Below, one piece after another: positions 1 to 64,000 of a stretch of 64,000 nucleotides of DNA (position 1 is its first letter; each line of letters starts with the position of its first letter). The notes below the pieces were generated by a model. It worked only from the letters and a program-made list of their open reading frames with translations, did not search any database and was not told where the DNA came from. Location of the stretch: positions 778,942 to 842,941 of the forward strand of contig NZ_LFZV01000001.1 of assembly GCF_001183965.1 (NCBI RefSeq). Direction: 5' to 3'. This DNA is from Bacillus sp. FJAT-27916. GTDB lineage: Bacteria > Bacillota > Bacilli > Bacillales > Pradoshiaceae. The translations under genes were made by a program, and so were the position numbers.

Positions 1-1
1 G

Positions 2-367
2 ACAAGGACACATCATGATAAGGCAGATAAAAAAGTGCTCGACCCGACTATCACATTAAAACGGATGCAATGGATTCTTCAACAGATTTTTGCTGCTAAG
101 GATATGGTGTTTCCGATTCGAAAAGGCATTATTTGCCGTAATGGCTATATTAATCAGTTGCACACATCTATTGATCAGGAAATCATCGATAAGAGGAGAT
201 TTGATGATTGGTTCAGCTCCATCCGTCATAACCGTTCTGCCATGAAGAATCTGCAGTTAAAGGCAGCACAGGCCTTATTGGCGTATGGCAGTTCGATTAG
301 AAACAATAAGGAAGAGGAGTTAATGGATAATCATGGGGAAAGCAGAAGTGAGAGGGGATTCTCTTGA
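2..367 (+). CDS. C-terminal part of a conserved Bacillus protein, possibly YtlQ-like (5' truncated)
   Basis: The reading frame is open from the window edge to a TGA at 365-367, about 121 residues, so the start lies outside the window. The visible part is basic, without membrane segments or a motif I can assign. By analogy with the B. subtilis order ytlP-ytlQ-ytlR this would be YtlQ, a protein of unknown function, but that rests on position only. The last 35 nt overlap the start of the lipid kinase gene in another frame, which suggests translational coupling. Confidence 0.55.
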   Translation, partial: TRTHHDKADKKVLDPTITLKRMQWILQQIFAAKDMVFPIRKGIICRNGYINQLHTSIDQEIIDKRRFDDWFSSIRHNRSAMKNLQLKAAQALLAYGSSIRNNKEEELMDNHGESRSERGFS

Positions 368-1292
368 ACGAAGAACCTACTATTTCATTATTAATCCTGC
401 CGCCAAAAATGCGGGTAGCTTAAAAGTCTGGGAGAAAACAAAGGAGACCCTTGATAGGGAAGGGATATCTTATTCTTATGCCTTTACTGAATATAAGGGA
501 CATGGTGTTGCACTGGCTAGAGAGTTTCTTCAAAGCACTGGAGATGCCATTCTTGTAGCTGTAGGGGGCGATGGCACTATTCATGAGGTCGCAAACGGTG
601 CGGCCGGTTTCCCAGGAGTAAGGATTGCTTATATCCCTGCAGGGTCCGGTAATGACTTTGCAAGGGGTGAGGGAATTGATTCGCGCCCATTGCAGGCATT
701 ATCAGGTTTGCTTCATTCGAATAAGGTGAGACCTATTGACCTTGGATTTTATAAAACAAGCAGTGGTAAGGGTTATTTATTGAACAGTTTGGGTATTGGA
801 TTGGATGCGGCCATTACGGAAGCCGTTAACCAATCACGGATGAAACACTATTTTAATAAGCTTGGAGCGGGAAAAATCATCTACTTGGCCTACTTCCTGT
901 GGAAGTGGATGACCTATAAACCAGGGGAGATGGAAGTGGAGATTGACGATGAGTCTCATTCGTTCACAAACACTTGGCTTGTGAATGTGTCAAATCATCC
1001 ATATTTTGGCGGAGGCATTAAGATATCCCCGAATGCTAAACCAGATGACGGGGTCTTTCATATACTAGTCATACATAATATTCCGAGGCTTAAGCTCCTT
1101 TTAATGTTCAGTACGGTTCTTTGGGGAGGCCACTTAAAGCTTCGGGGTGTAGATTCATTTGAGGGAAGAACGATTCGTGTTACCTCCTCATTCGAAGTGC
1201 CGATTCAGGCTGATGGTGAGAATGTTGGAGCTGGCGAAGCTTTTATTGAGATGAAGCATCATATGGTCAAACTAGCAGTTCAAGGAGAGTGA
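333..1292 (+). CDS. ytlR: Diacylglycerol kinase-family lipid kinase (YtlR-like)
   Basis: A 319-residue protein of the DagK/BmrU/YegS family, soluble enzymes that phosphorylate lipid substrates with ATP at the membrane face. The nucleotide-binding signature GGDGTIHEV is at about residues 77-85, followed by PAGSGNDFARG at about 100-110, the conserved loop of the catalytic domain. The C-terminal half has the beta-rich pattern of the family, including a DGVFHILVI strand. The ATG at 333 overlaps the upstream gene by 35 nt; GTG at 348 is an alternative. The true lipid substrate cannot be read from sequence. AmyX follows directly and its start region overlaps this stop, so the two are probably cotranscribed. 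Confidence 0.85.
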   Translation: MGKAEVRGDSLERRTYYFIINPAAKNAGSLKVWEKTKETLDREGISYSYAFTEYKGHGVALAREFLQSTGDAILVAVGGDGTIHEVANGAAGFPGVRIAYIPAGSGNDFARGEGIDSRPLQALSGLLHSNKVRPIDLGFYKTSSGKGYLLNSLGIGLDAAITEAVNQSRMKHYFNKLGAGKIIYLAYFLWKWMTYKPGEMEVEIDDESHSFTNTWLVNVSNHPYFGGGIKISPNAKPDDGVFHILVIHNIPRLKLLLMFSTVLWGGHLKLRGVDSFEGRTIRVTSSFEVPIQADGENVGAGEAFIEMKHHMVKLAVQGE

Positions 1293-1297
1293 ATACA

Positions 1298-3448
1298 TTG
1301 TATACAGGCAGATTTTCGGCTTTTTTAGATGCCTTAGATCAAATTACCATCTTAATTCCTCACTCCTACCGGGTGAATGAAAAGCTATTCTTCATGCTTT
1401 TTTTTGAAGGGCAAAGAATGGGGGAGCTACGAGTTGATGAAGTCATTCAAATCGAACATTATACCAAGTACATATGCACAGCCCCATTCGAGGTACCACT
1501 TGGTGAAGAATATCAAATAGAAGACGACAAGGGAATGGCTTTTGCTCTCCAGACAGGTGCGGTTATCCGCACACCGGAGTTTGATGAAATGTATCAATAT
1601 GATGGAGAGGATTTGGGCGCCATCTATGAGAAGGAAAAAACAGTCTTTAAGGTATGGGCACCAACAGCAACGAATGTAAAGCTTAAGCTGATTAATGAGT
1701 TTGGCACCGAAAAGGGAACCATACCGATGCATCGGGGAGAGCGGGGAGTATGGCACTTAACCGTCCATCAAAATTTAGAGAATCATTTCTATTCTTATTT
1801 GGTGAGAGTCAATTACATTTGGCGGGAAGCAACAGACCCTTATGCAAAGGCAGTTTCTGTCAATGGGCAATATAGTGCAGTCATTGACATGTCCCAATAT
1901 AAGAAGCATGACTATTCATTGCCGAAGCTGGAAAGCCCGGTTGATGCCATCATCTATGAAACACATGTGCGCGATTTTTCTCATCATCATAATAGCGGCA
2001 TGAATGCAAAAGGAAAATATGCGGCATTTAGTGAGACAGCGACAAAAACGACTAAGGGCTACTCAAGCGGAATCCAATATTTGCAGGAATTAGGGGTAAC
2101 CCATATTGAGCTCATGCCGGTCAATGATTTTGCCGGAGTGGATGAGACTGTGATAGGCAAGGAATATAATTGGGGGTATAACCCGAGACATTTCTTTGCT
2201 CCGGCAGGGAATTACAGCGCAAAGCCCCATGTTCCTGGGAAACGGATTGAGGAATTAAAGGAACTGATTGAGAGCGTTCATCAGCATGGCTTAGGCGTTA
2301 TTATTGATGTTGTCTTTAACCATGTTTTCCAGAAGGAAATCTCAAACTTTGAGAAAATTGTTCCAGGCTATTATTTCCGCTATGGTGCGAATGGGATGCC
2401 TTCCAATGGCAGCGGCTGCGGCAATGATCTCGCCTCCGAGCGTTTTATGGTAAGAAAGCTTATTGTATCTGCCGTTAAATATTGGCTGGAGTTCTACCAA
2501 ATTGATGGATTCCGTTTTGATTTAATGGGCCTTCTTGATCTAGAGACTATGAAGGAGGTTGAAAAAACCATCCATTCCATTAAGCCGGATGCCATCATCA
2601 TTGGAGAAGGATGGGACCTCCCGACCGCTCTATCGGGTGCTGATAAAACGACAATCAGCAATTCACACAAGATTGAAAATGTCGGTTTCTTTAACGATAA
2701 ATTCAGGGATTCTATTAAAGGGAGTAATTTCAACCTGAAGGATACGGGCTATGTTACAGGGAAGGAATTCAGCCATGAGGAGTTCTCTCAACTTGTCCTA
2801 AACATTGGAGAGGATTATCCGCTCGGACCTGAGCAGTCCGTTAATTTTGTAGAATGCCATGATAACCATACCCTATGGGACCGCCTCCAGCTCGCAAACG
2901 GAGCAGAGTCAAATGAATCAAGAAAGAGGCGTCATCGCTTTGCCACGAGTATTGCCATCCTTTCGCAAGGGATTCCATTCCTGCATAGCGGCCAAGAATT
3001 CTTCCGGACGAAGCATGGTATTGAAAATAGCTATTGCTCACCAGATTGGATTAATGAGCTGAATTGGGATTTACGTGAGCAGAACGAGGAGACGATTTCA
3101 TATTTAAGGTGCTTGATGGCTATTCGTAAAAGCCATGGGGCTTTCAGGCTCCGGAGCAGGGAAGAAATCGAAACCCATGCAAAAATGCTTGATCTGTCCC
3201 CAGCTTGCCACAGCCTGTTATATGATGATGTAGGCGAGTATGGAAGATGGGAGAGGCTTCTTGTTGTCTATCATCATGGGGAGCAGCCAACAGAGGTTGA
3301 ACTTCCGGGGGAACAGGAATGGGGCATGATTTGCGGGGACTGCGGATATACAGCAGAACAGGGTGTCGAAATGGATATCAAGCATTTCACACTCGAGCCG
3401 TTAACAACGTATGTGTTTGTTCAGAATAATTGTTGTTCGAACACTTGA
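1298..3448 (+). CDS. amyX: Type I pullulanase
   Basis: A GH13 debranching enzyme of about 716 residues that hydrolyses alpha-1,6 branches in pullulan, glycogen or limit dextrin. The type I pullulanase signature YNWGYNP is near residue 290. The GH13 motifs are present: DVVFNHV, GFRFDLMGLLD (nucleophile Asp), IIGEGWD (acid/base Glu) and FVECHDNHT. An N-terminal beta-sandwich region precedes the barrel. No signal peptide is visible, so it probably acts in the cytoplasm on internal glycogen or imported dextrins. Start choice: GTG at 1289 is only 1 nt from the Shine-Dalgarno AAGGAG (1282-1287), whereas TTG at 1298 lies 10 nt away and gives an N-terminus starting MYTGRFSAF, so TTG 1298 is preferred. 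Confidence 0.93.
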   Translation: MYTGRFSAFLDALDQITILIPHSYRVNEKLFFMLFFEGQRMGELRVDEVIQIEHYTKYICTAPFEVPLGEEYQIEDDKGMAFALQTGAVIRTPEFDEMYQYDGEDLGAIYEKEKTVFKVWAPTATNVKLKLINEFGTEKGTIPMHRGERGVWHLTVHQNLENHFYSYLVRVNYIWREATDPYAKAVSVNGQYSAVIDMSQYKKHDYSLPKLESPVDAIIYETHVRDFSHHHNSGMNAKGKYAAFSETATKTTKGYSSGIQYLQELGVTHIELMPVNDFAGVDETVIGKEYNWGYNPRHFFAPAGNYSAKPHVPGKRIEELKELIESVHQHGLGVIIDVVFNHVFQKEISNFEKIVPGYYFRYGANGMPSNGSGCGNDLASERFMVRKLIVSAVKYWLEFYQIDGFRFDLMGLLDLETMKEVEKTIHSIKPDAIIIGEGWDLPTALSGADKTTISNSHKIENVGFFNDKFRDSIKGSNFNLKDTGYVTGKEFSHEEFSQLVLNIGEDYPLGPEQSVNFVECHDNHTLWDRLQLANGAESNESRKRRHRFATSIAILSQGIPFLHSGQEFFRTKHGIENSYCSPDWINELNWDLREQNEETISYLRCLMAIRKSHGAFRLRSREEIETHAKMLDLSPACHSLLYDDVGEYGRWERLLVVYHHGEQPTEVELPGEQEWGMICGDCGYTAEQGVEMDIKHFTLEPLTTYVFVQNNCCSNT

Positions 3449-3474
3449 CGAAAGCGGTATAAACCTACTAAAAT
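3445..3474 (+). promoter_or_regulatory. Candidate SigA promoter with cre-like site before ytmP
   Basis: TTGACG (3445-3450) and TAAAAT (3469-3474) are separated by 18 bp at the amyX stop codon. The overlapping 14-mer CGAAAGCGGTATAA (3449-3462) matches the CcpA consensus TGWAANCGNTNWCA at 12 of 14 positions. The -10 match is modest. A weak hairpin with a T-run follows at about 3493-3521 and may be the amyX terminator. Confidence 0.3.
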
Positions 3475-3572
3475 TTAAGGAGATGGCTATTGAAGAAAAG
3501 CAGTCAATGGCTGTCTTTTTTATTTATATGGAAATTATGCCATACAAGTTTACGTTATTGAAGGTGAATACC

Positions 3573-4349
3573 ATGGATTATTTAGGGCGAGAATGGGAGA
3601 TAACACCTGCCGGAGGAGCGACAGGCGAAGCATTCATTGCCAGGCATGATGAGCAGAAGCTATTTTTAAAGAGAAATTCTTCTCCTTTCTTAGCTGTGCT
3701 GTCGGCCGAGGGAATTGTGCCAAAGCTTATCTGGACAAAGAGATTAGAGAATGGTGATGTGATTACAGCCCAGGAATGGATGAATGGAAGGGAACTGACT
3801 CCCGCAGAGATGTGTGAAGAATCAGTTGCAGAATTACTGCAGAAGATCCATCAATCCACACCTTTGTTAAATATGCTCCGACGCCTAGGAAAAACAGCCC
3901 AAACGCCTATTCAAATCCTGGCTTCCGTGAAGAACTCTCTTGATGGAGAGCTCAAGGAAGACAAAGCCATAAAGGAAACGATTCATTTCCTAGAACAGCA
4001 TGTGAATGATGTGAAGTGTGATCATTATGTTGTTTGCCATGGAGATATTAATCATAATAACTTGCTTTTATGTGATCAAGGGAACCTATACCTCGTTGAC
4101 TGGGACGAAGCAATCATTGCTGACCCTGCCATGGATATAGGAATGCTCTTATATTCATATGTAGAGAAGGACCAATGGGAGCAGTGGCTGGCGAATTATG
4201 GCTTAAGCCTTACCCCGGAATTACGATTGCGGATGAAATGGTTTGTCCTCACTCAAATGATCCAAACAACGGCCCTGCACAAAAAGAAAAACCGGCTCGC
4301 TGATATGAACCGGTGTATTGAATACTTATCCTTCGCTCAGGAATATTGA
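3573..4349 (+). CDS. ytmP: Phosphotransferase-family protein YtmP (aminoglycoside phosphotransferase/choline kinase fold)
   Basis: A 258-residue kinase-like protein. The catalytic loop VCHGDINHNNLLL and the metal-binding segment YLVDWDEA show an APH/choline-kinase fold, and N-terminal AGGATGEAFIARH followed by KLFLKR resembles the nucleotide-binding part. The start is ATG 3573 with AAGGTG at 3561-3566; the longer open frame upstream overlaps amyX and lacks a ribosome site. The B. subtilis homologue also sits between amyX and ytzH. The physiological substrate is unknown. It converges with ytzH and the two 3' ends overlap by 13 nt. Confidence 0.85.
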   Translation: MDYLGREWEITPAGGATGEAFIARHDEQKLFLKRNSSPFLAVLSAEGIVPKLIWTKRLENGDVITAQEWMNGRELTPAEMCEESVAELLQKIHQSTPLLNMLRRLGKTAQTPIQILASVKNSLDGELKEDKAIKETIHFLEQHVNDVKCDHYVVCHGDINHNNLLLCDQGNLYLVDWDEAIIADPAMDIGMLLYSYVEKDQWEQWLANYGLSLTPELRLRMKWFVLTQMIQTTALHKKKNRLADMNRCIEYLSFAQEY

Positions 4350-4615
4350 GTGATATCCTCAACCCAGCCTGCAAGTTTCTGTTGATGAGATTCAATATGA
4401 TTTTCCAGATTGGCGGCATGGATGCCGCTTTGGCTGTATTGGTAAATCTCTTGCAGCACCGACATGGTAGCCTCATCAACACTAGGCTGCCTCATCAGTG
4501 AAGTTACCGTCCTCTCCAGCTGTTCGCATTCTGATTGAGAACCGCAGCAATCCTCCTGATGATTGTTCAATATATCTTTAAGAAGCATCCAACTGTGATT
4601 TTGTGACAGGGGCAT
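4337..4615 (-). CDS. ytzH: YtzH-like protein of unknown function
   Basis: A 92-residue acidic, probably all-helical protein of the YtzH family found in Bacillaceae. The start MPLSQNH, a central DCCG motif near residue 22 and a C-terminal LAGWVEDI segment match what I recall of B. subtilis YtzH. No membrane segment or catalytic motif is visible. It is antisense and tail-to-tail with ytmP, overlapping its 3' end. Confidence 0.75.
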   Translation of the reverse strand: MPLSQNHSWMLLKDILNNHQEDCCGSQSECEQLERTVTSLMRQPSVDEATMSVLQEIYQYSQSGIHAANLENHIESHQQKLAGWVEDITQYS

Positions 4616-4684
4616 ATGATTCCCTTCCTTCCCTTATTGAATATGCTATAGCTTGTGTTACTTAAGAACCGATTATTCATGATA

Positions 4685-4712
4685 AATCCGGCCTGTAAGC
4701 CGGTTTTTGTTT
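4685..4712 (+). terminator. Rho-independent terminator/attenuator hairpin upstream of trmB
   Basis: Stem CCGGC/GCCGG (4688-4692 with 4699-4703) is followed on the + strand by a T-rich tail (4704 on). It would stop transcripts running in from ytmP before trmB. The stem is short, so it is moderate evidence. Confidence 0.55.
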
Positions 4713-4823
4713 TGTTCAGGGCATTTTAGAATAAGAAGAACCTTTGTGAAAAGAAAGCCAGCATGGAATTTCTGTTCATGATGTGCTACTCTTTTTACGT
4801 AAATTCAGCGGAGGTGCACGATT

Positions 4824-5459
4824 TTGAGACAACGTTATAAACCGTGGGCAAAGGAGAAACTCCAAAATAACCCATATTTCTGCATACAGGAACCAGCAAA
4901 GCACAAAGGCGCATGGTCTGAAGTGTTTGGAAATACGAATCCTATCCATATCGAGGTTGGAACAGGAAAAGGCCAATTCATTAATGGCATGGCCCAACAA
5001 AATCCTGATATCAACTATATCGGCATCGAGCTTGCAGACCGCGTCATCGTTACGGCGCTTGATCGTTTGCTTGAATCCAATCTGCCGAACGTGAAGCTGC
5101 TTAATGTGAATGCGCTTGAGCTTCCGGATATTTTCGCCGAGGGAGAGGTATCACGCGTATATTTGAACTTCTCCGATCCATGGCCGAAAACACGCCACGA
5201 GAAGAGAAGACTTACGTATAAGACTTTTCTTGACTTATATAAAGGAATTTTGCCGGAACATGGAGAAATTCATTTTAAGACAGATAATCGCGGACTGTTC
5301 GAATATTCCCTTGTCAGCTTTTCGCACTATGGTATGAAATTGAACTATGTCAGCCTTGATTTACACAATAGTGACTTTGAAGGAAATGTCATGACGGAAT
5401 ATGAACAGAAATTCTCCGCGAAGGGCAACCCTATCTATCGCTGTGAGGCAGCCTTTTAA
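4824..5459 (+). CDS. trmB: tRNA (guanine-N7)-methyltransferase
   Basis: A 211-residue SAM-dependent enzyme that makes m7G46 in tRNA variable loops. The SAM motif [11 protein letters not shown] is at about residues 43-53. Further family signatures are [10 protein letters not shown], the catalytic stretch [18 protein letters not shown] near residue 115, and HFKTDN. It starts at TTG 4824 behind a strong GGAGGTG (4810-4816), and the length is normal for the family. It is followed 48 nt later by ytnP on the same strand, probably in one transcript. Confidence 0.95.
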
Positions 5460-5507
5460 TATCTGTCCTTCTTAAGATGCGCAATCCATGATAAAGGGGA
5501 GAAACCA

Positions 5508-6353
5508 TTGGAGAATTTGCAGTTCGGGAAGTTTACATTGACATGGCTTAATGGCGGAGATACTCATATGGATGGAGGGGCGATGTTCGGGGTAGTACCG
5601 AAGCCGCTCTGGTCCAAAAAGTATCCTGTCAATGAAAAAAACCAAATCGAATTGAGATCAGATCCTATATTGGTTCAGGCAGAAGGAAAGAACTACTTAA
5701 TTGATTCTGGAATCGGCAAAGGCAAATTGACGGAGAAGCAGCTTCGCAATTACGGCGTGAGTGAGGAATCGAAGCTTGAGGAAGATTTGGAAAAGCTCGG
5801 TTTAACGACGGATGATATTGACGGCGTTCTCATGACTCATCTGCATTTTGACCATGCTTGCGGCTTGACCTGCTACCAAGATGGCAAGCTGAAAAGCGTA
5901 TTTCCAAATGCAGTCATCTACACCTCGAGGGTAGAATGGGATGAAATGAGGCAGCCGAATATTCGCTCACGCAATACGTATTGGGAAGAGAATTGGAAGC
6001 CGATTGAAGGTCAGGTTAAGACCTTTGAAAAAGAGCTCACTATTGCAGAAGGCATCAAAATGGTCCACACTGGCGGACATAGTGACGGACACTGCATCAT
6101 CGTAATGGAGCAAGACGGTGAGTTGCTCCTTCATATGGCTGATCTGATGCCGACAACAGCCCATCAGAACTCGCTTTGGGTCCTTGCCTATGATGATTAT
6201 CCGATGGACTCAATTGGCGCGAAAGAAAAATGGGTCAAGCATGGTATCCAGAGCGGTGCCTGGTTTACGTTTTATCATGATTACGCTCATCGCGCCATCA
6301 AATGGGATGCGAGCGGCAAGGAAGTCATGAAGAAGGTAGAACGGAAAAGATAA
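5508..6353 (+). CDS. ytnP: Metallo-beta-lactamase-fold quorum-quenching lactonase YtnP
   Basis: A 281-residue MBL-fold hydrolase. The metal-binding motif HLHFDHACG is at residues 111-119, with a later HTGGHSDGH and a conserved HMADLMP (metal-bridging Asp). It is closely similar along its length to B. subtilis YtnP, including [18 protein letters not shown] near residue 30. YtnP is described as a lactonase acting on homoserine-lactone and gamma-butyrolactone-type signals. No signal peptide is seen. It starts at TTG 5508 with AAAGGGGAG upstream. A terminator follows. Confidence 0.88.
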
Positions 6354-6361
6354 TGAAGAAA

Positions 6362-6410
6362 AAGCCCTGTATGAGTCCACCATAACGGACTTTTACAGGG
6401 CCTTTTTTGT
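6362..6410 (+). terminator. Terminator of trmB-ytnP
   Basis: The outer stem GCCCTGT/ACAGGGC has an inner GTCC/GGAC stem and is followed by CTTTTTTG. Confidence 0.85.
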
Positions 6411-6503
6411 TGGTTTTTGGCTGGGACTGGGAAGATTATAGAAAGAAAGGCAGATTACTTATTAAAGGTTGTCATGTGGTGTGGGGATTAATATTGGGGG
6501 ACT

Positions 6504-6870
6504 ATCGCCTATACCCAAGTAAAGGAGCCCATACACGGGGGATATCGCCCATACCCAAATAATTTAGCCCATAAAAATGACTGTTCGCTCTTAAACAAAG
6601 TGATTTCGCCCTTAACGCTAAGTTGTTCGCCCATAAACCTGATTTTTTCGCCCTTAAATCGTGAAATTAGGATTATTTCTTCAAAAATCGAAAGCCAATC
6701 AATGCCAAAAGATAAAAAAATAGACAAGCTGAGCAGTTTTTTTGAAAGAAATTCAGCCTTTTTCATCCGAAACTCTTTCAAAAACTTCTTGGATTCCACC
6801 AGTATGATTTTCCGAGTTTTCCTATGGCGCACCAAATACTCAATCAGAATCTACCCTTTGCCCTTAAGTC
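6504..6870. repeat. Phased GCCC(A/T)TAA repeat array in a gene-free stretch
   Basis: Eight degenerate copies of a TTCGCCC(A/T)TAAA-type unit have their GCCC-like core starting at 6507, 6527, 6547, 6567, 6587, 6608, 6629 and 6650. The spacings are 20, 20, 20, 20, 21, 21 and 21 bp, two helical turns each. A ninth copy is at 6860, 210 bp after the eighth. Copies eight and nine share a longer context, CCCTTAA then a GAAATTA a few bases on, and AAAAATCGAAAGC occurs at 6683 and 6926. Reading frames across it code for low-complexity peptides (SPIN/SPL-like on +, KGE/MGE-like on -) and look like shadows. No promoter or gene is convincing in 6411-6983. Confidence 0.7.
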
Positions 6871-6983
6871 CCGAAATTAAGCTTCTCCTCTATAAGAAAG
6901 AGGGTCTATCAACACTAGAAGGACGAAAAATCGAAAGCTGAAGCCGTTTTTTTACTGTTCGCTTAGGGAGAAAATCCTGATAA

Positions 6984-7018
6984 CCATAAAAATAGCCGGC
7001 TCTTAAAAGAGCCGGACT
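6984..7018 (-). terminator. Terminator of ytzB
   Basis: Perfect stem CCGGCTCTT/AAGAGCCGG with a T-rich tail on the minus strand. Confidence 0.8.
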
Positions 7019-7035
7019 TTTGAAGCAGGTAAATA

Positions 7036-7353
7036 TTACCCTGCTTGGTAGAGATCTAGGATGGTACCTGTATTGGCATCTGCGATGAATTCGAATTGAG
7101 AGGATTCATTCCCATCAACCTTTGTTAAACCACCTTTATACACATCGTAATCTAAGGAGTTTCTAGTGAATTTTTCTGGTTTCATCATGATCCAGGAGCC
7201 GCGGATGCTGCTTCCTTCATCGCCAAGTGTGGTTTTGATGGCTGTAAGTACTTTTTCAGGGGATACCATGTTGTTCTTGTTTGTTAGTTCCTTGACTACA
7301 TAGCCAGCGGCAAACCCGGCGGCTACACCTGTGATAAATGTTTTCCAGTTCAT
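7036..7353 (-). CDS. ytzB: PepSY-domain small protein YtzB
   Basis: A 105-residue protein with an N-terminal hydrophobic, glycine/alanine-rich segment (FITGVAAGFAAGYVV, about residues 5-19) that likely anchors it in the membrane. Behind it is a PepSY-like domain: VLTAIKTTLG, then a beta-rich part ending FEFIADANTGTILDLYQAG. The start is ATG 7353 behind GGAGG; the longer frame would begin inside that ribosome site. PepSY domains are thought to modulate proteases or sense the cell surface; its actual role is unknown. Confidence 0.72.
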   Translation of the reverse strand: MNWKTFITGVAAGFAAGYVVKELTNKNNMVSPEKVLTAIKTTLGDEGSSIRGSWIMMKPEKFTRNSLDYDVYKGGLTKVDGNESSQFEFIADANTGTILDLYQAG

Positions 7354-7541
7354 TTTGTATTCCTCCAATCACATTGGTTCATGCATAGCTCTGTTTAAAG
7401 CCTTAATCATCTATTCCCATCCATTATACAGATTAAGCGTTTAGGAAGCTATTTTTTCAATATCTTCCAGATTGATTAGTGAATGGTTCAACATGTACAA
7501 TATGAAGGAGTGAAATAATTGGTAAAGGGGATACATACGTG

Positions 7542-8618
7542 ATGAAGCAATCAACATTGGAATTATTTAAGACCCTGACCGAATTGCCGGGAGCACCGGG
7601 ATTTGAACATGATGTGCGGGCCTTCATGAAGAGAGAAATGTCCAAATATACCGACGAGTTCGTTCAGGATGGATTGGGCAGCTTATTCGGAGTTATGAGA
7701 GGCGAAGAGGATGGTCCGAAGATTATGGTTGCCGGCCATATGGATGAGGTTGGATTTATGGTGACCTCCATTACTCCAGAGGGACTGTTGCGCTTCCAGA
7801 CACTAGGCGGTTGGTGGAGCCAGGTATTGCTGGCTCAGCGCGTGCGTGTTTATACGGATAACGGTCCAATCGTCGGGGTTGTCAGCTCTATACCGCCGCA
7901 TTTATTGAGTGATGCTCAGAGGACGAAACCGATGGATATTGCGAATATGCTGATTGATGTCGGTGCAGATGATAAGGATGATGCGATTGCAATGGGCATT
8001 AAACCAGGTCAGCAAATCGTGCCCCATACAGAATTTACGCCAATGGCTAATCCAAAGAAAATCCTGGCGAAATCATGGGATAATCGTTATGGCTGTGGTT
8101 TGGCGATTGAGCTTTTAGAGGAGCTCCAAGGTGAAAAACTACCGAATATTCTTTATTCCGGTGCTACCGTTATGGAGGAGGTTGGTCTGAGAGGAGCAGG
8201 CACAGCGGCAACGATGATTGATCCTGATTTATTCTTTGCCTGTGATGCAAGCCCGGCGAATGACATGTCTGGCAGCAAGAATGTATTTGGCTACTTAGGA
8301 CAGGGACCGCTGCTTCGTATTTATGACAGAACGACGGTCATGCATAAAGGCATGAGGGAGTTTGTTCTAGATACGGCCGAGTCTAATCATATCCCTTACC
8401 AGTACTTTGTAGCACCGAACGGTGGAACAGATGCAGGCAAGGTCCATGTAACAAACCGCGGCATTCCAAGTGCAGTCATTGGTGTCTGCTCACGCTATAT
8501 TCATACATCTGCCTCCATCCTTCATATCGATGATTATGCGGCAGCAAAGGAATTGCTTGTTAAGCTCGTAAAGGCTTGTGATAAGACGACCGTAGAAACA
8601 ATTAAACAGAATGGTTAA
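7542..8618 (+). CDS. ytoP: M42-family metallo-aminopeptidase YtoP
   Basis: A 358-residue cytosolic aminopeptidase of the M42 glutamyl-aminopeptidase/deblocking type. Metal ligands are visible in AGHMDEVGF (about residue 68), [10 protein letters not shown] (about 179), EEVGLRGA (catalytic and metal Glu, about 214), CDASP, and the C-terminal [12 protein letters not shown]. Length is normal for the family. ATG 7542 is preferred, with AAAGGGG at 7524-7530; GTG 7539 immediately before it is equally possible. Expected role: removal of N-terminal residues from peptides during protein turnover. Confidence 0.9.
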
Positions 8619-8626
8619 TGTGTTTG

Positions 8627-8657
8627 GGAGGCAGTGCAAGCTGCCTTCTTTTTTAGA
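8627..8657 (+). terminator. Terminator/attenuator between ytoP and the DUF84 gene
   Basis: Stem AGGCAG/CTGCCT followed by TTCTTTTTT. It lies between the ytoP stop and the next ribosome site, so the next gene depends on read-through or its own promoter. Confidence 0.65.
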
Positions 8658-8672
8658 AAGGAAGTAAGAGCA

Positions 8673-9188
8673 ATGATAAAGATAGCCATCGGGACAAAGA
8701 ATCCAGCAAAGATTAAGGCGGCAGAACTGGCATGCAGAGAACTAGGAGGAGAATTAATAGCAGTTAATGTTCCTTCAGGTGTTGCCGAGCAGCCATTTTC
8801 AGATGAGGAGACGATGGAGGGTGCCTTAAACCGGGCAAGAAATGCGCTGATGGAGGCTGAAGCTGATTTTGGAATCGGTCTTGAAGGAGGCGTAGTCAAA
8901 ACTCCGTACGGCTTGTTCATTTGCAATTGGGGAGCGCTCATGACAAAAACAGGCGATTCATTCATCGCCGGCGGAGCAAGAATTAAGCTGCCAGACGAAG
9001 TGGCACGGGAGCTCTTCTCTGGACGTGAGCTTGGGCCTGTCATGGACGAATATACGAAAAAGCAAGATATTCGGAAAACAGAAGGAGCGGTCGGGGTCTT
9101 CTCCAATAACCGTATTACAAGAGACCGGATGTTTGAACATGTGATGGAGCTATTGGTTGGGCAATATGAATACAAGGAAAGAACTTAA
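8673..9188 (+). CDS. DUF84/YjjX-family inosine/xanthosine triphosphatase
   Basis: A 171-residue protein of the NTPase_I-T/DUF84 family, house-cleaning enzymes that remove ITP and XTP. The N-terminus IAIGTKNPAKIKAAE and the central FSDEETMEGALNRA and FGIGLEGGV segments are the family signatures for phosphate and base binding. The C-terminal part EGAVGVFSNNRITR also fits. The start is ATG 8673 with AGAAAGGAAG upstream; a longer frame starts inside the preceding terminator. I see no reason to doubt activity, but the substrate is inferred from the family. Confidence 0.82.
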   Translation: MIKIAIGTKNPAKIKAAELACRELGGELIAVNVPSGVAEQPFSDEETMEGALNRARNALMEAEADFGIGLEGGVVKTPYGLFICNWGALMTKTGDSFIAGGARIKLPDEVARELFSGRELGPVMDEYTKKQDIRKTEGAVGVFSNNRITRDRMFEHVMELLVGQYEYKERT

Positions 9189-9301
9189 TATTTTTCATCC
9201 TTAGATGATTTCATAATGTCAGCATGTTCATCGGCTTTGTTACTGAGGATGAAAGGAAGAATGAAGGCAGCAAGAAGCTGGATTAGGGACTTTTTTTTCA
9301 T
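9185..9301 (-). CDS. Small hydrophobic hypothetical protein (38 aa)
   Basis: A short frame, ATG 9301 with an AGAGG ribosome site 7 nt upstream, encoding a lysine-rich start, a hydrophobic helix (LIQLLAAFILPFILS) and an acidic tail. It could be a small membrane protein. Its 3' end overlaps the 3' end of the DUF84 gene by 4 nt, and a hairpin at 9328-9361 lies just upstream. I do not recognise it; it may be chance. Confidence 0.35.
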   Translation of the reverse strand: MKKKSLIQLLAAFILPFILSNKADEHADIMKSSKDEKY

Positions 9302-9327
9302 GGATAAACCTCTTCGATAATTTTTAG

Positions 9328-9361
9328 AAAGGCCGCGATGGAAATTGCGGCCTTCTTTTAC
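9328..9361 (+). terminator. Hairpin terminator downstream of the DUF84 gene
   Basis: Stem AAGGCCGC/GCGGCCTT with a CTTTTA tail on +. On - the tail is weaker (TTTCTAAAA). Confidence 0.6.
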
Positions 9362-9420
9362 TAATAATACCCTGTTTTCGATCATTTTGAAATCGAAATA
9401 AGTTGAATTAGGGAAAACGG

Positions 9421-9442
9421 TGTCTTGACACCTGACTAGACA
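9421..9442. promoter_or_regulatory. Probable NiaR operator
   Basis: A 22-bp imperfect palindrome with half-sites TGTCTTGACA and TGACTAGACA around a 2-bp centre. It overlaps the -35 box of the niacin transporter promoter. Its form agrees with my recollection of the NiaR (YrxA) motif of Bacilli, a niacin-responsive repressor of NAD genes and transporters. NiaR itself is not in the window. Confidence 0.65.
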
Positions 9443-9453
9443 AATAGTATTCT
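9425..9453 (+). promoter_or_regulatory. Promoter of niaP
   Basis: The -35 TTGACA (9425-9430) and -10 TATTCT (9448-9453) are 17 bp apart. The -35 box lies within the palindromic operator, which fits repression by steric blocking. Confidence 0.55.
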
Positions 9454-9504
9454 TTCAAATTAGATAGCTCAGATTAAATAGAATGAAAGTTTGGAGGAAG
9501 AAAA

Positions 9505-10722
9505 ATGGATATAGCCTATGAGCAAAAACAGAAGGCTTCGCATAATAAGCTTTTAGGAGTAGCTGGTCTTGCCTGGCTTTTTGACGCGATGGATGTTGGG
9601 ATTCTATCTTTTGTCATTGCCGCGCTGCAAAAGGATTGGGGGCTGACTTCCCAGCAGATGGGATGGATCGGCAGTGTCAATTCAATCGGAATGGCTGTTG
9701 GAGCCCTTGTTTTCGGATTGTTGGCAGATCGAATCGGCAGGAAGAATGTTTTGATTATTACATTGGTTTTATTTTCACTTGCCAGCGGCTTTTCAGCCTT
9801 AACGACTAGTTTGGCCATTTTCCTGTTCTTCCGATTTTTAATCGGGATGGGACTTGGAGGAGAGCTGCCAGTGGCATCGACACTTGTATCTGAGAGTGTG
9901 CCAGAAGATAAGCGTGGAAGGGTTGTCGTCCTGTTAGAAAGCTTTTGGGCTGGCGGCTGGCTTGTTGCTGCACTTATTTCGTACTTTATTATTCCTGCGT
10001 ATGGATGGAGGGTTGCCCTGCTGATCAGCGCCCTGCCAGCTTTTTATGCGATATATTTACGGATTCATCTTCCTGATTCATCGAAATTTGCGACCGTAAG
10101 GAAGGAGCAGAAGCCGTCTGTGGGCGCTTCTCTTGCCATGCTCTGGAAGAAGGAATATGCAAAGCGGACCTTAATGATGTGGATTCTTTGGTTCAGTGTC
10201 GTATTTTCCTATTATGGGATGTTCCTTTGGCTTCCTAGTGTGATGGTGCTGAAAGGATTTACTTTGATTCAAAGCTTCCAGTATGTCTTAATTATGACCC
10301 TTGCTCAGTTGCCTGGTTATTTCACAGCTGCTTGGTTCATAGAGAAATTTGGGCGTAAATTCGTTCTTGTGACCTATTTATTCGGAACGGCTGTCAGTGC
10401 GTACTTCTTCGGTAATGCCGAAACACTCGCTGCGCTAATGGCTGCAGGTTGTTTCCTCTCATTCTTCAACCTTGGGGCGTGGGGAGCACTGTATGCTTAT
10501 TCCCCTGAACAATATCCAACTGTTATCAGAGGGACAGGCACTGGGATGGCAGCTTCTGTCGGCAGAATAGGCGGCATATTAGGACCGCTTCTTGTCGGAA
10601 GTCTGCTGGCTAATGAAACATCGATTGAAACCATCTTCTTAATCTTTGGTATTTCCATTCTTATCGGAATGCTCGCGGTTCTCTTCTTGGGCAAAGAAAC
10701 AAAAAACGTGACCTTGGAATAG
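9505..10722 (+). CDS. niaP: MFS niacin (nicotinate) transporter NiaP (YceI-like)
   Basis: A 405-residue major facilitator with 12 predicted membrane helices, imported-solute type. The start GVAGLAWLFDAMDVGILSF, the loop GLLADRIGRKNV, FLIGMGLGGELPVAST and FSYYGMFLWLPSVM closely match B. subtilis NiaP/YceI. The NiaR-like palindrome in its promoter supports a role in nicotinate uptake for NAD synthesis independently of the protein sequence. The start is ATG 9505 behind GGAGG. It is monocistronic. Confidence 0.85.
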   Translation: MDIAYEQKQKASHNKLLGVAGLAWLFDAMDVGILSFVIAALQKDWGLTSQQMGWIGSVNSIGMAVGALVFGLLADRIGRKNVLIITLVLFSLASGFSALTTSLAIFLFFRFLIGMGLGGELPVASTLVSESVPEDKRGRVVVLLESFWAGGWLVAALISYFIIPAYGWRVALLISALPAFYAIYLRIHLPDSSKFATVRKEQKPSVGASLAMLWKKEYAKRTLMMWILWFSVVFSYYGMFLWLPSVMVLKGFTLIQSFQYVLIMTLAQLPGYFTAAWFIEKFGRKFVLVTYLFGTAVSAYFFGNAETLAALMAAGCFLSFFNLGAWGALYAYSPEQYPTVIRGTGTGMAASVGRIGGILGPLLVGSLLANETSIETIFLIFGISILIGMLAVLFLGKETKNVTLE

Positions 10723-10787
10723 CCAACCAGCCTGTTTTTGGGTATAGTATTTATACAATACCGACCCGGTGGAATGGAGGAACTAGG

Positions 10788-11099
10788 ATGAAGAAACTTG
10801 AAAGCATGGAGCAATATGAGGAATTGAAAGGAAACGGCAAGACAATCTTTCTGTTTTCCGCTGACTGGTGCCCGGATTGCCGGTTCATTGACCCATTCAT
10901 TGACGATGTGGCCGCAGCAAACCCGGAATTTACCTTTGTTTATGTAGATCGTGATCAATTCTTGGATTTGTGCATCCAATTGGACGTATTCGGCATCCCG
11001 AGTTTCGTTGCCTTTGAGGAAGGTCGCGAATTAGGCAGATATGTCAATAAGGACCGGAAGACACGGGAGCAAATTGAGGAATTCATTGCTTCATTGTGA
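10788..11099 (+). CDS. ytpP: Thioredoxin-like protein YtpP
   Basis: A 103-residue thioredoxin-fold protein with the active site WCPDC at about residues 27-31, a cis-proline in FGIPSFV and no signal peptide, so it is cytosolic. The atypical CPDC centre distinguishes it from TrxA (CGPC). Natural partners are unknown. Good ribosome site GGAGG. In B. subtilis it precedes ytpQ, as here. Confidence 0.88.
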   Translation: MKKLESMEQYEELKGNGKTIFLFSADWCPDCRFIDPFIDDVAAANPEFTFVYVDRDQFLDLCIQLDVFGIPSFVAFEEGRELGRYVNKDRKTREQIEEFIASL

Positions 11100-11105
11100 T
11101 AAAAT

Positions 11106-11134
11106 AGGACTCCCGAATGGGAGTCTTTTTTTAT
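11106..11134 (+). terminator. Terminator of ytpP
   Basis: Stem GACTCCC/GGGAGTC with a GAAT loop and a run of seven T. Confidence 0.9.
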
Positions 11135-11408
11135 TTTCGCTCTATTACAGATAAATCAAGATAGTAGAATACTGCCAGTTAACGTTTCAGCAGTTGACTC
11201 CTGCGGAATCAGTGGACGCAGATGCCGGCCGGAAGTGCTGGATGAGGCTTACCGACAGCCCCATATTTCGCTTGTTGGCGATAAAAACCAATATGTTAAG
11301 TTTAGAGGATATCCTAAAAGAGAAGATAACGAGAAAGATGGAAACAAATTGCCATGCATTCAAGAAAAATAAGTGAAAGTACGCTATAGTTATCTATAAG
11401 GAGGAATC
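11135..11408. other. Intergenic stretch with a possible relic of a GACTCCTGCGG-type repeat
   Basis: No gene is seen. About 11194-11260 is GC-richer than its surroundings and begins with TTGACTCCTGCGGAATCAGT. That resembles an intergenic repeat starting GACTCCTGCGG that I recall from several Bacillus genomes. The match is from memory and looks degenerate. A 60-codon frame over it is probably a shadow. Confidence 0.3.
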
Positions 11409-12221
11409 ATGATGAAGATGACAACAACGAAAATGAAGAACATACTCATGGAAAAACTCTCTAAAGGTGCGAGAACCTTTTCATATAATCAAGAACAGGA
11501 AGAACTTAGGATAGAAGATAAAGAAACGAAAAAAGGCATTACGGTGGCTTTATCCCCGCTCTTGGCCAAATTTGATCAATCAGGCGATAAAGCAATAGAT
11601 GAGATTGTTTATTACGCTGAGGAATCCTTAAAGGTTATGGGTAAGGAGCATGCTCTTCACGGAAATGAGAAAAAGATCTTTCCGGTCATTCGCTCTACCT
11701 CTTTCCCCGAAGAGGCAAAAGAGGGCATTCCATTTGTAACGGATGAACATACAGCCGAAACACGCATCTATTATGCGGTTGATCTAGGCAATACATACCG
11801 TTTAATTGATGAAGAATTGATGGAGAAGGAGAAATGGGACAAAGAGATGATTCGCACGATTGCCATGTTCAATGTCCGTTCTCTTCCAGTTGAAGCTAAG
11901 AAGGATACAGTCAGGGGCAATGATTTTTATTTCATCAACCATAATGATGGCTATGATGCCTCCCGTATTTTAATGGATTCTGAGCTGAGGAAATACAAGG
12001 ATGGCATGAAGGGCGCGATGGCTGTTGCTGTCCCGCATCAGGATGTGTTGATTATTGCAGATATCCAAAATAGTGCCGGTTACGATATATTAGCCCAGAT
12101 GAATATGCATTTCTTCACAAATGGAAATGTTCCAATTACCGCACTGCCATTTTTGTATGAGGATGGGGAATTAGAGCCAATCTTCATTCTTGCGAAGAAC
12201 AGACCCGTGGAAGACAACTAA
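11409..12221 (+). CDS. ytpQ: YtpQ, DUF1444 family
   Basis: A 270-residue cytosolic protein of the DUF1444 family, widespread in Bacilli and of unknown function. It is mixed alpha/beta, with the conserved segment [10 protein letters not shown] near residue 95, [14 protein letters not shown] near 208 and [14 protein letters not shown] near 237. No catalytic motif can be named. It starts at ATG 11409 (or 11412) behind AGGAGG. In B. subtilis it sits between ytpP and ytpR; here ytpR is missing and sftA follows after about 100 nt. Confidence 0.85.
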
Positions 12222-12324
12222 TAGTATAGGAAAATGCTACTAATTCATAGGAAATCCCCTTAAAAACATGAATTTTTTGATAAAATAAAGACTTATCATG
12301 AATAAAGAAAGTGTGAGGAAAGGT

Positions 12325-15300
12325 ATGAGCTTTTTCAAAAAGATTGTTGATTGGTTTCATGATGACGAAGAGGATGAAGTTGAAGCATATGACCAAGAAC
12401 CAAAGCCGCAAAAGCCTAAGAATAAGCAAAGCAAGCCGCCGGCTGATATAGAGACTGGAATAGAAACGAAAATACAATATAAATATCCAAAAGATAATTT
12501 TAAATTCCCGATGATCTCGGATGAAGAAATCAAGCGATTGAATGAACGGAAGAAAAAGCAGAAGGTGGAAGGTCAACAAATGCATAGCGACGGGAGGGAA
12601 TGGGCTCCTGTTGCCTCAGCCATTGAAGAGCAGCCGCTTCCCCCATTACGGAAACCGCTGAAGGTGACAAGGCAAAAAAACGTAACAACGACTGTTCAGC
12701 CTAACAAAACACCATTCAGGAGAACAGAAATCCCATCCCCTATCTATGGGTTCCAAAATAGACAGGCTGGTACGAAGAAGCAGAAGACCGTTGAATATGA
12801 GCTGTCCTCACAGCCCACCCTTGATTCTGTATTGGCCTTAATGAGAGGAAAAGGGGCAGATTCAGCTGAAAAGCAGACAATGTCTGTGACTGGACCTCTG
12901 CCGGAAGACCAAAGCCAAGAATGGAAGGATGAGCGTCTCGCTACAGAAGAGGAAATGGCTCTTATTAAGCGGGAAAACCAGCTTTTCCATGAGGAAATCG
13001 CGGCTGACCCTGCTGAGGAGACTGCAATCCCTACTAATGACCTGCGAAACGATGAGAAGCTCGTTGAAGTAGAGAATACGAATCAAGACCTTGCTGAAAA
13101 TGGCCTGTTTATACAGTCTGCTGCTACGGAAACAGTTGAAATCATTCCTGAGGAGAAAGCAATTATCTTGGATCGGACTGAAGAGGAGAAAAATGTCGAT
13201 TTAGAAGAGTCATCTGTATCCGTTGAACTGTCAGGGGCAGAACAGTCTGAAGCTAAGGAACCAGCTGAAATCATTGCCGATGAGACAACAATGATCTCTG
13301 GTGGGAATGAAGAGGAGAAGAATGTCGATTTAGAAGCGTCATCTGTATCCGTTGAACTGTCAGGGGCAGAACAGCCTGAAGCTAAGGACACAGTTGAAAT
13401 CATTCCTGAGGAGAAAGCAATCATCTTGGATCGGACTGAAGAGGAGAAAAATGTCGATTTAGAAGAGTCATCTGTATCCGTTGAACTGTCAGGGGCAGAA
13501 CAGCCTGCTGAAGAGGGGACAAACCTTGAGGTCAGGGAAGAAGAGGCTGTTCTGGAAATGAATGAGCTGTCTGTTGAAGAAGCAGCAGATACAGCGTATT
13601 CTAACCTGCCGGCTGAAGAAGATGTTACAGCTGCGGAAATGCCCGTTTCCGCACTTAGCATGGATCCACTTGAGACAGCTGATTCAGAAGAGGATGCTCC
13701 GTCCATGACGGATGCTGTCCCTGCTAATGGACCTGAGAAGGAGCCGATAACGGAAAAGCCGGTATTTGACCTCTCCTTGGCCGTTAATGAGGCTGCCGAA
13801 GAAAAGGCTGAGTCTGTAAGTGAAACCCCTGTAGAGGCAGAGCAAGAGAATCCTGCTCAGGATGAGAGTGCCGCGGAGCCGAAGCTCGAAGTCATTACTT
13901 CTGGAATTGGCGAAGATGAGGACCGCAAAGCAGAGCGGGCGCGAAGAATTGAGGAGCGGAGAAAGCATATCCCATTCAATGTTCTGATGCTGAAACAGGA
14001 TAAGGCAAGAATGGCTGGCAGAAAAGAGGAGAAACCTCAACAGACATCACAGGAGCCGGCCATCCTGGCAGATAAAAAAAAACAAAATGAATCCTACAGC
14101 TACCCGGATATTTCCATCCTGAAGCCGAAAATGGCTGTTCAGGAGGATTCTGATTGGCTGGCTGAGCAGGCGGAATTGCTCGATCAGACTCTTGAACAAT
14201 TCAATGTAAAAGCAAAGGTATTTGCTTATTATCAAGGACCTTCTGTTACAAGATTTGAGGTCCAGCCGGAACCGGGCGTTAAGGTAAGCAAAATCACGAA
14301 TTTGAGTGATGACTTGAAGCTTTCCCTTGCCGCAAAGGATATCCGTATAGAGGCGCCTATTCCTGGTAAGCGAATGATTGGCATTGAGATTCCGAATCTG
14401 CGCACTCGCCCTGTCTATTTGCGGGAAGTGCTGGAGGAGGATGTATTCCTGCAGTCAGATTCACCGCTGACAACGGCAGTCGGTCTTGATATTTCAGGTA
14501 ACCCGATTGTGACAGACTTGAAGAAAATGCCGCACGGCTTGGTGGCTGGCTCTACCGGATCAGGTAAAAGCGTGTTTATCAACTCCATCTTAGTGAGCTT
14601 ATTGTATAAAGCCAATCCGAGTGATGTCCGGCTGCTATTGATTGACCCGAAAATGGTCGAACTTGCTCCGTATAATCATATTCCACATTTGGCTGCCCCT
14701 GTAATTACGGATGTGAAGGCGGCAACAGCAGCCTTGAAATGGGCGGTGGAGGAGATGGACAGGCGCTATGAGCTCTTTGCTCACTCCGGGGCACGAGATA
14801 TTGTCCGATATAATCAAAAGGCTGTTGAATCCGGCCAACTTGAGCATAAGCTCCCATACTTGGTCATCATTATTGATGAGCTTGCGGACTTGATGATGAT
14901 GTCTCCTGCTGATGTGGAAGAAGCCATTTGCCGAATTGCACAAAAGGCGAGGGCGTGCGGTATTCATTTACTGGTGGCGACACAACGGCCATCAGTGGAT
15001 GTAATTACTGGATTAATCAAGGCGAATATTCCAACGCGGATTGCCTTCTCGGTGTCCTCTCAGGTAGATTCAAGAACGATTCTCGACCAAGGCGGCGCAG
15101 AGAAGCTGTTAGGCCGAGGAGATATGCTCTTCCTGGAAAATGGCACATCGAAAACGGTTCGTTTGCAGGGGACCTTTGTGACAGATGATGAAATCGAGCA
15201 GGTTGTTGAGTATGTAAAAAGCCATGCGAAACCGAATTACATGTTTGAACCGTCTGACTTGCTCAAGCATGCGGATGTGCAGGAAGAAAAGGATGAACTC

Positions 15301-15516
15301 TATTTTGAAGTGTGTGAATTCGCGGTTGAAATGGGAGGTGCCTCTATTTCAAGCATCCAACGCCGTTTCCGAATCGGATACAATCGAGCTGCAAGATTGA
15401 TTGATATTATGGAACGGGAAGGTGTTCTGTCAGAGGCAAGAGGAAGCAAGCCTCGAGAGGTCCTCATTTCACAGGCAGATTTAGAAGCTATCCAGGACTC
15501 TCACCTGCCTTATTAA
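12325..15516 (+). CDS. sftA: DNA translocase SftA (FtsK/SpoIIIE family)
   Basis: A 1063-residue soluble FtsK-like ATPase that moves chromosome DNA away from the closing septum. The C-terminal motor has Walker A GSTGSGKS (about residues 742-749), Walker B LVIIIDELADL (about 847) and a winged-helix gamma domain (FRIGYNRAARLIDIMEREG). There are no N-terminal membrane helices, which separates it from SpoIIIE. About 600 acidic, low-complexity residues separate a short N-terminal segment (MSFFKKIVDWFHDD) from the motor. They include three tandem 43-residue repeats encoded at 13129-13515. ATG 12325 has GAGG six nt upstream; ATG 12298 has no ribosome site. It is longer than B. subtilis SftA (about 950 residues). 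Confidence 0.92.
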   Translation: MSFFKKIVDWFHDDEEDEVEAYDQEPKPQKPKNKQSKPPADIETGIETKIQYKYPKDNFKFPMISDEEIKRLNERKKKQKVEGQQMHSDGREWAPVASAIEEQPLPPLRKPLKVTRQKNVTTTVQPNKTPFRRTEIPSPIYGFQNRQAGTKKQKTVEYELSSQPTLDSVLALMRGKGADSAEKQTMSVTGPLPEDQSQEWKDERLATEEEMALIKRENQLFHEEIAADPAEETAIPTNDLRNDEKLVEVENTNQDLAENGLFIQSAATETVEIIPEEKAIILDRTEEEKNVDLEESSVSVELSGAEQSEAKEPAEIIADETTMISGGNEEEKNVDLEASSVSVELSGAEQPEAKDTVEIIPEEKAIILDRTEEEKNVDLEESSVSVELSGAEQPAEEGTNLEVREEEAVLEMNELSVEEAADTAYSNLPAEEDVTAAEMPVSALSMDPLETADSEEDAPSMTDAVPANGPEKEPITEKPVFDLSLAVNEAAEEKAESVSETPVEAEQENPAQDESAAEPKLEVITSGIGEDEDRKAERARRIEERRKHIPFNVLMLKQDKARMAGRKEEKPQQTSQEPAILADKKKQNESYSYPDISILKPKMAVQEDSDWLAEQAELLDQTLEQFNVKAKVFAYYQGPSVTRFEVQPEPGVKVSKITNLSDDLKLSLAAKDIRIEAPIPGKRMIGIEIPNLRTRPVYLREVLEEDVFLQSDSPLTTAVGLDISGNPIVTDLKKMPHGLVAGSTGSGKSVFINSILVSLLYKANPSDVRLLLIDPKMVELAPYNHIPHLAAPVITDVKAATAALKWAVEEMDRRYELFAHSGARDIVRYNQKAVESGQLEHKLPYLVIIIDELADLMMMSPADVEEAICRIAQKARACGIHLLVATQRPSVDVITGLIKANIPTRIAFSVSSQVDSRTILDQGGAEKLLGRGDMLFLENGTSKTVRLQGTFVTDDEIEQVVEYVKSHAKPNYMFEPSDLLKHADVQEEKDELYFEVCEFAVEMGGASISSIQRRFRIGYNRAARLIDIMEREGVLSEARGSKPREVLISQADLEAIQDSHLPY
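13129..13515 (+). repeat. Three tandem 129-bp (43-codon) repeats inside sftA
   Basis: The units begin at 13129, 13258 and 13387. Units 1 and 3 are nearly identical in DNA; unit 2 is diverged in its first half and nearly identical in its second half. The shared core encodes NVDLEESSVSVELSGAEQ. The repeat is an exact multiple of three, so the frame is kept. Confidence 0.92.
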
Positions 15517-15533
15517 AGTCTTGCCTAATCTTT

Positions 15534-15571
15534 GGGGGTTCCTTTGTCAGAAAGGAAGCCCCATAAGATTT
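15534..15571 (+). terminator. Terminator of sftA
   Basis: Long stem of GGGG-TTCCTTT with AAAGGAA-GCCCC (one bulge). The T-tail is weak. Confidence 0.55.
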
Positions 15572-15875
15572 TGCAGATTGTAAAGAAAGGTGAGCAAAAT
15601 CGAGATAAATCAATCAACTCTTTGGATAGAATAAAGGATATAAAGTAAAATTGTTCCTCTAAAAAAGAGGAAGGAAAGAAAAAGTGTACTAAATCATCTA
15701 ATAGGTTTATAATCATACAAGTTGTGTTATTATTCTATGGTGATTTATTATGTGTTTTCGTACGTCCACTTTAAATAAGAAATCTGCATGAAAGGCTTAA
15801 AGAGCCGAAAATAGCAAAAAAATGAAACCGTCATATACTGTTATACAGGATAGACGTTTGTTGGAGGTTCATTCT
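15572..15875 (+). other. murC leader region with a candidate promoter
   Basis: AT-rich. A candidate promoter is TTGTGT (15722-15727), 18 bp, TATTAT (15746-15751). A small TTCCTCT/AAGAGGAA hairpin lies near 15656. No gene is seen here. Confidence 0.35.
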
Positions 15876-17177
15876 ATGACAGTTTATCACTTCGTAGGGA
15901 TAAAAGGATCGGGGATGAGTGCACTCGCCCAAATCCTGCATGATATGGGATACCAAGTACAAGGTTCCGATTATGAGAAACGTTTTTTCACCCAGGCAGC
16001 TTTAGAAAAAGCCGGCATTAAAATTTTGCCGTTTAACAAAGAAAATATTGAACCAGGTATGACTGTTATTGCTGGAAATGCTTTTCCAGACAGTCACGAC
16101 GAAATTGTGAGAGCTCTTGAATTAGGGCTGCCGGTTATCCGTTACCCTAGATTCCTTGGAGATTTTATTAAAAAGTTCGTCAGCATCGCCATCACAGGTG
16201 CGCATGGCAAAACATCTACTACTGGATTGATGGCGCATGTCATCAGCGGCGCGGAGCCTACATCCTTCTTAATTGGGGATGGCACAGGCAAGGGGCAGGT
16301 TGATTCGAAATATTTCGTATTCGAAGCCTGTGAATACCGCCGTCATTTCCTATCCTATCAGCCTGATTATGCGATCATGACGAATATTGATTTTGATCAT
16401 CCTGATTATTTTTCTAATCTGGAGGATGTGTTCTCAGCCTTCCAAGAGATGGCCCTTCAAGTCGAAAAGGGAATCATCGCTTGCGGAGATGATGAACAGC
16501 TTCAGAGGATTCAAGCGAAAGTTCCGGTTATTTTTTATGGACTTAACGAGGAGAACGATTTCCAGGCCAAAAATATCGTGACTTCTGAACTAGGCACAAC
16601 GTTTGATGTGCATGTGCGCAATAATTACTATGAGACGTTCACCATCCCGATGTTCGGCCGTCATACCGTCTTAAATGCGTTAGCCGTTATTGCATTATGC
16701 CATTATGAAGGAATTGACGTGGAAGTCATCAAGGAACGCCTGTTAACCTTTAATGGCGTGAAGAGAAGATTCTCCGAGAAGAAGGTCGATAACCAAATCC
16801 TGATTGATGATTATGCTCATCATCCAACAGAAATCCGAGCAACGATTGATTCAGCTCGTCAAAAATATCCAGGTCGTGAGGTTGTAGCTGTATTCCAGCC
16901 GCACACATTCTCAAGAACACAGAAATTCCTGGATGATTTCGCTGAGGTACTTGCTGAGGCAGATAAGGTTTACTTATGTGAAATCTTCGGTTCAGCACGT
17001 GAATTGAACGGCAAGCTCTCCGTTAAGGATTTATGTGAGAAGATTGATGGAGCTGAAATCATTCAAGAGGATGATCCATCTGTGTTGAAAAACCACCCGG
17101 ACGGCGTGTTGCTGTTCATGGGGGCAGGGGATATTCAAAAGGTTCAGGCAGCTTACGAGAATTTAATTACAAACTAA
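15876..17177 (+). CDS. murC: UDP-N-acetylmuramate--L-alanine ligase
   Basis: A 433-residue cytosolic ATP-dependent ligase that adds L-Ala to UDP-MurNAc, the first peptide step of peptidoglycan precursor synthesis. It has the N-terminal Rossmann motif GIKGSGM (residues 8-14), the Mur-ligase P-loop [10 protein letters not shown] (108-117), the ligase segment [10 protein letters not shown] and a C-terminal QPHTFSRT. The start is ATG 15876 behind GGAGG; an 18-codon upstream extension lacks a ribosome site. Normal length. Confidence 0.95.
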
Positions 17178-17181
17178 TAAG

Positions 17182-17218
17182 AAAGACCCTCCAGCATATC
17201 TGGAGGGTCATTTTTTAT
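17182..17218. terminator. Bidirectional terminator between murC and the M29 aminopeptidase gene
   Basis: Perfect 10-bp stem GACCCTCCAG/CTGGAGGGTC, with ATTTTTT on + and CTTTCTT on -, shared by convergent genes. Confidence 0.88.
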
Positions 17219-18330
17219 TTCAGGTTTTCTGGATTCAAGGCTAAGAGATCAGGATGAACAAAGATGCCGTCCTTGCGGATCAATTGGTTGTCGAAGTAGA
17301 TTTCTCCGCCGCCGTAATCCTTGCGCTGAATATTGACAAGATCCCAGTGGATGCTTGATTGATTGCCATTATACGCTTCCTCATAGCATTGGCCAGGGGT
17401 AAAGTGGAAGCTTCCATCGATTTTCTCATCGAAAAGAATATCCTGCATCGGCTCTGTGATAAACGGGTTTACGCCAATAGCGAATTCGCCGACGTATCTT
17501 GCCCCTTCATCAGTATCGAAAATTTGATTGATACGCTCGGTATCATTTGCCTCAGCTTTGATAATTTTGCCATTTTCAAAGGTAAGACGTACATTCTCAA
17601 AGGTAAAGCCTTGGTAAGGAGAAGGCGTATTATACGTAATGGTTCCATTCACGGAATCACGTACAGGAGCAGTGTAAACCTCACCGTCAGGAATATTACG
17701 GCGGCCCGCACATTTAACTGCCGGAATATCCTTGATAGAAAAAGTAAGGTCGGTTCCAGGGCCTGTGATGCGGACCTGATCAGTTTGGTTCATAAGATTT
17801 ACAAGACCTTCCATTGCCTCGGCCATTTTTTCATAGTCTAAATTACATACATTGAAGTAGAAATCTTCAAAGGCTTCTGTACTCATTTTCGCTAATTGGG
17901 CCATTGAATTTGTCGGGTAACGGAGCACGACCCATTTTGTTTTCGGAACACGAATGCCGAGATGGACATCCTGTGTAATGGATTTGCTGAATATTTTCAT
18001 TTTCTCAGATGGGACATCTGAAAGTTCTGAAATATTATCTCCTGCACGAAGTCCTATGTATGCATCCATCTCCTTCATGACAGCTGATTCGAACTGTGCG
18101 ACCATTTTATATTGCTCTTCTGTCGCACCGAGAAGCAATGATCGTTCAATGGATGGGTCTTTCGTCGTGACGAACGGGTATCCTCCTGCCTTATAAGCCT
18201 CCTGCACCAATGCTTTAACTAGCTCTGGCTGAATGCCGATATTTTCAATTAAGACTTTTTCGCCCTTTTGCAGATCAACGGAATAATTGATCAAATTATG
18301 GGCTAATTGCTGGATTCTTGGGTCTCTCAT
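17215..18330 (-). CDS. M29-family metallo-aminopeptidase (thermophilic aminopeptidase/AmpS type)
   Basis: A 371-residue cytosolic metallo-aminopeptidase. The ligands and signatures typical of M29 are present: GEVYTAPVRDSVNG (Glu), AIGVNPFI, DEKIDGSFHFTPGQCY, QSSIHWDLV (His, Asp) and the C-terminal GIFVHPDLLALN. The start is ATG 18330 with AAAGGAG; a six-codon extension lies over the ribosome site. It is shorter than B. subtilis AmpS (about 410 residues), so I call the family, not the orthologue. Confidence 0.85.
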   Translation of the reverse strand: MRDPRIQQLAHNLINYSVDLQKGEKVLIENIGIQPELVKALVQEAYKAGGYPFVTTKDPSIERSLLLGATEEQYKMVAQFESAVMKEMDAYIGLRAGDNISELSDVPSEKMKIFSKSITQDVHLGIRVPKTKWVVLRYPTNSMAQLAKMSTEAFEDFYFNVCNLDYEKMAEAMEGLVNLMNQTDQVRITGPGTDLTFSIKDIPAVKCAGRRNIPDGEVYTAPVRDSVNGTITYNTPSPYQGFTFENVRLTFENGKIIKAEANDTERINQIFDTDEGARYVGEFAIGVNPFITEPMQDILFDEKIDGSFHFTPGQCYEEAYNGNQSSIHWDLVNIQRKDYGGGEIYFDNQLIRKDGIFVHPDLLALNPENLK

Positions 18331-18433
18331 TGTTTTTCTCCTTTCCATTTACGCATAGTATCATTGTAACGCAGTTTATCCTAAATATTAAAATTGAAAG
18401 CCTCATTGCCTTTATGGATAAAAATCCTTTATA

Positions 18434-18458
18434 GTTTAAATGAGACAGTAAGGGGTAT
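18434..18458 (+). promoter_or_regulatory. SigB promoter of ytxGHJ
   Basis: GTTTAA (18434-18439), 13 bp, GGGTAT (18453-18458), an excellent fit to the SigB consensus. B. subtilis ytxGHJ is a known SigB (and SigH) operon. Confidence 0.78.
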
Positions 18459-18495
18459 GAAATTAAGTATATTTTAGAGATGGAGTGAATGTGGA

Positions 18496-18996
18496 ATGGA
18501 AATTATTTTGTATTTGAGCGTAGCGCTCATCGCCATTGCTTTTATGGTATTGGTTATTTATCTCTCCAAGACCTTAAAAGCCCTGCAGACGACAATGGAG
18601 AGCGTCTCCGGGACATTGGAAGGTTTAGAAACGCAAATGCAGGGAATCACAACTGAAACAACCCTTTTACTTCACAAAACAAACGCGCTGGCTGAAGATC
18701 TTCAAGTGAAATCTGAAAGCCTGAATACGGTGGTTGATGCAGTCAAAGGTGTCGGCGGTTCCATTCAAAAGGTTAATGAAACGATTGACCAAGTAACAGA
18801 CCGTGTACAAATCGCAGCAAATGAACATAACCCGAAGATTGCCCAAGCTGTTCAATGGGGTAATGTGTGTATTGAGCTATTTAATAAATGGAAGGCTAAG
18901 AAAGCAGAGAGAGAAGCTGAACAGCAGCAGGAAATCCTTCAAGAATCCCTCCCAGTACCAGCAGCAGAAACCAGATATCAGCGTTCTCATTCATAA
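18496..18996 (+). CDS. ytxG: YtxG, DUF948 general stress protein
   Basis: A 166-residue protein with one N-terminal membrane helix (about residues 4-23) followed by a long amphipathic, probably coiled-coil region (residues 25-110, rich in T, L, V, E and K heptads) and a polar tail. DUF948 proteins resemble the tethering part of chemoreceptors, but no signalling domain is present. First gene of the SigB operon; ytxH follows 27 nt later. Confidence 0.88.
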
Positions 18997-19023
18997 ATTA
19001 ATCATTGGAAGGAGAAATGAACA

Positions 19024-19644
19024 ATGGGTAAAAGTGATCTAGCAAACAAAACAAACAATACGAAAAGAGATGAAGGGATGTCTTCAAGCAATTTTGTCCT
19101 AGGAGCACTTGTGGGAGGAATAGTTGGCGCAGCAACAGCTTTATTCCTCGCTCCAAAGTCAGGAAAAGAACTGCGAGGAGATCTTTCTGAGCAAAGCAGC
19201 GCTTTAATGGAGAAAGGGAATGCCTTCAAGCAGACAGCAACTGAGAAGGGTTCTGCATGGAAGCAAACAGCTCAAGAAAAAGGAACTGAATGGATTTCTG
19301 TAGCTAAGGAGAAAAGCGCGCCGATAAAAGATGCCGTGAAAACGAAGCTTAGTAAGAAAAATGAGGATATGACATCTGAAGAAACATCCAATATGGATAT
19401 GACAACACCAGGCATGCAAACAAATATTGCAGTTGATTCACCTGACGATGTTTACGAGGGTGCTGAAGCCATCAGTGATAAAGACCGTGCAGAAGAGGAA
19501 ACCTATGCGTCTAACGAAACAGGATTTTCTTCCACAGCAAGCGGAAATGCCTCATCAGGAACGACTGCTGCCGCTTCCAGCACGATTAAATCCGTAAAGG
19601 TAGAAACGAATACATCCAAAGACAAGGATACGGACAAGAAATAA
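19024..19644 (+). CDS. ytxH: YtxH, GvpP-like general stress protein
   Basis: A 206-residue protein of the YtxH family. A glycine-rich membrane segment is at about residues 24-42 ([20 protein letters not shown]), directly followed by the family motif APKSGKELR. Then comes a helical region with repeated KG-W/F-KQTA units. The last 90 residues are S/T/A-rich, acidic and probably disordered. Its function in stress is unknown. Good ribosome site GGAG. Confidence 0.88.
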
Positions 19645-19696
19645 ACCTTATTAACGATAATCTATCATACATGAAAGATGCGGAAGGGGATAAGGG

Positions 19697-20026
19697 ATGA
19701 ACAAAGTATCCAATGAGAATGAATTTGCTCCATTTTTAGAGCGTGATTTATTCCTATTCATAAAGCACAGCCTCACATGTCCAATCAGTTTGGCTGCCTT
19801 TGGTGAATATACGAAATTTACGGAAGTACATCAAGATATTCCTACAGCCTATTTGGCTGTACAGGAAGCAAGGCCACTCTCCAATCATGTAGCTGAAATA
19901 ACAGGCATTAAGCATGAATCACCGCAAGCTATCCTTTTCCACAATGGCAAGCCTGTATGGGATGCCTCTCATCAACAGATAACGGCAGAGAAGTTGGAAA
20001 AGGCTGTGTTGGAATACTCTAAATAA
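19697..20026 (+). CDS. ytxJ: YtxJ, bacillithiol-system thioredoxin-like protein
   Basis: A 109-residue thioredoxin-fold protein with a single active-site cysteine in TCPIS (about residues 31-35), the monothiol type proposed for bacillithiol redox exchange (bacilliredoxin-like). It ends with the family features HESPQAILFHNGKPVWDASH. Third gene of the ytxGHJ stress operon. Confidence 0.87.
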   Translation: MNKVSNENEFAPFLERDLFLFIKHSLTCPISLAAFGEYTKFTEVHQDIPTAYLAVQEARPLSNHVAEITGIKHESPQAILFHNGKPVWDASHQQITAEKLEKAVLEYSK

Positions 20027-20032
20027 ATGAAT

Positions 20033-20064
20033 GCCGGTATGGGGATATCCATACCGGCTTTTAC
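20033..20064 (+). terminator. Terminator of ytxGHJ
   Basis: Stem GCCGGTATGG/CCATACCGGC followed by TTTTA. Confidence 0.85.
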
Positions 20065-20255
20065 TATCTATTCATTTCAATACTTTAACGCTTAAAAGCG
20101 GTGTAGATTTTTTTCGTGACAATCACGGCTTAATCCGTTATAATAAGTTAAATTATACTGAATAATAGAACATTTTGGCATTAACTCTACTTTTTTCTTA
20201 CCGATGATTCCGGTCATTGTTAAGCCGCTTTGCAAAACAGAAAGGATGATTGTAC

Positions 20256-21341
20256 TTGAGTAATAAAGAGATGGATCAATTAAGAGAACAACTGGACAGC
20301 TTAAATCTGCAATTATTGAATCTCATTAATGAGCGGGGAAGAATCGTACAAAAAATCGGGGAAGTAAAAGGCAAGCAAAGCCAGCACCGATATGATCCTG
20401 TCAGGGAAAGAGAAATGCTCAATACACTCATCGAAAACAATGATGGACCATTTGAACGGTCTACGATTGAGCACATCTTCAAGGAAATCTTCAAGGCTAG
20501 CTTAGAGCTTCAGGAGGATGACCATCGTAAAGCCTTGTTGGTTTCGCGCAAGAAAAAGCCGGAGGATACGGTTATTACCTTGAAAGGCCATCAGGTCGGC
20601 AATGGTGAAGCTTCCTTTGTATTCGGACCATGCGCAGTTGAATCATACGAACAGGTGGCTACGGTGGCTAAGGCCATTAAAGATAAAGGGTTCAAGCTAA
20701 TGAGAGGCGGTGCTTATAAACCGCGTACATCTCCTTATGATTTCCAAGGGCTTGGAGTGGAAGGGCTGAAGATTCTCAAAAAAGTGGCAGATGAGTATGA
20801 TTTGGCTGTCATTAGTGAAATCGTCAATCCAGCTGATATTGAGGTTGCGGTCAATTATATTGATGTCATCCAAATTGGCGCACGTAATATGCAGAACTTC
20901 GAATTGCTGAAGGCAGCGGGAGCCGTTGATAAGCCTGTCCTGTTGAAGAGGGGGCTTGCAGCAACCATTGAGGAATTCATAAATGCAGCTGAGTATATCA
21001 TGTCTCAAGGGAACGGTAATATTATTCTTTGTGAACGCGGTATCCGCACCTATGAGAAAGCGACACGCAACACGCTTGATATATCCGCTGTTCCGATTTT
21101 GAAAAAGGAAACGCATTTACCGGTTATGGTCGATGTTACGCATTCAACTGGAAGAAGAGATTTATTAATTCCAACAGCCAAAGCTGCTCTAGCCATTGGA
21201 GCAGACGGTGTCATGGCAGAGGTTCATCCAGATCCAGCCGTTGCCTTATCAGATTCGGCTCAGCAAATGGACTTAAAACAATTTGATGAATTCGTAAAAG
21301 CGGTTCAGCCATTTAGTCAGCATTCTGGTATTAGAATATAA
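20256..21341 (+). CDS. aroA: Bifunctional chorismate mutase / DAHP synthase
   Basis: A 361-residue fusion. Residues 1-90 form an AroQ-type chorismate mutase ([20 protein letters not shown], with R, K and E catalytic positions). Residues about 100-361 form a class I-beta DAHP synthase ([47 protein letters not shown]). It makes the first aromatic-pathway intermediate; the mutase part acts as the feedback domain for chorismate and prephenate in B. subtilis. TTG 20256 has AAAGGATG 7 nt upstream; TTG 20250 is only 1 nt from it and is unlikely. The B. subtilis gene is named aroA and should not be confused with EPSP synthase. Confidence 0.94.
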
Positions 21342-21347
21342 TATTGA

Positions 21348-21384
21348 AGAAAGAACTGCCGGTAGAAGGCAGTTCTTTTTTTCC
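21348..21384 (+). terminator. Terminator of aroA
   Basis: AAGAACTGCC/GGCAGTTCTT stem with a T-run. Confidence 0.9.
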
Positions 21385-21568
21385 TGAATGATATTATTCT
21401 CTTTTCATTGGGGGAAGCTAAGTATACAATAATTTTATCGTGGGTAATTATGTTTATTTGCAGGAAACGGCGTGTTAGAGTATCATAAGAATAATAATAT
21501 ACTATTGGTTACTTTTTTCTCTAATACTATTGTAGAAAGTTAATTGATGAATTGGGCGGTGTATAAAA

Positions 21569-22570
21569 ATGAATATTACCATCTATGACGTTGCCCGTGA
21601 AGCGAATGTTTCCATGGCAACGGTCTCGCGTGTTGTCAACGGGAATCCAAATGTGAAACCAGCAACACGTAAGAAAGTAAATGAAGTTATTGAAAGGCTA
21701 GGCTATCGTCCGAATGCGGTTGCAAGAGGATTGGCGAGCAAGAAAACAACAACAGTTGGGGTCATCATCCCGGATATTTCAAGCATCTTCTATGCGGAAT
21801 TGGCAAGAGGGATTGAGGATATTGCGACTATGTATAAATATAATATTATCCTTAGCAACTCTGACTCCAATCAAGAAAAAGAGCTGCATTTAATCCAAAC
21901 GATGCTGGGCAAACAAGTGGACGGAGTTGTCTTCATGAGCTCAAACATTACAGACGAGCATATTGAAGAGTTGAAAAAATCTCCTGTTCCAGTCGTTTTA
22001 GCCGGAACTGTTGAGGATACGGAGCAAATACCATCCGTTAATATCGATTATAAACAGGCGGTCATGGATGCGGTTGCATTCTTTAAAGAGAATGGACATG
22101 AGCGCATTGCCGTGGTGACTGGTCCTGTAACGGATGCGATTACAAGCAAGAAAATCGTTCCTGGATATCATGAAGCCTTAGATAAGGCAGGTCTATCATT
22201 CCGTGAAGATTACGTGGTTGAAACGGATTCTACTTATGACAGCGGAATTGAAGCCTTAAACCAGCTGGCTGAACTGAACGAACGACCAACAGCTATTTAT
22301 GTGTGCTCTGATGAAGCGGCGCTTGGAATCATTCACGCTGCCTATGACAGGGGCATAAAGATTCCTGAGGAGCTTGAAGTAATCAGCTCGGATAATACAC
22401 GCTTGTCATTAATGGTACGTCCTCGTCTATCGACAGTTGTACAGCCATTGTATGATATTGGCGCAGTATCCATGCGTCTATTGACAAAGTTGATGAATAA
22501 AGAGGAAGTGGAAGAGTCCTCCGTCATTCTTCCGCATCGCTTGGAGCTTAGAGACTCCACAAAGAACTAA
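21569..22570 (+). CDS. ccpA: Catabolite control protein A
   Basis: A 333-residue LacI/GalR regulator. The N-terminal HTH reads [22 protein letters not shown], followed by the hinge [12 protein letters not shown], a periplasmic-binding-protein-like core and a C-terminal [15 protein letters not shown]. It is near-identical in style to B. subtilis CcpA, which with HPr(Ser-P) binds cre sites for carbon catabolite control. Candidate cre sites occur in this window at the acuA-acsA region and ackA. It is monocistronic with a terminator; the motPS genes that follow ccpA in B. subtilis are absent. Confidence 0.95.
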
Positions 22571-22572
22571 AA

Positions 22573-22622
22573 AAGAGCTGAACCTTGTTTATGACAATAA
22601 ACATTTGGTTCAGCTTTTTTGT
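22573..22622 (+). terminator. Terminator of ccpA
   Basis: AGCTGAACC/GGTTCAGCT stem with an inner TTGTTTATG/CAATAAAC pairing and TTTTTTG tail. Confidence 0.88.
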
Positions 22623-22662
22623 TTTCTATGATGTGGCATCCTTATGATTCATTCCTATCTTA

Positions 22663-23826
22663 TTATTCTTGGGTGGTGGTTCTTTGGATGGGGTAGAGCG
22701 CTTGCTCCAATGTTTTTCTGTTTTTCTCTGTGATTTCGGCCTTTCTTGGAATAGGCTTGTACAAATCCGGCGGGTCCTCCCATGTCAGTGGCAAGGTCAC
22801 TGGTGACAGGGGTGACCATTTATCCAGCCATTCCTGCGGGAGTCTGCCGGAGGGAGGAGGGAAATCTGCCATCTCTAACCAGATTCTTGACCATGCCCGC
22901 GGGACGACACGCCAAATATCATATCCGCCTCCGCCGACAGCAATCCAGCGGCCGTCACAGTATTCATGTGCCAGCTGATGAGCAAGCCGTGGGATATGCT
23001 CATAAATCCGGATGGTAGCTGATAAATGGGTTAACGGATCATAATAATGGGCATCCGCTCCATTCTGCGTAAGAATGATATCCGGCTTAAAATATTCGAT
23101 TACTTTCCGTAAGGCAAGCTCGTAGCTTTCAAGAAAGGACTCATCCTCTGTAAATGCATCGAGCGGGACATTAAAGGAGAAGCCATAACCTTTCCCATTT
23201 CCGCGTTCATTGATATTGCCTGTTCCAGGGAAGAGATACCGCCCTGTCTCATGAATAGAGAGAGTGCAGACATCCGGGTCATCGTAGAATGTCCATTGTA
23301 CACCGTCTCCATGGTGGGCATCTGTATCAACGTAAAGCACACGTGCATGATATTTCTCCTTCATATACTTGATGGCAACCGAGCTGTCATTATAGATGCA
23401 AAAGCCCGAGGCTTTTCCCCTGAATCCGTGATGCAGGCCTCCCCCAAGATTGACAGCATGCCGAGAGCGTCCTTGCAGGACTTCATCCACAGCAGCGAGC
23501 GTCCCTCCGACGAGCAGGGCGCTTGCTTCGTGCATATTAGGGAAAATGGGCGTATCCTCTGTTCCGATTCCATAATTGAGGCCTGTATCTGGGTCAAGCT
23601 TCCCTTCTCCAGCCTGCTTGATTGCTTGGATATAATCCTCATCATGGACAAGCATTAGCTCTTCGTCTGTGGCCATTCTAGGCTTGATGCAGTTCTCGAG
23701 TTTGAGTGCCCCAATCTGTTCGAGCAAATCAACAGTCAGCTGTAATCTTCGTTGATTAAATGGATGTGTATCATTGAATTTATAGCCTTGCATTTCTGGT
23801 GAGTAAACAAAGGAAGCCTCTTTCAT
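22663..23826 (-). CDS. acuC: Acetoin utilization protein / class I histone-deacetylase-like deacetylase AcuC
   Basis: A 387-residue HDAC-family zinc hydrolase. It has NLGGGLHHG (catalytic His pair), YVDTDAHHGDGVQ (zinc Asp and His), a catalytic-loop Asp in ILTQNGADAHYYDPL, and VGGGGYDI. In B. subtilis AcuC deacetylates acetyl-CoA synthetase, reversing AcuA. The start is ATG 23826, overlapping the acuB stop as ATGA; a nine-codon extension is not needed. Last gene of the acuABC operon, convergent with ccpA. Confidence 0.93.
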   Translation of the reverse strand: MKEASFVYSPEMQGYKFNDTHPFNQRRLQLTVDLLEQIGALKLENCIKPRMATDEELMLVHDEDYIQAIKQAGEGKLDPDTGLNYGIGTEDTPIFPNMHEASALLVGGTLAAVDEVLQGRSRHAVNLGGGLHHGFRGKASGFCIYNDSSVAIKYMKEKYHARVLYVDTDAHHGDGVQWTFYDDPDVCTLSIHETGRYLFPGTGNINERGNGKGYGFSFNVPLDAFTEDESFLESYELALRKVIEYFKPDIILTQNGADAHYYDPLTHLSATIRIYEHIPRLAHQLAHEYCDGRWIAVGGGGYDIWRVVPRAWSRIWLEMADFPPPSGRLPQEWLDKWSPLSPVTLPLTWEDPPDLYKPIPRKAEITEKNRKTLEQALYPIQRTTTQE

Positions 23827-24470
23827 GACTCCATCTCCGGCCCGGCAGGCCAAATGACCTCAAAACCTTCCTCGGAGAAGCTGTTAATGATTTTGGCGGG
23901 ATTCATTGTCTGAACTCTTAAGACGAGAACCTTGCTTGCCGGTTCATCTTTATACGGATAAATGAAAATGCTGTTTACATTCGCATTATGCTTCTTAATG
24001 ATGGCCGCTATTTGGCTCAATGTCCCCGGTCTGTTTTTTACCTTGACTTCAATTTGGGAGCCTGGCTGATTTGCACCGGTTAACTCCACATATGTATGAA
24101 GAAGGTCTGTTTCTGTCACGATACCAATCAATTTATTGTCGCTGACAACAGGCATACAGGAGATCCTTTGATCGTAAAAGGTATAGGCAATTTCCTCGAC
24201 GAAATCGAGCGGGTGGGCGGTGAGGACATCTTTGACCATAATATCACTGACTGGTCTCAATAAATCTTCCTTGTATTCATCTATGCGGAAGATAGAGGGA
24301 GTGGCCGAACGAATATCGACATCACATAAAAGGCCGACAAGATTCTGATGATCATCAATAATCGGAATATGCCGGATTTTCTTCTCTTTAACGGTCTCAA
24401 TGGCTTGTTCGATGGTGGCGTCTTGCGTGAGCGTAATAACATCTTTAATCATGATATCTTCAATAATCAC
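23823..24470 (-). CDS. acuB: AcuB, CBS-pair plus ACT domain protein
   Basis: A 215-residue protein with two CBS motifs (about residues 1-135: IMIKDVITLTQDATIEQAIE, then DIMVKDVLTAHPLD) and a C-terminal ACT domain (QIEVKVKNRPGTLSQIAAII, residues about 140-212). CBS pairs bind adenine nucleotides and ACT domains bind small ligands, so it may sense energy or metabolite state for the AcsA modification circuit; the ligand is unknown. It starts at GTG 24470 with GAGGAGG upstream. Confidence 0.92.
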   Translation of the reverse strand: MIIEDIMIKDVITLTQDATIEQAIETVKEKKIRHIPIIDDHQNLVGLLCDVDIRSATPSIFRIDEYKEDLLRPVSDIMVKDVLTAHPLDFVEEIAYTFYDQRISCMPVVSDNKLIGIVTETDLLHTYVELTGANQPGSQIEVKVKNRPGTLSQIAAIIKKHNANVNSIFIYPYKDEPASKVLVLRVQTMNPAKIINSFSEEGFEVIWPAGPEMES

Positions 24471-24500
24471 AGAGCGTGCCTCCTCATTAAAGGTGATGTC

Positions 24501-25133
24501 TTAATACATATACCGGTTCATAAACCTTAATTGATCAAACCTTTGGATGCTTTCGTTACTGACATTCTTTCCTATTCGGGCCATTAAGCAGTTTGCCGGA
24601 TGGGAGCAGATCTCCGGGTCATCTGTTGCATACCACTCAAGACCTCCCGCACTCATCATACGCTCCATCATTTTGCGGTAATCCCAAACATTCAAGCCGC
24701 TTCCTTTTAAATCCCAATGCCAATAATATTCGGTAGTAATAATAATATAATTCTCCATATAATCATCCAGCATAGCGACCTGAAGCAAGTTCTTCCCGAC
24801 AGAGGCGCCCCGATATTCCCGGATTACTTCAATCGCACCCAGCTCGAGTAAATCCTCCATCTTTCCCTCAGACCATCTTTCAAGCGGGTCTGGATAAAGA
24901 TAAGTTACATAGCCGACAATGGTGTCTTCATCTCTTGCTATAATAATCCTGCCCTCAGGCAGGTCGCTGATTTGGATTAAGGCTTTATGCTGTTTTTCTG
25001 GTATTCGAAATGCGACAAGGCCTTCATGAAATTTGAGTTCCTTCAGGGTATCACCTGTCACTGGGCCTTCAATGATGAGCGGCCCGCGGGGAGTATCCAA
25101 GGTTCTCTTGTAATACGTTTTTTTATGTTCCAT
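24501..25133 (-). CDS. acuA: Protein acetyltransferase AcuA
   Basis: A 210-residue GNAT acetyltransferase. In B. subtilis it acetylates and inactivates acetyl-CoA synthetase AcsA on its C-terminal lysine. The acetyl-CoA site is visible as LGAIEVIREYRGASVGKNLL (about residues 97-116). The start is ATG 25133 with an AGGTGG ribosome site. First gene of acuABC, divergent from its target acsA. Confidence 0.92.
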   Translation of the reverse strand: MEHKKTYYKRTLDTPRGPLIIEGPVTGDTLKELKFHEGLVAFRIPEKQHKALIQISDLPEGRIIIARDEDTIVGYVTYLYPDPLERWSEGKMEDLLELGAIEVIREYRGASVGKNLLQVAMLDDYMENYIIITTEYYWHWDLKGSGLNVWDYRKMMERMMSAGGLEWYATDDPEICSHPANCLMARIGKNVSNESIQRFDQLRFMNRYMY

Positions 25134-25249
25134 TCATACACCACCTAGGTCACTTAATAACGTTATTATACAGTACTTTATCGATTGCTTTTGGGCATGG
25201 ATTTGAACTTTTTACGTCAGCAGAGCATTTATGAGAGGACCTAGGTGAT

Positions 25250-25263
25250 ATAAAGCGCTTACA
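25250..25263. promoter_or_regulatory. Candidate cre site between acuA and acsA
   Basis: ATAAAGCGCTTACA matches TGWAANCGNTNWCA at 12 of 14 positions and has the palindromic AAGCGCTT core. It lies between the divergent acu and acsA promoters, both CcpA-controlled in B. subtilis. Confidence 0.6.
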
Positions 25264-25351
25264 TAAATTTTCTAGACTGGTAATCAATCATTCAGCATGG
25301 CACTACTCAAAATTGTAACATATTTCCTTAAGTTATCAAATTTTTAAAAAA

Positions 25352-25380
25352 TTGAGATAAATTGGGTTTTATACTATACT
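25352..25380 (+). promoter_or_regulatory. SigA promoter of acsA
   Basis: TTGAGA (25352-25357), 17 bp, TATACT (25375-25380), 37 bp before the acsA ATG. Confidence 0.7.
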
Positions 25381-25417
25381 AGGAATATCTTTACACTAAA
25401 CGAGGGGGTAATGGTCA

Positions 25418-27136
25418 ATGAAACTGGAAGCGCTTTCTGTCGAAAAGGGTCAATATAATTTAGCTGATTATGAGGAAACCTATCATCATTTTGACTGGAA
25501 GGAAGTCGAAAAGGAATTTTCCTGGCATGAAACTGGAAAGCTCAATGTCGCTTATGAAACAATTGATCGGCATGTTGAGACATTCCGGCGCAACAAGGTG
25601 GCACTCTATTATAAGGACCCTAACCGTTTTGAAAAGTATACGTTCAGTGAAATGAAGGATTTATCGAATCAGGCTGCAAATGTATTGAAAGAATATGGAC
25701 ATGTATCAAAGGGAGACAGGGTATTTATCTTCATGCCTCGAACACCTGAATTATATTTTGCAGCGCTTGGAGCGATTAAGCTTGGCGCCATCATTGGTCC
25801 TCTTTTCGAGGCATTCATGGAGGGTGCTGTGAAGGACCGGCTTGCCGACAGCGAGGCAAGCGTTATTGTGACGACACCTGAGCTTGCAGGGAGAATTCCC
25901 GCAGATGACCTGCCGCATCTAAAGCATATATTCATCGTGGGCGAGAATGTCGAGGAGAAGGGGAAATACATTGATTTCCTTAGTAAGTTCAAGGGAGCTT
26001 CAAAGGAGCTTGAGATTGAATGGGTAGACAGAGAGGATGGATTGATTCTTCATTACACATCCGGATCTACCGGCAAGCCGAAAGGGGTCCTTCATGCGCA
26101 TAATGCGATGATCCAGCATTTACAGACAGGAAAATGGGTGCTTGATTTAAAAGAAGAGGATGTCTATTGGTGTACCGCTGACCCGGGCTGGGTAACAGGT
26201 ACAGCTTATGGAATATTTGCACCTTGGCTCAATGGGGCTTCATCCGTTGTCACCGGCGGCAGATTCTCGCCGGAAGCATGGTATGAAACAATTGAAGAGT
26301 TCCATGTCAGTGTTTGGTACAGCGCACCGACTGCTTTTCGTATGCTGATGGGGGCAGGGGATGAGATTGTCAAGAAATATAACCTCTCGAGCCTGCGCCA
26401 TGTATTAAGTGTCGGGGAGCCGCTTAATCCAGAGGTCATTAAGTGGGGACAGAAGGTATTTAATAAACGGATTCATGACACATGGTGGATGACTGAGACA
26501 GGTGCCCAGCTTATTTGTAATTATCCATGCATGGAAATTAAGCCTGGATCTATGGGGAAACCAATTCCGGGTGTTGTTGCTGCCATCGTGGATGACCAAG
26601 GCAATGAGCTTCCGCCGTACCGCATGGGCAATCTCGCCATCAAAAAAGGCTGGCCGTCTATGATGCGCCAAATCTGGAATAACCAGCAGAAGTATGAATC
26701 CTATTTCATGCCTTCAGGCTGGTACGTATCAGGTGATTCAGCATACATGGATGAAGACGGATATTTCTGGTTCCAAGGAAGAATCGATGATGTAATCATG
26801 ACATCAGGAGAACGCGTTGGGCCATTTGAAGTGGAATCTAAGCTAGTGGAGCATCCAGCTGTTGCTGAGGCAGGTGTAATCGGCAAGCCTGATCCGGTCC
26901 GAGGAGAAATCATCAAGGCATTCATTGCCTTGAGGTCAGGCTATGAGCCGTCTGATGAACTGATTGAAGAGATTCGTCAGTTTGTGAAGAAGGGATTGGC
27001 GGCACATGCGGCTCCGCGTGAGATTGAGTTTAAAGAGAAGCTTCCGAAGACAAGAAGCGGTAAGATTATGCGACGAGTCTTAAAAGCATGGGAGCTGGAA
27101 TTGCCAACAGGTGATTTATCGACCATGGAGGATTAA
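25418..27136 (+). CDS. acsA: Acetyl-CoA synthetase
   Basis: A 572-residue AMP-forming acetate:CoA ligase. It has the A3 motif YTSGSTGKPKGV (about residue 210), the A5 motif DTWWMTETGA, GDSAYMDEDGYFWFQGRIDDVI (hinge) and C-terminal LPKTRSGKIMRR. In that last motif the lysine of SGK is the expected AcuA acetylation site. It activates acetate for growth when sugars are gone. Strong ribosome site GAGGGGG. A second cre-like site sits in codons 3-7. It is divergent from acuABC, as in B. subtilis. Confidence 0.95.
   Translation: MKLEALSVEKGQYNLADYEETYHHFDWKEVEKEFSWHETGKLNVAYETIDRHVETFRRNKVALYYKDPNRFEKYTFSEMKDLSNQAANVLKEYGHVSKGDRVFIFMPRTPELYFAALGAIKLGAIIGPLFEAFMEGAVKDRLADSEASVIVTTPELAGRIPADDLPHLKHIFIVGENVEEKGKYIDFLSKFKGASKELEIEWVDREDGLILHYTSGSTGKPKGVLHAHNAMIQHLQTGKWVLDLKEEDVYWCTADPGWVTGTAYGIFAPWLNGASSVVTGGRFSPEAWYETIEEFHVSVWYSAPTAFRMLMGAGDEIVKKYNLSSLRHVLSVGEPLNPEVIKWGQKVFNKRIHDTWWMTETGAQLICNYPCMEIKPGSMGKPIPGVVAAIVDDQGNELPPYRMGNLAIKKGWPSMMRQIWNNQQKYESYFMPSGWYVSGDSAYMDEDGYFWFQGRIDDVIMTSGERVGPFEVESKLVEHPAVAEAGVIGKPDPVRGEIIKAFIALRSGYEPSDELIEEIRQFVKKGLAAHAAPREIEFKEKLPKTRSGKIMRRVLKAWELELPTGDLSTMED
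25425..25438. promoter_or_regulatory. Candidate cre site inside the acsA start
   Basis: TGGAAGCGCTTTCT matches the cre consensus at 12 of 14. It starts about 45 bp after the -10 box, a roadblock-type position. Confidence 0.5.
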
Positions 27137-27137
27137 A

Positions 27138-27185
27138 AGAAAAACAAACCAGCCTGTCATGCTGACAGGCTGGTTTGTTTTTCAT
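27138..27185. terminator. Bidirectional terminator between acsA and the PepSY gene
   Basis: Perfect 18-bp stem beginning AAACAAACCAGCCTGTCA with a TGC loop, T-tails on both strands. Confidence 0.92.
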
Positions 27186-27193
27186 CCCAATAT

Positions 27194-27541
27194 TCAATCA
27201 TCTATTTCAATCGTTCCAGTACGGGCACTGATGGTGACCTCTTGAAGAAGGTTATCCGCCGTTTTTACCTCAACTTCATATTCATATTCGGATTTAGCTG
27301 GGTTATCCTCCATTTCAATATGCTTCTTGACTGTAAGGACTTCACCATCCACATAAGAAAGGGCAATCTCCTTTGCTTGGCTTTCTGTGTAATGATTATT
27401 TTGCTTCGCATAATAATAGCCTAATCCGGCATAACCCCCAATCAGAATAAGACCAAGCGCTGCGATGGAGCTTACTGTAAGGATAATGGCCTTTTTCTTG
27501 TTTTTCATTTTCTCCTGTATTGTTTTAATGGATTCCTTCAT
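27194..27541 (-). CDS. Membrane-anchored PepSY-domain protein (YkoI-like)
   Basis: A 115-residue protein with a lysine-rich N-terminus, one membrane helix (about residues 19-42, AIILTVSSIAALGLILIGGY) and an extracytoplasmic PepSY domain (ESQAKEIALSYVDGEVLTVK to ARTGTIEIDD). It is divergent from a two-component operon, the same arrangement as ykoI next to ykoGH in B. subtilis. It may be a target or surface modulator of that sensor. GGAGGT ribosome site, ATG 27541. Confidence 0.8.
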   Translation of the reverse strand: MKESIKTIQEKMKNKKKAIILTVSSIAALGLILIGGYAGLGYYYAKQNNHYTESQAKEIALSYVDGEVLTVKKHIEMEDNPAKSEYEYEVEVKTADNLLQEVTISARTGTIEIDD

Positions 27542-27698
27542 GGTATTCTACCTCCGTTTTTATTATTTACTCTTTATAAGAGCTTGTATGGTCATAGGAT
27601 TCCTTTCGCTTGGCATGGCCAGCATAAATGGAGGAAATCCTAAAGCTGAATAAATGATTTGTTTCTTTCTCTTTTCCTCCTCATCTTCATCATAAACA

Positions 27699-27720
27699 GG
27701 AAAGATTAAAGGAAGATTAA
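27699..27720. promoter_or_regulatory. Direct-repeat candidate binding site for the adjacent response regulator
   Basis: GGAAAGATTAA (27699-27709) and GGAAGATTAA (27711-27720) place AGATTAA at 11-bp spacing, the pattern usual for OmpR-family regulators. It lies between the divergent PepSY and regulator genes. Confidence 0.45.
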
Positions 27721-27830
27721 TATAGTGAAAAAATATAACGTGGATTCCGGTTCCGGATTTTTTGTTTTCATCTTCCCTTAATGCAGGAATGGTATGATGA
27801 AGATAAGGATATTAGTAAGGGGGTCTTTAC

Positions 27831-28505
27831 ATGAGGATTCTCATAGTAGAGGATGAACCAGATCTAAGGAAGGTATTGTTAAAAAGACTGAGTGCGGAGC
27901 ATTACAGTGTAGATGCGGTTGATAATGGAGCAGATGCCCTTCATTATATCTCTATGGCAGAGTATGATTGTGTTCTATTAGATATTATGATTCCACAAAT
28001 CAATGGCCTTGAAGTACTACGAAGGATTCGTGCTGATGAAAATTCCATGCCAGTTCTGCTTCTGACGGCAAAGGATGCGATTGAAGACAGGGTCGTGGGA
28101 CTTGATAGCGGAGCAGATGATTATTTAGTGAAACCATTTGCTTTTGATGAACTGCTGGCAAGAATACGTGTGTTAACAAGAAGGCCATTAGGTGCTGTGT
28201 CAAATATCTTTCAAGTAGATGACTTAAAGGTGGATTGCCATTCCCGCACTGTCACGCGCGGGAATGATGAAATCGAGCTGTCTAGCAAGGAATTTGCTAT
28301 TTTAGAATACTTGATTCGTCATAAAGGTATCGTCCTTTCGCGTGAGAAAATTGAACAGCATGTCTGGAATTATGATTATGAGGGCGGGTCAAATATTATC
28401 GATGTCTATATTCGTTATTTGCGTAAGAAGATTGATAGCGGGCATGAGCATAAGCTGATTCAGACCGTGCGCGGAGCTGGATATGTATTGAGAGGCCAAT
28501 CATGA
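27831..28505 (+). CDS. OmpR-family response regulator (YkoG-like)
   Basis: A 224-residue regulator. The receiver domain (1-115) has acidic residues in VEDEP, the phosphoacceptor Asp in DCVLLDIMIP (about residue 51) and a KPF motif near 103. The C-terminal winged helix (about 128-222) ends HKLIQTVRGAGYVLR. It partners with the kinase gene, which overlaps its stop (ATGA). The stimulus is unknown. Confidence 0.9.
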   Translation: MRILIVEDEPDLRKVLLKRLSAEHYSVDAVDNGADALHYISMAEYDCVLLDIMIPQINGLEVLRRIRADENSMPVLLLTAKDAIEDRVVGLDSGADDYLVKPFAFDELLARIRVLTRRPLGAVSNIFQVDDLKVDCHSRTVTRGNDEIELSSKEFAILEYLIRHKGIVLSREKIEQHVWNYDYEGGSNIIDVYIRYLRKKIDSGHEHKLIQTVRGAGYVLRGQS

Positions 28506-29866
28506 AGAAATTATCAATCAAGATGAAGATAACGATTTGGTACACAGGCCTCATGATTCTTATTATGGGATTTGTGTTTGCATTTATTTGGCTGTTCGCT
28601 GGACAGGCAGTTACCTATCAAGCGGAGAAACAATTAAAGGAAGCCGCCATTGATGGCGTTGAAGAGATTCGCTTTCAGAATGGACATTACAAGCGGGATG
28701 ATGACTTTGAATTCTATGACGATGGAGTGAGTATCTTAATTTATGACAATGCTGGAACCTTGCGGGAAGGCAGCCTGCCATCAGGCTTTACTGATCAAGA
28801 AATCGGATTGGCTCATGACCGTATCCAAACAGTTGTCAGCCAACAAACCGAATGGATGGTGTACGATTATGAGCTGATGCAGGATGGGCAGAGTGTCTGG
28901 ATACGAGCCGTGATGTCTATCGATTCATTTTCGAAGACAATGAATATCATCTTCCTGATTGTCCTCATATCCATTCCGATCCTTATTCTATTGGCAGGAT
29001 TCGGCGGGTATTGGATTACGAAAAAAGCCTTTAAGCCGCTAGAAGAAATGAACCGTGCTGTCAATGAAATCAAGGAGGGAAAGGATTTATCTCAACGTAT
29101 CCATTTGTCTGGTGCGAAGGATGAAATCCATGGGCTTGCTGATACATTTAACGGCATGTTTGAAAGGCTGGAAACATCCTTTGAGAATGAGAAGCAGTTT
29201 ACGGCTGATGCGTCGCATGAATTGCGAACACCGACTTCTGTCATCATTTCACAAGCGGAATATGCCCTTACCCAGCTTGACCATCCAGCTGAAGTGAAGG
29301 AAGCCCTTCAGTCCATTCTCAGACAGTCGACCAAAATGTCAGAGCTGATTAATCAATTATTACAACTGGCAAGGACTGATCAGAAGAACGCTTCTATTCA
29401 ATATGAGCTCTTTGATATGAGTGAGCTGACTGAAATTGTTGCGGAGGAAATGCGGGAACTGGCAGACGAGAATGGCAGTTCTGTTGAAATAGACATTCAG
29501 CCTGAGTTGAAAATAGAAGCTGACCAAACCTTGCTGATGCGCTTGCTCATGAACTTAATGATGAATGGGATTTCCTATAACAAGGAGAACGGCTATGTCA
29601 AAATTAAGCTCTATGAGGACGGAAATGATATTGTCGGGGAAGTATCAGATAATGGAATTGGTATAGCTGAGAGGGAGCAGGAGAAAATATGGGACCGCTT
29701 CTATCGCATTGATTCGGCAAGAACAAGCAGGGAAAATGGAAATGCTGGACTTGGACTATCAATGGCAAAATGGATTGTAGAAAAGCATCATGGAACCATT
29801 ACGGTGAAGAGTCAAATCGGGAAGGGAAGCATGTTTCAGTTTAGGTTGCCAAAGAGGAGAGGTTAG
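28502..29866 (+). CDS. Sensor histidine kinase (YkoH-like)
   Basis: A 454-residue membrane kinase. It has TM1 at about residues 12-34, an extracytoplasmic loop of about 110 residues rich in acidic residues, and TM2 at about 150-170. A HAMP follows, then HisKA with the phosphorylated His in ADASHELRTPTS (about 238) and HATPase motifs N, G1 (SDNGIGIAE), F and G2 (AGLGLSMAKWIV). The length of 454 equals that of B. subtilis YkoH as I remember it. With the divergent PepSY gene it makes a surface-sensing unit. Confidence 0.9.
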   Translation: MKKLSIKMKITIWYTGLMILIMGFVFAFIWLFAGQAVTYQAEKQLKEAAIDGVEEIRFQNGHYKRDDDFEFYDDGVSILIYDNAGTLREGSLPSGFTDQEIGLAHDRIQTVVSQQTEWMVYDYELMQDGQSVWIRAVMSIDSFSKTMNIIFLIVLISIPILILLAGFGGYWITKKAFKPLEEMNRAVNEIKEGKDLSQRIHLSGAKDEIHGLADTFNGMFERLETSFENEKQFTADASHELRTPTSVIISQAEYALTQLDHPAEVKEALQSILRQSTKMSELINQLLQLARTDQKNASIQYELFDMSELTEIVAEEMRELADENGSSVEIDIQPELKIEADQTLLMRLLMNLMMNGISYNKENGYVKIKLYEDGNDIVGEVSDNGIGIAEREQEKIWDRFYRIDSARTSRENGNAGLGLSMAKWIVEKHHGTITVKSQIGKGSMFQFRLPKRRG

Positions 29867-30200
29867 TAAATATTATCGATTGTTTGAACCGGTGGGGAGT
29901 AGCCATTGGGCTAAACCGCTATATTTTGCGCTGCTGGACATCAAATGGTCTTTTCTTGCAGATTGAAAAGAGCAGCTGAACCAAGAGAAAGATACTTTCT
30001 AATTAAGAAAGGACCTAAATCGCTGGAACTAAAACTTTTAGATAGAAAATTGAGTCACATTTAATTGAACGGCGAAAAGGCCGGAGGAGTTATCTTGCGC
30101 ATAGACAATAAATCAATCGTATTTGGTTGATGTTCTTTTAATATCATCAAACTCGTATAGTCGTTGAATTGGGACGGCGGCATGGCAGGCAATTAAAATA
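29867..30200. other. Gene-free stretch downstream of the two-component system
   Basis: No convincing gene. A GGAGG-led TTG frame of 11 codons (about 30095-30130, MRIDNKSIVFG) is the only coding-like signal and may be a relic or chance. Confidence 0.4.
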
Positions 30201-30253
30201 AAAAAGCTGACCCGAATATCCGTATAAGTTACGGAGCTTGGGTCAGCTTTTTA
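30201..30253 (-). terminator. Terminator of the class A PBP gene (bidirectional)
   Basis: AAAAAGCTGACCC/GGGTCAGCTTTTT outer stem with a CCGTA/TACGG inner hairpin; T-tails on both strands. Confidence 0.88.
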
Positions 30254-30267
30254 CTTTTTAGAGATGC

Positions 30268-33258
30268 TTAAGCTGCTTCATCTTCTTTAGGTTCTGCAGA
30301 TGCTGGCTCTGCAGCTTCAGCAGGTTCGTCAGCTTCTGCCGGCTTATCATCAGCTGGTTTATCATCAGCCGGTTTATCATCGGCTGGTTTATCTGCTGCT
30401 TCATCGTCATTTGTTTGTTCAGCTGGCTTAGGCTTTGCGTTTGGTTTGTTTTCTTCTTTTTTCTTATTGTCTTCCTTCTCTTCTTTTTTACTGTCTTCTT
30501 TCTTACTGTCTTCTTTCTTCTCATCCGCTTTCTTTTCAGTCTTAAATTCTATCTTATTGGACGGTTTTGAGACATTGCCGGCAATATCTACGGCAACAAC
30601 ATAGTAGCTGCCTGTTCCGCTTGATGTGAAGCTTCTACTGTCGTCTGCCTTGATGGCTGCGACCTTTTTACCGTTTTGATAGACATAGTAGCCAATGACA
30701 TCATTCTCGCCTGTCGTGCTCCAGCTGAGGGACTTGCCGTTTGCTGTAACAGCTGGGGCTCCTGGCGCTTTTCCATTATCGTTTAATGTAGCACCGCCGA
30801 CGACCAGGTTTTTGAACGAATCTCCCTTCGGCATGATGGACGATTTATCTATTACATATTGTCCGCCAATACTGTTAAAGAAGTCCGAGCTTACCGCGAT
30901 ACCTTTTTCGGTGAACTCAGAAGGTGTTCCTTTATGGGCGAGATATTTCTTGCCGTTAATGAACACATAGCTTTCACTTGATGTTGGCATATTGCCGCCT
31001 CCTTTAGGGAGATGGCTTGCGTTAAAGTAATCGGATACGGTCAGCTGGGCGTTCGAACAGGCAGCTGAAGCCAATGTTCCCGTCAGCATACAGTAAGATC
31101 TCTTCACTATACCGCCAGGCATTTGATGCTGGCTTGATGGAGCTATCAGCTTCGGATTAACATCATAAGCTGAGTTAATCAGTTGGGCCCATAAGCTCTG
31201 GTTCCGCTGGGAATAGCTCATCCCGCCCGTTTCGACTGATCCGTTTGAGTCATAGCCCATCCAGACGCCGAAGGTCACATTTGGGTTAGTAGCCACAAAC
31301 CAGGCATCACGGAAGCTTTGGCTCGTTCCGGTTTTACCGGCCCAGTCACTATAGAATTTCAGCTTGTTATTGATTCCGGCTGCTGTCCCAGATTTTAGGA
31401 CATCCCGCATCATGTCTAGTGTCAGATAGGCCGTTTGAGGACTGAATACTTTCTTTGCCTTTGACTTATGCTCGAAGATGATATTTCCATCGTTATCTTC
31501 GATTTTCTCAATCATATACGCGTCTACGAATTCGCCGCCGTTGGCGAATGTGGCAAATGCATTGGTGTTTTCCTCAACTGTGACTCCTCTTTCAAGGGCT
31601 CCAAGGGAAGTCGATAGATTAGTATAATCAGCTTCAATCAATGAACTGAAGCCCATTTTTTTCAGGTATTCTGCCGGTCGGCGATTCAATATTTCCTTAT
31701 ATTGCAGCACGGCCGGAATATTGTAGGACCTTTTCAAGGCTTCCCTTGCTGTCGTCAGCCCTGTAATCCCGCCGCCAGCATAGTTCCCAGGTTTATAGCC
31801 ATTGATGTTTATCGGCGCATTAATCAATGTCTTGGCAGGGTAGGAGACCCCGTACTCGATGGCTGGCGCATACACCAATAATGGCTTCATTGTTGATCCG
31901 TTGGAGCGGACCGCCGCAGTCGCATGGTTCAGCTGCTCTCGCTCGAAATCACGTCCTCCGACAAAGCTTAGAATTTTGCCGGTTGAGTTCTCAATCAGAA
32001 TGGCTCCTGTGTCAATCGGTTCATTGACGATTACAGTTTCCCCTGTTTCGGGGTCTGTTTTTTCCGCAGGGCGGGTTCCTTGATAATAGGAGAAATTCTT
32101 CGTGACTTTTTGCATATTGTCGTACATTTTTTTATCAATGGTTGTATGGATTTTATATCCGTTTTGCCTGATTGTTTGGTCAGCAAGATTGTAGTATTGC
32201 TGATAAAGGTCATCGTCTTCCTTTAAATCCTTTGCCTTGTATCCGTCTTTCTTGGCGAGAATAGGCATCATGATTTCAATGGCTCGTTTCTCTACCTCAT
32301 ACGTTAAGTAAGGATAGCGCTCTGTGGAGGAAGGCTGTCTTTTCGCTAAATGAGCCTTTACATCATATTTTAGCGCCTCATCATATTCCTTTTTCGTAAT
32401 ATCCCCATTATTGTACATCCGTTTCAGCACGGTTTTCATTCGGTTGAGTCCCGGGCTTATATCCTCCTTCACTTCCCCATATTGAGTGAAGGGTGTGTAG
32501 GAATAAGGGTTTTGCGGCAATCCCGCAATGAAGGCAGCCTGCGGCAGTGATAAATCTTTCGCATTAACGCCGAAAATCCCTTGTGCCGCAGTTTGAACTC
32601 CGGCAATATTTCGGCCGGATGAGTTGCGGCCAAATGGAGAGATATTCAAATAGGATTCGAGTATTTCATCCTTTTCTAGAAATTTCTCAAGGCGCATCGC
32701 CAATAAGATTTCCTTCGCTTTCCTGTCGAATGAAACCTCGTTTGTGAGGATTTGCTGCTTAATTAGCTGCTGGGTTAATGTGCTTCCTCCAGTCTGGACG
32801 GCTGAGCCAGTCACTTCTTGGAAGACAGCGCGCATTAAAGCCTTTGGTACGACACCATCATGCTTATAGAAATAGGCGTCCTCTGTGGCAATCAAGGCTT
32901 TCTTCACGTGTTCGGATACATTCTCAAGCTTTACTTCCTGGCGCTCAAGGTCTGTGCGCAGCTTTCCTAAATACACATTATCAGAGAAATAGATCTCCGA
33001 TGTTTCCTCGTAATTTAGCAAACTATTTTTTAATTGTTTTTCGCTGCGTACAGGCTCATCCTTTACAATGGAGGCAAAATAGCCTGCACCGACCCCGCCG
33101 GCAAAAAATATGCCAATGATGGTGACGATTATAAATATAAGAACATAATTCCAGACGACTTGATATGTGATGCTTGCTTTCCGCTTGACCGTTGGCTTCG
33201 TTGCATATGAGTAGAGGGATTGGGCCCCTTTTTTAAGTTTGTTGAATATTTCTTCCAA
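30268..33258 (-). CDS. Class A penicillin-binding protein (PBP1A family)
   Basis: A 996-residue bifunctional peptidoglycan synthase. It has a cytoplasmic head, one membrane helix (about residues 33-60) and a GT51 glycosyltransferase domain (EDAYFYKHDG, GGSTLTQQLIKQ). The transpeptidase domain has SXXK in SNGSTMKP, SXN in RSYN and KTG in WAGKTGTS. A fibronectin-type III-like module follows (about 830-905). The tail is K/E/D-rich and ends in DDKPA repeats (30351-30400 region), as in PonA. Extracellular. It stands alone between two terminators, upstream of and divergent from tyrS. I cannot assign it to a particular B. subtilis PBP. Confidence 0.92.
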   Translation of the reverse strand: MEEIFNKLKKGAQSLYSYATKPTVKRKASITYQVVWNYVLIFIIVTIIGIFFAGGVGAGYFASIVKDEPVRSEKQLKNSLLNYEETSEIYFSDNVYLGKLRTDLERQEVKLENVSEHVKKALIATEDAYFYKHDGVVPKALMRAVFQEVTGSAVQTGGSTLTQQLIKQQILTNEVSFDRKAKEILLAMRLEKFLEKDEILESYLNISPFGRNSSGRNIAGVQTAAQGIFGVNAKDLSLPQAAFIAGLPQNPYSYTPFTQYGEVKEDISPGLNRMKTVLKRMYNNGDITKKEYDEALKYDVKAHLAKRQPSSTERYPYLTYEVEKRAIEIMMPILAKKDGYKAKDLKEDDDLYQQYYNLADQTIRQNGYKIHTTIDKKMYDNMQKVTKNFSYYQGTRPAEKTDPETGETVIVNEPIDTGAILIENSTGKILSFVGGRDFEREQLNHATAAVRSNGSTMKPLLVYAPAIEYGVSYPAKTLINAPININGYKPGNYAGGGITGLTTAREALKRSYNIPAVLQYKEILNRRPAEYLKKMGFSSLIEADYTNLSTSLGALERGVTVEENTNAFATFANGGEFVDAYMIEKIEDNDGNIIFEHKSKAKKVFSPQTAYLTLDMMRDVLKSGTAAGINNKLKFYSDWAGKTGTSQSFRDAWFVATNPNVTFGVWMGYDSNGSVETGGMSYSQRNQSLWAQLINSAYDVNPKLIAPSSQHQMPGGIVKRSYCMLTGTLASAACSNAQLTVSDYFNASHLPKGGGNMPTSSESYVFINGKKYLAHKGTPSEFTEKGIAVSSDFFNSIGGQYVIDKSSIMPKGDSFKNLVVGGATLNDNGKAPGAPAVTANGKSLSWSTTGENDVIGYYVYQNGKKVAAIKADDSRSFTSSGTGSYYVVAVDIAGNVSKPSNKIEFKTEKKADEKKEDSKKEDSKKEEKEDNKKKEENKPNAKPKPAEQTNDDEAADKPADDKPADDKPADDKPAEADEPAEAAEPASAEPKEDEAA

Positions 33259-33356
33259 TTTTTCACACTCCTCTAAGAAATCATGTACATTATAGCATAT
33301 CGTTGGAAAATCGTATAAAAGATTCTATTATTACCTGAAAGATGTCTAAAATGGGT

Positions 33357-33386
33357 TTGACAAGGGCAGGATAAATATGATAAAAA
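33357..33386 (+). promoter_or_regulatory. Candidate tyrS promoter
   Basis: TTGACA (33357-33362) with a TAAAAA -10 at 18 bp (33381-33386); the -10 is poor. Confidence 0.4.
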
Positions 33387-33414
33387 TTTCATATCATCTA
33401 TTCATTTAAAAAGC

Positions 33415-33678
33415 GATGCAATGACAGGAATCCAGTAGTTAATCCGTCCCTGTTTTAGAGAGCCGGTGGTTTGGTGTGAACCGGCACAAACGGTTTAATG
33501 AATTACCTCCTGTAGCAGCATTCGTGAAGGCTTTGCCCCCGAGGGCAGGCTGTGTAGCGTATGCCGGTTCCTTACCGTTATAAGGAATTAAGCGGCGGGA
33601 AAATGTGATTTATCCCGCAAGTTGGGTGGTACCGCGATTTATTCGTCCCTTCATATTTGTGAAGGGGCTTTTTTGTGT
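33415..33678 (+). promoter_or_regulatory. T-box riboswitch of tyrS
   Basis: A complete T-box leader. Stem I features run from AGAGAGCCGGTGGTTTGGTG (from 33459) to the paired AACCGGC. A TAC triplet at 33504-33506 is the best Tyr specifier candidate. The T-box sequence GGGTGGTACCGCG is at 33624-33636, its TGGT able to pair with the ACCA end of uncharged tRNA. A terminator stem CCCTTCA/TGAAGGG with TTTTTT follows (about 33655-33676). Uncharged tRNA-Tyr would stabilise the antiterminator and switch tyrS on. Confidence 0.93.
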
Positions 33679-33755
33679 TCAATTTGCTGCACATAGTCGA
33701 AAAATGATTCATGCGGGCACATAAGAAAATGAAAAACTATGTTTAGCGTTTTTAA

Positions 33756-35036
<1,281 letters not shown>

Positions 35037-35043
35037 TGTACAG

Positions 35044-35081
35044 ATAAACCCAGAAGCTTAAATCAGCTCCTGGGTTTTTAT
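35044..35081 (+). terminator. Terminator of tyrS
   Basis: AAACCCAG/CTGGGTTT stem with inner AGCT pairing and a TTTTTA tail. Confidence 0.75.
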
Positions 35082-35092
35082 GTTCAGTCTAA

Positions 35093-35124
35093 CAAAAAAC
35101 CATCCCAAAAGGGATGGTTTTTCG
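35093..35124. terminator. Terminator of rpsD (bidirectional)
   Basis: ACCATCCC/GGGATGGT stem with an AAAA loop; T-runs on both sides. Confidence 0.88.
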
Positions 35125-35135
35125 TAACGGGCAGA

Positions 35136-35738
35136 TTAACGAGAGTAGAACTCAACGATAAGTGCTTCGTTAATTTCAGCTGGAAGCTCAGAACGCTCTG
35201 GTAAACGAGTGAATGTTCCTTCAAGCTTGTCAGCATCGAATGTTAAGAAATCAGGTACGAAGTTGTTTACTTCGATTGCTTCTTTGATAACATCAAGGTT
35301 GCGAGATTTTTCGCGAACGCCGATTGTTTGGCCAGCAGTCAAACGGTAAGATGGGATGTCAACGCGACGTCCATCAACTAGGATATGACCGTGGTTTACA
35401 AGTTGGCGAGCAGCACGACGAGTACGTGCTAAACCTAAACGGTAAACAACGTTGTCAAGGCGAGATTCAAGAAGAACCATGAAGTTCTCACCGTGTTTAC
35501 CTTGAAGTTTGCCAGCTCTATCAAAGATAGTGCGGAATTGGCGTTCGTTCACACCGTACATGTGACGAAGTTTTTGTTTTTCTTGCAATTGCAAACCGTA
35601 TTCGGAAAGCTTTTTGCGTTGGTTAGGACCGTGTTGTCCTGGAGCGTAAGGACGCTTTTCTAGTTCTTTACCAGTACCGCTTAGGGAAATTCCTAAACGA
35701 CGGGACAGTTTCCAAGATGGACCTGTATAACGAGCCAT
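35136..35738 (-). CDS. rpsD: 30S ribosomal protein S4
   Basis: A 200-residue primary 16S rRNA-binding protein. It has N-terminal [20 protein letters not shown], the [17 protein letters not shown] helix and the S4 domain (about 91-155, [20 protein letters not shown]). Stand-alone gene with its own promoter and leader, as in B. subtilis where S4 represses its own translation. Good ribosome site AGGAGG. Confidence 0.97.
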
Positions 35739-35799
35739 AAGTAGACTCCTCCTTGATTGTTTTTATTTTTGTAAAATAAAAACCGATGTTTACATACAT

Positions 35800-35895
35800 T
35801 ACTGCCATTTCATTTTCATGCACCTTCGCCCTAGCAGCAGCGGGTTACGAGATGCACCTCAATGACTTGAGGAATGAAATGAACGAATAAAGACG
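35800..35895 (-). promoter_or_regulatory. rpsD leader, putative S4 autoregulatory RNA
   Basis: On the minus strand a structured GC-rich block includes CATTTCATTCCTCAAG, later paired by CTTGAGG-like and GAAATG elements, and two GGTGCAT copies (GAGGTGCATCTC and GAAGGTGCATG). Position and structure fit the S4-binding leader described for B. subtilis rpsD. The exact fold needs comparison. Confidence 0.5.
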
Positions 35896-35928
35896 TGAAC
35901 ATAAGCTGCGATATTTTACACAAGGAGT

Positions 35929-35957
35929 ATTGTATAATTTATTCATAGGGAAGTCAA
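35929..35957 (-). promoter_or_regulatory. SigA promoter of rpsD
   Basis: Minus strand TTGACT (35952-35957), 17 bp, TACAAT (35929-35934). Confidence 0.75.
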
Positions 35958-36034
35958 GGTATTATCTTGTTATTGGAAAATGCGAACAACTAATGACGGA
36001 TTATTTAGGTTGATTGTCATAGAACAAGAAGATC

Positions 36035-36166
36035 ATGTATTTCATTAGAAAAACAGTTGAAATAGGATTAATAACTAAAAAGGACCATGCCGGCTTAAAG
36101 ATAAAGGCAGACGCGGAATACGGATTGGCGTTTAGCAATTGCTTTCATGGGAAGGCTTGGACATAA
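36035..36166 (+). CDS. Possible small protein of 43 aa
   Basis: An open frame from ATG 36035 to TAA 36164-36166. It encodes a basic N-terminus, MYFIRKTVEIGLITKKDHAG, and a C-terminal YGLAFSNCFHGKAWT. The ribosome site is weak (AAGAAG). A hairpin terminator on the same strand follows 25 nt later. I do not recognise it. The surrounding 35958-36392 has no other gene. Confidence 0.25.
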   Translation: MYFIRKTVEIGLITKKDHAGLKIKADAEYGLAFSNCFHGKAWT

Positions 36167-36189
36167 TTATTTCAGCCAATGATAACCCC

Positions 36190-36232
36190 CAATGATTTGA
36201 TGATAGATTATCGTCAAATCATTCGGGTCTTT
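36190..36232 (+). terminator. Strong hairpin with + strand T-rich tail and no known + gene before it
   Basis: A 13-bp stem, AATGATTTGATGA pairing with TCGTCAAATCATT (one G-U pair), flanked by CCC/GGG and then TCTTTATTTG. Confidence 0.65.
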
Positions 36233-36392
36233 ATTTGTTGTTTTCCGTGTATTAGTTAATGGTGGCTTTTTATTATTCATGACTAGTGGAAGGGAGCGAA
36301 CCTATTTCCAACTGTTATTGAATAGGGAGAATAATTTACAATCATTCGTTTTTTAGGGTCATTTATTTAGTTATGTCCCAACCCCTTCTTTT

Positions 36393-36881
36393 TTAGAGGC
36401 TGGATTCAAGGATTGAAACGAAATGACTTAGACCTGTTTCATCTTCTTCATCAAAGCGTTCAAGATTAGGGCTGTCAATGTCAAGGACGCCGATTAAGCG
36501 GCCATCCTTCACGATTGGAAGAACAATTTCTGATTGACTGGCAGCATCGCAGGCGATATGTCCCGGGAAATCATGAACATTCGCTATGCGCATGATTCTG
36601 CGTTCTGATGCCGCAGTGCCGCAAACGCCTCTGCCAAGAGGAATGCGAATGCAGGCCGGGAGCCCTTGGAATGGACCGAGAACCAGCATATCGCTTTCTT
36701 CCTCGTATAGGTAGAAGCCAACCCAGTTAACATCATTTAGAAAAACATTTAAGAGGGCACTGGCATTGCTGAGGTTTGCCACGATATTAGGCTCCCCGGT
36801 AATTAACGCCTGTAATTGTTTGCCGACTAGTTGATATTGCTCAGCTTTTGTACCGGTGTATTGTTCGACTTGAAACATCAT
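36393..36881 (-). CDS. ytsP: GAF-domain free methionine-(R)-sulfoxide reductase (YtsP)
   Basis: A 162-residue single GAF domain enzyme that reduces free Met-R-sulfoxide. It carries the family cysteines in GLPACIRIPLGRGVCGTAA (about residues 75-93) and HIACDAASQSEIVLPI (about 108-123), with NWVGFYLY and GVLDIDSP as fold markers. It starts at ATG 36881 or the adjacent ATG 36878, behind AAAGGAG. Cytosolic oxidative repair. Confidence 0.9.
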   Translation of the reverse strand: MMFQVEQYTGTKAEQYQLVGKQLQALITGEPNIVANLSNASALLNVFLNDVNWVGFYLYEEESDMLVLGPFQGLPACIRIPLGRGVCGTAASERRIMRIANVHDFPGHIACDAASQSEIVLPIVKDGRLIGVLDIDSPNLERFDEEDETGLSHFVSILESSL

Positions 36882-37038
36882 ATTTCTCCTTTCCTCCCTA
36901 TATAGGGTATTGAAATCTATGCCAATCCTGTCTGTTTCATTCTTTTTGTCGAGAACTTATTGAAGGATATAGCCTCCTCAAAACAGAAGTAGTCCATAAG
37001 AGAGAATAACCTTTGTTTAGAAGGAGGGGAGTTTACGA

Positions 37039-37683
37039 ATGGACAAGAATACTAAGACGAAAGATTCCATTATAGAAGCTGCTATCTACTTATTTTACAT
37101 GAAAGGTTACTCTGCTACATCTATTCGAGATATTGCCAGGCGTGCAGGAAGCAATTCTGCTAATATTTCGTACCATTTTCAGCATAAGCAAGGCTTGCTG
37201 GAACATTGCTTTACCGACTTCTTTGAGGGGTATCTCACCGGCCTGGAGCAAATCGCGGAGCAATTGCCGCAGGTTGGTGCGAGGGAATGCCTCCTGCAGT
37301 ATACGAGCTTCTGTCTTCATTATTACCGTGAGAATTTCCTGCTTACAAGGCTGGTGCTGCGTGAGATCTCAGTCGACACAAGCTTGAACCGTGAAGTATA
37401 CATGACCTATCTCTCGAAGGAAAAATTTCTCCTCAAGATGATTTTAGAGGAGGGGAGAAAAAGGAATGAGCTTCGTCCAATCTCCATCCCAATGTTTGTC
37501 ACGAAACTAAAGGCCATGCTGAATGAGCCCTTTATCCATTCCCAATATTTCATGGAGGTATGGCATATATTCCCGAATGAGCCGCATTTCACGAAGGCGT
37601 ATTTCACAGAAATCGAGACATTTCTGCATGAATGTCTGTTTCATACGATATACCGTGCGCCGATTGAGCTGGCTAAGGCTTGA
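37039..37683 (+). CDS. refZ: TetR-family regulator RefZ (YttP)
   Basis: A 214-residue TetR/AcrR protein. The N-terminal HTH includes IIEAAIYLFYMKGYSATSIR and ISYHFQHKQGLLEH. The C-terminal regulatory domain is alpha-helical. Position (ytsP-yttP-hisJ-ezrA) and similarity support RefZ. In B. subtilis RefZ binds DNA near the origin and terminus and tunes FtsZ-ring placement at the onset of sporulation. AGGAGGGG ribosome site. It converges with hisJ, overlapping 3' ends by 11 nt. Confidence 0.82.
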   Translation: MDKNTKTKDSIIEAAIYLFYMKGYSATSIRDIARRAGSNSANISYHFQHKQGLLEHCFTDFFEGYLTGLEQIAEQLPQVGARECLLQYTSFCLHYYRENFLLTRLVLREISVDTSLNREVYMTYLSKEKFLLKMILEEGRKRNELRPISIPMFVTKLKAMLNEPFIHSQYFMEVWHIFPNEPHFTKAYFTEIETFLHECLFHTIYRAPIELAKA

Positions 37684-38494
37684 TGAAGGAATCACGAATA
37701 CCCGGGTCAAGAGCATCCAGACCGCGCCCTAAATCAGACGGGTGATGCGAGTCAGAGCCGTATACGAGCGGGATGCCCATACTAGCTGCTTCCTCGAGGA
37801 TGGCTGCAGGCGGATAAATATCTTCGCATAAAGGCTTGAACAGGCCGGCTGTGTTAACGTCGAGCTGGTAGCCCTTCTGTTTAATCAAGGGCAGAAGATC
37901 AAGCATCTGCCTAGTAGAATCATAACTGCTAGGATATTTTTTTTGGAATTTAGAAACAAGGGAAAGATGGCCAATCCGTTTTGGCTTGAACGGTCCGAGG
38001 TCGCTCATGATTGCTTTCTTCAATGTGCGGTAATAGGCATCATAGACAGCTTCGGTTGTGCCGAACCGGCTGATTATGCGCTCGAACTCTGAATCGCTGT
38101 AATCAAGGCAGAACCATTCATCCTCTAGCTGCAAGAAATGGACAGACAGAATGGAATCGGCCAGATTCGATCCAATCCTGCTTAATAAATGTTTGGTTTC
38201 TTCCTCCTGCCCTTCAATATAATCAATTTCTAATCCAATCTTTATTTCAATCTTCTCCCCATAAGTCTTCTGATAGCCCTTCAAATCTGTTAGATAAGAA
38301 CCGAACTTGCTGATGTCCATTGAGCTGTCCTTAGTTGGAGCAGGATCGGAGAAGTGTTCAGGCAGCGGAGCATGCTCCGTAAAGGTAATCCCGCGGTATC
38401 CTAATTGGATTGCACGTTCGATATAGGCGTTGATTTTTTCACTTGTCCCATGGGGGCAGTAATGTGTATGTACATGACCATCATAAATATCCAT
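37673..38494 (-). CDS. hisJ: Histidinol-phosphatase, PHP type
   Basis: A 273-residue PHP-domain phosphatase of histidine biosynthesis (histidinol-P to histidinol). The metal motif DGHVHTHYCPHG is at residues 5-16, followed by FTEHAPLPEHF, GLEIDYIEG, SVHFLQ and a C-terminal YGSDSHHPSDLG. The start is ATG 38494 with AAGGAGG; a 7-codon extension lies over that site. It is away from other his genes, as in B. subtilis. Confidence 0.9.
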   Translation of the reverse strand: MDIYDGHVHTHYCPHGTSEKINAYIERAIQLGYRGITFTEHAPLPEHFSDPAPTKDSSMDISKFGSYLTDLKGYQKTYGEKIEIKIGLEIDYIEGQEEETKHLLSRIGSNLADSILSVHFLQLEDEWFCLDYSDSEFERIISRFGTTEAVYDAYYRTLKKAIMSDLGPFKPKRIGHLSLVSKFQKKYPSSYDSTRQMLDLLPLIKQKGYQLDVNTAGLFKPLCEDIYPPAAILEEAASMGIPLVYGSDSHHPSDLGRGLDALDPGIRDSFIKP

Positions 38495-38685
38495 GATTCT
38501 CCTCCTTTTCGACAAATTTTATTTGTTTCGAGAGTTTTTGGCAAAAGATAAGTCGTTTAGGATAACTTTTTGCAGAAAATATCGCTTTTTATGGTTAAAA
38601 AAAGCCTGTGCCATGTTATCATTAAATCATTGATATGAACTTATATACATAAATATTTGTCTCGTGTTGAATAGGAGGCTTCTTT

Positions 38686-40386
38686 ATGAAGTATGTGATA
38701 GGGGGACTAGCGCTAATCTTTGTTGCCTTTATCGTCGGGATATTGGTAAGAAAGAAGCACTATAAGGAAATTGACAGACTTGCAGATAAGAAAATAGACA
38801 TCATGAACAGGCCGATTGCTGAGGAATTGGCTCGTGTGAAGAGTCTGAACATGACCGGTCAGACAGAGCGGCTGTTTGAACGCTGGCGGCAGGATTGGGA
38901 TACAATCCAGACAGAGCGGCTGGCAGAGGTGGAGAGTTTGCTCTTTGACGCGGAAGAATACACGGATAAATACCAGTTTAAGAAATCAGTGGCTGTCCAG
39001 CATGAGATTGATCGAATTTTGGACGAGACCGAGATTACGCTGGCCGCGATTCTCCATGAGTTGAATGATTTAATAGGCAGTGAAGAACAGAATAAGAAGC
39101 TCGTTGAGGAGCTTTTAATGTCCTATCGGGATGCGAAGAAGCATTTGCTCGCACACCGCCATACATTTGGGGATGCCGCTGAGCGTCTCGAACAGCAATT
39201 TGATGAATTAGCCGTTGAATTCCAGATGTTTAATACACAGACAGAATCAGGCGATTATTTAGAGGCAAGGGAGCAGGTGCTCTCCATAGAAGCCAAACTG
39301 ATTGCCATTCAAGAGAAGATGGAGAAGATTCCAGATCTCCTGGCGAATTGCCAAATACATATTCCAAGCCTGCTGCATGAGCTGAAGACGGGATATACAG
39401 AAATGTGTTCACAGGGCTATCCGCTCAGCCATATTTATTTTGATACTGAGCTCGAGAAGATGGAGCAGCAGCTGGCGGAGGCCAAATTCCTCTTAAAGGA
39501 AACAAAAGCAGATGAAGCGACAGAGGAAGTTGAGAAGCTGAATGAAACGATCCAGTCCTTCTACGATCTTCTTGAGAAGGAGGTAATGGCCCGTCAGTAT
39601 GTTCTATCTGTCAAGAATATGTACCAGCAGAAGCTCGACCAATCCATTGATCGTCTTGAGCAATTAGATGATGAAACCGAAGTGGTCAAACAGATTTACC
39701 AAATGCCGGAAAAGGAGCTCGAGGTCCGCACGAATATTGAAAAGACGTTAATCAATATTAAAGCGAAATGGGAGCTCTTGAAGGACAGGCTTGCTGAGGA
39801 AAAAACGGCCTACACGGTGTTAAAGGAAGATATAGTTGAGCTTGAGGCGAAGCTTGATGCATTAGAAAAGGCTCAGAAAGAATATGAAGAGAAGCTGAAT
39901 GCCCTTCGCAAGGATGAACTTGAATCAAGGGAGACGATTCGCAAGCTTCAAAAGAATATGACAGAATCACTGCGGATGGTTCAAGAAAGCAACTTGCCAG
40001 GCATGCCGACCTCCTATGAACTGATGGTTGTCCAAGCGAAGGAGAGTCTTGCCGACGTGAAAGCGAAGCTGGATGAAAAGCCGCTGAATATGAATGCCGT
40101 CATGCATTATCTTGATATTGCGAGCGTCGCTGTCAGCCGTGTTCGCGAAGCGACTGAGCATTTGACGGAGCAGGTGCATCTTGCTGAGAAGGTAATCCAA
40201 TACGGAAATCGGTATAGAAGACAATACCCATCCGTTGCAGCAGCCTTAAGTGATGCAGAGAACAAATTCCGTAATTATCAATATGAGGATGCGCTTGAGC
40301 AGGCAGCCACTGCGATTGAGCAAGTGGAACCGGGCTCATTGAAGAAAATCCAAGATTTACTGGAACAAGATCATAGTGCTAATTAG
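38686..40386 (+). CDS. ezrA: Septation ring formation regulator EzrA
   Basis: A 566-residue membrane-anchored protein. It has an N-terminal membrane helix with the amino end outside (about residues 3-22), then long spectrin-like coiled coils to the C-terminus. The family start IGGLALIFVAFIVGILVRKK is present. It negatively regulates FtsZ polymerisation and helps recruit PBPs. Monocistronic with its own terminator. Confidence 0.93.
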   Translation: MKYVIGGLALIFVAFIVGILVRKKHYKEIDRLADKKIDIMNRPIAEELARVKSLNMTGQTERLFERWRQDWDTIQTERLAEVESLLFDAEEYTDKYQFKKSVAVQHEIDRILDETEITLAAILHELNDLIGSEEQNKKLVEELLMSYRDAKKHLLAHRHTFGDAAERLEQQFDELAVEFQMFNTQTESGDYLEAREQVLSIEAKLIAIQEKMEKIPDLLANCQIHIPSLLHELKTGYTEMCSQGYPLSHIYFDTELEKMEQQLAEAKFLLKETKADEATEEVEKLNETIQSFYDLLEKEVMARQYVLSVKNMYQQKLDQSIDRLEQLDDETEVVKQIYQMPEKELEVRTNIEKTLINIKAKWELLKDRLAEEKTAYTVLKEDIVELEAKLDALEKAQKEYEEKLNALRKDELESRETIRKLQKNMTESLRMVQESNLPGMPTSYELMVVQAKESLADVKAKLDEKPLNMNAVMHYLDIASVAVSRVREATEHLTEQVHLAEKVIQYGNRYRRQYPSVAAALSDAENKFRNYQYEDALEQAATAIEQVEPGSLKKIQDLLEQDHSAN

Positions 40387-40419
40387 ACCAGTCCACTTTG
40401 ACCATGGACTGGTCTTTCC
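40384..40419 (+). terminator. Terminator of ezrA
   Basis: GACCAGTCCA/TGGACTGGTC stem followed by TTTCCTTT. Confidence 0.8.
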
Positions 40420-40535
40420 TTTGGATAGCGGTTCTTAAAGGTGAGAAAATAACGCTAAGTTGAAATCTGCAGCTTTATAAACTGGGAAGTTTATGCTACA
40501 TTTTCTAATTGATAGGCTAGGGAAGGAGAAATCCA

Positions 40536-41681
40536 ATGATTTATTTGGACAACAGTGCAACGACACAACCATATCCAGCCGTGCTGGATTCATTTATGAA
40601 GGTTTCAACTGGCTTTTGGGGAAATCCTTCCTCGCTCCATGGCTTTGGAGGAAAGGCCGAACAATTGCTTGCGAAGGCACGTGAACAAGCCGCAAATATG
40701 CTGGGGGTGAATCCAGCAGAGATTATTTTTACCTCTGGAGGTTCAGAGAGCAATAATCTCGCTATTAAGGGGGCGGCCCTGCAATACAAAGGCCGGGGAA
40801 AGCATATTATCACATCCTCTATTGAACATCCCTCCGTGCTTAATCCGACAGAGCAGCTGAAGGATTTAGGGTATGAGATTACCTATCTGCCGGTGGATGA
40901 AGTTGGACGTGTATGTGTGAATCAATTAAAGGAAGCGATACGGGAAGAGACGATTCTCGTTTCGATTATGCATATCAATAATGAGATAGGCTCTATCCAG
41001 CCAATCGAAGAAATAGGGGAGCTGCTGAAGCAGTATCCAAAGATTCTCTTCCATGTAGATGGCGTACAGGGCTATAGTAAGGTGAATCTTTCCTTGAGCC
41101 GTTCCCATGTAGATCTGTATTCATTATCAGGTCATAAGATACATGGATTGAAGGGAACGGGCCTTCTGTACAAACGGGAGGGAATTAAGCTATCTCCTCT
41201 CATTGCCGGCGGAAACCAGGAGTCGGGATTCAGGAGCGGGACAGAAAGTGTGGCCGGAGCCGTATCATTAGCTAAGGCGATGCGTCTTGTGACGGAGCAG
41301 AGTGTGAAAAGTCTTGAAAGGATGAAGGAGCTGCAAGCCTATACGATGAGCCGGCTGGCAGAAGTAGATGGCGTTGTCATCAATACGCCTCAGAACGGGG
41401 CCGCACCGCATATTATTAATTTTTCGATTCCAGGCCTAAAATCAGAGGCCTTTGTGCATACGCTTGAGGATGAGGAGATTTATGTCTCTACGACAAGTGC
41501 CTGCTCCTCAAAGAAAAAATCAATGAGTCATACATTGCTTCAAATGGGCAAGAGCGAGAAAATCGCCAGCAGCTCAATCCGAATCAGCCTTCATTTTGAT
41601 TTGGAGAAAAAAGATATCGATCAGGCCGTTTCCGCAGTGGACAAGGCCATTCAAATGTTAAGTGAGGTTAGTAAAAAATGA
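40536..41681 (+). CDS. nifZ: Cysteine desulfurase NifZ
   Basis: A 381-residue PLP enzyme of the NifS/IscS family. It has N-terminal MIYLDNSATTQPYP, the PLP Lys in SLSGHKIHGLKGTG (about residue 200) and the catalytic Cys in STTSACSSKKK (about 325). In B. subtilis NifZ gives sulfur to ThiI for 4-thiouridine in tRNA. Here thiI overlaps its stop by 4 nt, which supports the same pairing. GGAG ribosome site. Confidence 0.93.
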   Translation: MIYLDNSATTQPYPAVLDSFMKVSTGFWGNPSSLHGFGGKAEQLLAKAREQAANMLGVNPAEIIFTSGGSESNNLAIKGAALQYKGRGKHIITSSIEHPSVLNPTEQLKDLGYEITYLPVDEVGRVCVNQLKEAIREETILVSIMHINNEIGSIQPIEEIGELLKQYPKILFHVDGVQGYSKVNLSLSRSHVDLYSLSGHKIHGLKGTGLLYKREGIKLSPLIAGGNQESGFRSGTESVAGAVSLAKAMRLVTEQSVKSLERMKELQAYTMSRLAEVDGVVINTPQNGAAPHIINFSIPGLKSEAFVHTLEDEEIYVSTTSACSSKKKSMSHTLLQMGKSEKIASSSIRISLHFDLEKKDIDQAVSAVDKAIQMLSEVSKK

Positions 41682-42889
41682 TTAAATTTGACCATATTGT
41701 CGTGCGTTACGGGGAGATAACCTTAAAGAAACGAAACCGTAAAAGCTTTATCACCCAACTGAAGAAAAATGTGAAAAATGCCTTGATGGATTATCCGAAT
41801 GTGCGGATTGAAGCGCAGCATGAGCGCATGTATATTCATTTAAACGGTGCGGGCCATGAAGAGGTGATTGACCGTATGAAAAAAGTATATGGTATTTCCT
41901 CTTTAAGTCCAGCCCTGAAAGTGGAAAAGGAAATTCCGGCCATTCAGGAATCGGCACTCTTCTATATCAACAACCTTTCAAGAGATATTGAGACATTCAA
42001 GATTGATGCAAAACGGGCTGACAAGACATTTCCTTATTCAACCTATGACCTGAATGGGCTCGTTGGCGGATATTGCCTCCAGCATAAGGAAGGCTTGAAG
42101 GTAGATGTGCATAATCCGGATCTGAAGCTCCGTGTTGAGGTACGCAAGGATGCTGCCTATATTACGGGTGAGAAGATTGCTGCTGCAGGCGGTTTGCCAA
42201 TCGGGAGCAGCGGTTCTGCGATGCTTATGCTAAGCGGCGGCATTGACAGCCCTGTTGCAGGATTCTTAACGATGAAGCGAGGCGTAGAGATTGAATGCGT
42301 CCACTTCTACAGCCCGCCGTTCACGAGTGAACGCTCTAAACAGAAGGTCATTGATTTGGCGGAGAAATTAGCAGAAGTGAATGGGCGGATGGTGCTGCAT
42401 ATCGTTCCATTTACCGAAATCCAAAAGCTCATCCAAAAGCAAATCCCGGATAATTATACGATGACAACAACACGCCGGCTTATGCTGCGTGTCACTGATG
42501 CGATTCGGGAACAGCGCAAAGCCCTCGCTATCGTTACCGGAGAGAGCCTAGGCCAGGTGGCCAGCCAGACGATGGAGAGTATGTTTACAATTAACGAAGT
42601 GACGAATACACCTATTCTTCGTCCTCTATTAGCCATGGACAAAACGGAGATCATTGAGATTGCCGAGCGAATTGGCACGCATGACATCTCCATCCGTCCG
42701 TTTGAGGATTGCTGTACCGTCTTCACGCCGGCCAATCCTAAGACAAAGCCTAGAAGAGAGAAGGTTAATCATTACGAATCCTTCACGGATTTTGAACCAT
42801 ATATCCAAGAAGCTGTAGAAAAAACAGAGACCATTATCTTCAGCAATAAGGAGAAGAAAAAGGAAGAAGCAACGGACGAGTTGTTCTAA
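41678..42889 (+). CDS. thiI: tRNA 4-thiouridine synthetase ThiI
   Basis: A 403-residue protein: ferredoxin-like and THUMP domains (about 1-165), then a PP-loop adenylating domain with SGGIDSPVAGF (about 187-197). It has no C-terminal rhodanese domain, as usual in Bacilli, so sulfur must come from NifZ's persulfide in another way than in E. coli. It modifies U8 in tRNA. The C-terminal tail is K/E-rich. Confidence 0.93.
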   Translation: MIKFDHIVVRYGEITLKKRNRKSFITQLKKNVKNALMDYPNVRIEAQHERMYIHLNGAGHEEVIDRMKKVYGISSLSPALKVEKEIPAIQESALFYINNLSRDIETFKIDAKRADKTFPYSTYDLNGLVGGYCLQHKEGLKVDVHNPDLKLRVEVRKDAAYITGEKIAAAGGLPIGSSGSAMLMLSGGIDSPVAGFLTMKRGVEIECVHFYSPPFTSERSKQKVIDLAEKLAEVNGRMVLHIVPFTEIQKLIQKQIPDNYTMTTTRRLMLRVTDAIREQRKALAIVTGESLGQVASQTMESMFTINEVTNTPILRPLLAMDKTEIIEIAERIGTHDISIRPFEDCCTVFTPANPKTKPRREKVNHYESFTDFEPYIQEAVEKTETIIFSNKEKKKEEATDELF

Positions 42890-42923
42890 ATCATATTTGT
42901 GAACAATTACCATATTGGGTTTC

Positions 42924-42953
42924 GCATATCGGCATGTGTTTTGACACACTCTA
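42924..42953 (+). promoter_or_regulatory. SigG-type promoter of sspA
   Basis: GCATA (42924-42928), 18 bp, CACTCTA (42947-42953), close to the forespore SigG consensus GHATR/CATWHTA. Confidence 0.6.
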
Positions 42954-42977
42954 TACTCACAAGGAGGTGAAAAACAC

Positions 42978-43178
42978 ATGTCAAACAACTCAAACAACCT
43001 TTTGGTACCAGGAGTAGAACAAGCTCTTGATCAAATGAAATACGAAATCGCTTCTGAGTTCGGAGTACAACTTGGAGGAGAAACAACTTCTCGCGCTAAC
43101 GGTTCCGTTGGTGGAGAAATCACAAAACGCCTTGTCCAAATGGCAGAGCAACAATTGGGTGGAGGTTACTCCCGATAA
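42978..43178 (+). CDS. sspA: Small acid-soluble spore protein, alpha/beta type
   Basis: A 66-residue DNA-binding SASP made in the forespore to protect DNA. It has the germination protease site [10 protein letters not shown] (about residues 21-30), the conserved C-terminal block [19 protein letters not shown] and N-terminal [24 protein letters not shown] ribosome site. It marks the organism as a spore former. SigG-like promoter and terminator fit a single-gene unit. Confidence 0.97.
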
Positions 43179-43194
43179 TTTCATACAATTGGCT

Positions 43195-43232
43195 ACAGAA
43201 AGCGGACCTATGGTCCGCTTTCTTCTTGTTTC
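43195..43232 (+). terminator. Terminator of sspA
   Basis: AGAAAGCGGACC/GGTCCGCTTTCT stem, loop TAT, T-rich tail. Confidence 0.9.
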
Positions 43233-43334
43233 GGGGAGTAGACAAGAATAAAATCCAATATAAATAATAAAAATATTCAAAAAATCATGTATAATAGCTA
43301 TGGTTACCATAAATTGTTAAAGGGAGTGGGGAGT

Positions 43335-44915
43335 TTGACTGAGAACCTGATTGCACCTGAGCAATACAATTTAGTGGATGAGATTGAGAAGTATGCAAAA
43401 TATGAACGTAGAAAAGCGCTTATTTGGAGAAATGAAAGCGGTTTAACGGAAGAGATGACGTACAAGGAGCTTATGAGGACAGTTAATAAAACAGCAAATG
43501 TCTTCCTCAGTGAAGGGCTCAAGGCAGGCGATAAGATGCTGATCATGGTACCGAGGCTTATAGAGGCGTATACGGTTTATTTAGCGGCATTAAAGATTGG
43601 GCTGGTGGTCATACCATGTTCAGAAATGCTTCGCATAAAGGATTTACAATATCGAATTGACCATTCGGAAGCAAGAGCTGTGCTGGTACATAAACCATTT
43701 GTGGATACCTTTAAAGGCTTATCATCCAAAGAAACATTACATAAATTTATCATCAATGGCCAAGAAGAGGGATGGATCGAGCTTGACGACAAAATCAAGC
43801 ATGCGGATAGCCTTCTAAAGACAGCTAAGACAAAGCGGGAGGATATGGCCTTTCTCTCCTATACATCCGGTACCACTGGGCAGCCAAAAGGTGTCGTTCA
43901 TACACACGGGTGGGCTTATGCCCATTTACGGACGGCAGCGAGCAATTGGCTCGCGATTGAAGAAGAGGATGTTGTTTGGGCAACGGCGGGGCCAGGCTGG
44001 CAGAAATGGATTTGGAGTCCGTTCCTGTCTGTGCTAGGTTCAGGAGCTACGGGTTTTGTTTATAACGGGAAATTTGAGCCTAAGAAATATCTTCAGCTGC
44101 TTGATGACTACTCCATTAATGTCCTATGCTGTACACCGACAGAATATCGATTGATGGCCAAGGTCGATCATTTATCAGATTATAAGCTGCAGCACCTTCA
44201 TAGTGCTGTCTCAGCAGGCGAGCCGCTGAACCGGGAAGTCATTGATACATTTCGGACTCATTTTGGTGTGACCGTCCGGGATGGCTATGGACAAACAGAG
44301 AATACGCTCTTGGTCGGTGTAACGAAAGGGATGGATGTTAAACCAGGCTCAATGGGCAAGCCGACACCTGGGAATAAGGTCGAGGTAATTGATGAAGAGG
44401 GCAGCCCATGTGCAGTTGGCTTAACAGGCGATATTGCCGTGCATATAGAAACACCAGCTCTTTTTAAGGAATATTATAAGGACCCTGAAAGAACATCGAT
44501 GCAATTCAGAGGAGATTATTATATAACAGGCGATAAAGCAAAAAAAGATGAGGACGGATACTTTTGGTTTGAGGGGCGCAGAGATGATATTATCATCAGT
44601 TCAGGCTATACAATCGGCCCGTTTGAGGTGGAGGATGCGCTCGTGAAACATCCGCATGTAAAGGAATGTGCGGTTGTAGCGAGTCCTGATGAAGAGAGGG
44701 GACAAATCGTCAAAGCTTTTGTCGTATTGCGGGAAGATGCCCCGGAGCCTTCCGATGAGCTGATTAAAGAACTGCAGAACCACGTGAAGGCAATGACCGC
44801 ACCGTACAAATATCCACGTAAAATCTCTTTTGTGGAGGACCTTCCAAAAACGATCTCAGGAAAGATTATGAGGGTCGAATTAAGGAAGCTGGAAGTAGAA
44901 AACCAGAAGGCATAG
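43335..44915 (+). CDS. ytcI: AMP-forming acyl-CoA synthetase YtcI
   Basis: A 526-residue ANL-superfamily acyl-CoA ligase. It has YTSGTTGQPKGV (A3), DGYGQTENT (A5), GDKAKKDEDGYFWFEGRRDDII (hinge) and C-terminal LPKTISGKIMR with the catalytic lysine. Similarity is to B. subtilis YtcI and to acetate/medium- or branched-chain acyl-CoA synthetases; the acyl substrate is not determined. TTG 43335 follows GGAGTGGGGAG; a 16-codon upstream extension has no ribosome site. A second acyl-CoA ligase in addition to AcsA. Confidence 0.85.
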   Translation: MTENLIAPEQYNLVDEIEKYAKYERRKALIWRNESGLTEEMTYKELMRTVNKTANVFLSEGLKAGDKMLIMVPRLIEAYTVYLAALKIGLVVIPCSEMLRIKDLQYRIDHSEARAVLVHKPFVDTFKGLSSKETLHKFIINGQEEGWIELDDKIKHADSLLKTAKTKREDMAFLSYTSGTTGQPKGVVHTHGWAYAHLRTAASNWLAIEEEDVVWATAGPGWQKWIWSPFLSVLGSGATGFVYNGKFEPKKYLQLLDDYSINVLCCTPTEYRLMAKVDHLSDYKLQHLHSAVSAGEPLNREVIDTFRTHFGVTVRDGYGQTENTLLVGVTKGMDVKPGSMGKPTPGNKVEVIDEEGSPCAVGLTGDIAVHIETPALFKEYYKDPERTSMQFRGDYYITGDKAKKDEDGYFWFEGRRDDIIISSGYTIGPFEVEDALVKHPHVKECAVVASPDEERGQIVKAFVVLREDAPEPSDELIKELQNHVKAMTAPYKYPRKISFVEDLPKTISGKIMRVELRKLEVENQKA

Positions 44916-45092
44916 ACATAAAAGAAGCTGATCTTTGGCCCGCTTTCGAGTGGACTTAGGTCAGCTTTGTTCGTTTGGATATGGTAAGCGGAGGAGCAGT
45001 CTTCTCATAATAGTGATTGAAAAAGCTCCTGTTATCTTAATATCGACATAAAATCTGGATACTGTTGCATTGCATAAAAACACTATGCGCCA

Positions 45093-45130
45093 AATAAAAA
45101 ACAGGTGAAAAGATGTTTTTCACCTGTTTC
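45093..45130. terminator. Terminator of nadK2 (bidirectional)
   Basis: ACAGGTGAAAA/TTTTCACCTGT stem with a GATG loop. Confidence 0.85.
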
Positions 45131-45136
45131 ATTCGT

Positions 45137-45937
45137 TTATAGGAATGTCCGCTGAACCTTTTCCCAAAAGGAGTTGTCGCGCAGCTTGACGGTTTTAATC
45201 GTGCGGCCGCTAAGGCGGAAGTCCAATTGTTCGATATGCTGGATGCTCATGGCCTCATTGTCCATTCCAATGACCGGATAATCATCACCCGTTTTAGAAA
45301 GACGGAGTGTAAGTACGCGGTCGCTTCCGAGAATGAAGGAGGAGCCTAATGTCCGGTAATGGTTATTATTCATGGATGCGATTTCGCTTACCTGCATACA
45401 ATGCAATGTTGGGTCAACGACAGCTCCGTTAAGGGATTTATTGTAGGCGGTCGAACCGGTAGGGGTTGCAATAACCATCCCATCCCCGCGGAATGTCTCA
45501 AACGGCTGACCATCAATATCAACTTCGATGACAAAAGTTTTGATCAAGGAGGAGCGGAAGGAGCATTCATTCAAGCAATCGAAGCTGTACTCATTGTCAA
45601 TGGTCACTTCAATGGTCGGGTACTTTCTAACCTCAATGACAGATCTGGTGACAGCGTCAACCATCTTTTCTGTATCATCAATATAAAAATCACAGTACAT
45701 ATTTAATTTCTTGTTAAGGGATATCCCTGCATAGAGGCAATCCTCCCGGAAATCCGTCTTGCGGACGGCTTGCAGGAATGTGCCGTCATCACCGATGCTG
45801 ACAATGATATTTGCTTCCGCAGGGTTCTCAACAGTTTTGAACCCGTATTTATCTGTGTTTGCTTTAATGGTCTCAATTCTTTCGAGAATATCCTTGTCTT
45901 TCTTGTGATAGAAATAGATATTTTTACGGTTGTCCAT
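45137..45937 (-). CDS. ytdI: NAD kinase (NadK2/YtdI type)
   Basis: A 266-residue cytosolic kinase making NADP from NAD. The nucleotide motif is IVSIGDDGTFLQAV (about residues 46-59), GDDG rather than GGDG. Further markers are LNECSFRSSL and the glycine-rich GDGMVIATPTGSTAYNKS (about 150-167). Bacilli usually carry two NAD kinases; position matches the second one (ytdI). ATG 45937 with GGAGG. Divergent from sppA. Confidence 0.9.
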   Translation of the reverse strand: MDNRKNIYFYHKKDKDILERIETIKANTDKYGFKTVENPAEANIIVSIGDDGTFLQAVRKTDFREDCLYAGISLNKKLNMYCDFYIDDTEKMVDAVTRSVIEVRKYPTIEVTIDNEYSFDCLNECSFRSSLIKTFVIEVDIDGQPFETFRGDGMVIATPTGSTAYNKSLNGAVVDPTLHCMQVSEIASMNNNHYRTLGSSFILGSDRVLTLRLSKTGDDYPVIGMDNEAMSIQHIEQLDFRLSGRTIKTVKLRDNSFWEKVQRTFL

Positions 45938-46067
45938 TTAGCGAAACCTCCTTAATAGGCAGTACATGCTGAATTCTTAGCAAATTTAAGTTTGCCCAAC
46001 ATCGACATGTTATAATAATTTTATCAGTAAAATAAGAAGATTCAAACTTTGACAGGGGGAATAATGT

Positions 46068-47060
46068 GTGAACAAAAAAAGATGGCTTAGCTTAGGGATT
46101 GCAGCAGTTATTTTCTTCGCATCAATCTTAATGAATTCGATTTCCTTGCTGGCTTCTTCAGATGACAAAGTTATGTCCGAATTCTTCGAAGCGGAAGAGG
46201 AAGTCATTGAGGATGGAGATTATGAGCAGAAAATTGTCGTCCTGGATATCGATGGAACGATTGCTGATACAGGTGAGGAGTCCTCACTCCTATCCACGGG
46301 CGGATATAATCATCAGGCATTGCTTAAACATTTAGATACCGTTGCTGAGGATGATACAATCGGCGGGCTTGTACTTGAAGTGAATTCACCTGGAGGCGGT
46401 GTCCATGAGAGTGCGGAAATCCACCGGAAGATTCAGGCGGTCAAAAAAGCTGGAAAGCCAGTGTATGTAGCCATGGGCTCAATGGCTGCTTCAGGCGGGT
46501 ATTATGTCTCAACGCCAGCAGATAAGATTTATGCAAGTCCAGAGACATTAACGGGGTCACTGGGTGTTATCATGCAAAGCTATAATTTTGAAGGCCTTGC
46601 CGAAAAATACGGGATTGATTTTGTTACGATTAAGAGCGGGAAATTCAAGGATATGGGAAACTCCTTCCGTGATATGACCGATGAGGAAAAGAAAATTCTC
46701 CAATCTTTAGTGGATAACTCCTATAATCAATTCGTGAAGGTAATTGCAGAGGGAAGAGGCATGTCTGAAGATGAGGTCCGTAAAGTGGCGGATGGCCGGA
46801 TCTATGACGGCCGTCAGGCGAAGGATTTGAATCTTATTGATGAGCTTGGCTATATCGATGATGCTATTGCCGGCATGAAGAAAAATGAAGACCTGAAGGG
46901 TGCAGCTGTTGTTAAGCTGACAGATACAATTGGGTTTGGCTCCATGCTGAATTTAAAGCTCACTCAATGGGTTGGAGGTAATAATGAGGCAGGTATCATT
47001 AAAAGCATCATGACCGAAAATCAATCTCCGCAAATGATGTACCTATATTCTGGAGAGTAA
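46068..47060 (+). CDS. sppA: Signal peptide peptidase SppA (S49)
   Basis: A 330-residue membrane serine protease. It has an N-terminal membrane anchor (about residues 7-29) and an S49 domain: LEVNSPGGGVHESAEI, catalytic Ser in AMGSMAASGGYY (about 147), the TLTGSLGVIMQ segment and the Lys dyad partner in TIKSGKFKDMG (about 199). It degrades leftover signal peptides in the membrane and, in B. subtilis, contributes to antimicrobial-peptide resistance. It starts at GTG 46068 behind AGGGGG. yteJ follows 12 nt later. Confidence 0.92.
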   Translation: MNKKRWLSLGIAAVIFFASILMNSISLLASSDDKVMSEFFEAEEEVIEDGDYEQKIVVLDIDGTIADTGEESSLLSTGGYNHQALLKHLDTVAEDDTIGGLVLEVNSPGGGVHESAEIHRKIQAVKKAGKPVYVAMGSMAASGGYYVSTPADKIYASPETLTGSLGVIMQSYNFEGLAEKYGIDFVTIKSGKFKDMGNSFRDMTDEEKKILQSLVDNSYNQFVKVIAEGRGMSEDEVRKVADGRIYDGRQAKDLNLIDELGYIDDAIAGMKKNEDLKGAAVVKLTDTIGFGSMLNLKLTQWVGGNNEAGIIKSIMTENQSPQMMYLYSGE

Positions 47061-47072
47061 GGAGGCACGGGA

Positions 47073-47573
47073 ATGACGGATATTCATGAGAACAGCTTGA
47101 ACGAGCAAGATACACATATACAGGCGGCCGAGGATTTCTCCCCAGAAGGGAAGGGGCTGACCCGTGCCGGTTTTTGGATGAGGTTTTGGGCGTACATAAT
47201 TGATTTTCTGATTGTAGGGAGCATCAGCCGGCTTTTTATCAAGCCGATTTTCCGGCTGCTCGATATTCCCATTGACAGCAGCGGAATTTTATCGCCGTAT
47301 ACGGTGGTTGATTCAATTGTCTTTTTCGGATATTTTTTCATTATGACGTTCATTTTTGCCCAAACATTAGGGAAAATGGTGATGGGACTGCATGTTACTT
47401 CGCTGACTCAAGATAAGCTGGATTGGAAGACGGTATTGTTCAGGGAATGGATAGGAAGATATATTTCAGCCTTCTTCCTGCTTGGTTATATTGTCGTAGC
47501 CTTTAACCCGCGCAAACAAGGCTTCCATGATATGTTCAGCGATACAGTAGTCGTCCTTGATAAAGAGCGCTAG
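47073..47573 (+). CDS. yteJ: RDD-family membrane protein YteJ (SppI-like)
   Basis: A 166-residue protein with an acidic cytosolic N-terminus and three membrane helices. It has the RDD pattern AGFWMRFWAYIIDFLIVGSI (Arg and Asp, from about residue 30) and FNPRKQGFHDMFSDTVVV. It is in an operon with sppA. In B. subtilis the neighbour was reported as an inhibitor of SppA (SppI); that function is taken from family knowledge. AAGGAGG ribosome site. Confidence 0.87.
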   Translation: MTDIHENSLNEQDTHIQAAEDFSPEGKGLTRAGFWMRFWAYIIDFLIVGSISRLFIKPIFRLLDIPIDSSGILSPYTVVDSIVFFGYFFIMTFIFAQTLGKMVMGLHVTSLTQDKLDWKTVLFREWIGRYISAFFLLGYIVVAFNPRKQGFHDMFSDTVVVLDKER

Positions 47574-47586
47574 AAAACAACTATCA

Positions 47587-47627
47587 AAAACCTGCCTGTT
47601 GATAAAACAGGCAGGTTTATTTTTTAG
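47587..47627 (+). terminator. Terminator of sppA-yteJ
   Basis: AACCTGCCTGTT/AACAGGCAGGTT stem, GATAA loop, ATTTTTT tail. Confidence 0.9.
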
Positions 47628-47672
47628 GCGGACTGTCCATACTGATTGGTTGATAAGTCAGGGGGGTTTGGT

Positions 47673-48329
47673 TTGGTCATTCTATCGATTTGCTTACTTG
47701 TATTGTTCATAGTGCTGATCTGTTTCATCCTATCGACTGTTACCTTGTCTTTTCGATATGAAAAAACGATTCATAAAAATGAGCTTGAAATCAAGGTACA
47801 GATGTGGTGGGGAATGCTTCATTATGGGAAAAACATAAAGCTGGGAGAACCGATGGCAAACGGAAAGAAGGCTGAATCTGAAGAAGGACAGGAGGAGGAG
47901 CAGCCGCTTGATGAGATGGACGGGTCCTTCCATGCGCTCGCTAAATTATTATCTGATTTGAAAGAGTACAGAGCCGCGACAAAGGAGGTTACGACTGATA
48001 TTCGATTGACCAATCTGGAGATCTCCCTGTCCTATGGAACGGGAAATGCACCGACAACGGCGATGGCAACGGGCATATTATGGGGGATCGTTGGTACAGG
48101 CATTTCAATCATTGGTCGTTATTTTCAACTGGAGGTTGTTCCGAAAACCGAGGTCGTTCCTTATTTCATGATGAAAAAACCGCTTGAGCTCTATGTTGGA
48201 TGCATAGGAAAGATCAGAATGGCAAACGCTATAAGGGCAATATGGAAATTAGCTCGATTTATGCAAAGCAAGAAGCAGCTGCATAAGACTGGCGGAAAAA
48301 GCCATAAGGGCAAAAATCAAATGGCCTAA
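47673..48329 (+). CDS. ytfI: DUF2953-family membrane protein YtfI
   Basis: A 218-residue protein with an N-terminal membrane helix (about residues 1-24), a low-complexity acidic segment (about 66-84) and a C-terminal DUF2953 region (TTDIRLTNLEISLSYGTGNA onward), ending in a K/H-rich tail. TTG 47673 is 6 nt behind AGGGGGG, so the 9 extra codons upstream are discarded. It lies 14 nt before ytfJ. In B. subtilis ytfIJ are forespore genes; function of YtfI is unknown. Confidence 0.82.
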   Translation: MVILSICLLVLFIVLICFILSTVTLSFRYEKTIHKNELEIKVQMWWGMLHYGKNIKLGEPMANGKKAESEEGQEEEQPLDEMDGSFHALAKLLSDLKEYRAATKEVTTDIRLTNLEISLSYGTGNAPTTAMATGILWGIVGTGISIIGRYFQLEVVPKTEVVPYFMMKKPLELYVGCIGKIRMANAIRAIWKLARFMQSKKQLHKTGGKSHKGKNQMA

Positions 48330-48343
48330 CAGGAGGTTATCAT

Positions 48344-48775
48344 ATGTCTAATCATCCAATTGGCGGATTAATGAATTCGGCGATGGAAAACTTAAGAAGC
48401 ATGGTAGATGTCAATACTATTATTGGCGATCCTGTCGAAACTCCGGACGGAAGTGTCATTATGACTGTATCGAAGGTGGCATTCGGGTATGCGGCAGGCG
48501 GCAGTGATTATCAAATCAGCGGCCCTTCAGGAGAGGATCAAAGACATCCATTTGGCGGCGGAAGTGCTGGCGGTGTCTATATTACCCCAATTGCTTTCTT
48601 GATTGTCAGCTCTCAAGGAATTAAAATGCTGCATCTAGATGAAAATACCCATCTAATCGAAAAATTGATGGAAGCTACTCCTGTTGCTGTTGATAAGGTT
48701 AGCTCCATGTTTTCGAAAAAGGGAAAAGGAATGCAGAATGATCAGCAAACATCTGGTATAGACAGCATGGATTAA
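48344..48775 (+). CDS. gerW: Spore germination-related protein GerW (YtfJ)
   Basis: A 143-residue protein of the YtfJ/GerW family of spore formers. It has IGGLMNSAMENLRSMVDVNT, GDPVETPDGSVIMTVSKVAF, a glycine-rich loop (HPFGGGSAGGVYITP) and ITPIAFLIV. In B. subtilis it is made in the forespore under SigF and is needed for L-alanine germination. AGGAGG ribosome site. Confidence 0.9.
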   Translation: MSNHPIGGLMNSAMENLRSMVDVNTIIGDPVETPDGSVIMTVSKVAFGYAAGGSDYQISGPSGEDQRHPFGGGSAGGVYITPIAFLIVSSQGIKMLHLDENTHLIEKLMEATPVAVDKVSSMFSKKGKGMQNDQQTSGIDSMD

Positions 48776-48916
48776 GAGAACGAAAAAAGACCGCATCTTT
48801 TTAGGAGATGTGGTTCGTTTTTGTGAGAATAAAAATCGTAGCTTTTTACAAAGGGAAGATGAAACCCTATACTTAAAGAGGAATGAAAAAATTCAGACGA
48901 TTGAGGAGGAATTAGT

Positions 48917-49417
48917 GTGGCGAACGTGACGTTTAAAGGTAATCCGGTTACATTAGTAGGGACAGAAGTAAAAGTGGGTGACAAGGCACCAGATTTTACT
49001 GTGCTCGCAAATGATTTATCCCCAGTAACGCTGAAAAGCTCAGAAGGGAAAGTTAGAATTATCAGTGTCGTTCCTTCTCTCGACACAGGTGTATGTGATG
49101 CGCAAACCCGCAAATTCAATGAAGAAGCATCTAAACTAGATAATTTAGAAGTTATTACGGTCAGTGTTGACCTGCCATTTGCGCAAAAACGCTGGTGTGC
49201 GGCAGCTGGTCTTGAGAATGTCGTAACGGTATCCGATCATAAGGATTTATCCTTTGGAGAGGCATATGGCGTATATATTAAAGAGTTACGTTTGCTTGCG
49301 CGCTCTGTATTTGTCGTAGACAGTCAAAATACAGTTACATACGTAGAATATGTACCTGAAAGCACTGACCATCCGAATTATGAAGCGGCAATTGAAGCAG
49401 CAAAAGCAGCTAAATAA
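48917..49417 (+). CDS. tpx: Thiol peroxidase (Tpx, atypical 2-Cys peroxiredoxin)
   Basis: A 166-residue peroxiredoxin reducing H2O2 and alkyl hydroperoxides with thioredoxin. The peroxidatic Cys is in [19 protein letters not shown] (about 60) and the resolving Cys in KRWCAAAGL (about 94). It has N-terminal [20 protein letters not shown]. It starts at GTG 48917 with GGAGG. Monocistronic with a terminator. Confidence 0.95.
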
Positions 49418-49449
49418 GCAGCTTAAGTGTCCTAATTCAGCATGAACAA

Positions 49450-49504
49450 GAGGAATCCAGGAAGGTTCACATTTGAACCGATATGCCTGGATTCTTTTTT
49501 TTTG
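49450..49504 (+). terminator. Terminator of tpx
   Basis: AATCCAGG/CCTGGATT outer stem with a GGTTCA/TGAACC inner stem and a long T-run. Confidence 0.88.
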
Positions 49505-49632
49505 AGTTGCAGCTGTTATAGCACATTCATTCAATAGAGGTTTATTCAAGTCAGAAAAGGTGATACTTGTTCTTTATAGACTGTAATACTACAATGAGGA
49601 AAGAACTAGAGGACAAAGTTGGAGGAAATGTT

Positions 49633-50619
49633 ATGAATACAACAAATGTTGAACAAATATATGAGGTAATTACAAGTACTGCGAAGGTTATCCAAGAGGA
49701 ATTAGGCGGTACAGAATTAGAAGCAATTGCTGAAACAGGAGAGAACCTCTTCCAAGGCGATGTGCTGCAGGATGAACTTAGTGAGATTGCCGTCAAGAAA
49801 TTGAAGAAGGCTTATCAAGAAGTCCATCTTGATCAATACAGCAAGGAAGATATCCGAAAAGGATGGCAACTAGCCATTTTGAAAGCGATGCGCACACATG
49901 TACAACCGAATCATCAAATGACACCTGATGCAATCGGATTTATGTTCGCCTATCTGCTGGAGAAATTCACCGCCAAACAGGAATCGCTGTCAGTCCTAGA
50001 CCCGGCAGTTGGTACAGGTAATCTTCTCTTTTCAGTCATGAATGCTTTAAGAGGCAAGGAATTGAACGCGACAGGCATTGAGGTAGATGAAACATTGGTG
50101 AAGCTAGCCTATTCAGGTGCGAACCTGCTCGGAATGCCTGTCCATTTCTTGCACCAGGACAGCCTGCAGCCATTATTCATTGATCCTGCAGATGCCGTCA
50201 TATGTGATCTGCCAGTAGGTTATTACCCCGATAACGAGCGTGCGAAGGACTTCAAGGTAAGAGCGAAGGATTCCATGTCCTATGCACATCACCTATTCAT
50301 TGAACAGAGCTTTACCTATTCCAAGGCTGGGGGCTATTTATTCTTCCTTGTACCAAATGATCTGTTCAATACAGCTGAAGCACCTGCTCTGAATCAATTC
50401 ATCCATAATCACGGTTATATTCAAGGACTTATCCAATTACCGGAGAGCATGTTTAAAACCAAGCAGTCTGCCAAGAGCATCCTTATTCTGCAAAAGGCTG
50501 GTGAAGGAGTGAAAGCACCAAAGCAAGTCCTTCTCGTCAATATGCCGAAATTATCCGATAAACCTGCGACAGCTGCCATGCTGACGAAGATTGATAACTG
50601 GATTAAGGCAGAAAAATAA
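49633..50619 (+). CDS. ytxK: Class I SAM-dependent (N6-adenine DNA-type) methyltransferase YtxK
   Basis: A 328-residue protein resembling the M subunit of type I restriction enzymes. SAM motif I is VLDPAVGTGNLLFSV (about residue 117); GIEVDE follows. The catalytic motif IV position reads CDLPVGYYP rather than the usual NPPF/NPPY, so DNA methylation activity is uncertain. No restriction or specificity gene is near. ATG 49633 with GGAGG. As in B. subtilis it lies upstream of ackA. Confidence 0.87.
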   Translation: MNTTNVEQIYEVITSTAKVIQEELGGTELEAIAETGENLFQGDVLQDELSEIAVKKLKKAYQEVHLDQYSKEDIRKGWQLAILKAMRTHVQPNHQMTPDAIGFMFAYLLEKFTAKQESLSVLDPAVGTGNLLFSVMNALRGKELNATGIEVDETLVKLAYSGANLLGMPVHFLHQDSLQPLFIDPADAVICDLPVGYYPDNERAKDFKVRAKDSMSYAHHLFIEQSFTYSKAGGYLFFLVPNDLFNTAEAPALNQFIHNHGYIQGLIQLPESMFKTKQSAKSILILQKAGEGVKAPKQVLLVNMPKLSDKPATAAMLTKIDNWIKAEK

Positions 50620-50693
50620 AAAAGAATCCACTCCTGTAAATGATGTATTTTTTAAAATCTGTTCGAATTATTTGAATAAAATAAATTTTTTTG

Positions 50694-50707
50694 TGAAACC
50701 GATAACA
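50694..50707. promoter_or_regulatory. Consensus cre site upstream of ackA
   Basis: TGAAACCGATAACA matches TGWAANCGNTNWCA at all 14 positions. It is centred about 48 bp upstream of the start predicted from TACAAT at 50737-50742, which has a poor -35. That fits activation by CcpA, as established for ackA in B. subtilis. Confidence 0.8.
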
Positions 50708-50813
50708 TAAAAATAATTTTGTTGCTAGAATCGGGTTACAATGGTTTAATGAGATTTGAAAGTTGATTTTAAAATTATATCAGTATGCATAAATTATGGG
50801 AGCTGTGATTTAA

Positions 50814-52001
50814 ATGTCTAAAATTATCGCAATTAATGCGGGTAGTTCCTCATTAAAGTTTCAGTTATTTGAAATGCCTGAGGAAAAAGTAATCACAAAG
50901 GGAATTGTAGAGAGAATCGGATTGGCTGATTCTATCTTCTCCATTACGGTAGATGGTGACAAGAAAACCATCGTAACGGACATTCCTGACCACTCTGTGG
51001 CTGTTAACCTTTTGTTGGAAAAATTAACAGAACACAAAATCATCAACTCACTTGATGAAATCGACGGAATCGGTCACCGTATCGTACACGGCGGTGAACT
51101 CTTCACGGATTCTGCTGTTATCACAGATGAAGTACTTGCACAAATCGAGCAGCTTTCAGAGCTTGCTCCACTTCACAATCCAGCAAATGCGACTGGAATC
51201 AGAGCGTTCCGCGAAGTATTGCCAAACGTTCCTGCAGTTGCTGTGTTTGATACTGCATTCCACCAAACAATGCCTGAGTCTTCTTACCTTTACAGCTTGC
51301 CATACGACTATTACAAAGAATATGGCATCCGTAAATACGGCTTCCACGGCACATCTCATAAATATGTGTCAGAGCGTGCAGCAGAATTGCTTAAACGTCC
51401 GCTTGAGCAGCTTCGTTTGATCTCTTGCCACCTTGGTAATGGTGCAAGTATCACAGCAATCGAAGGCGGTAAATCCATCGATACAACAATGGGCTTCACT
51501 CCACTTGAAGGGTTAACAATGGGAACTCGTTCTGGAAGCTTAGACCCTGCGTTGATTCCATACTTGATGGAGAAAACAAACAGTTCAGCTGAAGAAGTAC
51601 TTGAAATCCTTAACAAGAAGAGCGGTATGCTCGGCGTTTCCGGATTCTCAAGTGACTTGCGTGATATCGAGGATGAAGCAGAGAAAGGAAACGCTCGTGC
51701 TGAGCTTGCTCTGTCTAAATTCGCTGACGGTATCCACAAATACATCGGTTCTTATGCTGCAAAAATGAATGGTGTTGATGCTATCATCTTCACAGCAGGT
51801 ATCGGTGAAAACAGTGCGGAAATCCGTGCACGTGTTCTTCACGGCCTGGAATTCATGGGCGTGTACTGGGATAAAGATGCGAACAACGTGAGAGGCGAAG
51901 AGAAATTCGTTAACCACCCATACTCTCCGGTAAAAGTTATCATCATCCCAACAGATGAAGAAGTCATGATTGCTCGTGACGTTGTGCGCTTAACAAAATA
52001 A
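50814..52001 (+). CDS. ackA: Acetate kinase
   Basis: A 395-residue enzyme, acetyl-phosphate + ADP to acetate + ATP, the last step of overflow metabolism. It has N-terminal [36 protein letters not shown] (catalytic Asp), [31 protein letters not shown] and [14 protein letters not shown]-type ribosome site. Carries a consensus cre upstream and a strong terminator downstream. Confidence 0.97.
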
Positions 52002-52013
52002 TTGATTACTATA

Positions 52014-52049
52014 AAGGACTGTGAATGCATTATTCACAGTCCTTTTTGT
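52014..52049 (+). terminator. Terminator of ackA
   Basis: GGACTGTGAAT/ATTCACAGTCC stem with CTTTTTG tail. Confidence 0.92.
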
Positions 52050-52228
52050 ATACCAAGATGCCGATGTTTTGTATCTTAGCCTTTTTATGGCTATATCCTT
52101 GGATATGTTCGTTCCTAGGAATCTATTAAGGATAAAATAGATTGGATGTAATGAAGGAGTAAAACGAACCGTAGGGTTAGAAGATGAGGGCTCAAAGTCT
52201 AGGCCTTTTTGTTACAAAAAAACAGGTG

Positions 52229-52453
52229 AGGTCAGAACTATGCAGCAGACAGCCTACTGAAAGAAGGTGAGCCAATGAACTTCAGGAAAATCCCTAGAGA
52301 GTGGGAAGGAGTTCATTGACTGGTCTTTCAGCTAAATAGAAGCGTTTCTGTGAAGAGTATGCTATTTGTCATAATGACTCCTCGGCTATAGATGAGAAAT
52401 TTGACTTAGTGCAACAAAATAGAGAGGAGTTAGGGGGGAATGTTTGGGCATAA
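52229..52453 (+). pseudogene. Remnant of a small gene (frameshift and stop)
   Basis: Two coding-like pieces in different frames. Positions 52229-52319 read NYAADSLLKEGEPMNFRKIP then REWEGVH and end at TGA 52317-52319. Positions 52340-52453 read KRFCEEYAICHNDSSAIDEK then FDLVQQNREELGGNVWA. A frameshift near 52310 and the TAG at 52337-52339 would have to be corrected to join them. The second piece ends overlapping the start of the next broken gene, as coupled genes do. I do not recognise the family. Confidence 0.4.
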
Positions 52454-52718
52454 AATAGCCCGGATTGGCGGGGCAAGAACTGGCAAAGATTCAGCAGCCT
52501 ATTATTCAGGGGCTGTTATGGTCATGAGTGTTTCGCTTTTGGTGATGGGATAAGAGAGTTCTCAGGAACTTTTTAATGTCATTTACAATGGGCTTCTGCC
52601 GTTTGGCTTAGTCGTTTTTGTTGTCGTGCTATACAAAGGACAATTCTTAGAGGGATTTATTTCCTGTTGTGTGTTTACTTTAGTTGGTGCTTTAATTATG
52701 CAGGATAAATTTAAATAA
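52440..52718 (+). pseudogene. Small membrane-protein gene with an in-frame stop
   Basis: ATG 52440 (purine-rich GGAGTTAGGGGGG before it) opens a 92-codon frame to TAA 52716-52718, broken by a single TAA at 52551-52553 after 37 codons. The first part is basic then hydrophobic (MFGHKIARIGG, AVMVMSVSLLVMG). The part after the stop continues with two membrane helices (LLPFGLVVFVVVLY and FISCCVFTLVGALIM). Reading through the stop gives a plausible three-helix protein of about 92 residues. Recent pseudogene, read-through product or sequencing error. Confidence 0.5.
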
Positions 52719-52731
52719 GGAGGAAAATGAA

Positions 52732-53151
52732 ATGAAACTATATCTAGCAAGTCCATTTTTTAATGAGCAAGAGCTTGAAGCTGTTCAAGCTGTTGAGGAA
52801 ATTTTGAAAGAGAAAGGGATTGACTTCTGGAGTCCTAGATTGAATCAGCTTGACCAATTTGAGGCAGGTTCTCAAGCCTGGTCAATGGCTATCTATATGA
52901 ATGATATTAAAGCTCTAGACTTCTGCGATGGGACTATCATGGTTTATCACGGAAACTACTCTGACTCAGGGACAGCTTTTGAGGCTGGCTATACAATTGC
53001 AAGAGGGAAGAAGTTGATTGTCGTTCATGTTGGGGATGATTCTAACTTAATGGTACACACTCCAGCTATTGCAAACTTGACTCTTGAAGAGCTGAAAGAT
53101 TATGACTTCAAGAAGCTTGAGGCTATCGAGTATAAAGGGAAAATGTTTTAA
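52732..53151 (+). CDS. Nucleoside 2-deoxyribosyltransferase
   Basis: A 139-residue enzyme of the N-deoxyribosyltransferase family that swaps bases between 2'-deoxyribonucleosides (nucleoside salvage). It has N-terminal KLYLASPFFNEQE, DFCDGTIMVYHG, the catalytic Glu in DSGTAFEAGYTIARGKKLIV (about residue 85-90) and a GDDSNLMV substrate loop. Length is a little under the well-studied lactobacillar enzymes. Perfect AAGGAGG ribosome site. It stands in an accessory patch between ackA and the EcsC gene; its relatives are scattered in lactobacilli and phages, which suggests transfer (inference). Confidence 0.82.
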   Translation: MKLYLASPFFNEQELEAVQAVEEILKEKGIDFWSPRLNQLDQFEAGSQAWSMAIYMNDIKALDFCDGTIMVYHGNYSDSGTAFEAGYTIARGKKLIVVHVGDDSNLMVHTPAIANLTLEELKDYDFKKLEAIEYKGKMF

Positions 53152-53179
53152 GGAAGCTGTCTTTGACAGCTTTTTTATT
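53152..53179 (+). terminator. Terminator of the deoxyribosyltransferase gene
   Basis: AAGCTGTC/GACAGCTT stem, TTT loop, TTTTTA tail. Confidence 0.88.
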
Positions 53180-53211
53180 TGGTTGCTTTCGTAAAGTTAG
53201 TTGGGATGCGA

Positions 53212-53245
53212 AAACAGCCACCTCCATAAAGAAAGTGGCTGTACT
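53212..53245 (-). terminator. Terminator of the 53283-53741 gene
   Basis: ACAGCCAC/GTGGCTGT stem with TTTTCG on the minus strand. Confidence 0.55.
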
Positions 53246-53282
53246 TGCTATTGAGCTAAAGCCCCGTTTGTTTAATAAGGAT

Positions 53283-53741
53283 TTACTTTTTACCCCGTGG
53301 ATACTTTAGGATTATATAAATGAAAATAATAGCCAAAATACCTACTATTGAATAAATAACTCCTTTTAGATTCTCTAGCGGTTCTTCCGAAGTTTGTTCA
53401 AATTCATATTCTCCTCTTCTTTCTGCTTTTACATATTGATCATTGGATTTTTGGACGGCTATCGCTTCCTCCGTACTAACCCCTTTGATTTCAAAGTATT
53501 TTGTACCTTTCTGATAATCATTAGAAAAATTACCAGATTGCGGTTCCATATCCGAATAATTTGTAACTTGGCCAATTTCATCTCCGATTGCGGTCACTGA
53601 TTCTTCACTTACCGCATAGACATACCCATCCCAAACCACAAATGGATATGACCAAGAAGTTGCCATTACTTTGGCTGGTATAAATGAAACCAGTACAATA
53701 AATACGAATGTAATCATAAAAAGTAAATATTGATTTTTCAA
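53283..53741 (-). CDS. Hypothetical exported, membrane-anchored protein
   Basis: 152 residues. An N-terminal signal peptide or anchor (residues 1-27, YLLFMITFVFIVLVSFIPAK ending near VMATS) is followed by an acidic outside domain (WSYPFVVWDGYVYAVSEESV to EYEFEQTSEEP) and a C-terminal membrane helix (about 124-146) with a basic end. So it has two anchors and an extracellular domain of about 95 residues. No family recognised. Accessory location. Confidence 0.7.
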   Translation of the reverse strand: MKNQYLLFMITFVFIVLVSFIPAKVMATSWSYPFVVWDGYVYAVSEESVTAIGDEIGQVTNYSDMEPQSGNFSNDYQKGTKYFEIKGVSTEEAIAVQKSNDQYVKAERRGEYEFEQTSEEPLENLKGVIYSIVGILAIIFIYIILKYPRGKK

Positions 53742-54200
53742 CTACATCTCCCCTTAAATTTAAAGTGTTCATTCATAGACTATTCTTCATTTTAAAACTT
53801 AAATCCTTCTTCCGCTAAACTGCCCGTTTGTGAAATATCAAAAAAGAGCTGATCACAGCTCTTGATAGCGTAGTAAGCTCTTGATTGTATAAGTCGTGCA
53901 AACCAAATGATAGGTCTACCTTTTTGACTAGGGAGGTGCATGAAACATCATCCAAAGGATACTGAAATCTATTTGAAGGATGGCATTGCAGTGAAAAAAA
54001 CGTAAATTAAGCAGCTGTTTGCGGCGTGTATTTTTCAAAGCATTTAACATACAAGAGTCTTGCGTAACAGAAGCCAGGCTGAGATGGTAAATTGCAGTCA
54101 TTCAATTCGAAGCCGATTAGCTTGTAACTGAATGTGAAAGAATAGAAGAGAGGTATGGTATACTTTTGATACATGACAATTTTGAAGAAGAGGTGATCAA
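53742..54200. other. Gene-free stretch with an orphan minus-strand terminator
   Basis: Nothing convincing codes here. A hairpin AGAGCTG/CAGCTCT (53845-53864) is followed on the minus strand by TTTTTTGA, with no annotated minus-strand gene feeding it. A 21-codon frame at 53940 (MKHHPKDTEIYLKDG) follows GGGAGGTG with too short a gap. It may be a relic. Confidence 0.4.
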
Positions 54201-55031
54201 ATGGCGCTTACAGAGAGAGAAGACATAATCTTGCAGGATTTGAAGATGTGGGAAAGTGATATGCGGTCCGATGAACCGACCGACTTTGAAGCCTATTATG
54301 ATCGTTTGATTGAAAGCATGTTTACGCTTTTGCCAGAATCGACACAGGAGGAATTCTTTGCAAAGCTTGATAACTGGCTCTTCCATCTACATTCTATGAT
54401 TCATGAATCCCAGTTCCAGGCTGATGCAAGAGACCGGATTCTGAAGAATGCTCGTGTGTTCGATGAACGCATCAAGGATATTCAGGACCTCCGGGAGATG
54501 CCGGTTGACCGGCTGATCTATATCGCTGAGCAGCAAATGGCCCGCCATAGGATGTATTCACTAGTACAAGGCGGTATTTCAGCTGCTAATGGTGGATGGG
54601 CACTCGCGGCTGATTTGCCGGCACAAATGGTTATTAATTTGCGCAGTATCCAGCTGATTGGCTTATCCTATGGATATGACATCAGTACGCCTTATGAAAC
54701 AGCCCTGTCATTGAAGGTGTTCCATGCCGGGACCATGCCAAAGCGCATGCAGAAATATTTCTGGGATGATCTTATGGAAGATTTAGAGAAGCCTTCTGAT
54801 TATTTCTATGAGGGAGAAGAGATGAGCAATGTATTCTGGCTGGACCAGCCTATCAAGCAATTGATGAAGGTGCTCGCCATTTATTTCTTCCGTAAGCAGA
54901 TGCTAAAGGGTGTACCAATCATCAGTCTTGCCATCGGCAGCCAGGCGAATTACCGTCTGACCAAGAATGTAACAGCTTTTGCGAATCAATTCTATAAATA
55001 CCGCTATTTAAGAGATAAAGAAAGCGAATGA
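54201..55031 (+). CDS. EcsC-family protein
   Basis: A 276-residue protein of the EcsC family. A helical N-terminal half precedes the family core VQGGISAANGGWALAADLPA, RSIQLIGLSYGYDIS and a C-terminal VPIISLAIGSQANYRLTKNV with weakly hydrophobic helices. EcsC of the ecs operon has no firmly known biochemical activity. It overlaps moaB by 4 nt (ATGA), so the two are cotranscribed; no functional link is obvious. AGAGGTG ribosome site. Confidence 0.82.
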   Translation: MALTEREDIILQDLKMWESDMRSDEPTDFEAYYDRLIESMFTLLPESTQEEFFAKLDNWLFHLHSMIHESQFQADARDRILKNARVFDERIKDIQDLREMPVDRLIYIAEQQMARHRMYSLVQGGISAANGGWALAADLPAQMVINLRSIQLIGLSYGYDISTPYETALSLKVFHAGTMPKRMQKYFWDDLMEDLEKPSDYFYEGEEMSNVFWLDQPIKQLMKVLAIYFFRKQMLKGVPIISLAIGSQANYRLTKNVTAFANQFYKYRYLRDKESE

Positions 55032-55561
55032 ATGATATGGTGAGCTGCTCTAGTACATACATTCATAAGAAAGAAGCCCCAAAGGCCGTGCGTTGCAAAA
55101 TCATTACCGTCAGTGACACGAGAGACTTGGATTCAGATAAGAGCGGGCAGCTGATGGAGCAATTGCTGACCGCTGCCGGCCATGAAGTTGTCAGCCGGGA
55201 AGTCGTCAAAGATGAAGTTGAGCAAATCCAGAGGGCTGTTCTTGAGGGCTGCAGGCACAGCGAGGTTGATTGCGTGCTTACAAATGGAGGCACGGGCATT
55301 GCAAAGCGTGATGTGACGATAGAGGCTTTATCCGCTTTATACGAGAAGGAGATTCCTGGATTCGGTGAATTATTTCGCATGCTTAGCTACCAGGAGGATA
55401 TCGGCTCTGCCGCAATCCTTTCAAGAGCGAGCGCAGGTGTGATATTCGGTACTCCTGTGTTTTCAACACCGGGTTCAAGCGGTGCCGTCCGTTTGGCCAT
55501 GAATAAATGTATCATTCCGGAACTCGGGCATATCATGCATGAGATCAGGAAAGACCGATGA
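55028..55561 (+). CDS. moaB: Molybdenum cofactor biosynthesis protein MoaB
   Basis: A 177-residue MoaB/Mog-fold protein that adenylylates molybdopterin. It has ITVSDTRDLDSDKSGQ, LTNGGTGIAKRDVT (the MPT-binding TGGTG-like motif), IPGFGELFRMLSYQEDIGSA and STPGSSGAVRLAM. No other Mo-cofactor genes are in the window. B. subtilis also keeps moaB alone just upstream of argG. Confidence 0.92.
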   Translation: MNDMVSCSSTYIHKKEAPKAVRCKIITVSDTRDLDSDKSGQLMEQLLTAAGHEVVSREVVKDEVEQIQRAVLEGCRHSEVDCVLTNGGTGIAKRDVTIEALSALYEKEIPGFGELFRMLSYQEDIGSAAILSRASAGVIFGTPVFSTPGSSGAVRLAMNKCIIPELGHIMHEIRKDR

Positions 55562-55590
55562 ACCGTTCCAATGATGGAGCGGTTTTTTCA
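55559..55590 (+). terminator. Terminator of moaB
   Basis: AACCGTTCC/GGAGCGGTT stem (G-U pair) with TTTTTTC tail. Confidence 0.85.
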
Positions 55591-55603
55591 TTTCGTTTTG
55601 GGA

Positions 55604-55918
55604 TCAACGATGGGGTTTACTTGTAAGCTCTTCATTGGTACGGAAATATATCCAAAGATCATTAATGCATGAGGCAAGTTCAGAGATTTCATCATTTAAT
55701 GTGCAGGATTTCTCGAAATTCTCTTCCTCGTTCAGCTCACTTAATTTATCATTAATTTTCCCCTCAAGCTCCTTCACTCGGTCTGGTATCGTTCCCCTGA
55801 TTTCTTCCCAGCGAAGGAGGATGGCAGATTGATCTTTCTCTGTATAGCTGTCCCAATCGTACTCAAGTCTTGGAATATCAATACCTAATCTTTTATCATG
55901 AACGAAGTATGTTTCCAT
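55604..55918 (-). CDS. Hypothetical protein, charged helical
   Basis: 104 residues. The N-terminal part has a WDSYT and LRWEEIRGTIPDRVKELE pattern; the middle (about 45-75) is strongly charged and probably coiled coil. No membrane segment or known motif. AAAGGAGG ribosome site upstream of ATG 55918, good codon use and position between two terminator-bounded units make it a real gene. Family not recognised. Confidence 0.7.
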   Translation of the reverse strand: METYFVHDKRLGIDIPRLEYDWDSYTEKDQSAILLRWEEIRGTIPDRVKELEGKINDKLSELNEEENFEKSCTLNDEISELASCINDLWIYFRTNEELTSKPHR

Positions 55919-56067
55919 GTTTGACGGATTCCTCCTTTTATTAGCTCCTCCCTTATTGTATACAAATGTCCGCTGATTAACGATAAACCTCCATGATTAT
56001 TTCGCGGTGTACGTACACTTTGCCTTCTCCTTCTGAATAAAAAATTAGTAATTTTCAAAATAAATAC

Positions 56068-56096
56068 TTGAAAAAGGATTTCAGGATTGATATAGT
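56068..56096 (+). promoter_or_regulatory. SigA promoter of argGH
   Basis: TTGAAA (56068-56073), 17 bp, TATAGT (56091-56096). Confidence 0.7.
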
Positions 56097-56109
56097 GTAT
56101 ATCATATTA

Positions 56110-56147
56110 ATTGCATAAAAACATATAATAATGAATAAATATACAAA
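56110..56147. promoter_or_regulatory. Pair of ARG boxes (AhrC/ArgR operator)
   Basis: TGCATAAAAACATA (56112-56125) and TGAATAAATATACA (56132-56145) fit the ArgR/AhrC box (TGAATAAAAATKCA-like), the second well and the first loosely. They are 20 bp apart, which leaves the usual few bases between two 18-bp boxes. They lie between the promoter and the argG ribosome site. Confidence 0.65.
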
Positions 56148-56169
56148 ATACATCGGAGGGAACAGGAAC

Positions 56170-57378
56170 ATGACAAAGGAGAAAGTAGTTCTTGCCTATT
56201 CAGGCGGTTTGGATACATCAGTTGCGATTTCATGGTTGAAAGAGAAGGGGTATGACGTAGTAGCCTGCTGCTTGGATGTCGGCGAGGGGAAAGACTTAGA
56301 ATTTATAAAGGACAAAGCCCTCAAGGTAGGAGCTTGCACTTCCTATGTTATAGATGCAAAGGAAGAGTTCGCGAAGGAATTTGCGTTAGTTGCTTTGCAG
56401 GCACATGCATTGTATGAGGGGAAATACCCGCTTGTCTCAGCTCTCTCAAGACCGTTGATTGCAAAGAAGCTTGTTGAGGTAGCAGAGAAGGAGAATGCGG
56501 TTGCCGTTGCCCATGGCTGTACGGGTAAAGGAAATGACCAAGTACGTTTCGAGGTATCTATCCAAGCGTTGAATCCAGAACTGAAGGTGCTAGCGCCAGT
56601 TCGTGAGTGGAGCTGGTCACGTGAAGAGGAAATTCAATATGCGAAGGAAAATAATATTCCCATTCCAATTAATTTAGACAGTCCATATTCCATTGACCAA
56701 AACCTATGGGGACGCAGCAATGAATGCGGTGTTTTAGAAGACCCTTGGGCTGCACCGCCAGAGGGTGCCTATGATCTGACATGTCCATTAGAGAATACAC
56801 CTGATGTGCCTGCTATGGTTGAAATTACTTTTAAAGAAGGGGTTCCAGTCGCATTGAACGGAAAGGAATATCCTTTATCCCAATTGATTCTTACACTTAA
56901 TGATTTAGCCGGAAAGCATGGTGTTGGACGAATTGACCATGTTGAGAACCGTCTTGTCGGAATCAAATCAAGGGAAGTATATGAATGCCCCGGTGCCGTG
57001 ACATTGATTAAGGCACATAAAGAATTGGAAGATTTGACAATGGTGAAGGAATTGGCTCATTTCAAACCTGTTATTGAGAAGAAATTAACGGAGCTTATTT
57101 ATGAAGGCTTATGGTTCTCGCCTCTTAAGGATTCATTGCTTGCCTTCTTGAAGCAGTCGCAAACCCATGTCACAGGGGTTGCGCGTGTGAAGCTGTTCAA
57201 AGGGCATGCAATTGTAGAAGGACGTAAATCTGAGTATTCTCTTTATGATGAGAATTTAGCCACCTATACATCAGCTGATGAGTTTGACCATACAAGTGCG
57301 GTTGGATTTATCAATTTATGGGGCTTGCCAACAAAAGTAAACAGCCAAGTGCATCTCCAAAAGAAGGTGACAGTGTGA
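56170..57378 (+). CDS. argG: Argininosuccinate synthase
   Basis: A 402-residue ATP-dependent ligase joining citrulline and aspartate. It has the PP-loop [14 protein letters not shown] (residues 8-21), [15 protein letters not shown] (citrulline/aspartate site) and [20 protein letters not shown]. The start is ATG 56170 with GGAGGG upstream; the longer frame from 56131 begins inside an ARG box. It is cotranscribed with argH, overlapping by 4 nt, and probably repressed by arginine through AhrC. Confidence 0.96.
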
Positions 57379-58748
57379 AGAAGCTTTGGGGCGGAAGATT
57401 CACGAAAACAGCTGAAGAATGGATTGATTCCTTCGGTGCTTCCATCTCATTTGACCAAGAACTGGTGATGGAGGACATCGAAGGCAGCCTGGCACATGTG
57501 AAAATGCTGGGTGCCTGCGGAATCATTACGAAGGAAGAGGAAGAATTAATTGAAGGAGGGCTCTCTTCCTTGAAGGCGAAAGCTGAGAAGGGGGAACTCT
57601 CCTTTTCCATTGATTATGAGGACATTCATTTAAATCTTGAAAAGCTATTGATTGACGAAATCGGACCGGTTGGAGGCAAGCTACATACGGCGAGAAGCCG
57701 GAATGATCAAGTGGCAACCGATATGCATCTTTATTTGCGCGGCCAGGTGGAAGAAATCATTGCCACGATTGAAGAGTTTCAGAAAACATTGGTTGATACG
57801 GCTGACAAGCATGTGGAAACCGTTGTGCCTGGATATACTCATTTGCAGCGGGCACAGCCCATTTCACTCGGCCACCACTTCATGGCGTATTTCTGGATGC
57901 TTGAGCGGGATAAAGGCCGGCTTAAGGACAGCCTGAAGAGAATTAATCTTTCCCCGCTTGGTGCAGGTGCTCTCGCAGGGACTACCTTCCCGATTGACCG
58001 TCATATGACCGCTGAGCTGCTCGGGTTTGACGGGATATATGAAAACAGTTTAGATGCTGTGAGCGACCGAGACTTCATTGCGGAATTTCTTCATAATGCC
58101 TCCATCTTGATGATGCATCTCTCCCGCTTCAGTGAGGAAATTATTTTGTGGTCAAGCCAGGAATACCGTTTCATTGAGCTGGATGATACATTTTCAACTG
58201 GGTCGAGCATCATGCCGCAGAAGAAAAACCCGGATATGGCCGAATTAATTCGGGGGAAAACAGGCCGTGTGTATGGCAATGCAGTTGGTCTGATGACTCT
58301 CTTGAAGGGACTGCCTCTTGCCTACAATAAAGATATGCAGGAGGACAAGGAAGGGATGTTCGACACGGTTACAACGGTTAAGGGGTCGCTCAAGATCTTT
58401 AACGGGATGATTGCCACGATGAAAGTCAATACAGCTGTCATGAAGGAAGCTGTTTATCAGGACTTCTCAAATGCAACGGAGCTGGCTGATTATTTGGCGG
58501 CGAAGGGAATTCCGTTCAGGGAAGCCCATGAGATTGTCGGGAAGCTCGTGCTTCATTGCATTCAGCAGGGCTGCTATTTGCTTGATCTGCCGCTATCTGC
58601 GCTTAAAGAGGCCTCTCCGCTCATCGAGGAGGATATCTATGAAGCCTTAAAGCCTGAGGAAGCTGTGCGCAGACGAAACAGTGCAGGCGGGACAGGATTT
58701 ACGCAAGTATCTGCTGCCATTGAGAAGGCAAGGGAATTGTTGAAGTAA
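57375..58748 (+). CDS. argH: Argininosuccinate lyase
   Basis: A 457-residue enzyme of the fumarase/aspartase superfamily releasing arginine and fumarate. It has N-terminal [36 protein letters not shown] and the flexible catalytic loop [15 protein letters not shown]. It starts at GTG 57375 (AAGGTGA upstream), overlapping the argG stop; the 19-codon extension inside argG is not used. Followed by a terminator. Confidence 0.96.
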
Positions 58749-58825
58749 TACTTATTGAAGCATTTAATGTTGAAGGTTTTTACGAAACAGGTGGAAAATG
58801 GATAGGCTTTCCGTTTGATTTCCCA

Positions 58826-58858
58826 ATTAAGAGCTGTGTTCAGCTCTTTTTTTGATAT
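58826..58858 (+). terminator. Terminator of argGH
   Basis: AGAGCTG/CAGCTCT stem with TTTTTTT. Confidence 0.85.
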
Positions 58859-59160
58859 TCCATGAATGAGAAGTATTTCTGTAGTGGAATAAAATGTCAT
58901 ATGAAATGAAAGAAGAGTGATTCCTTATCTAAGAGAGGGCGTTATGCCTGAGAACTTTTCGCCCACTTACTTACTCGTTCATCGCTCATTACGTTCCTAG
59001 TCAATCTTCAAAATCTCAATGGCTTATTCTGAGGAAACGATTGTGGAGTTTGATGTGTAGTAGAAATGACAATGGTTACAAACAATTATAAAAAGTGAAA
59101 AAACTACTACAATTTAAATAAGAAAAATGATACGATAGATTTAGAAAATGATATTGTCTC
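58859..59160. other. Gene-free region upstream of the PTS leader
   Basis: No gene is seen. It must contain the promoter of the PTS operon. A TACGAT -10-like hexamer is at 59131-59136 but I find no good -35. Confidence 0.35.
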
Positions 59161-59162
59161 GC

Positions 59163-59244
59163 ATGTGACTGATACGATCAGGCATGGTGGTAAATCACTA
59201 GGCTGCTAGTAGCCTAGTGATAATTCCGCCATGCCTTTTTTTGT
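59163..59244 (+). promoter_or_regulatory. RAT antiterminator and overlapping terminator of the PTS operon
   Basis: A ribonucleic antiterminator sequence, GTGACTGATACGATCAGGCA (59165-59184), overlaps the 5' arm of a terminator. The outer stem GGCATGGTGG/CCGCCATGCC (59181-59190 with 59226-59235) has an inner 11-bp stem ATCACTAGGCT/AGCCTAGTGAT and a run of seven T. Its sequence is closest to the GlcT-type RAT of ptsG. A BglG-family protein bound to the RAT would block termination. Confidence 0.85.
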
Positions 59245-59299
59245 GCAATGGGATGAAAAAGACTCGATATTACTTTTATACAGAAAGGGGCAATCAAGA

Positions 59300-59770
59300 A
59301 TGGCTTTTGGATTATTTAAGAAAAAAGGGGTAGATTTGTTGGCACCGTTAAACGGTACGATTATTCCTCTTGAGGAGGTTCCCGATCCGGTATTCAGCCA
59401 AAAAATGATGGGGGAGGGTGTGGCAATTCAACCTACAGGAGGACATGTGTATGCGCCATTTAGTGGAGAAATTATTATGATTACCCCTACTAAACACGCT
59501 ATTGCGATTCGGTCTAAATCTGGTGTTGAAGTATTAATACATATAGGTCTTGAAACAGTTTCCTTAAAAGGAGAAGGGTTCAAGCTCGTAGTTAAGGAAG
59601 GTGAGCACGTTGAGAGTGGACAATTGCTGATTGAGATTGATTGGGCATTTTTAGAGGAACACGCGGAGAGTACGATTACTCCTATTATCGTGACCAATAG
59701 TGATAAGAAGATTACCTTTCGCAGCAAGGGTGCTGGTATTCAAGGGGAGACAGTCTTGATGACCATTTAA
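59300..59770 (+). CDS. PTS EIIA component, glucose family (Crr-like)
   Basis: A 156-residue cytosolic EIIA of the Glc superfamily. The two active-site histidines are spaced 15 residues apart: His66 in PTKHAIAI and phosphorylated His81 in VLIHIGLETV. It also has KGEGF and a C-terminal VIVTN-type strand. It passes phosphate from HPr to the EIIB of the adjacent transporter. ATG 59300 has AAAGGGG; the 23-codon extension would start inside the terminator hairpin. Confidence 0.92.
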   Translation: MAFGLFKKKGVDLLAPLNGTIIPLEEVPDPVFSQKMMGEGVAIQPTGGHVYAPFSGEIIMITPTKHAIAIRSKSGVEVLIHIGLETVSLKGEGFKLVVKEGEHVESGQLLIEIDWAFLEEHAESTITPIIVTNSDKKITFRSKGAGIQGETVLMTI

Positions 59771-59902
59771 ACGATTGATAAATGGATTTTAAGGAGGTGG
59801 TGCTGAAAGTTAATAATTCGAAGGTAGCGCTTTCGTAAAATGGCCAGCTATATGGCTGGAAAGAGTATTTTCAGTCAAAAATGAAGAATTGGAGGGAGTA
59901 AA

Positions 59903-61354
59903 GTGAAGAAATATTTTCAAAGACTTGGTAGTTCGTTGATGTTACCGGTTGCTGTTTTACCTGCAGCTGCTATTTTGATGGGTATCGGTTACTGGATTGA
60001 CCCAAGCGGCTGGGGTGCTGACAGTCCGGTGGCAGCCTTCTTAATCAAAGCTGGGTCCTCCATCATTGACAATATTCCAATCTTGTTTGCAGTCGGTGTA
60101 GCGCTGGGTATGTCAAAGGAAAAGGATGGATCTGCCGCTTTAAGTGGTTTAGTTGCTTATTTAGTCGTAACAACCTTGCTATCACCTGATTCCGTTGCAA
60201 TGCTAAAGGGAATCGAGGTAGAAAGTGTAGATCCTGGATTTGGTAAGATTGGTAATGCGTTTGTTGGAATTATAGCCGGTATCGTAGCGTCAAATATGTA
60301 TAATCGATTTAGTCATGTTAAGCTTCCGGATGCGCTCGCTTTCTTTAGTGGGAAACGTTTAGTGCCAATTATGACAGCTGTATCCATGTTGGTTGTTTCC
60401 GTTATTTTATTCTTTATTTGGCCGCCGGTTTATTCTGGACTCGTTTCCTTTGGTGAAGGAATTGCCAAATTGGGAGCAGCAGGGGCTGGTCTATATGGAT
60501 TCTTCAATAGATTATTGATTCCTACTGGTTTACACCATGCGTTAAACTCAGTATTCTGGTTTGATGTTGCAGGTATTAATGACATCGGTAACTTCTGGTC
60601 CGGAAAGGGTGTAAAAGGTGTTACTGGAATGTATCAAGCAGGCTTCTTCCCGGTAATGATGTTTGGTTTGCCTGCTGCTGGATTGGCCATGTATCACACA
60701 GCTAAAACAAAAAATAAAAAACAGGTTGCTTCCTTAATGATTGCTGCTGGTTTTGCTGCTTTCTTTACTGGTGTAACTGAGCCTCTTGAGTTTGCGTTTA
60801 TGTTTGCAGCTCCATTATTATACGTCGTTCATGCTGCATTGACAGGTATTTCTCTTGCTATCGCTGCCACTTTCCATTGGACAGCAGGCTTTGGTTTCAG
60901 TGCCGGTTTAGTCGACTTTGTTCTAAGTTCCAGACTGCCTCTTGCTAATCAACCATATATGTTGATTGTACAGGGCTTGGTTTTTGCGGTTATTTATTAT
61001 TTCTTATTCCGTTTTATTATTGTGAAGTTCAATCTTAATACTCCAGGACGTGGAGAAGAGCTTGATACAGAAGCCGAAGAAGCTTCTGCTGGTTCTGCAG
61101 ACAATAAGTTTGCTGCGCAAGCTAAAATCATCTATGAAGGTTTGGGCGGTAAAGAAAATATCGTTTCTGTTGATAACTGTGCAACACGTCTTAGACTTGA
61201 AGTTAAAGATATGGATGCAGTGGATCAGACTAAAATCAAATCAACTGGTGTTCCTGGTATTAAAGTGACTGGACGTGAAAGTCTGCAAGTCATTGTAGGT
61301 ACAAGCGTTCAATTTGTGGCAGATGAGTTGAAAAAAATAGTCAAAAATAGTTAA
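59903..61354 (+). CDS. PTS EIIBC transporter, N-acetylglucosamine/glucose type (NagP-like)
   Basis: A 483-residue membrane permease. EIIC (about residues 1-380, roughly ten helices) has LPDALAFFSGKRLVPIMTA, IPTGLHHALNSVFWF and the sugar-site ITEP-like GVTEPLEFAF. EIIB is C-terminal, with the phosphocysteine in DNCATRLRLEV (Cys426). Similarity is higher to GlcNAc permeases (NagE/NagP) than to PtsG by eye, but the GlcT-like RAT would suit glucose, so the sugar is open. It starts at GTG 59903 behind GGAGGGAG. A 130-nt gap with a CCAGC/GCTGG hairpin separates it from the EIIA gene. Confidence 0.88.
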   Translation: MKKYFQRLGSSLMLPVAVLPAAAILMGIGYWIDPSGWGADSPVAAFLIKAGSSIIDNIPILFAVGVALGMSKEKDGSAALSGLVAYLVVTTLLSPDSVAMLKGIEVESVDPGFGKIGNAFVGIIAGIVASNMYNRFSHVKLPDALAFFSGKRLVPIMTAVSMLVVSVILFFIWPPVYSGLVSFGEGIAKLGAAGAGLYGFFNRLLIPTGLHHALNSVFWFDVAGINDIGNFWSGKGVKGVTGMYQAGFFPVMMFGLPAAGLAMYHTAKTKNKKQVASLMIAAGFAAFFTGVTEPLEFAFMFAAPLLYVVHAALTGISLAIAATFHWTAGFGFSAGLVDFVLSSRLPLANQPYMLIVQGLVFAVIYYFLFRFIIVKFNLNTPGRGEELDTEAEEASAGSADNKFAAQAKIIYEGLGGKENIVSVDNCATRLRLEVKDMDAVDQTKIKSTGVPGIKVTGRESLQVIVGTSVQFVADELKKIVKNS

Positions 61355-61371
61355 AAACACTAGATTTGCAG

Positions 61372-61417
61372 GAAAAAGCTCGTTCCATTTTCAATTGGAA
61401 CGAGCTTTTCTGTTTTT
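61372..61417. terminator. Bidirectional terminator between the PTS and antiterminator genes
   Basis: AAAAGCTCGTTCCA/TGGAACGAGCTTTT stem, T-tails both ways. Confidence 0.92.
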
Positions 61418-61472
61418 ATATTCTTTCTTGATAGTACCTAATCAATTCTATCAAGTGTTCAGTTTATTCATA

Positions 61473-62297
61473 TTAACCTTTTCTGCTCCGTAATCTCTCT
61501 ATATGTATCGTAATATAGCCAATCTCCTCTGTTGAAAGAAGGAGGCCATGCTGTTGGAATAGATGCTCTGCTATTGTTTCGGCACAATTGTAGGATGCTG
61601 GAAATTTCTTGCGTACCATGATAAGCATCTCCTCGTCCATTGTTCTCTCCATAGTTTCATCGGTTCTATACAGTGTATAGCGAAGGTGAGTAATTAGCCG
61701 CTCATAGGAAAGTCCACCCTCCTCTAAATGGATGGAGAAATAATCCTGGATAATATGTATGATTTCATTAATGATGGAAGTCTGGCGCAGGGAAACCTGC
61801 AAATTCCCAGATGGAACAGATGCGGTATGAAGATGGAGCGCGATAAACGCAGCTTCATCTATCGGCATTCGAATACCTATTTTATCCTCAATATAATTAA
61901 TGGCCCAGATACCTATATCGAACTCCTTTTTATATAAGATTCTTATTTCTGAAAGGAGTTTATTTTTTATAAAAATACCATTCTCGTAGCGTTCAATCGC
62001 AAATGAAAGGTGGTCTGCTAGAGCAATAAAGATATGTGGGTTTAATTTAACTTGTAGACTATCCTCGGCATGCTGAATAATTTCTTGTGTTAAAGCCATA
62101 TGTTCAACGGAAATTTGAGGTAAAAGCTGTTCGGCATGATTGTCATTTTTCATCACAAACAGTTTATCGATTTTATTTCGATTGATGAGGTCGTTTTTCC
62201 CTTTATTGAACGCTATGCCAGAGCCGATTACAATCTTTTCCTGATTATCTTCCACGACAATTGCAGCATTATTATTTAAGATTTTCTTTATTTTCAT
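61473..62297 (-). CDS. BglG/LicT-family transcriptional antiterminator
   Basis: A 274-residue RNA-binding antiterminator. It has an N-terminal CAT domain (about 1-55, MKIKKILNNNAAIVVEDNQE then IGSGIAFNKG), PRD1 (about 70-170; His in ALADHLSFAI and ALHLHTA) and PRD2 (about 175-274; THLRYTLYR, YITIHIERL). PTS phosphorylation of PRD histidines couples activity to sugar flow. It is convergent with the PTS pair, whose leader has a RAT, so it is the obvious regulator. Its CAT domain looks LicT/SacT-like while the RAT looks GlcT-like. Confidence 0.9.
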   Translation of the reverse strand: MKIKKILNNNAAIVVEDNQEKIVIGSGIAFNKGKNDLINRNKIDKLFVMKNDNHAEQLLPQISVEHMALTQEIIQHAEDSLQVKLNPHIFIALADHLSFAIERYENGIFIKNKLLSEIRILYKKEFDIGIWAINYIEDKIGIRMPIDEAAFIALHLHTASVPSGNLQVSLRQTSIINEIIHIIQDYFSIHLEEGGLSYERLITHLRYTLYRTDETMERTMDEEMLIMVRKKFPASYNCAETIAEHLFQQHGLLLSTEEIGYITIHIERLRSRKG

Positions 62298-62626
62298 TCC
62301 TCTTCACCTCCTGCAATACAAATTGATAGAGAAGCTGGTACTTTTATCATAGTAAACTAGAAAGTGTATGTATTAATCATAGCAGGAATATGATGTTTTT
62401 TGTCGAAATATATAGAAAAAGAGGAGAATTCGTTATAACCAATGATGGGGGACTATGGATGCGTGCATTATGGTTATGACCTTTTGCTCTTGTGTGAATT
62501 TGTAATCATATTCTCCCAGAGCGATGAAATGGAATTAGCTATATTGATTTTTTGTTATTTGATGTTGCTTATAAATGTCTTTGTTAAATACAAGGAAGAT
62601 ACCTGAATGAATAAAGGGAGATGGAT
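62298..62626. other. Intergenic region between divergent genes
   Basis: AT-rich, holding the promoters of the antiterminator and hypothetical genes. Nothing else is recognised apart from a loose inverted repeat around 62435-62478. Confidence 0.35.
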
Positions 62627-62959
62627 ATGAATCTTTTTACTACATATGAGGCACATAATCCTAAAGAATTATTAGCTGGATTAGAGGAGAAATTTGATTA
62701 TATACTCATTAAAGGCGACTACTTCAAAGAGGTCAAAAGGATAATGGATACACATTTAACGGAGAACGAGCGTCTAGGGGTTGAACTAGGTGGAGGTGGT
62801 GCCATTACGCTTCTCATTTATGCTTTAGATATAGGAAGAGATTTATTCAGCAATGGAGATAAAACAAATAAAAAAATCGACCAAAAGTTAAAATTATATA
62901 AAGTGAAAAAGATGACCGATGAAGGATTATTGTTGAGCTTAAGACAGTTAGATTATTAG
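62627..62959 (+). CDS. Hypothetical protein (110 aa)
   Basis: A mixed-charge protein with N-terminal MNLFTTYEAHNPKELLAGLE, a short weakly hydrophobic glycine-rich segment (GVELGGGGAITLLIYALDIG, about residues 52-71) and a lysine-rich C-terminal half. ATG 62627 is 6 nt from AAAGGGAG; ATG 62621 abuts it. It has its own terminator downstream. Family not recognised. Confidence 0.65.
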   Translation: MNLFTTYEAHNPKELLAGLEEKFDYILIKGDYFKEVKRIMDTHLTENERLGVELGGGGAITLLIYALDIGRDLFSNGDKTNKKIDQKLKLYKVKKMTDEGLLLSLRQLDY

Positions 62960-63112
62960 GACGTGTTTTCTGGAACATATACTAATCAGTGCTTATAGAT
63001 CTTCTATACAGCAGGAACATTTATTAAACTGTTCAGATGCTTGTGAACGAGCTAGCGGACAGCTGATAACATCTCAACATAATTCTTCTTGTTCCAATCA
63101 ATTCAACTAACT

Positions 63113-63158
63113 TTTAAGAGCCTTACTGCCTATCAGACGTAGTAAGGCTCTTCTTTAT
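63113..63158 (+). terminator. Terminator of the 62627-62959 gene
   Basis: AAGAGCCTTACT/AGTAAGGCTCTT stem with TCTTTATT, about 150 nt after the stop. Between 62960 and 63112 I see no gene. Confidence 0.8.
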
Positions 63159-63217
63159 TGTAGGTAATCAGCTCTATTATCGCACTGCTCATTGATCTTG
63201 TGCGATGTAATGCCAAA

Positions 63218-63265
63218 TGAAAAAGCCGACCCAAAAGCCCGCTGAATGGGTTTTGGGTCAGCTCG
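63218..63265 (-). terminator. Terminator of the universal stress protein gene
   Basis: GACCCAAAA/TTTTGGGTC long stem ending in CTTTTTC on the minus strand. Confidence 0.88.
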
Positions 63266-63285
63266 TGTATGCTGAAATTTTTTGG

Positions 63286-63741
63286 TTATTTGCTGTCTTT
63301 TTCATCAGAGCGAACGACAATTACGTCGCAGCTCGCATAACGGATGATATGCTCAGAAACAGAGCCGATGAAGAAACGTTCGACTGCATTCAGACCTGTA
63401 GCACCGCAGACAATCAAATCAATATTATGTTTCTTCGAAATGTCCTTAGGAATTTTCACCTTAGGAGAACCAAATTCGATGCAAATTTCTACTTTTTCGA
63501 CGCCTGCATCCAAGGCTGTTTTTTTGTACTCTTCTAAAAGGTCTTTTGCATATTGCTCAGCACTTTCAGTGATTGAGATACTGTAGGCCTCAACCGCTGC
63601 AAAAGTACGATTGTCCACCACATGTGTCAAAACAAGTGTGGCATGGTTACGCTTAGCGATGTCGATGGATTTTTTGAATGCCCATTCGGCCTCCTGGGAA
63701 CCATCAACTGCAACAAGGATATTATTATAGGATAACGCCAT
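63286..63741 (-). CDS. Universal stress protein (UspA family)
   Basis: A 151-residue single Usp domain, of the ATP-binding type. It has N-terminal ILVAVDGSQEAEWAF, and the nucleotide loop GATGLNAVERFFIGSVSEHI (G-2X-G-9X-GS pattern, about residues 112-131), ending DVIVVRSDE. Strong AAGGAGGAG ribosome site. In 63742-64000 I see only an AT-rich promoter region (a minus-strand TATAAT-like hexamer near 63770) and no gene. Confidence 0.92.
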   Translation of the reverse strand: MALSYNNILVAVDGSQEAEWAFKKSIDIAKRNHATLVLTHVVDNRTFAAVEAYSISITESAEQYAKDLLEEYKKTALDAGVEKVEICIEFGSPKVKIPKDISKKHNIDLIVCGATGLNAVERFFIGSVSEHIIRYASCDVIVVRSDEKDSK

Positions 63742-64000
63742 ATTAATCTCCTCCTTTTATTATATATCTATTATACTATAAAACATTTCGAATAGTGGCA
63801 ATATTATATGGAAATATAGTGAACATTACATTAAGTTATGGAATTTTAGATGGTTTTGTCATAAGAACACAGATGAAGAACCTTGATGAGTCACTGAGAG
63901 TTTTATGTTTTAACCAAATCTTTGATAGATGAAGAATGAGAAAGGCGGGACAAAGTGTAGGAATGATGCAAAGGGTTAATATTATATTTAAATATTAACA

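Follow-up and report, generated by a model that had tools for sequence, protein, structure and literature searches.

A leader with phased A/T tracts and an array of helically phased 12-bp cores make up a dispersed intergenic element at gene ends in Bacillus sp. FJAT-27916

The window analyzed here, a 64,000-nucleotide stretch of the Bacillus sp. FJAT-27916 chromosome, carries between the ytnP and ytzB genes one copy of a DNA element that is dispersed through the genome in dozens of intergenic copies and combines a leader of phased A/T tracts with an array of short direct repeats. The element probably holds a wrapped DNA-protein complex where transcription ends. It is undescribed as far as open-licence papers show, as no published account of it was found among them.

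The array of the window consists of eight 12-bp cores on the minus strand, with the consensus TTTAWGGGCGAA (Table 1). A first-pass annotation of this DNA had placed cores at 6507-6650 with gaps of 20, 20, 20, 20, 21, 21 and 21 bp, exactly as found here, within a gene-free stretch of about 570 bp between two terminator hairpins, which was borne out by a terminator scan for ytzB and by eye for ytnP. Its description of nine GCCC(A/T)TAA units held in part: the octamer is exact in four of the eight units and in the copy at 6860, the four others being variants (GCCTATAC, GCCCATAC twice, and GCTCTTAA), and the real unit is not this short motif but the longer 12-bp core of the opposite strand. The octamer count alone is unremarkable (8 matches in the window vs 4.5 expected, with 7 of 100 shuffles reaching 8); it is the phased run that is striking, with a six-unit chain at 20/21 bp, scored under a fixed mismatch limit, compared to a longest chain of two in 3000 first-order Markov resamples. 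The ninth unit, claimed at 6860, is indeed spaced from unit 1 by exactly 10 x 21 bp; a profile search, however, assigned it to a second, truncated leader as its first unit. This truncated element matches model positions 40-140 of profile R1 (E 7e-9), has its core at 6857-6868, and shows the same tandem layout as the double element of locus L056. The leader of the complete element was aligned with 27 other leaders (profile match at window positions 6626-6783, E 8e-26), and its upstream edge near 6811 is approximate. The earlier reading included neither the leader nor the tandem second element, nor the membership of a dispersed family. A promoter-driven array was rejected, as no sigma-A-like promoter was found in the array region of the window; a weak TTGTCT-N17-TAGAT likeness is present in the leaders. 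Elsewhere in the window, a 129-bp tandem repeat (13123-13507, three copies, 87% alike) may be coding, 129 being a multiple of three.

Table 1. Features of the double element and its surroundings, in window coordinates.
Feature	Sequence	Position	Strand	Gap (bp)	Remarks
Unit 1 core	TTTAAGGGCGAA	6647..6658	-		
Unit 2 core	TTTATGGGCGAA	6626..6637	-	21	
Unit 3 core	GTTAAGGGCGAA	6605..6616	-	21	
Unit 4 core	TTTAAGAGCGAA	6584..6595	-	21	
Unit 5 core	TTTATGGGCTAA	6564..6575	-	20	
Unit 6 core	GGTATGGGCGAT	6544..6555	-	20	
Unit 7, degenerate	GTGTATGGGCTC	6524..6535	-	20	Letters read directly
Unit 8 core	GGTATAGGCGAT	6504..6515	-	20	
Leader	contains CAGCTTGTCTATTTT; ends CTAATTTCACGA	6659..6811	-		Phased A/T tracts, ~10.4 bp; ends just before unit 1
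Second, truncated element		6855..6955	-		Upstream; partial leader and one unit; profile R1
ytzB intrinsic terminator		6996..7015	-		Just upstream of the double element; terminator scan
ytnP terminator hairpin		6362..6408	.		Convergent gene; downstream of the array; inverted repeat and T run, read by eye

A profile of the leader plus two units detected about 45-50 copies in the 4.15-Mb genome, a count that varies with the thresholds used and includes several copies missed by the pattern search. The paired core pattern matches the genome many times, whereas the reversed pattern gives almost no matches. Forty loci were fetched, one of which (L066, with one core inside a gene) was set aside, and 42 arrays including that of the window, with 206 units in total, were analyzed. 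The usual array contains 2-10 units at intervals of 20 or 21 bp, and its spacers vary and carry little information. Successive gaps, chained within a permitted range of 19-22 bp, measured 20 bp in 103 cases, 21 bp in 58 and 19 bp in three, and nearly all unrestricted distances between pairs of the same core fell at 20-21, 40-42, 60-63 or 80-84 bp. The arrays are polar, the first gap being mostly 21 bp (27/38) and later ones mostly 20 bp, with core starts shifting from TTTA to GGTA; no fixed 3' end was found for the elements of this genome.

Common to the copies is a leader module of about 130 bp upstream of the first unit, in which the conserved positions are A/T tracts approximately one helical turn apart. 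Its AA/TT signal is strongest at a period of 10.4-10.5 bp (mean power 1.44 vs 0.34 +/- 0.04 in shuffles), compared to 10.3 bp in the arrays, and the AA/TT power at 10.0-10.8 bp reaches a z of 26.7 in the leaders of this genome vs 0.9 in random window DNA. Judged by its sequence, the leader is intrinsically curved DNA. In the 13 copies measured, the CAGCTTGTCTATTTTGA motif lies 55 bp (nine copies) or 53-57 bp (the others) from the first core. Leader and array also keep a non-random rotational phase relative to each other (R 0.58, p about 3e-4). Of the three explanations that had been put forward for the window array, curvature is thus supported by the 10.4-bp phased tracts, and cooperative protein binding by the 20/21-bp phasing in 42 arrays and the conserved cores. 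On the other hand, simple expansion by slippage found no support, as the cores repeat between units and the spacers do not, even though units are gained and lost, as illustrated by the orthologous arrays L137 and L169.

A coding heptad repeat was rejected because gaps of 20 and 21 bp are mixed and the open frame is broken. A structured RNA was also rejected: predicted folds of array RNA are not more stable than those of dinucleotide shuffles (z +0.3 to +2.5), the leader alignment has no consensus base pairs, and no element tested matched Rfam, where the only matches elsewhere in the loci were rRNA, 5S and a purine riboswitch. Across six pairs, orthologous or paralogous and drawn from three genera, substitutions affected 14 of 299 core vs 42 of 228 spacer positions (p 6e-7), a four times lower change in cores from a test that leans to conserved cores, the cores having served to find the units; two of the pairs share one array. 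As both modules are helically phased, with strict cores and free spacers but without reading frame or RNA structure, we interpret the element as double-stranded DNA for protein binding and wrapping.

The elements are concentrated at gene 3' ends and avoid promoters. Convergent gaps hold 20 of the 40 classified sites, compared to a baseline of 15% (p 2e-7), and divergent gaps hold none, compared to 27% (p 3e-6), the baselines being derived with a simple gene caller from gaps of at least 100 bp in the window and in stretches of two congeners (G001 and G002); two further sites were set aside, as they look divergent only because an IS256-family transposase adjoins them. This placement points to a role of the element at the ends of transcription. 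A strand bias relative to the upstream gene was rejected, since it is trivial between convergent genes and not significant in tandem gaps (same strand as the gene in 14, opposite in 6), and by count the replication strands are used about evenly. With the terminus placed opposite dnaA (4.09 Mb), elements are commoner towards oriC (KS p 2.5e-5) and sparse between approximately 1.9 and 3.3 Mb. At least five follow 5S rRNA or 5S-like sequence, although these copies are alike and not all independent; the resemblance among the elements after such genes (L322, L323, L084, L086, L088, and L078) suggests that rRNA-linked elements were copied along with the operons. The flanking genes belong to unrelated housekeeping families without a shared regulator, and no partition protein was found among the 30 flanking proteins scanned. 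Copies of an IS256/Mutator-family transposase (PF00872, ~389 aa) lie inside or beside five arrays (L061, L062, L063, L080, and L081), and this insertion element may prefer bent array DNA as a target.

Sequence likeness between copies rises with their proximity on the chromosome (Mantel p 0.0025, or 0.006 when rRNA-linked and tandem copies are left out), so copies seem to have spread or been homogenised locally. In the sister species G002, whose hpf gene is 96% identical, there is no element between hpf and secA, the sites corresponding to L056 and L057 are empty, and that of L059 keeps a leader fragment and one degraded unit; inspection by eye of the three empty sites and the remnant revealed no clean edges or target duplication. 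G002 also lacks an array at the ytzB locus of the window, and upstream of tsaE it holds a degraded array with 20/21 spacing, in the same place as L086 of this genome. The sister species therefore lives without most elements, implying a function that can be dispensed with or replaced. At its ytzB locus (L289, C1:3235850), the more distant congener G001 carries nine units every 20-21 bp with GAGCGA for GGGCGA in the core, and no other such array was found in 400 kb of that genome; it either descends from an old array whose core has changed or arose independently. No clear array was detected downstream of ytzB in 26 other relatives screened. Unit number varies both between the orthologous arrays L137 and L169 and between L086 and L323.

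Across the order, the two-unit pattern matches 17 of 397 genomes, in several cases through one match only, which may be due to chance. Clear arrays were found in Rossellomorea aquimaris and one other Rossellomorea (2 of 36 genomes), in Neobacillus vireti, N. soli, N. novalis and a related Bacillus sp., and, with cores ending in GGGCAAA, in two other families (G104 and G006). The first-pass annotation had pointed to similar arrays in other Bacillaceae, which the arrays found there corroborate, and had proposed that its reading would fail if copies elsewhere lost core or spacing or were part of a coding sequence; both are kept, and the mixed gaps exclude a coding repeat. Core letters vary between genera (TATAAGGGCGAA, TCWATGGGCGAA, and TTACGGGCAAA) and the spacing stays at 20-21 bp, specifically 20 in Rossellomorea, 21 in Neobacillus, 21/20 in G104 and 21 in G006. 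A/T phasing of 10.4 bp is present upstream of the Neobacillus (z 11.7) and Rossellomorea (z 6.4) arrays, where a shared leader sequence is not evident, and is unclear in G104 (z 1.0) and G006 (z 2.1), with few arrays each. A cross-phylum pattern scan matched many genera, almost all at 21-bp multiples as coding heptads would give, and only its matches in Neobacillus, Bacillus sp. AFS006103 and Rossellomorea were used. The Rossellomorea arrays L101-L109 have a fixed tail, CTRCCGATTTTTCGACA, the other strand of which resembles a Spo0A box (TGTCGAA).

The reading that we favor, with confidence slightly short of even, is that the phased sites are bound cooperatively by a candidate sequence-specific protein, which wraps the bent DNA and so generates a topological or transcriptional boundary after terminators. 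The strictness and lineage specificity of the cores make a dedicated protein of this kind the most likely. It would contact the cores from a single side of the helix and oligomerise from site to site, aided by the pre-bent leader, and the resulting complex might wrap about 300 bp. Its action as a boundary after the terminator, a weaker proposal than the binding itself, would consist in blocking read-through or antisense transcription where genes converge, or in holding supercoils from converging polymerases. Co-evolution of the putative protein and its sites would explain the core differences between genera, and loss of the protein could explain the erosion of elements in G002. Several observations count against this reading: the flanking genes are unrelated and share no regulator, upstream curvature is unclear in G104 and G006, and the sister species lacks most elements. 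A broader proposal, that the elements are a new class of post-terminator boundary in the Bacillaceae, with a curved leader, a phased array and a dedicated lineage-specific architectural protein that polymerises and co-evolves with its cores, is put forward only tentatively.

The main rival for the wrapping is DNA gyrase, and for the distribution a selfish element. As strong gyrase wrapping sites, the elements would offer phased, bendable arms to the GyrA C-terminal domains for removal of positive supercoils ahead of transcription, by analogy with BIME-2/REP clusters and the strong gyrase site of Mu. The 130-bp gyrase motif of E. coli has arms in which GC content varies with a period of 10.75 bp, and cleavage sites are more frequent after rRNA operons and within BIME-2 (PMC6379681), which parallels the 10.4- and 10.3-bp periods of leader and array, the elements after 5S rRNA genes, and the 3'-end and near-origin placement. 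However, that motif is degenerate and read indirectly, whereas strict 12-mer cores point to direct base recognition, and gyrase is universal while the arrays are patchy, in the order as within Rossellomorea; we regard this reading as unlikely. A selfish non-autonomous repeat, whose phased sites bind the recombinase or transposase that copies it and whose 3'-end placement reflects nothing but harmless insertion, is likewise unlikely; in its favor are the tandem double elements (L056 and the window), the greater likeness of close copies, the duplicated arrays L105 and L106 at different loci of one genome, the empty sites of the sister species and the patchy distribution. Against it, no terminal inverted repeats, target duplications or, in this genome, fixed 3' end were seen, a burst of near-identical copies is absent except for the tandem and rRNA-linked ones, and the neighboring genes encode no transposase except the unrelated IS256-family insertion; moreover, one array was possibly retained at the ytzB locus of G001, and the leader in other genera keeps its curvature but not an evident sequence.

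Two further explanations carry little weight. Functionless tandem repeats decaying after slippage could account for the differing unit numbers of L137/L169 and L086/L323, but this is very unlikely, as spacers differ within an array while cores agree, the 20/21 alternation does not drift over up to 10 units, and a phase-locked curved leader is present. Centromere-like or nucleoid-occlusion sites bound by a ParR/TubR-like segregation protein are the least probable reading of all, although pSK41 ParR binds 20-bp tandem direct repeats and wraps the DNA in a solenoid (PMC9426499) and the arrays are biased to the origin and sparse at ~1.9-3.3 Mb. Known par arrays adjoin a par operon, whereas these elements are dispersed beside unrelated genes; the sister species lacks most of them, and blastn searches found no match on plasmids or phages. 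A plasmid or phage origin was also rejected on this ground, although seven viral contigs match the three-unit pattern.

If the favored reading of a protein-wrapped boundary is true, dozens of helically phased sites are hard-wired at the gene ends of a large bacterial group, comparable in position to the gyrase-binding repeats of enterobacteria and quite different in construction, and the element provides a defined substrate to find the binding protein and to test the insulation of neighboring or convergent genes from read-through and supercoiling. Frameshifting "hypothetical proteins", which gene callers may annotate in regions of this kind, are also explained by the element.

The elements resemble plasmid iterons, whose direct repeats likewise recur at about two helical turns and adjoin bent A/T-rich DNA, but occur in dozens of chromosomal copies with no replication gene nearby. 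The bcr repeats of Bacillus cereus are, like the elements, dispersed intergenic repeats of a Bacillaceae chromosome, a likeness drawn at the level of description. The REP/BIME-2 repeats of enterobacteria, of which BIME-2 is bound by gyrase (PMC6379681), also occur in tens of intergenic copies at gene 3' ends with a patchy distribution between species, and in this placement the elements agree with them (20/40 convergent and 0/40 divergent, the two IS-disrupted sites set aside). However, REP/BIME are palindromic hairpin-formers, whereas the element units are direct, non-palindromic and phased at two turns after curved DNA, and fold no better than shuffles. Strong gyrase sites share a helically phased composition over ~130 bp, with the 10-11 bp phasing seen here in leaders (10.4) and arrays (10.3), and an enrichment downstream of rRNA operons, but their motif is degenerate and the elements have strict 12-bp cores in long arrays. 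Finally, the ParMRC and TubZRC centromeres (parC and tubC, with the 20-bp repeats of pSK41) are likewise tandem direct repeats of ~20 bp with room for a wrapping protein; unlike them, the elements are dispersed on the chromosome in dozens of copies at gene 3' ends, with no linked par genes.
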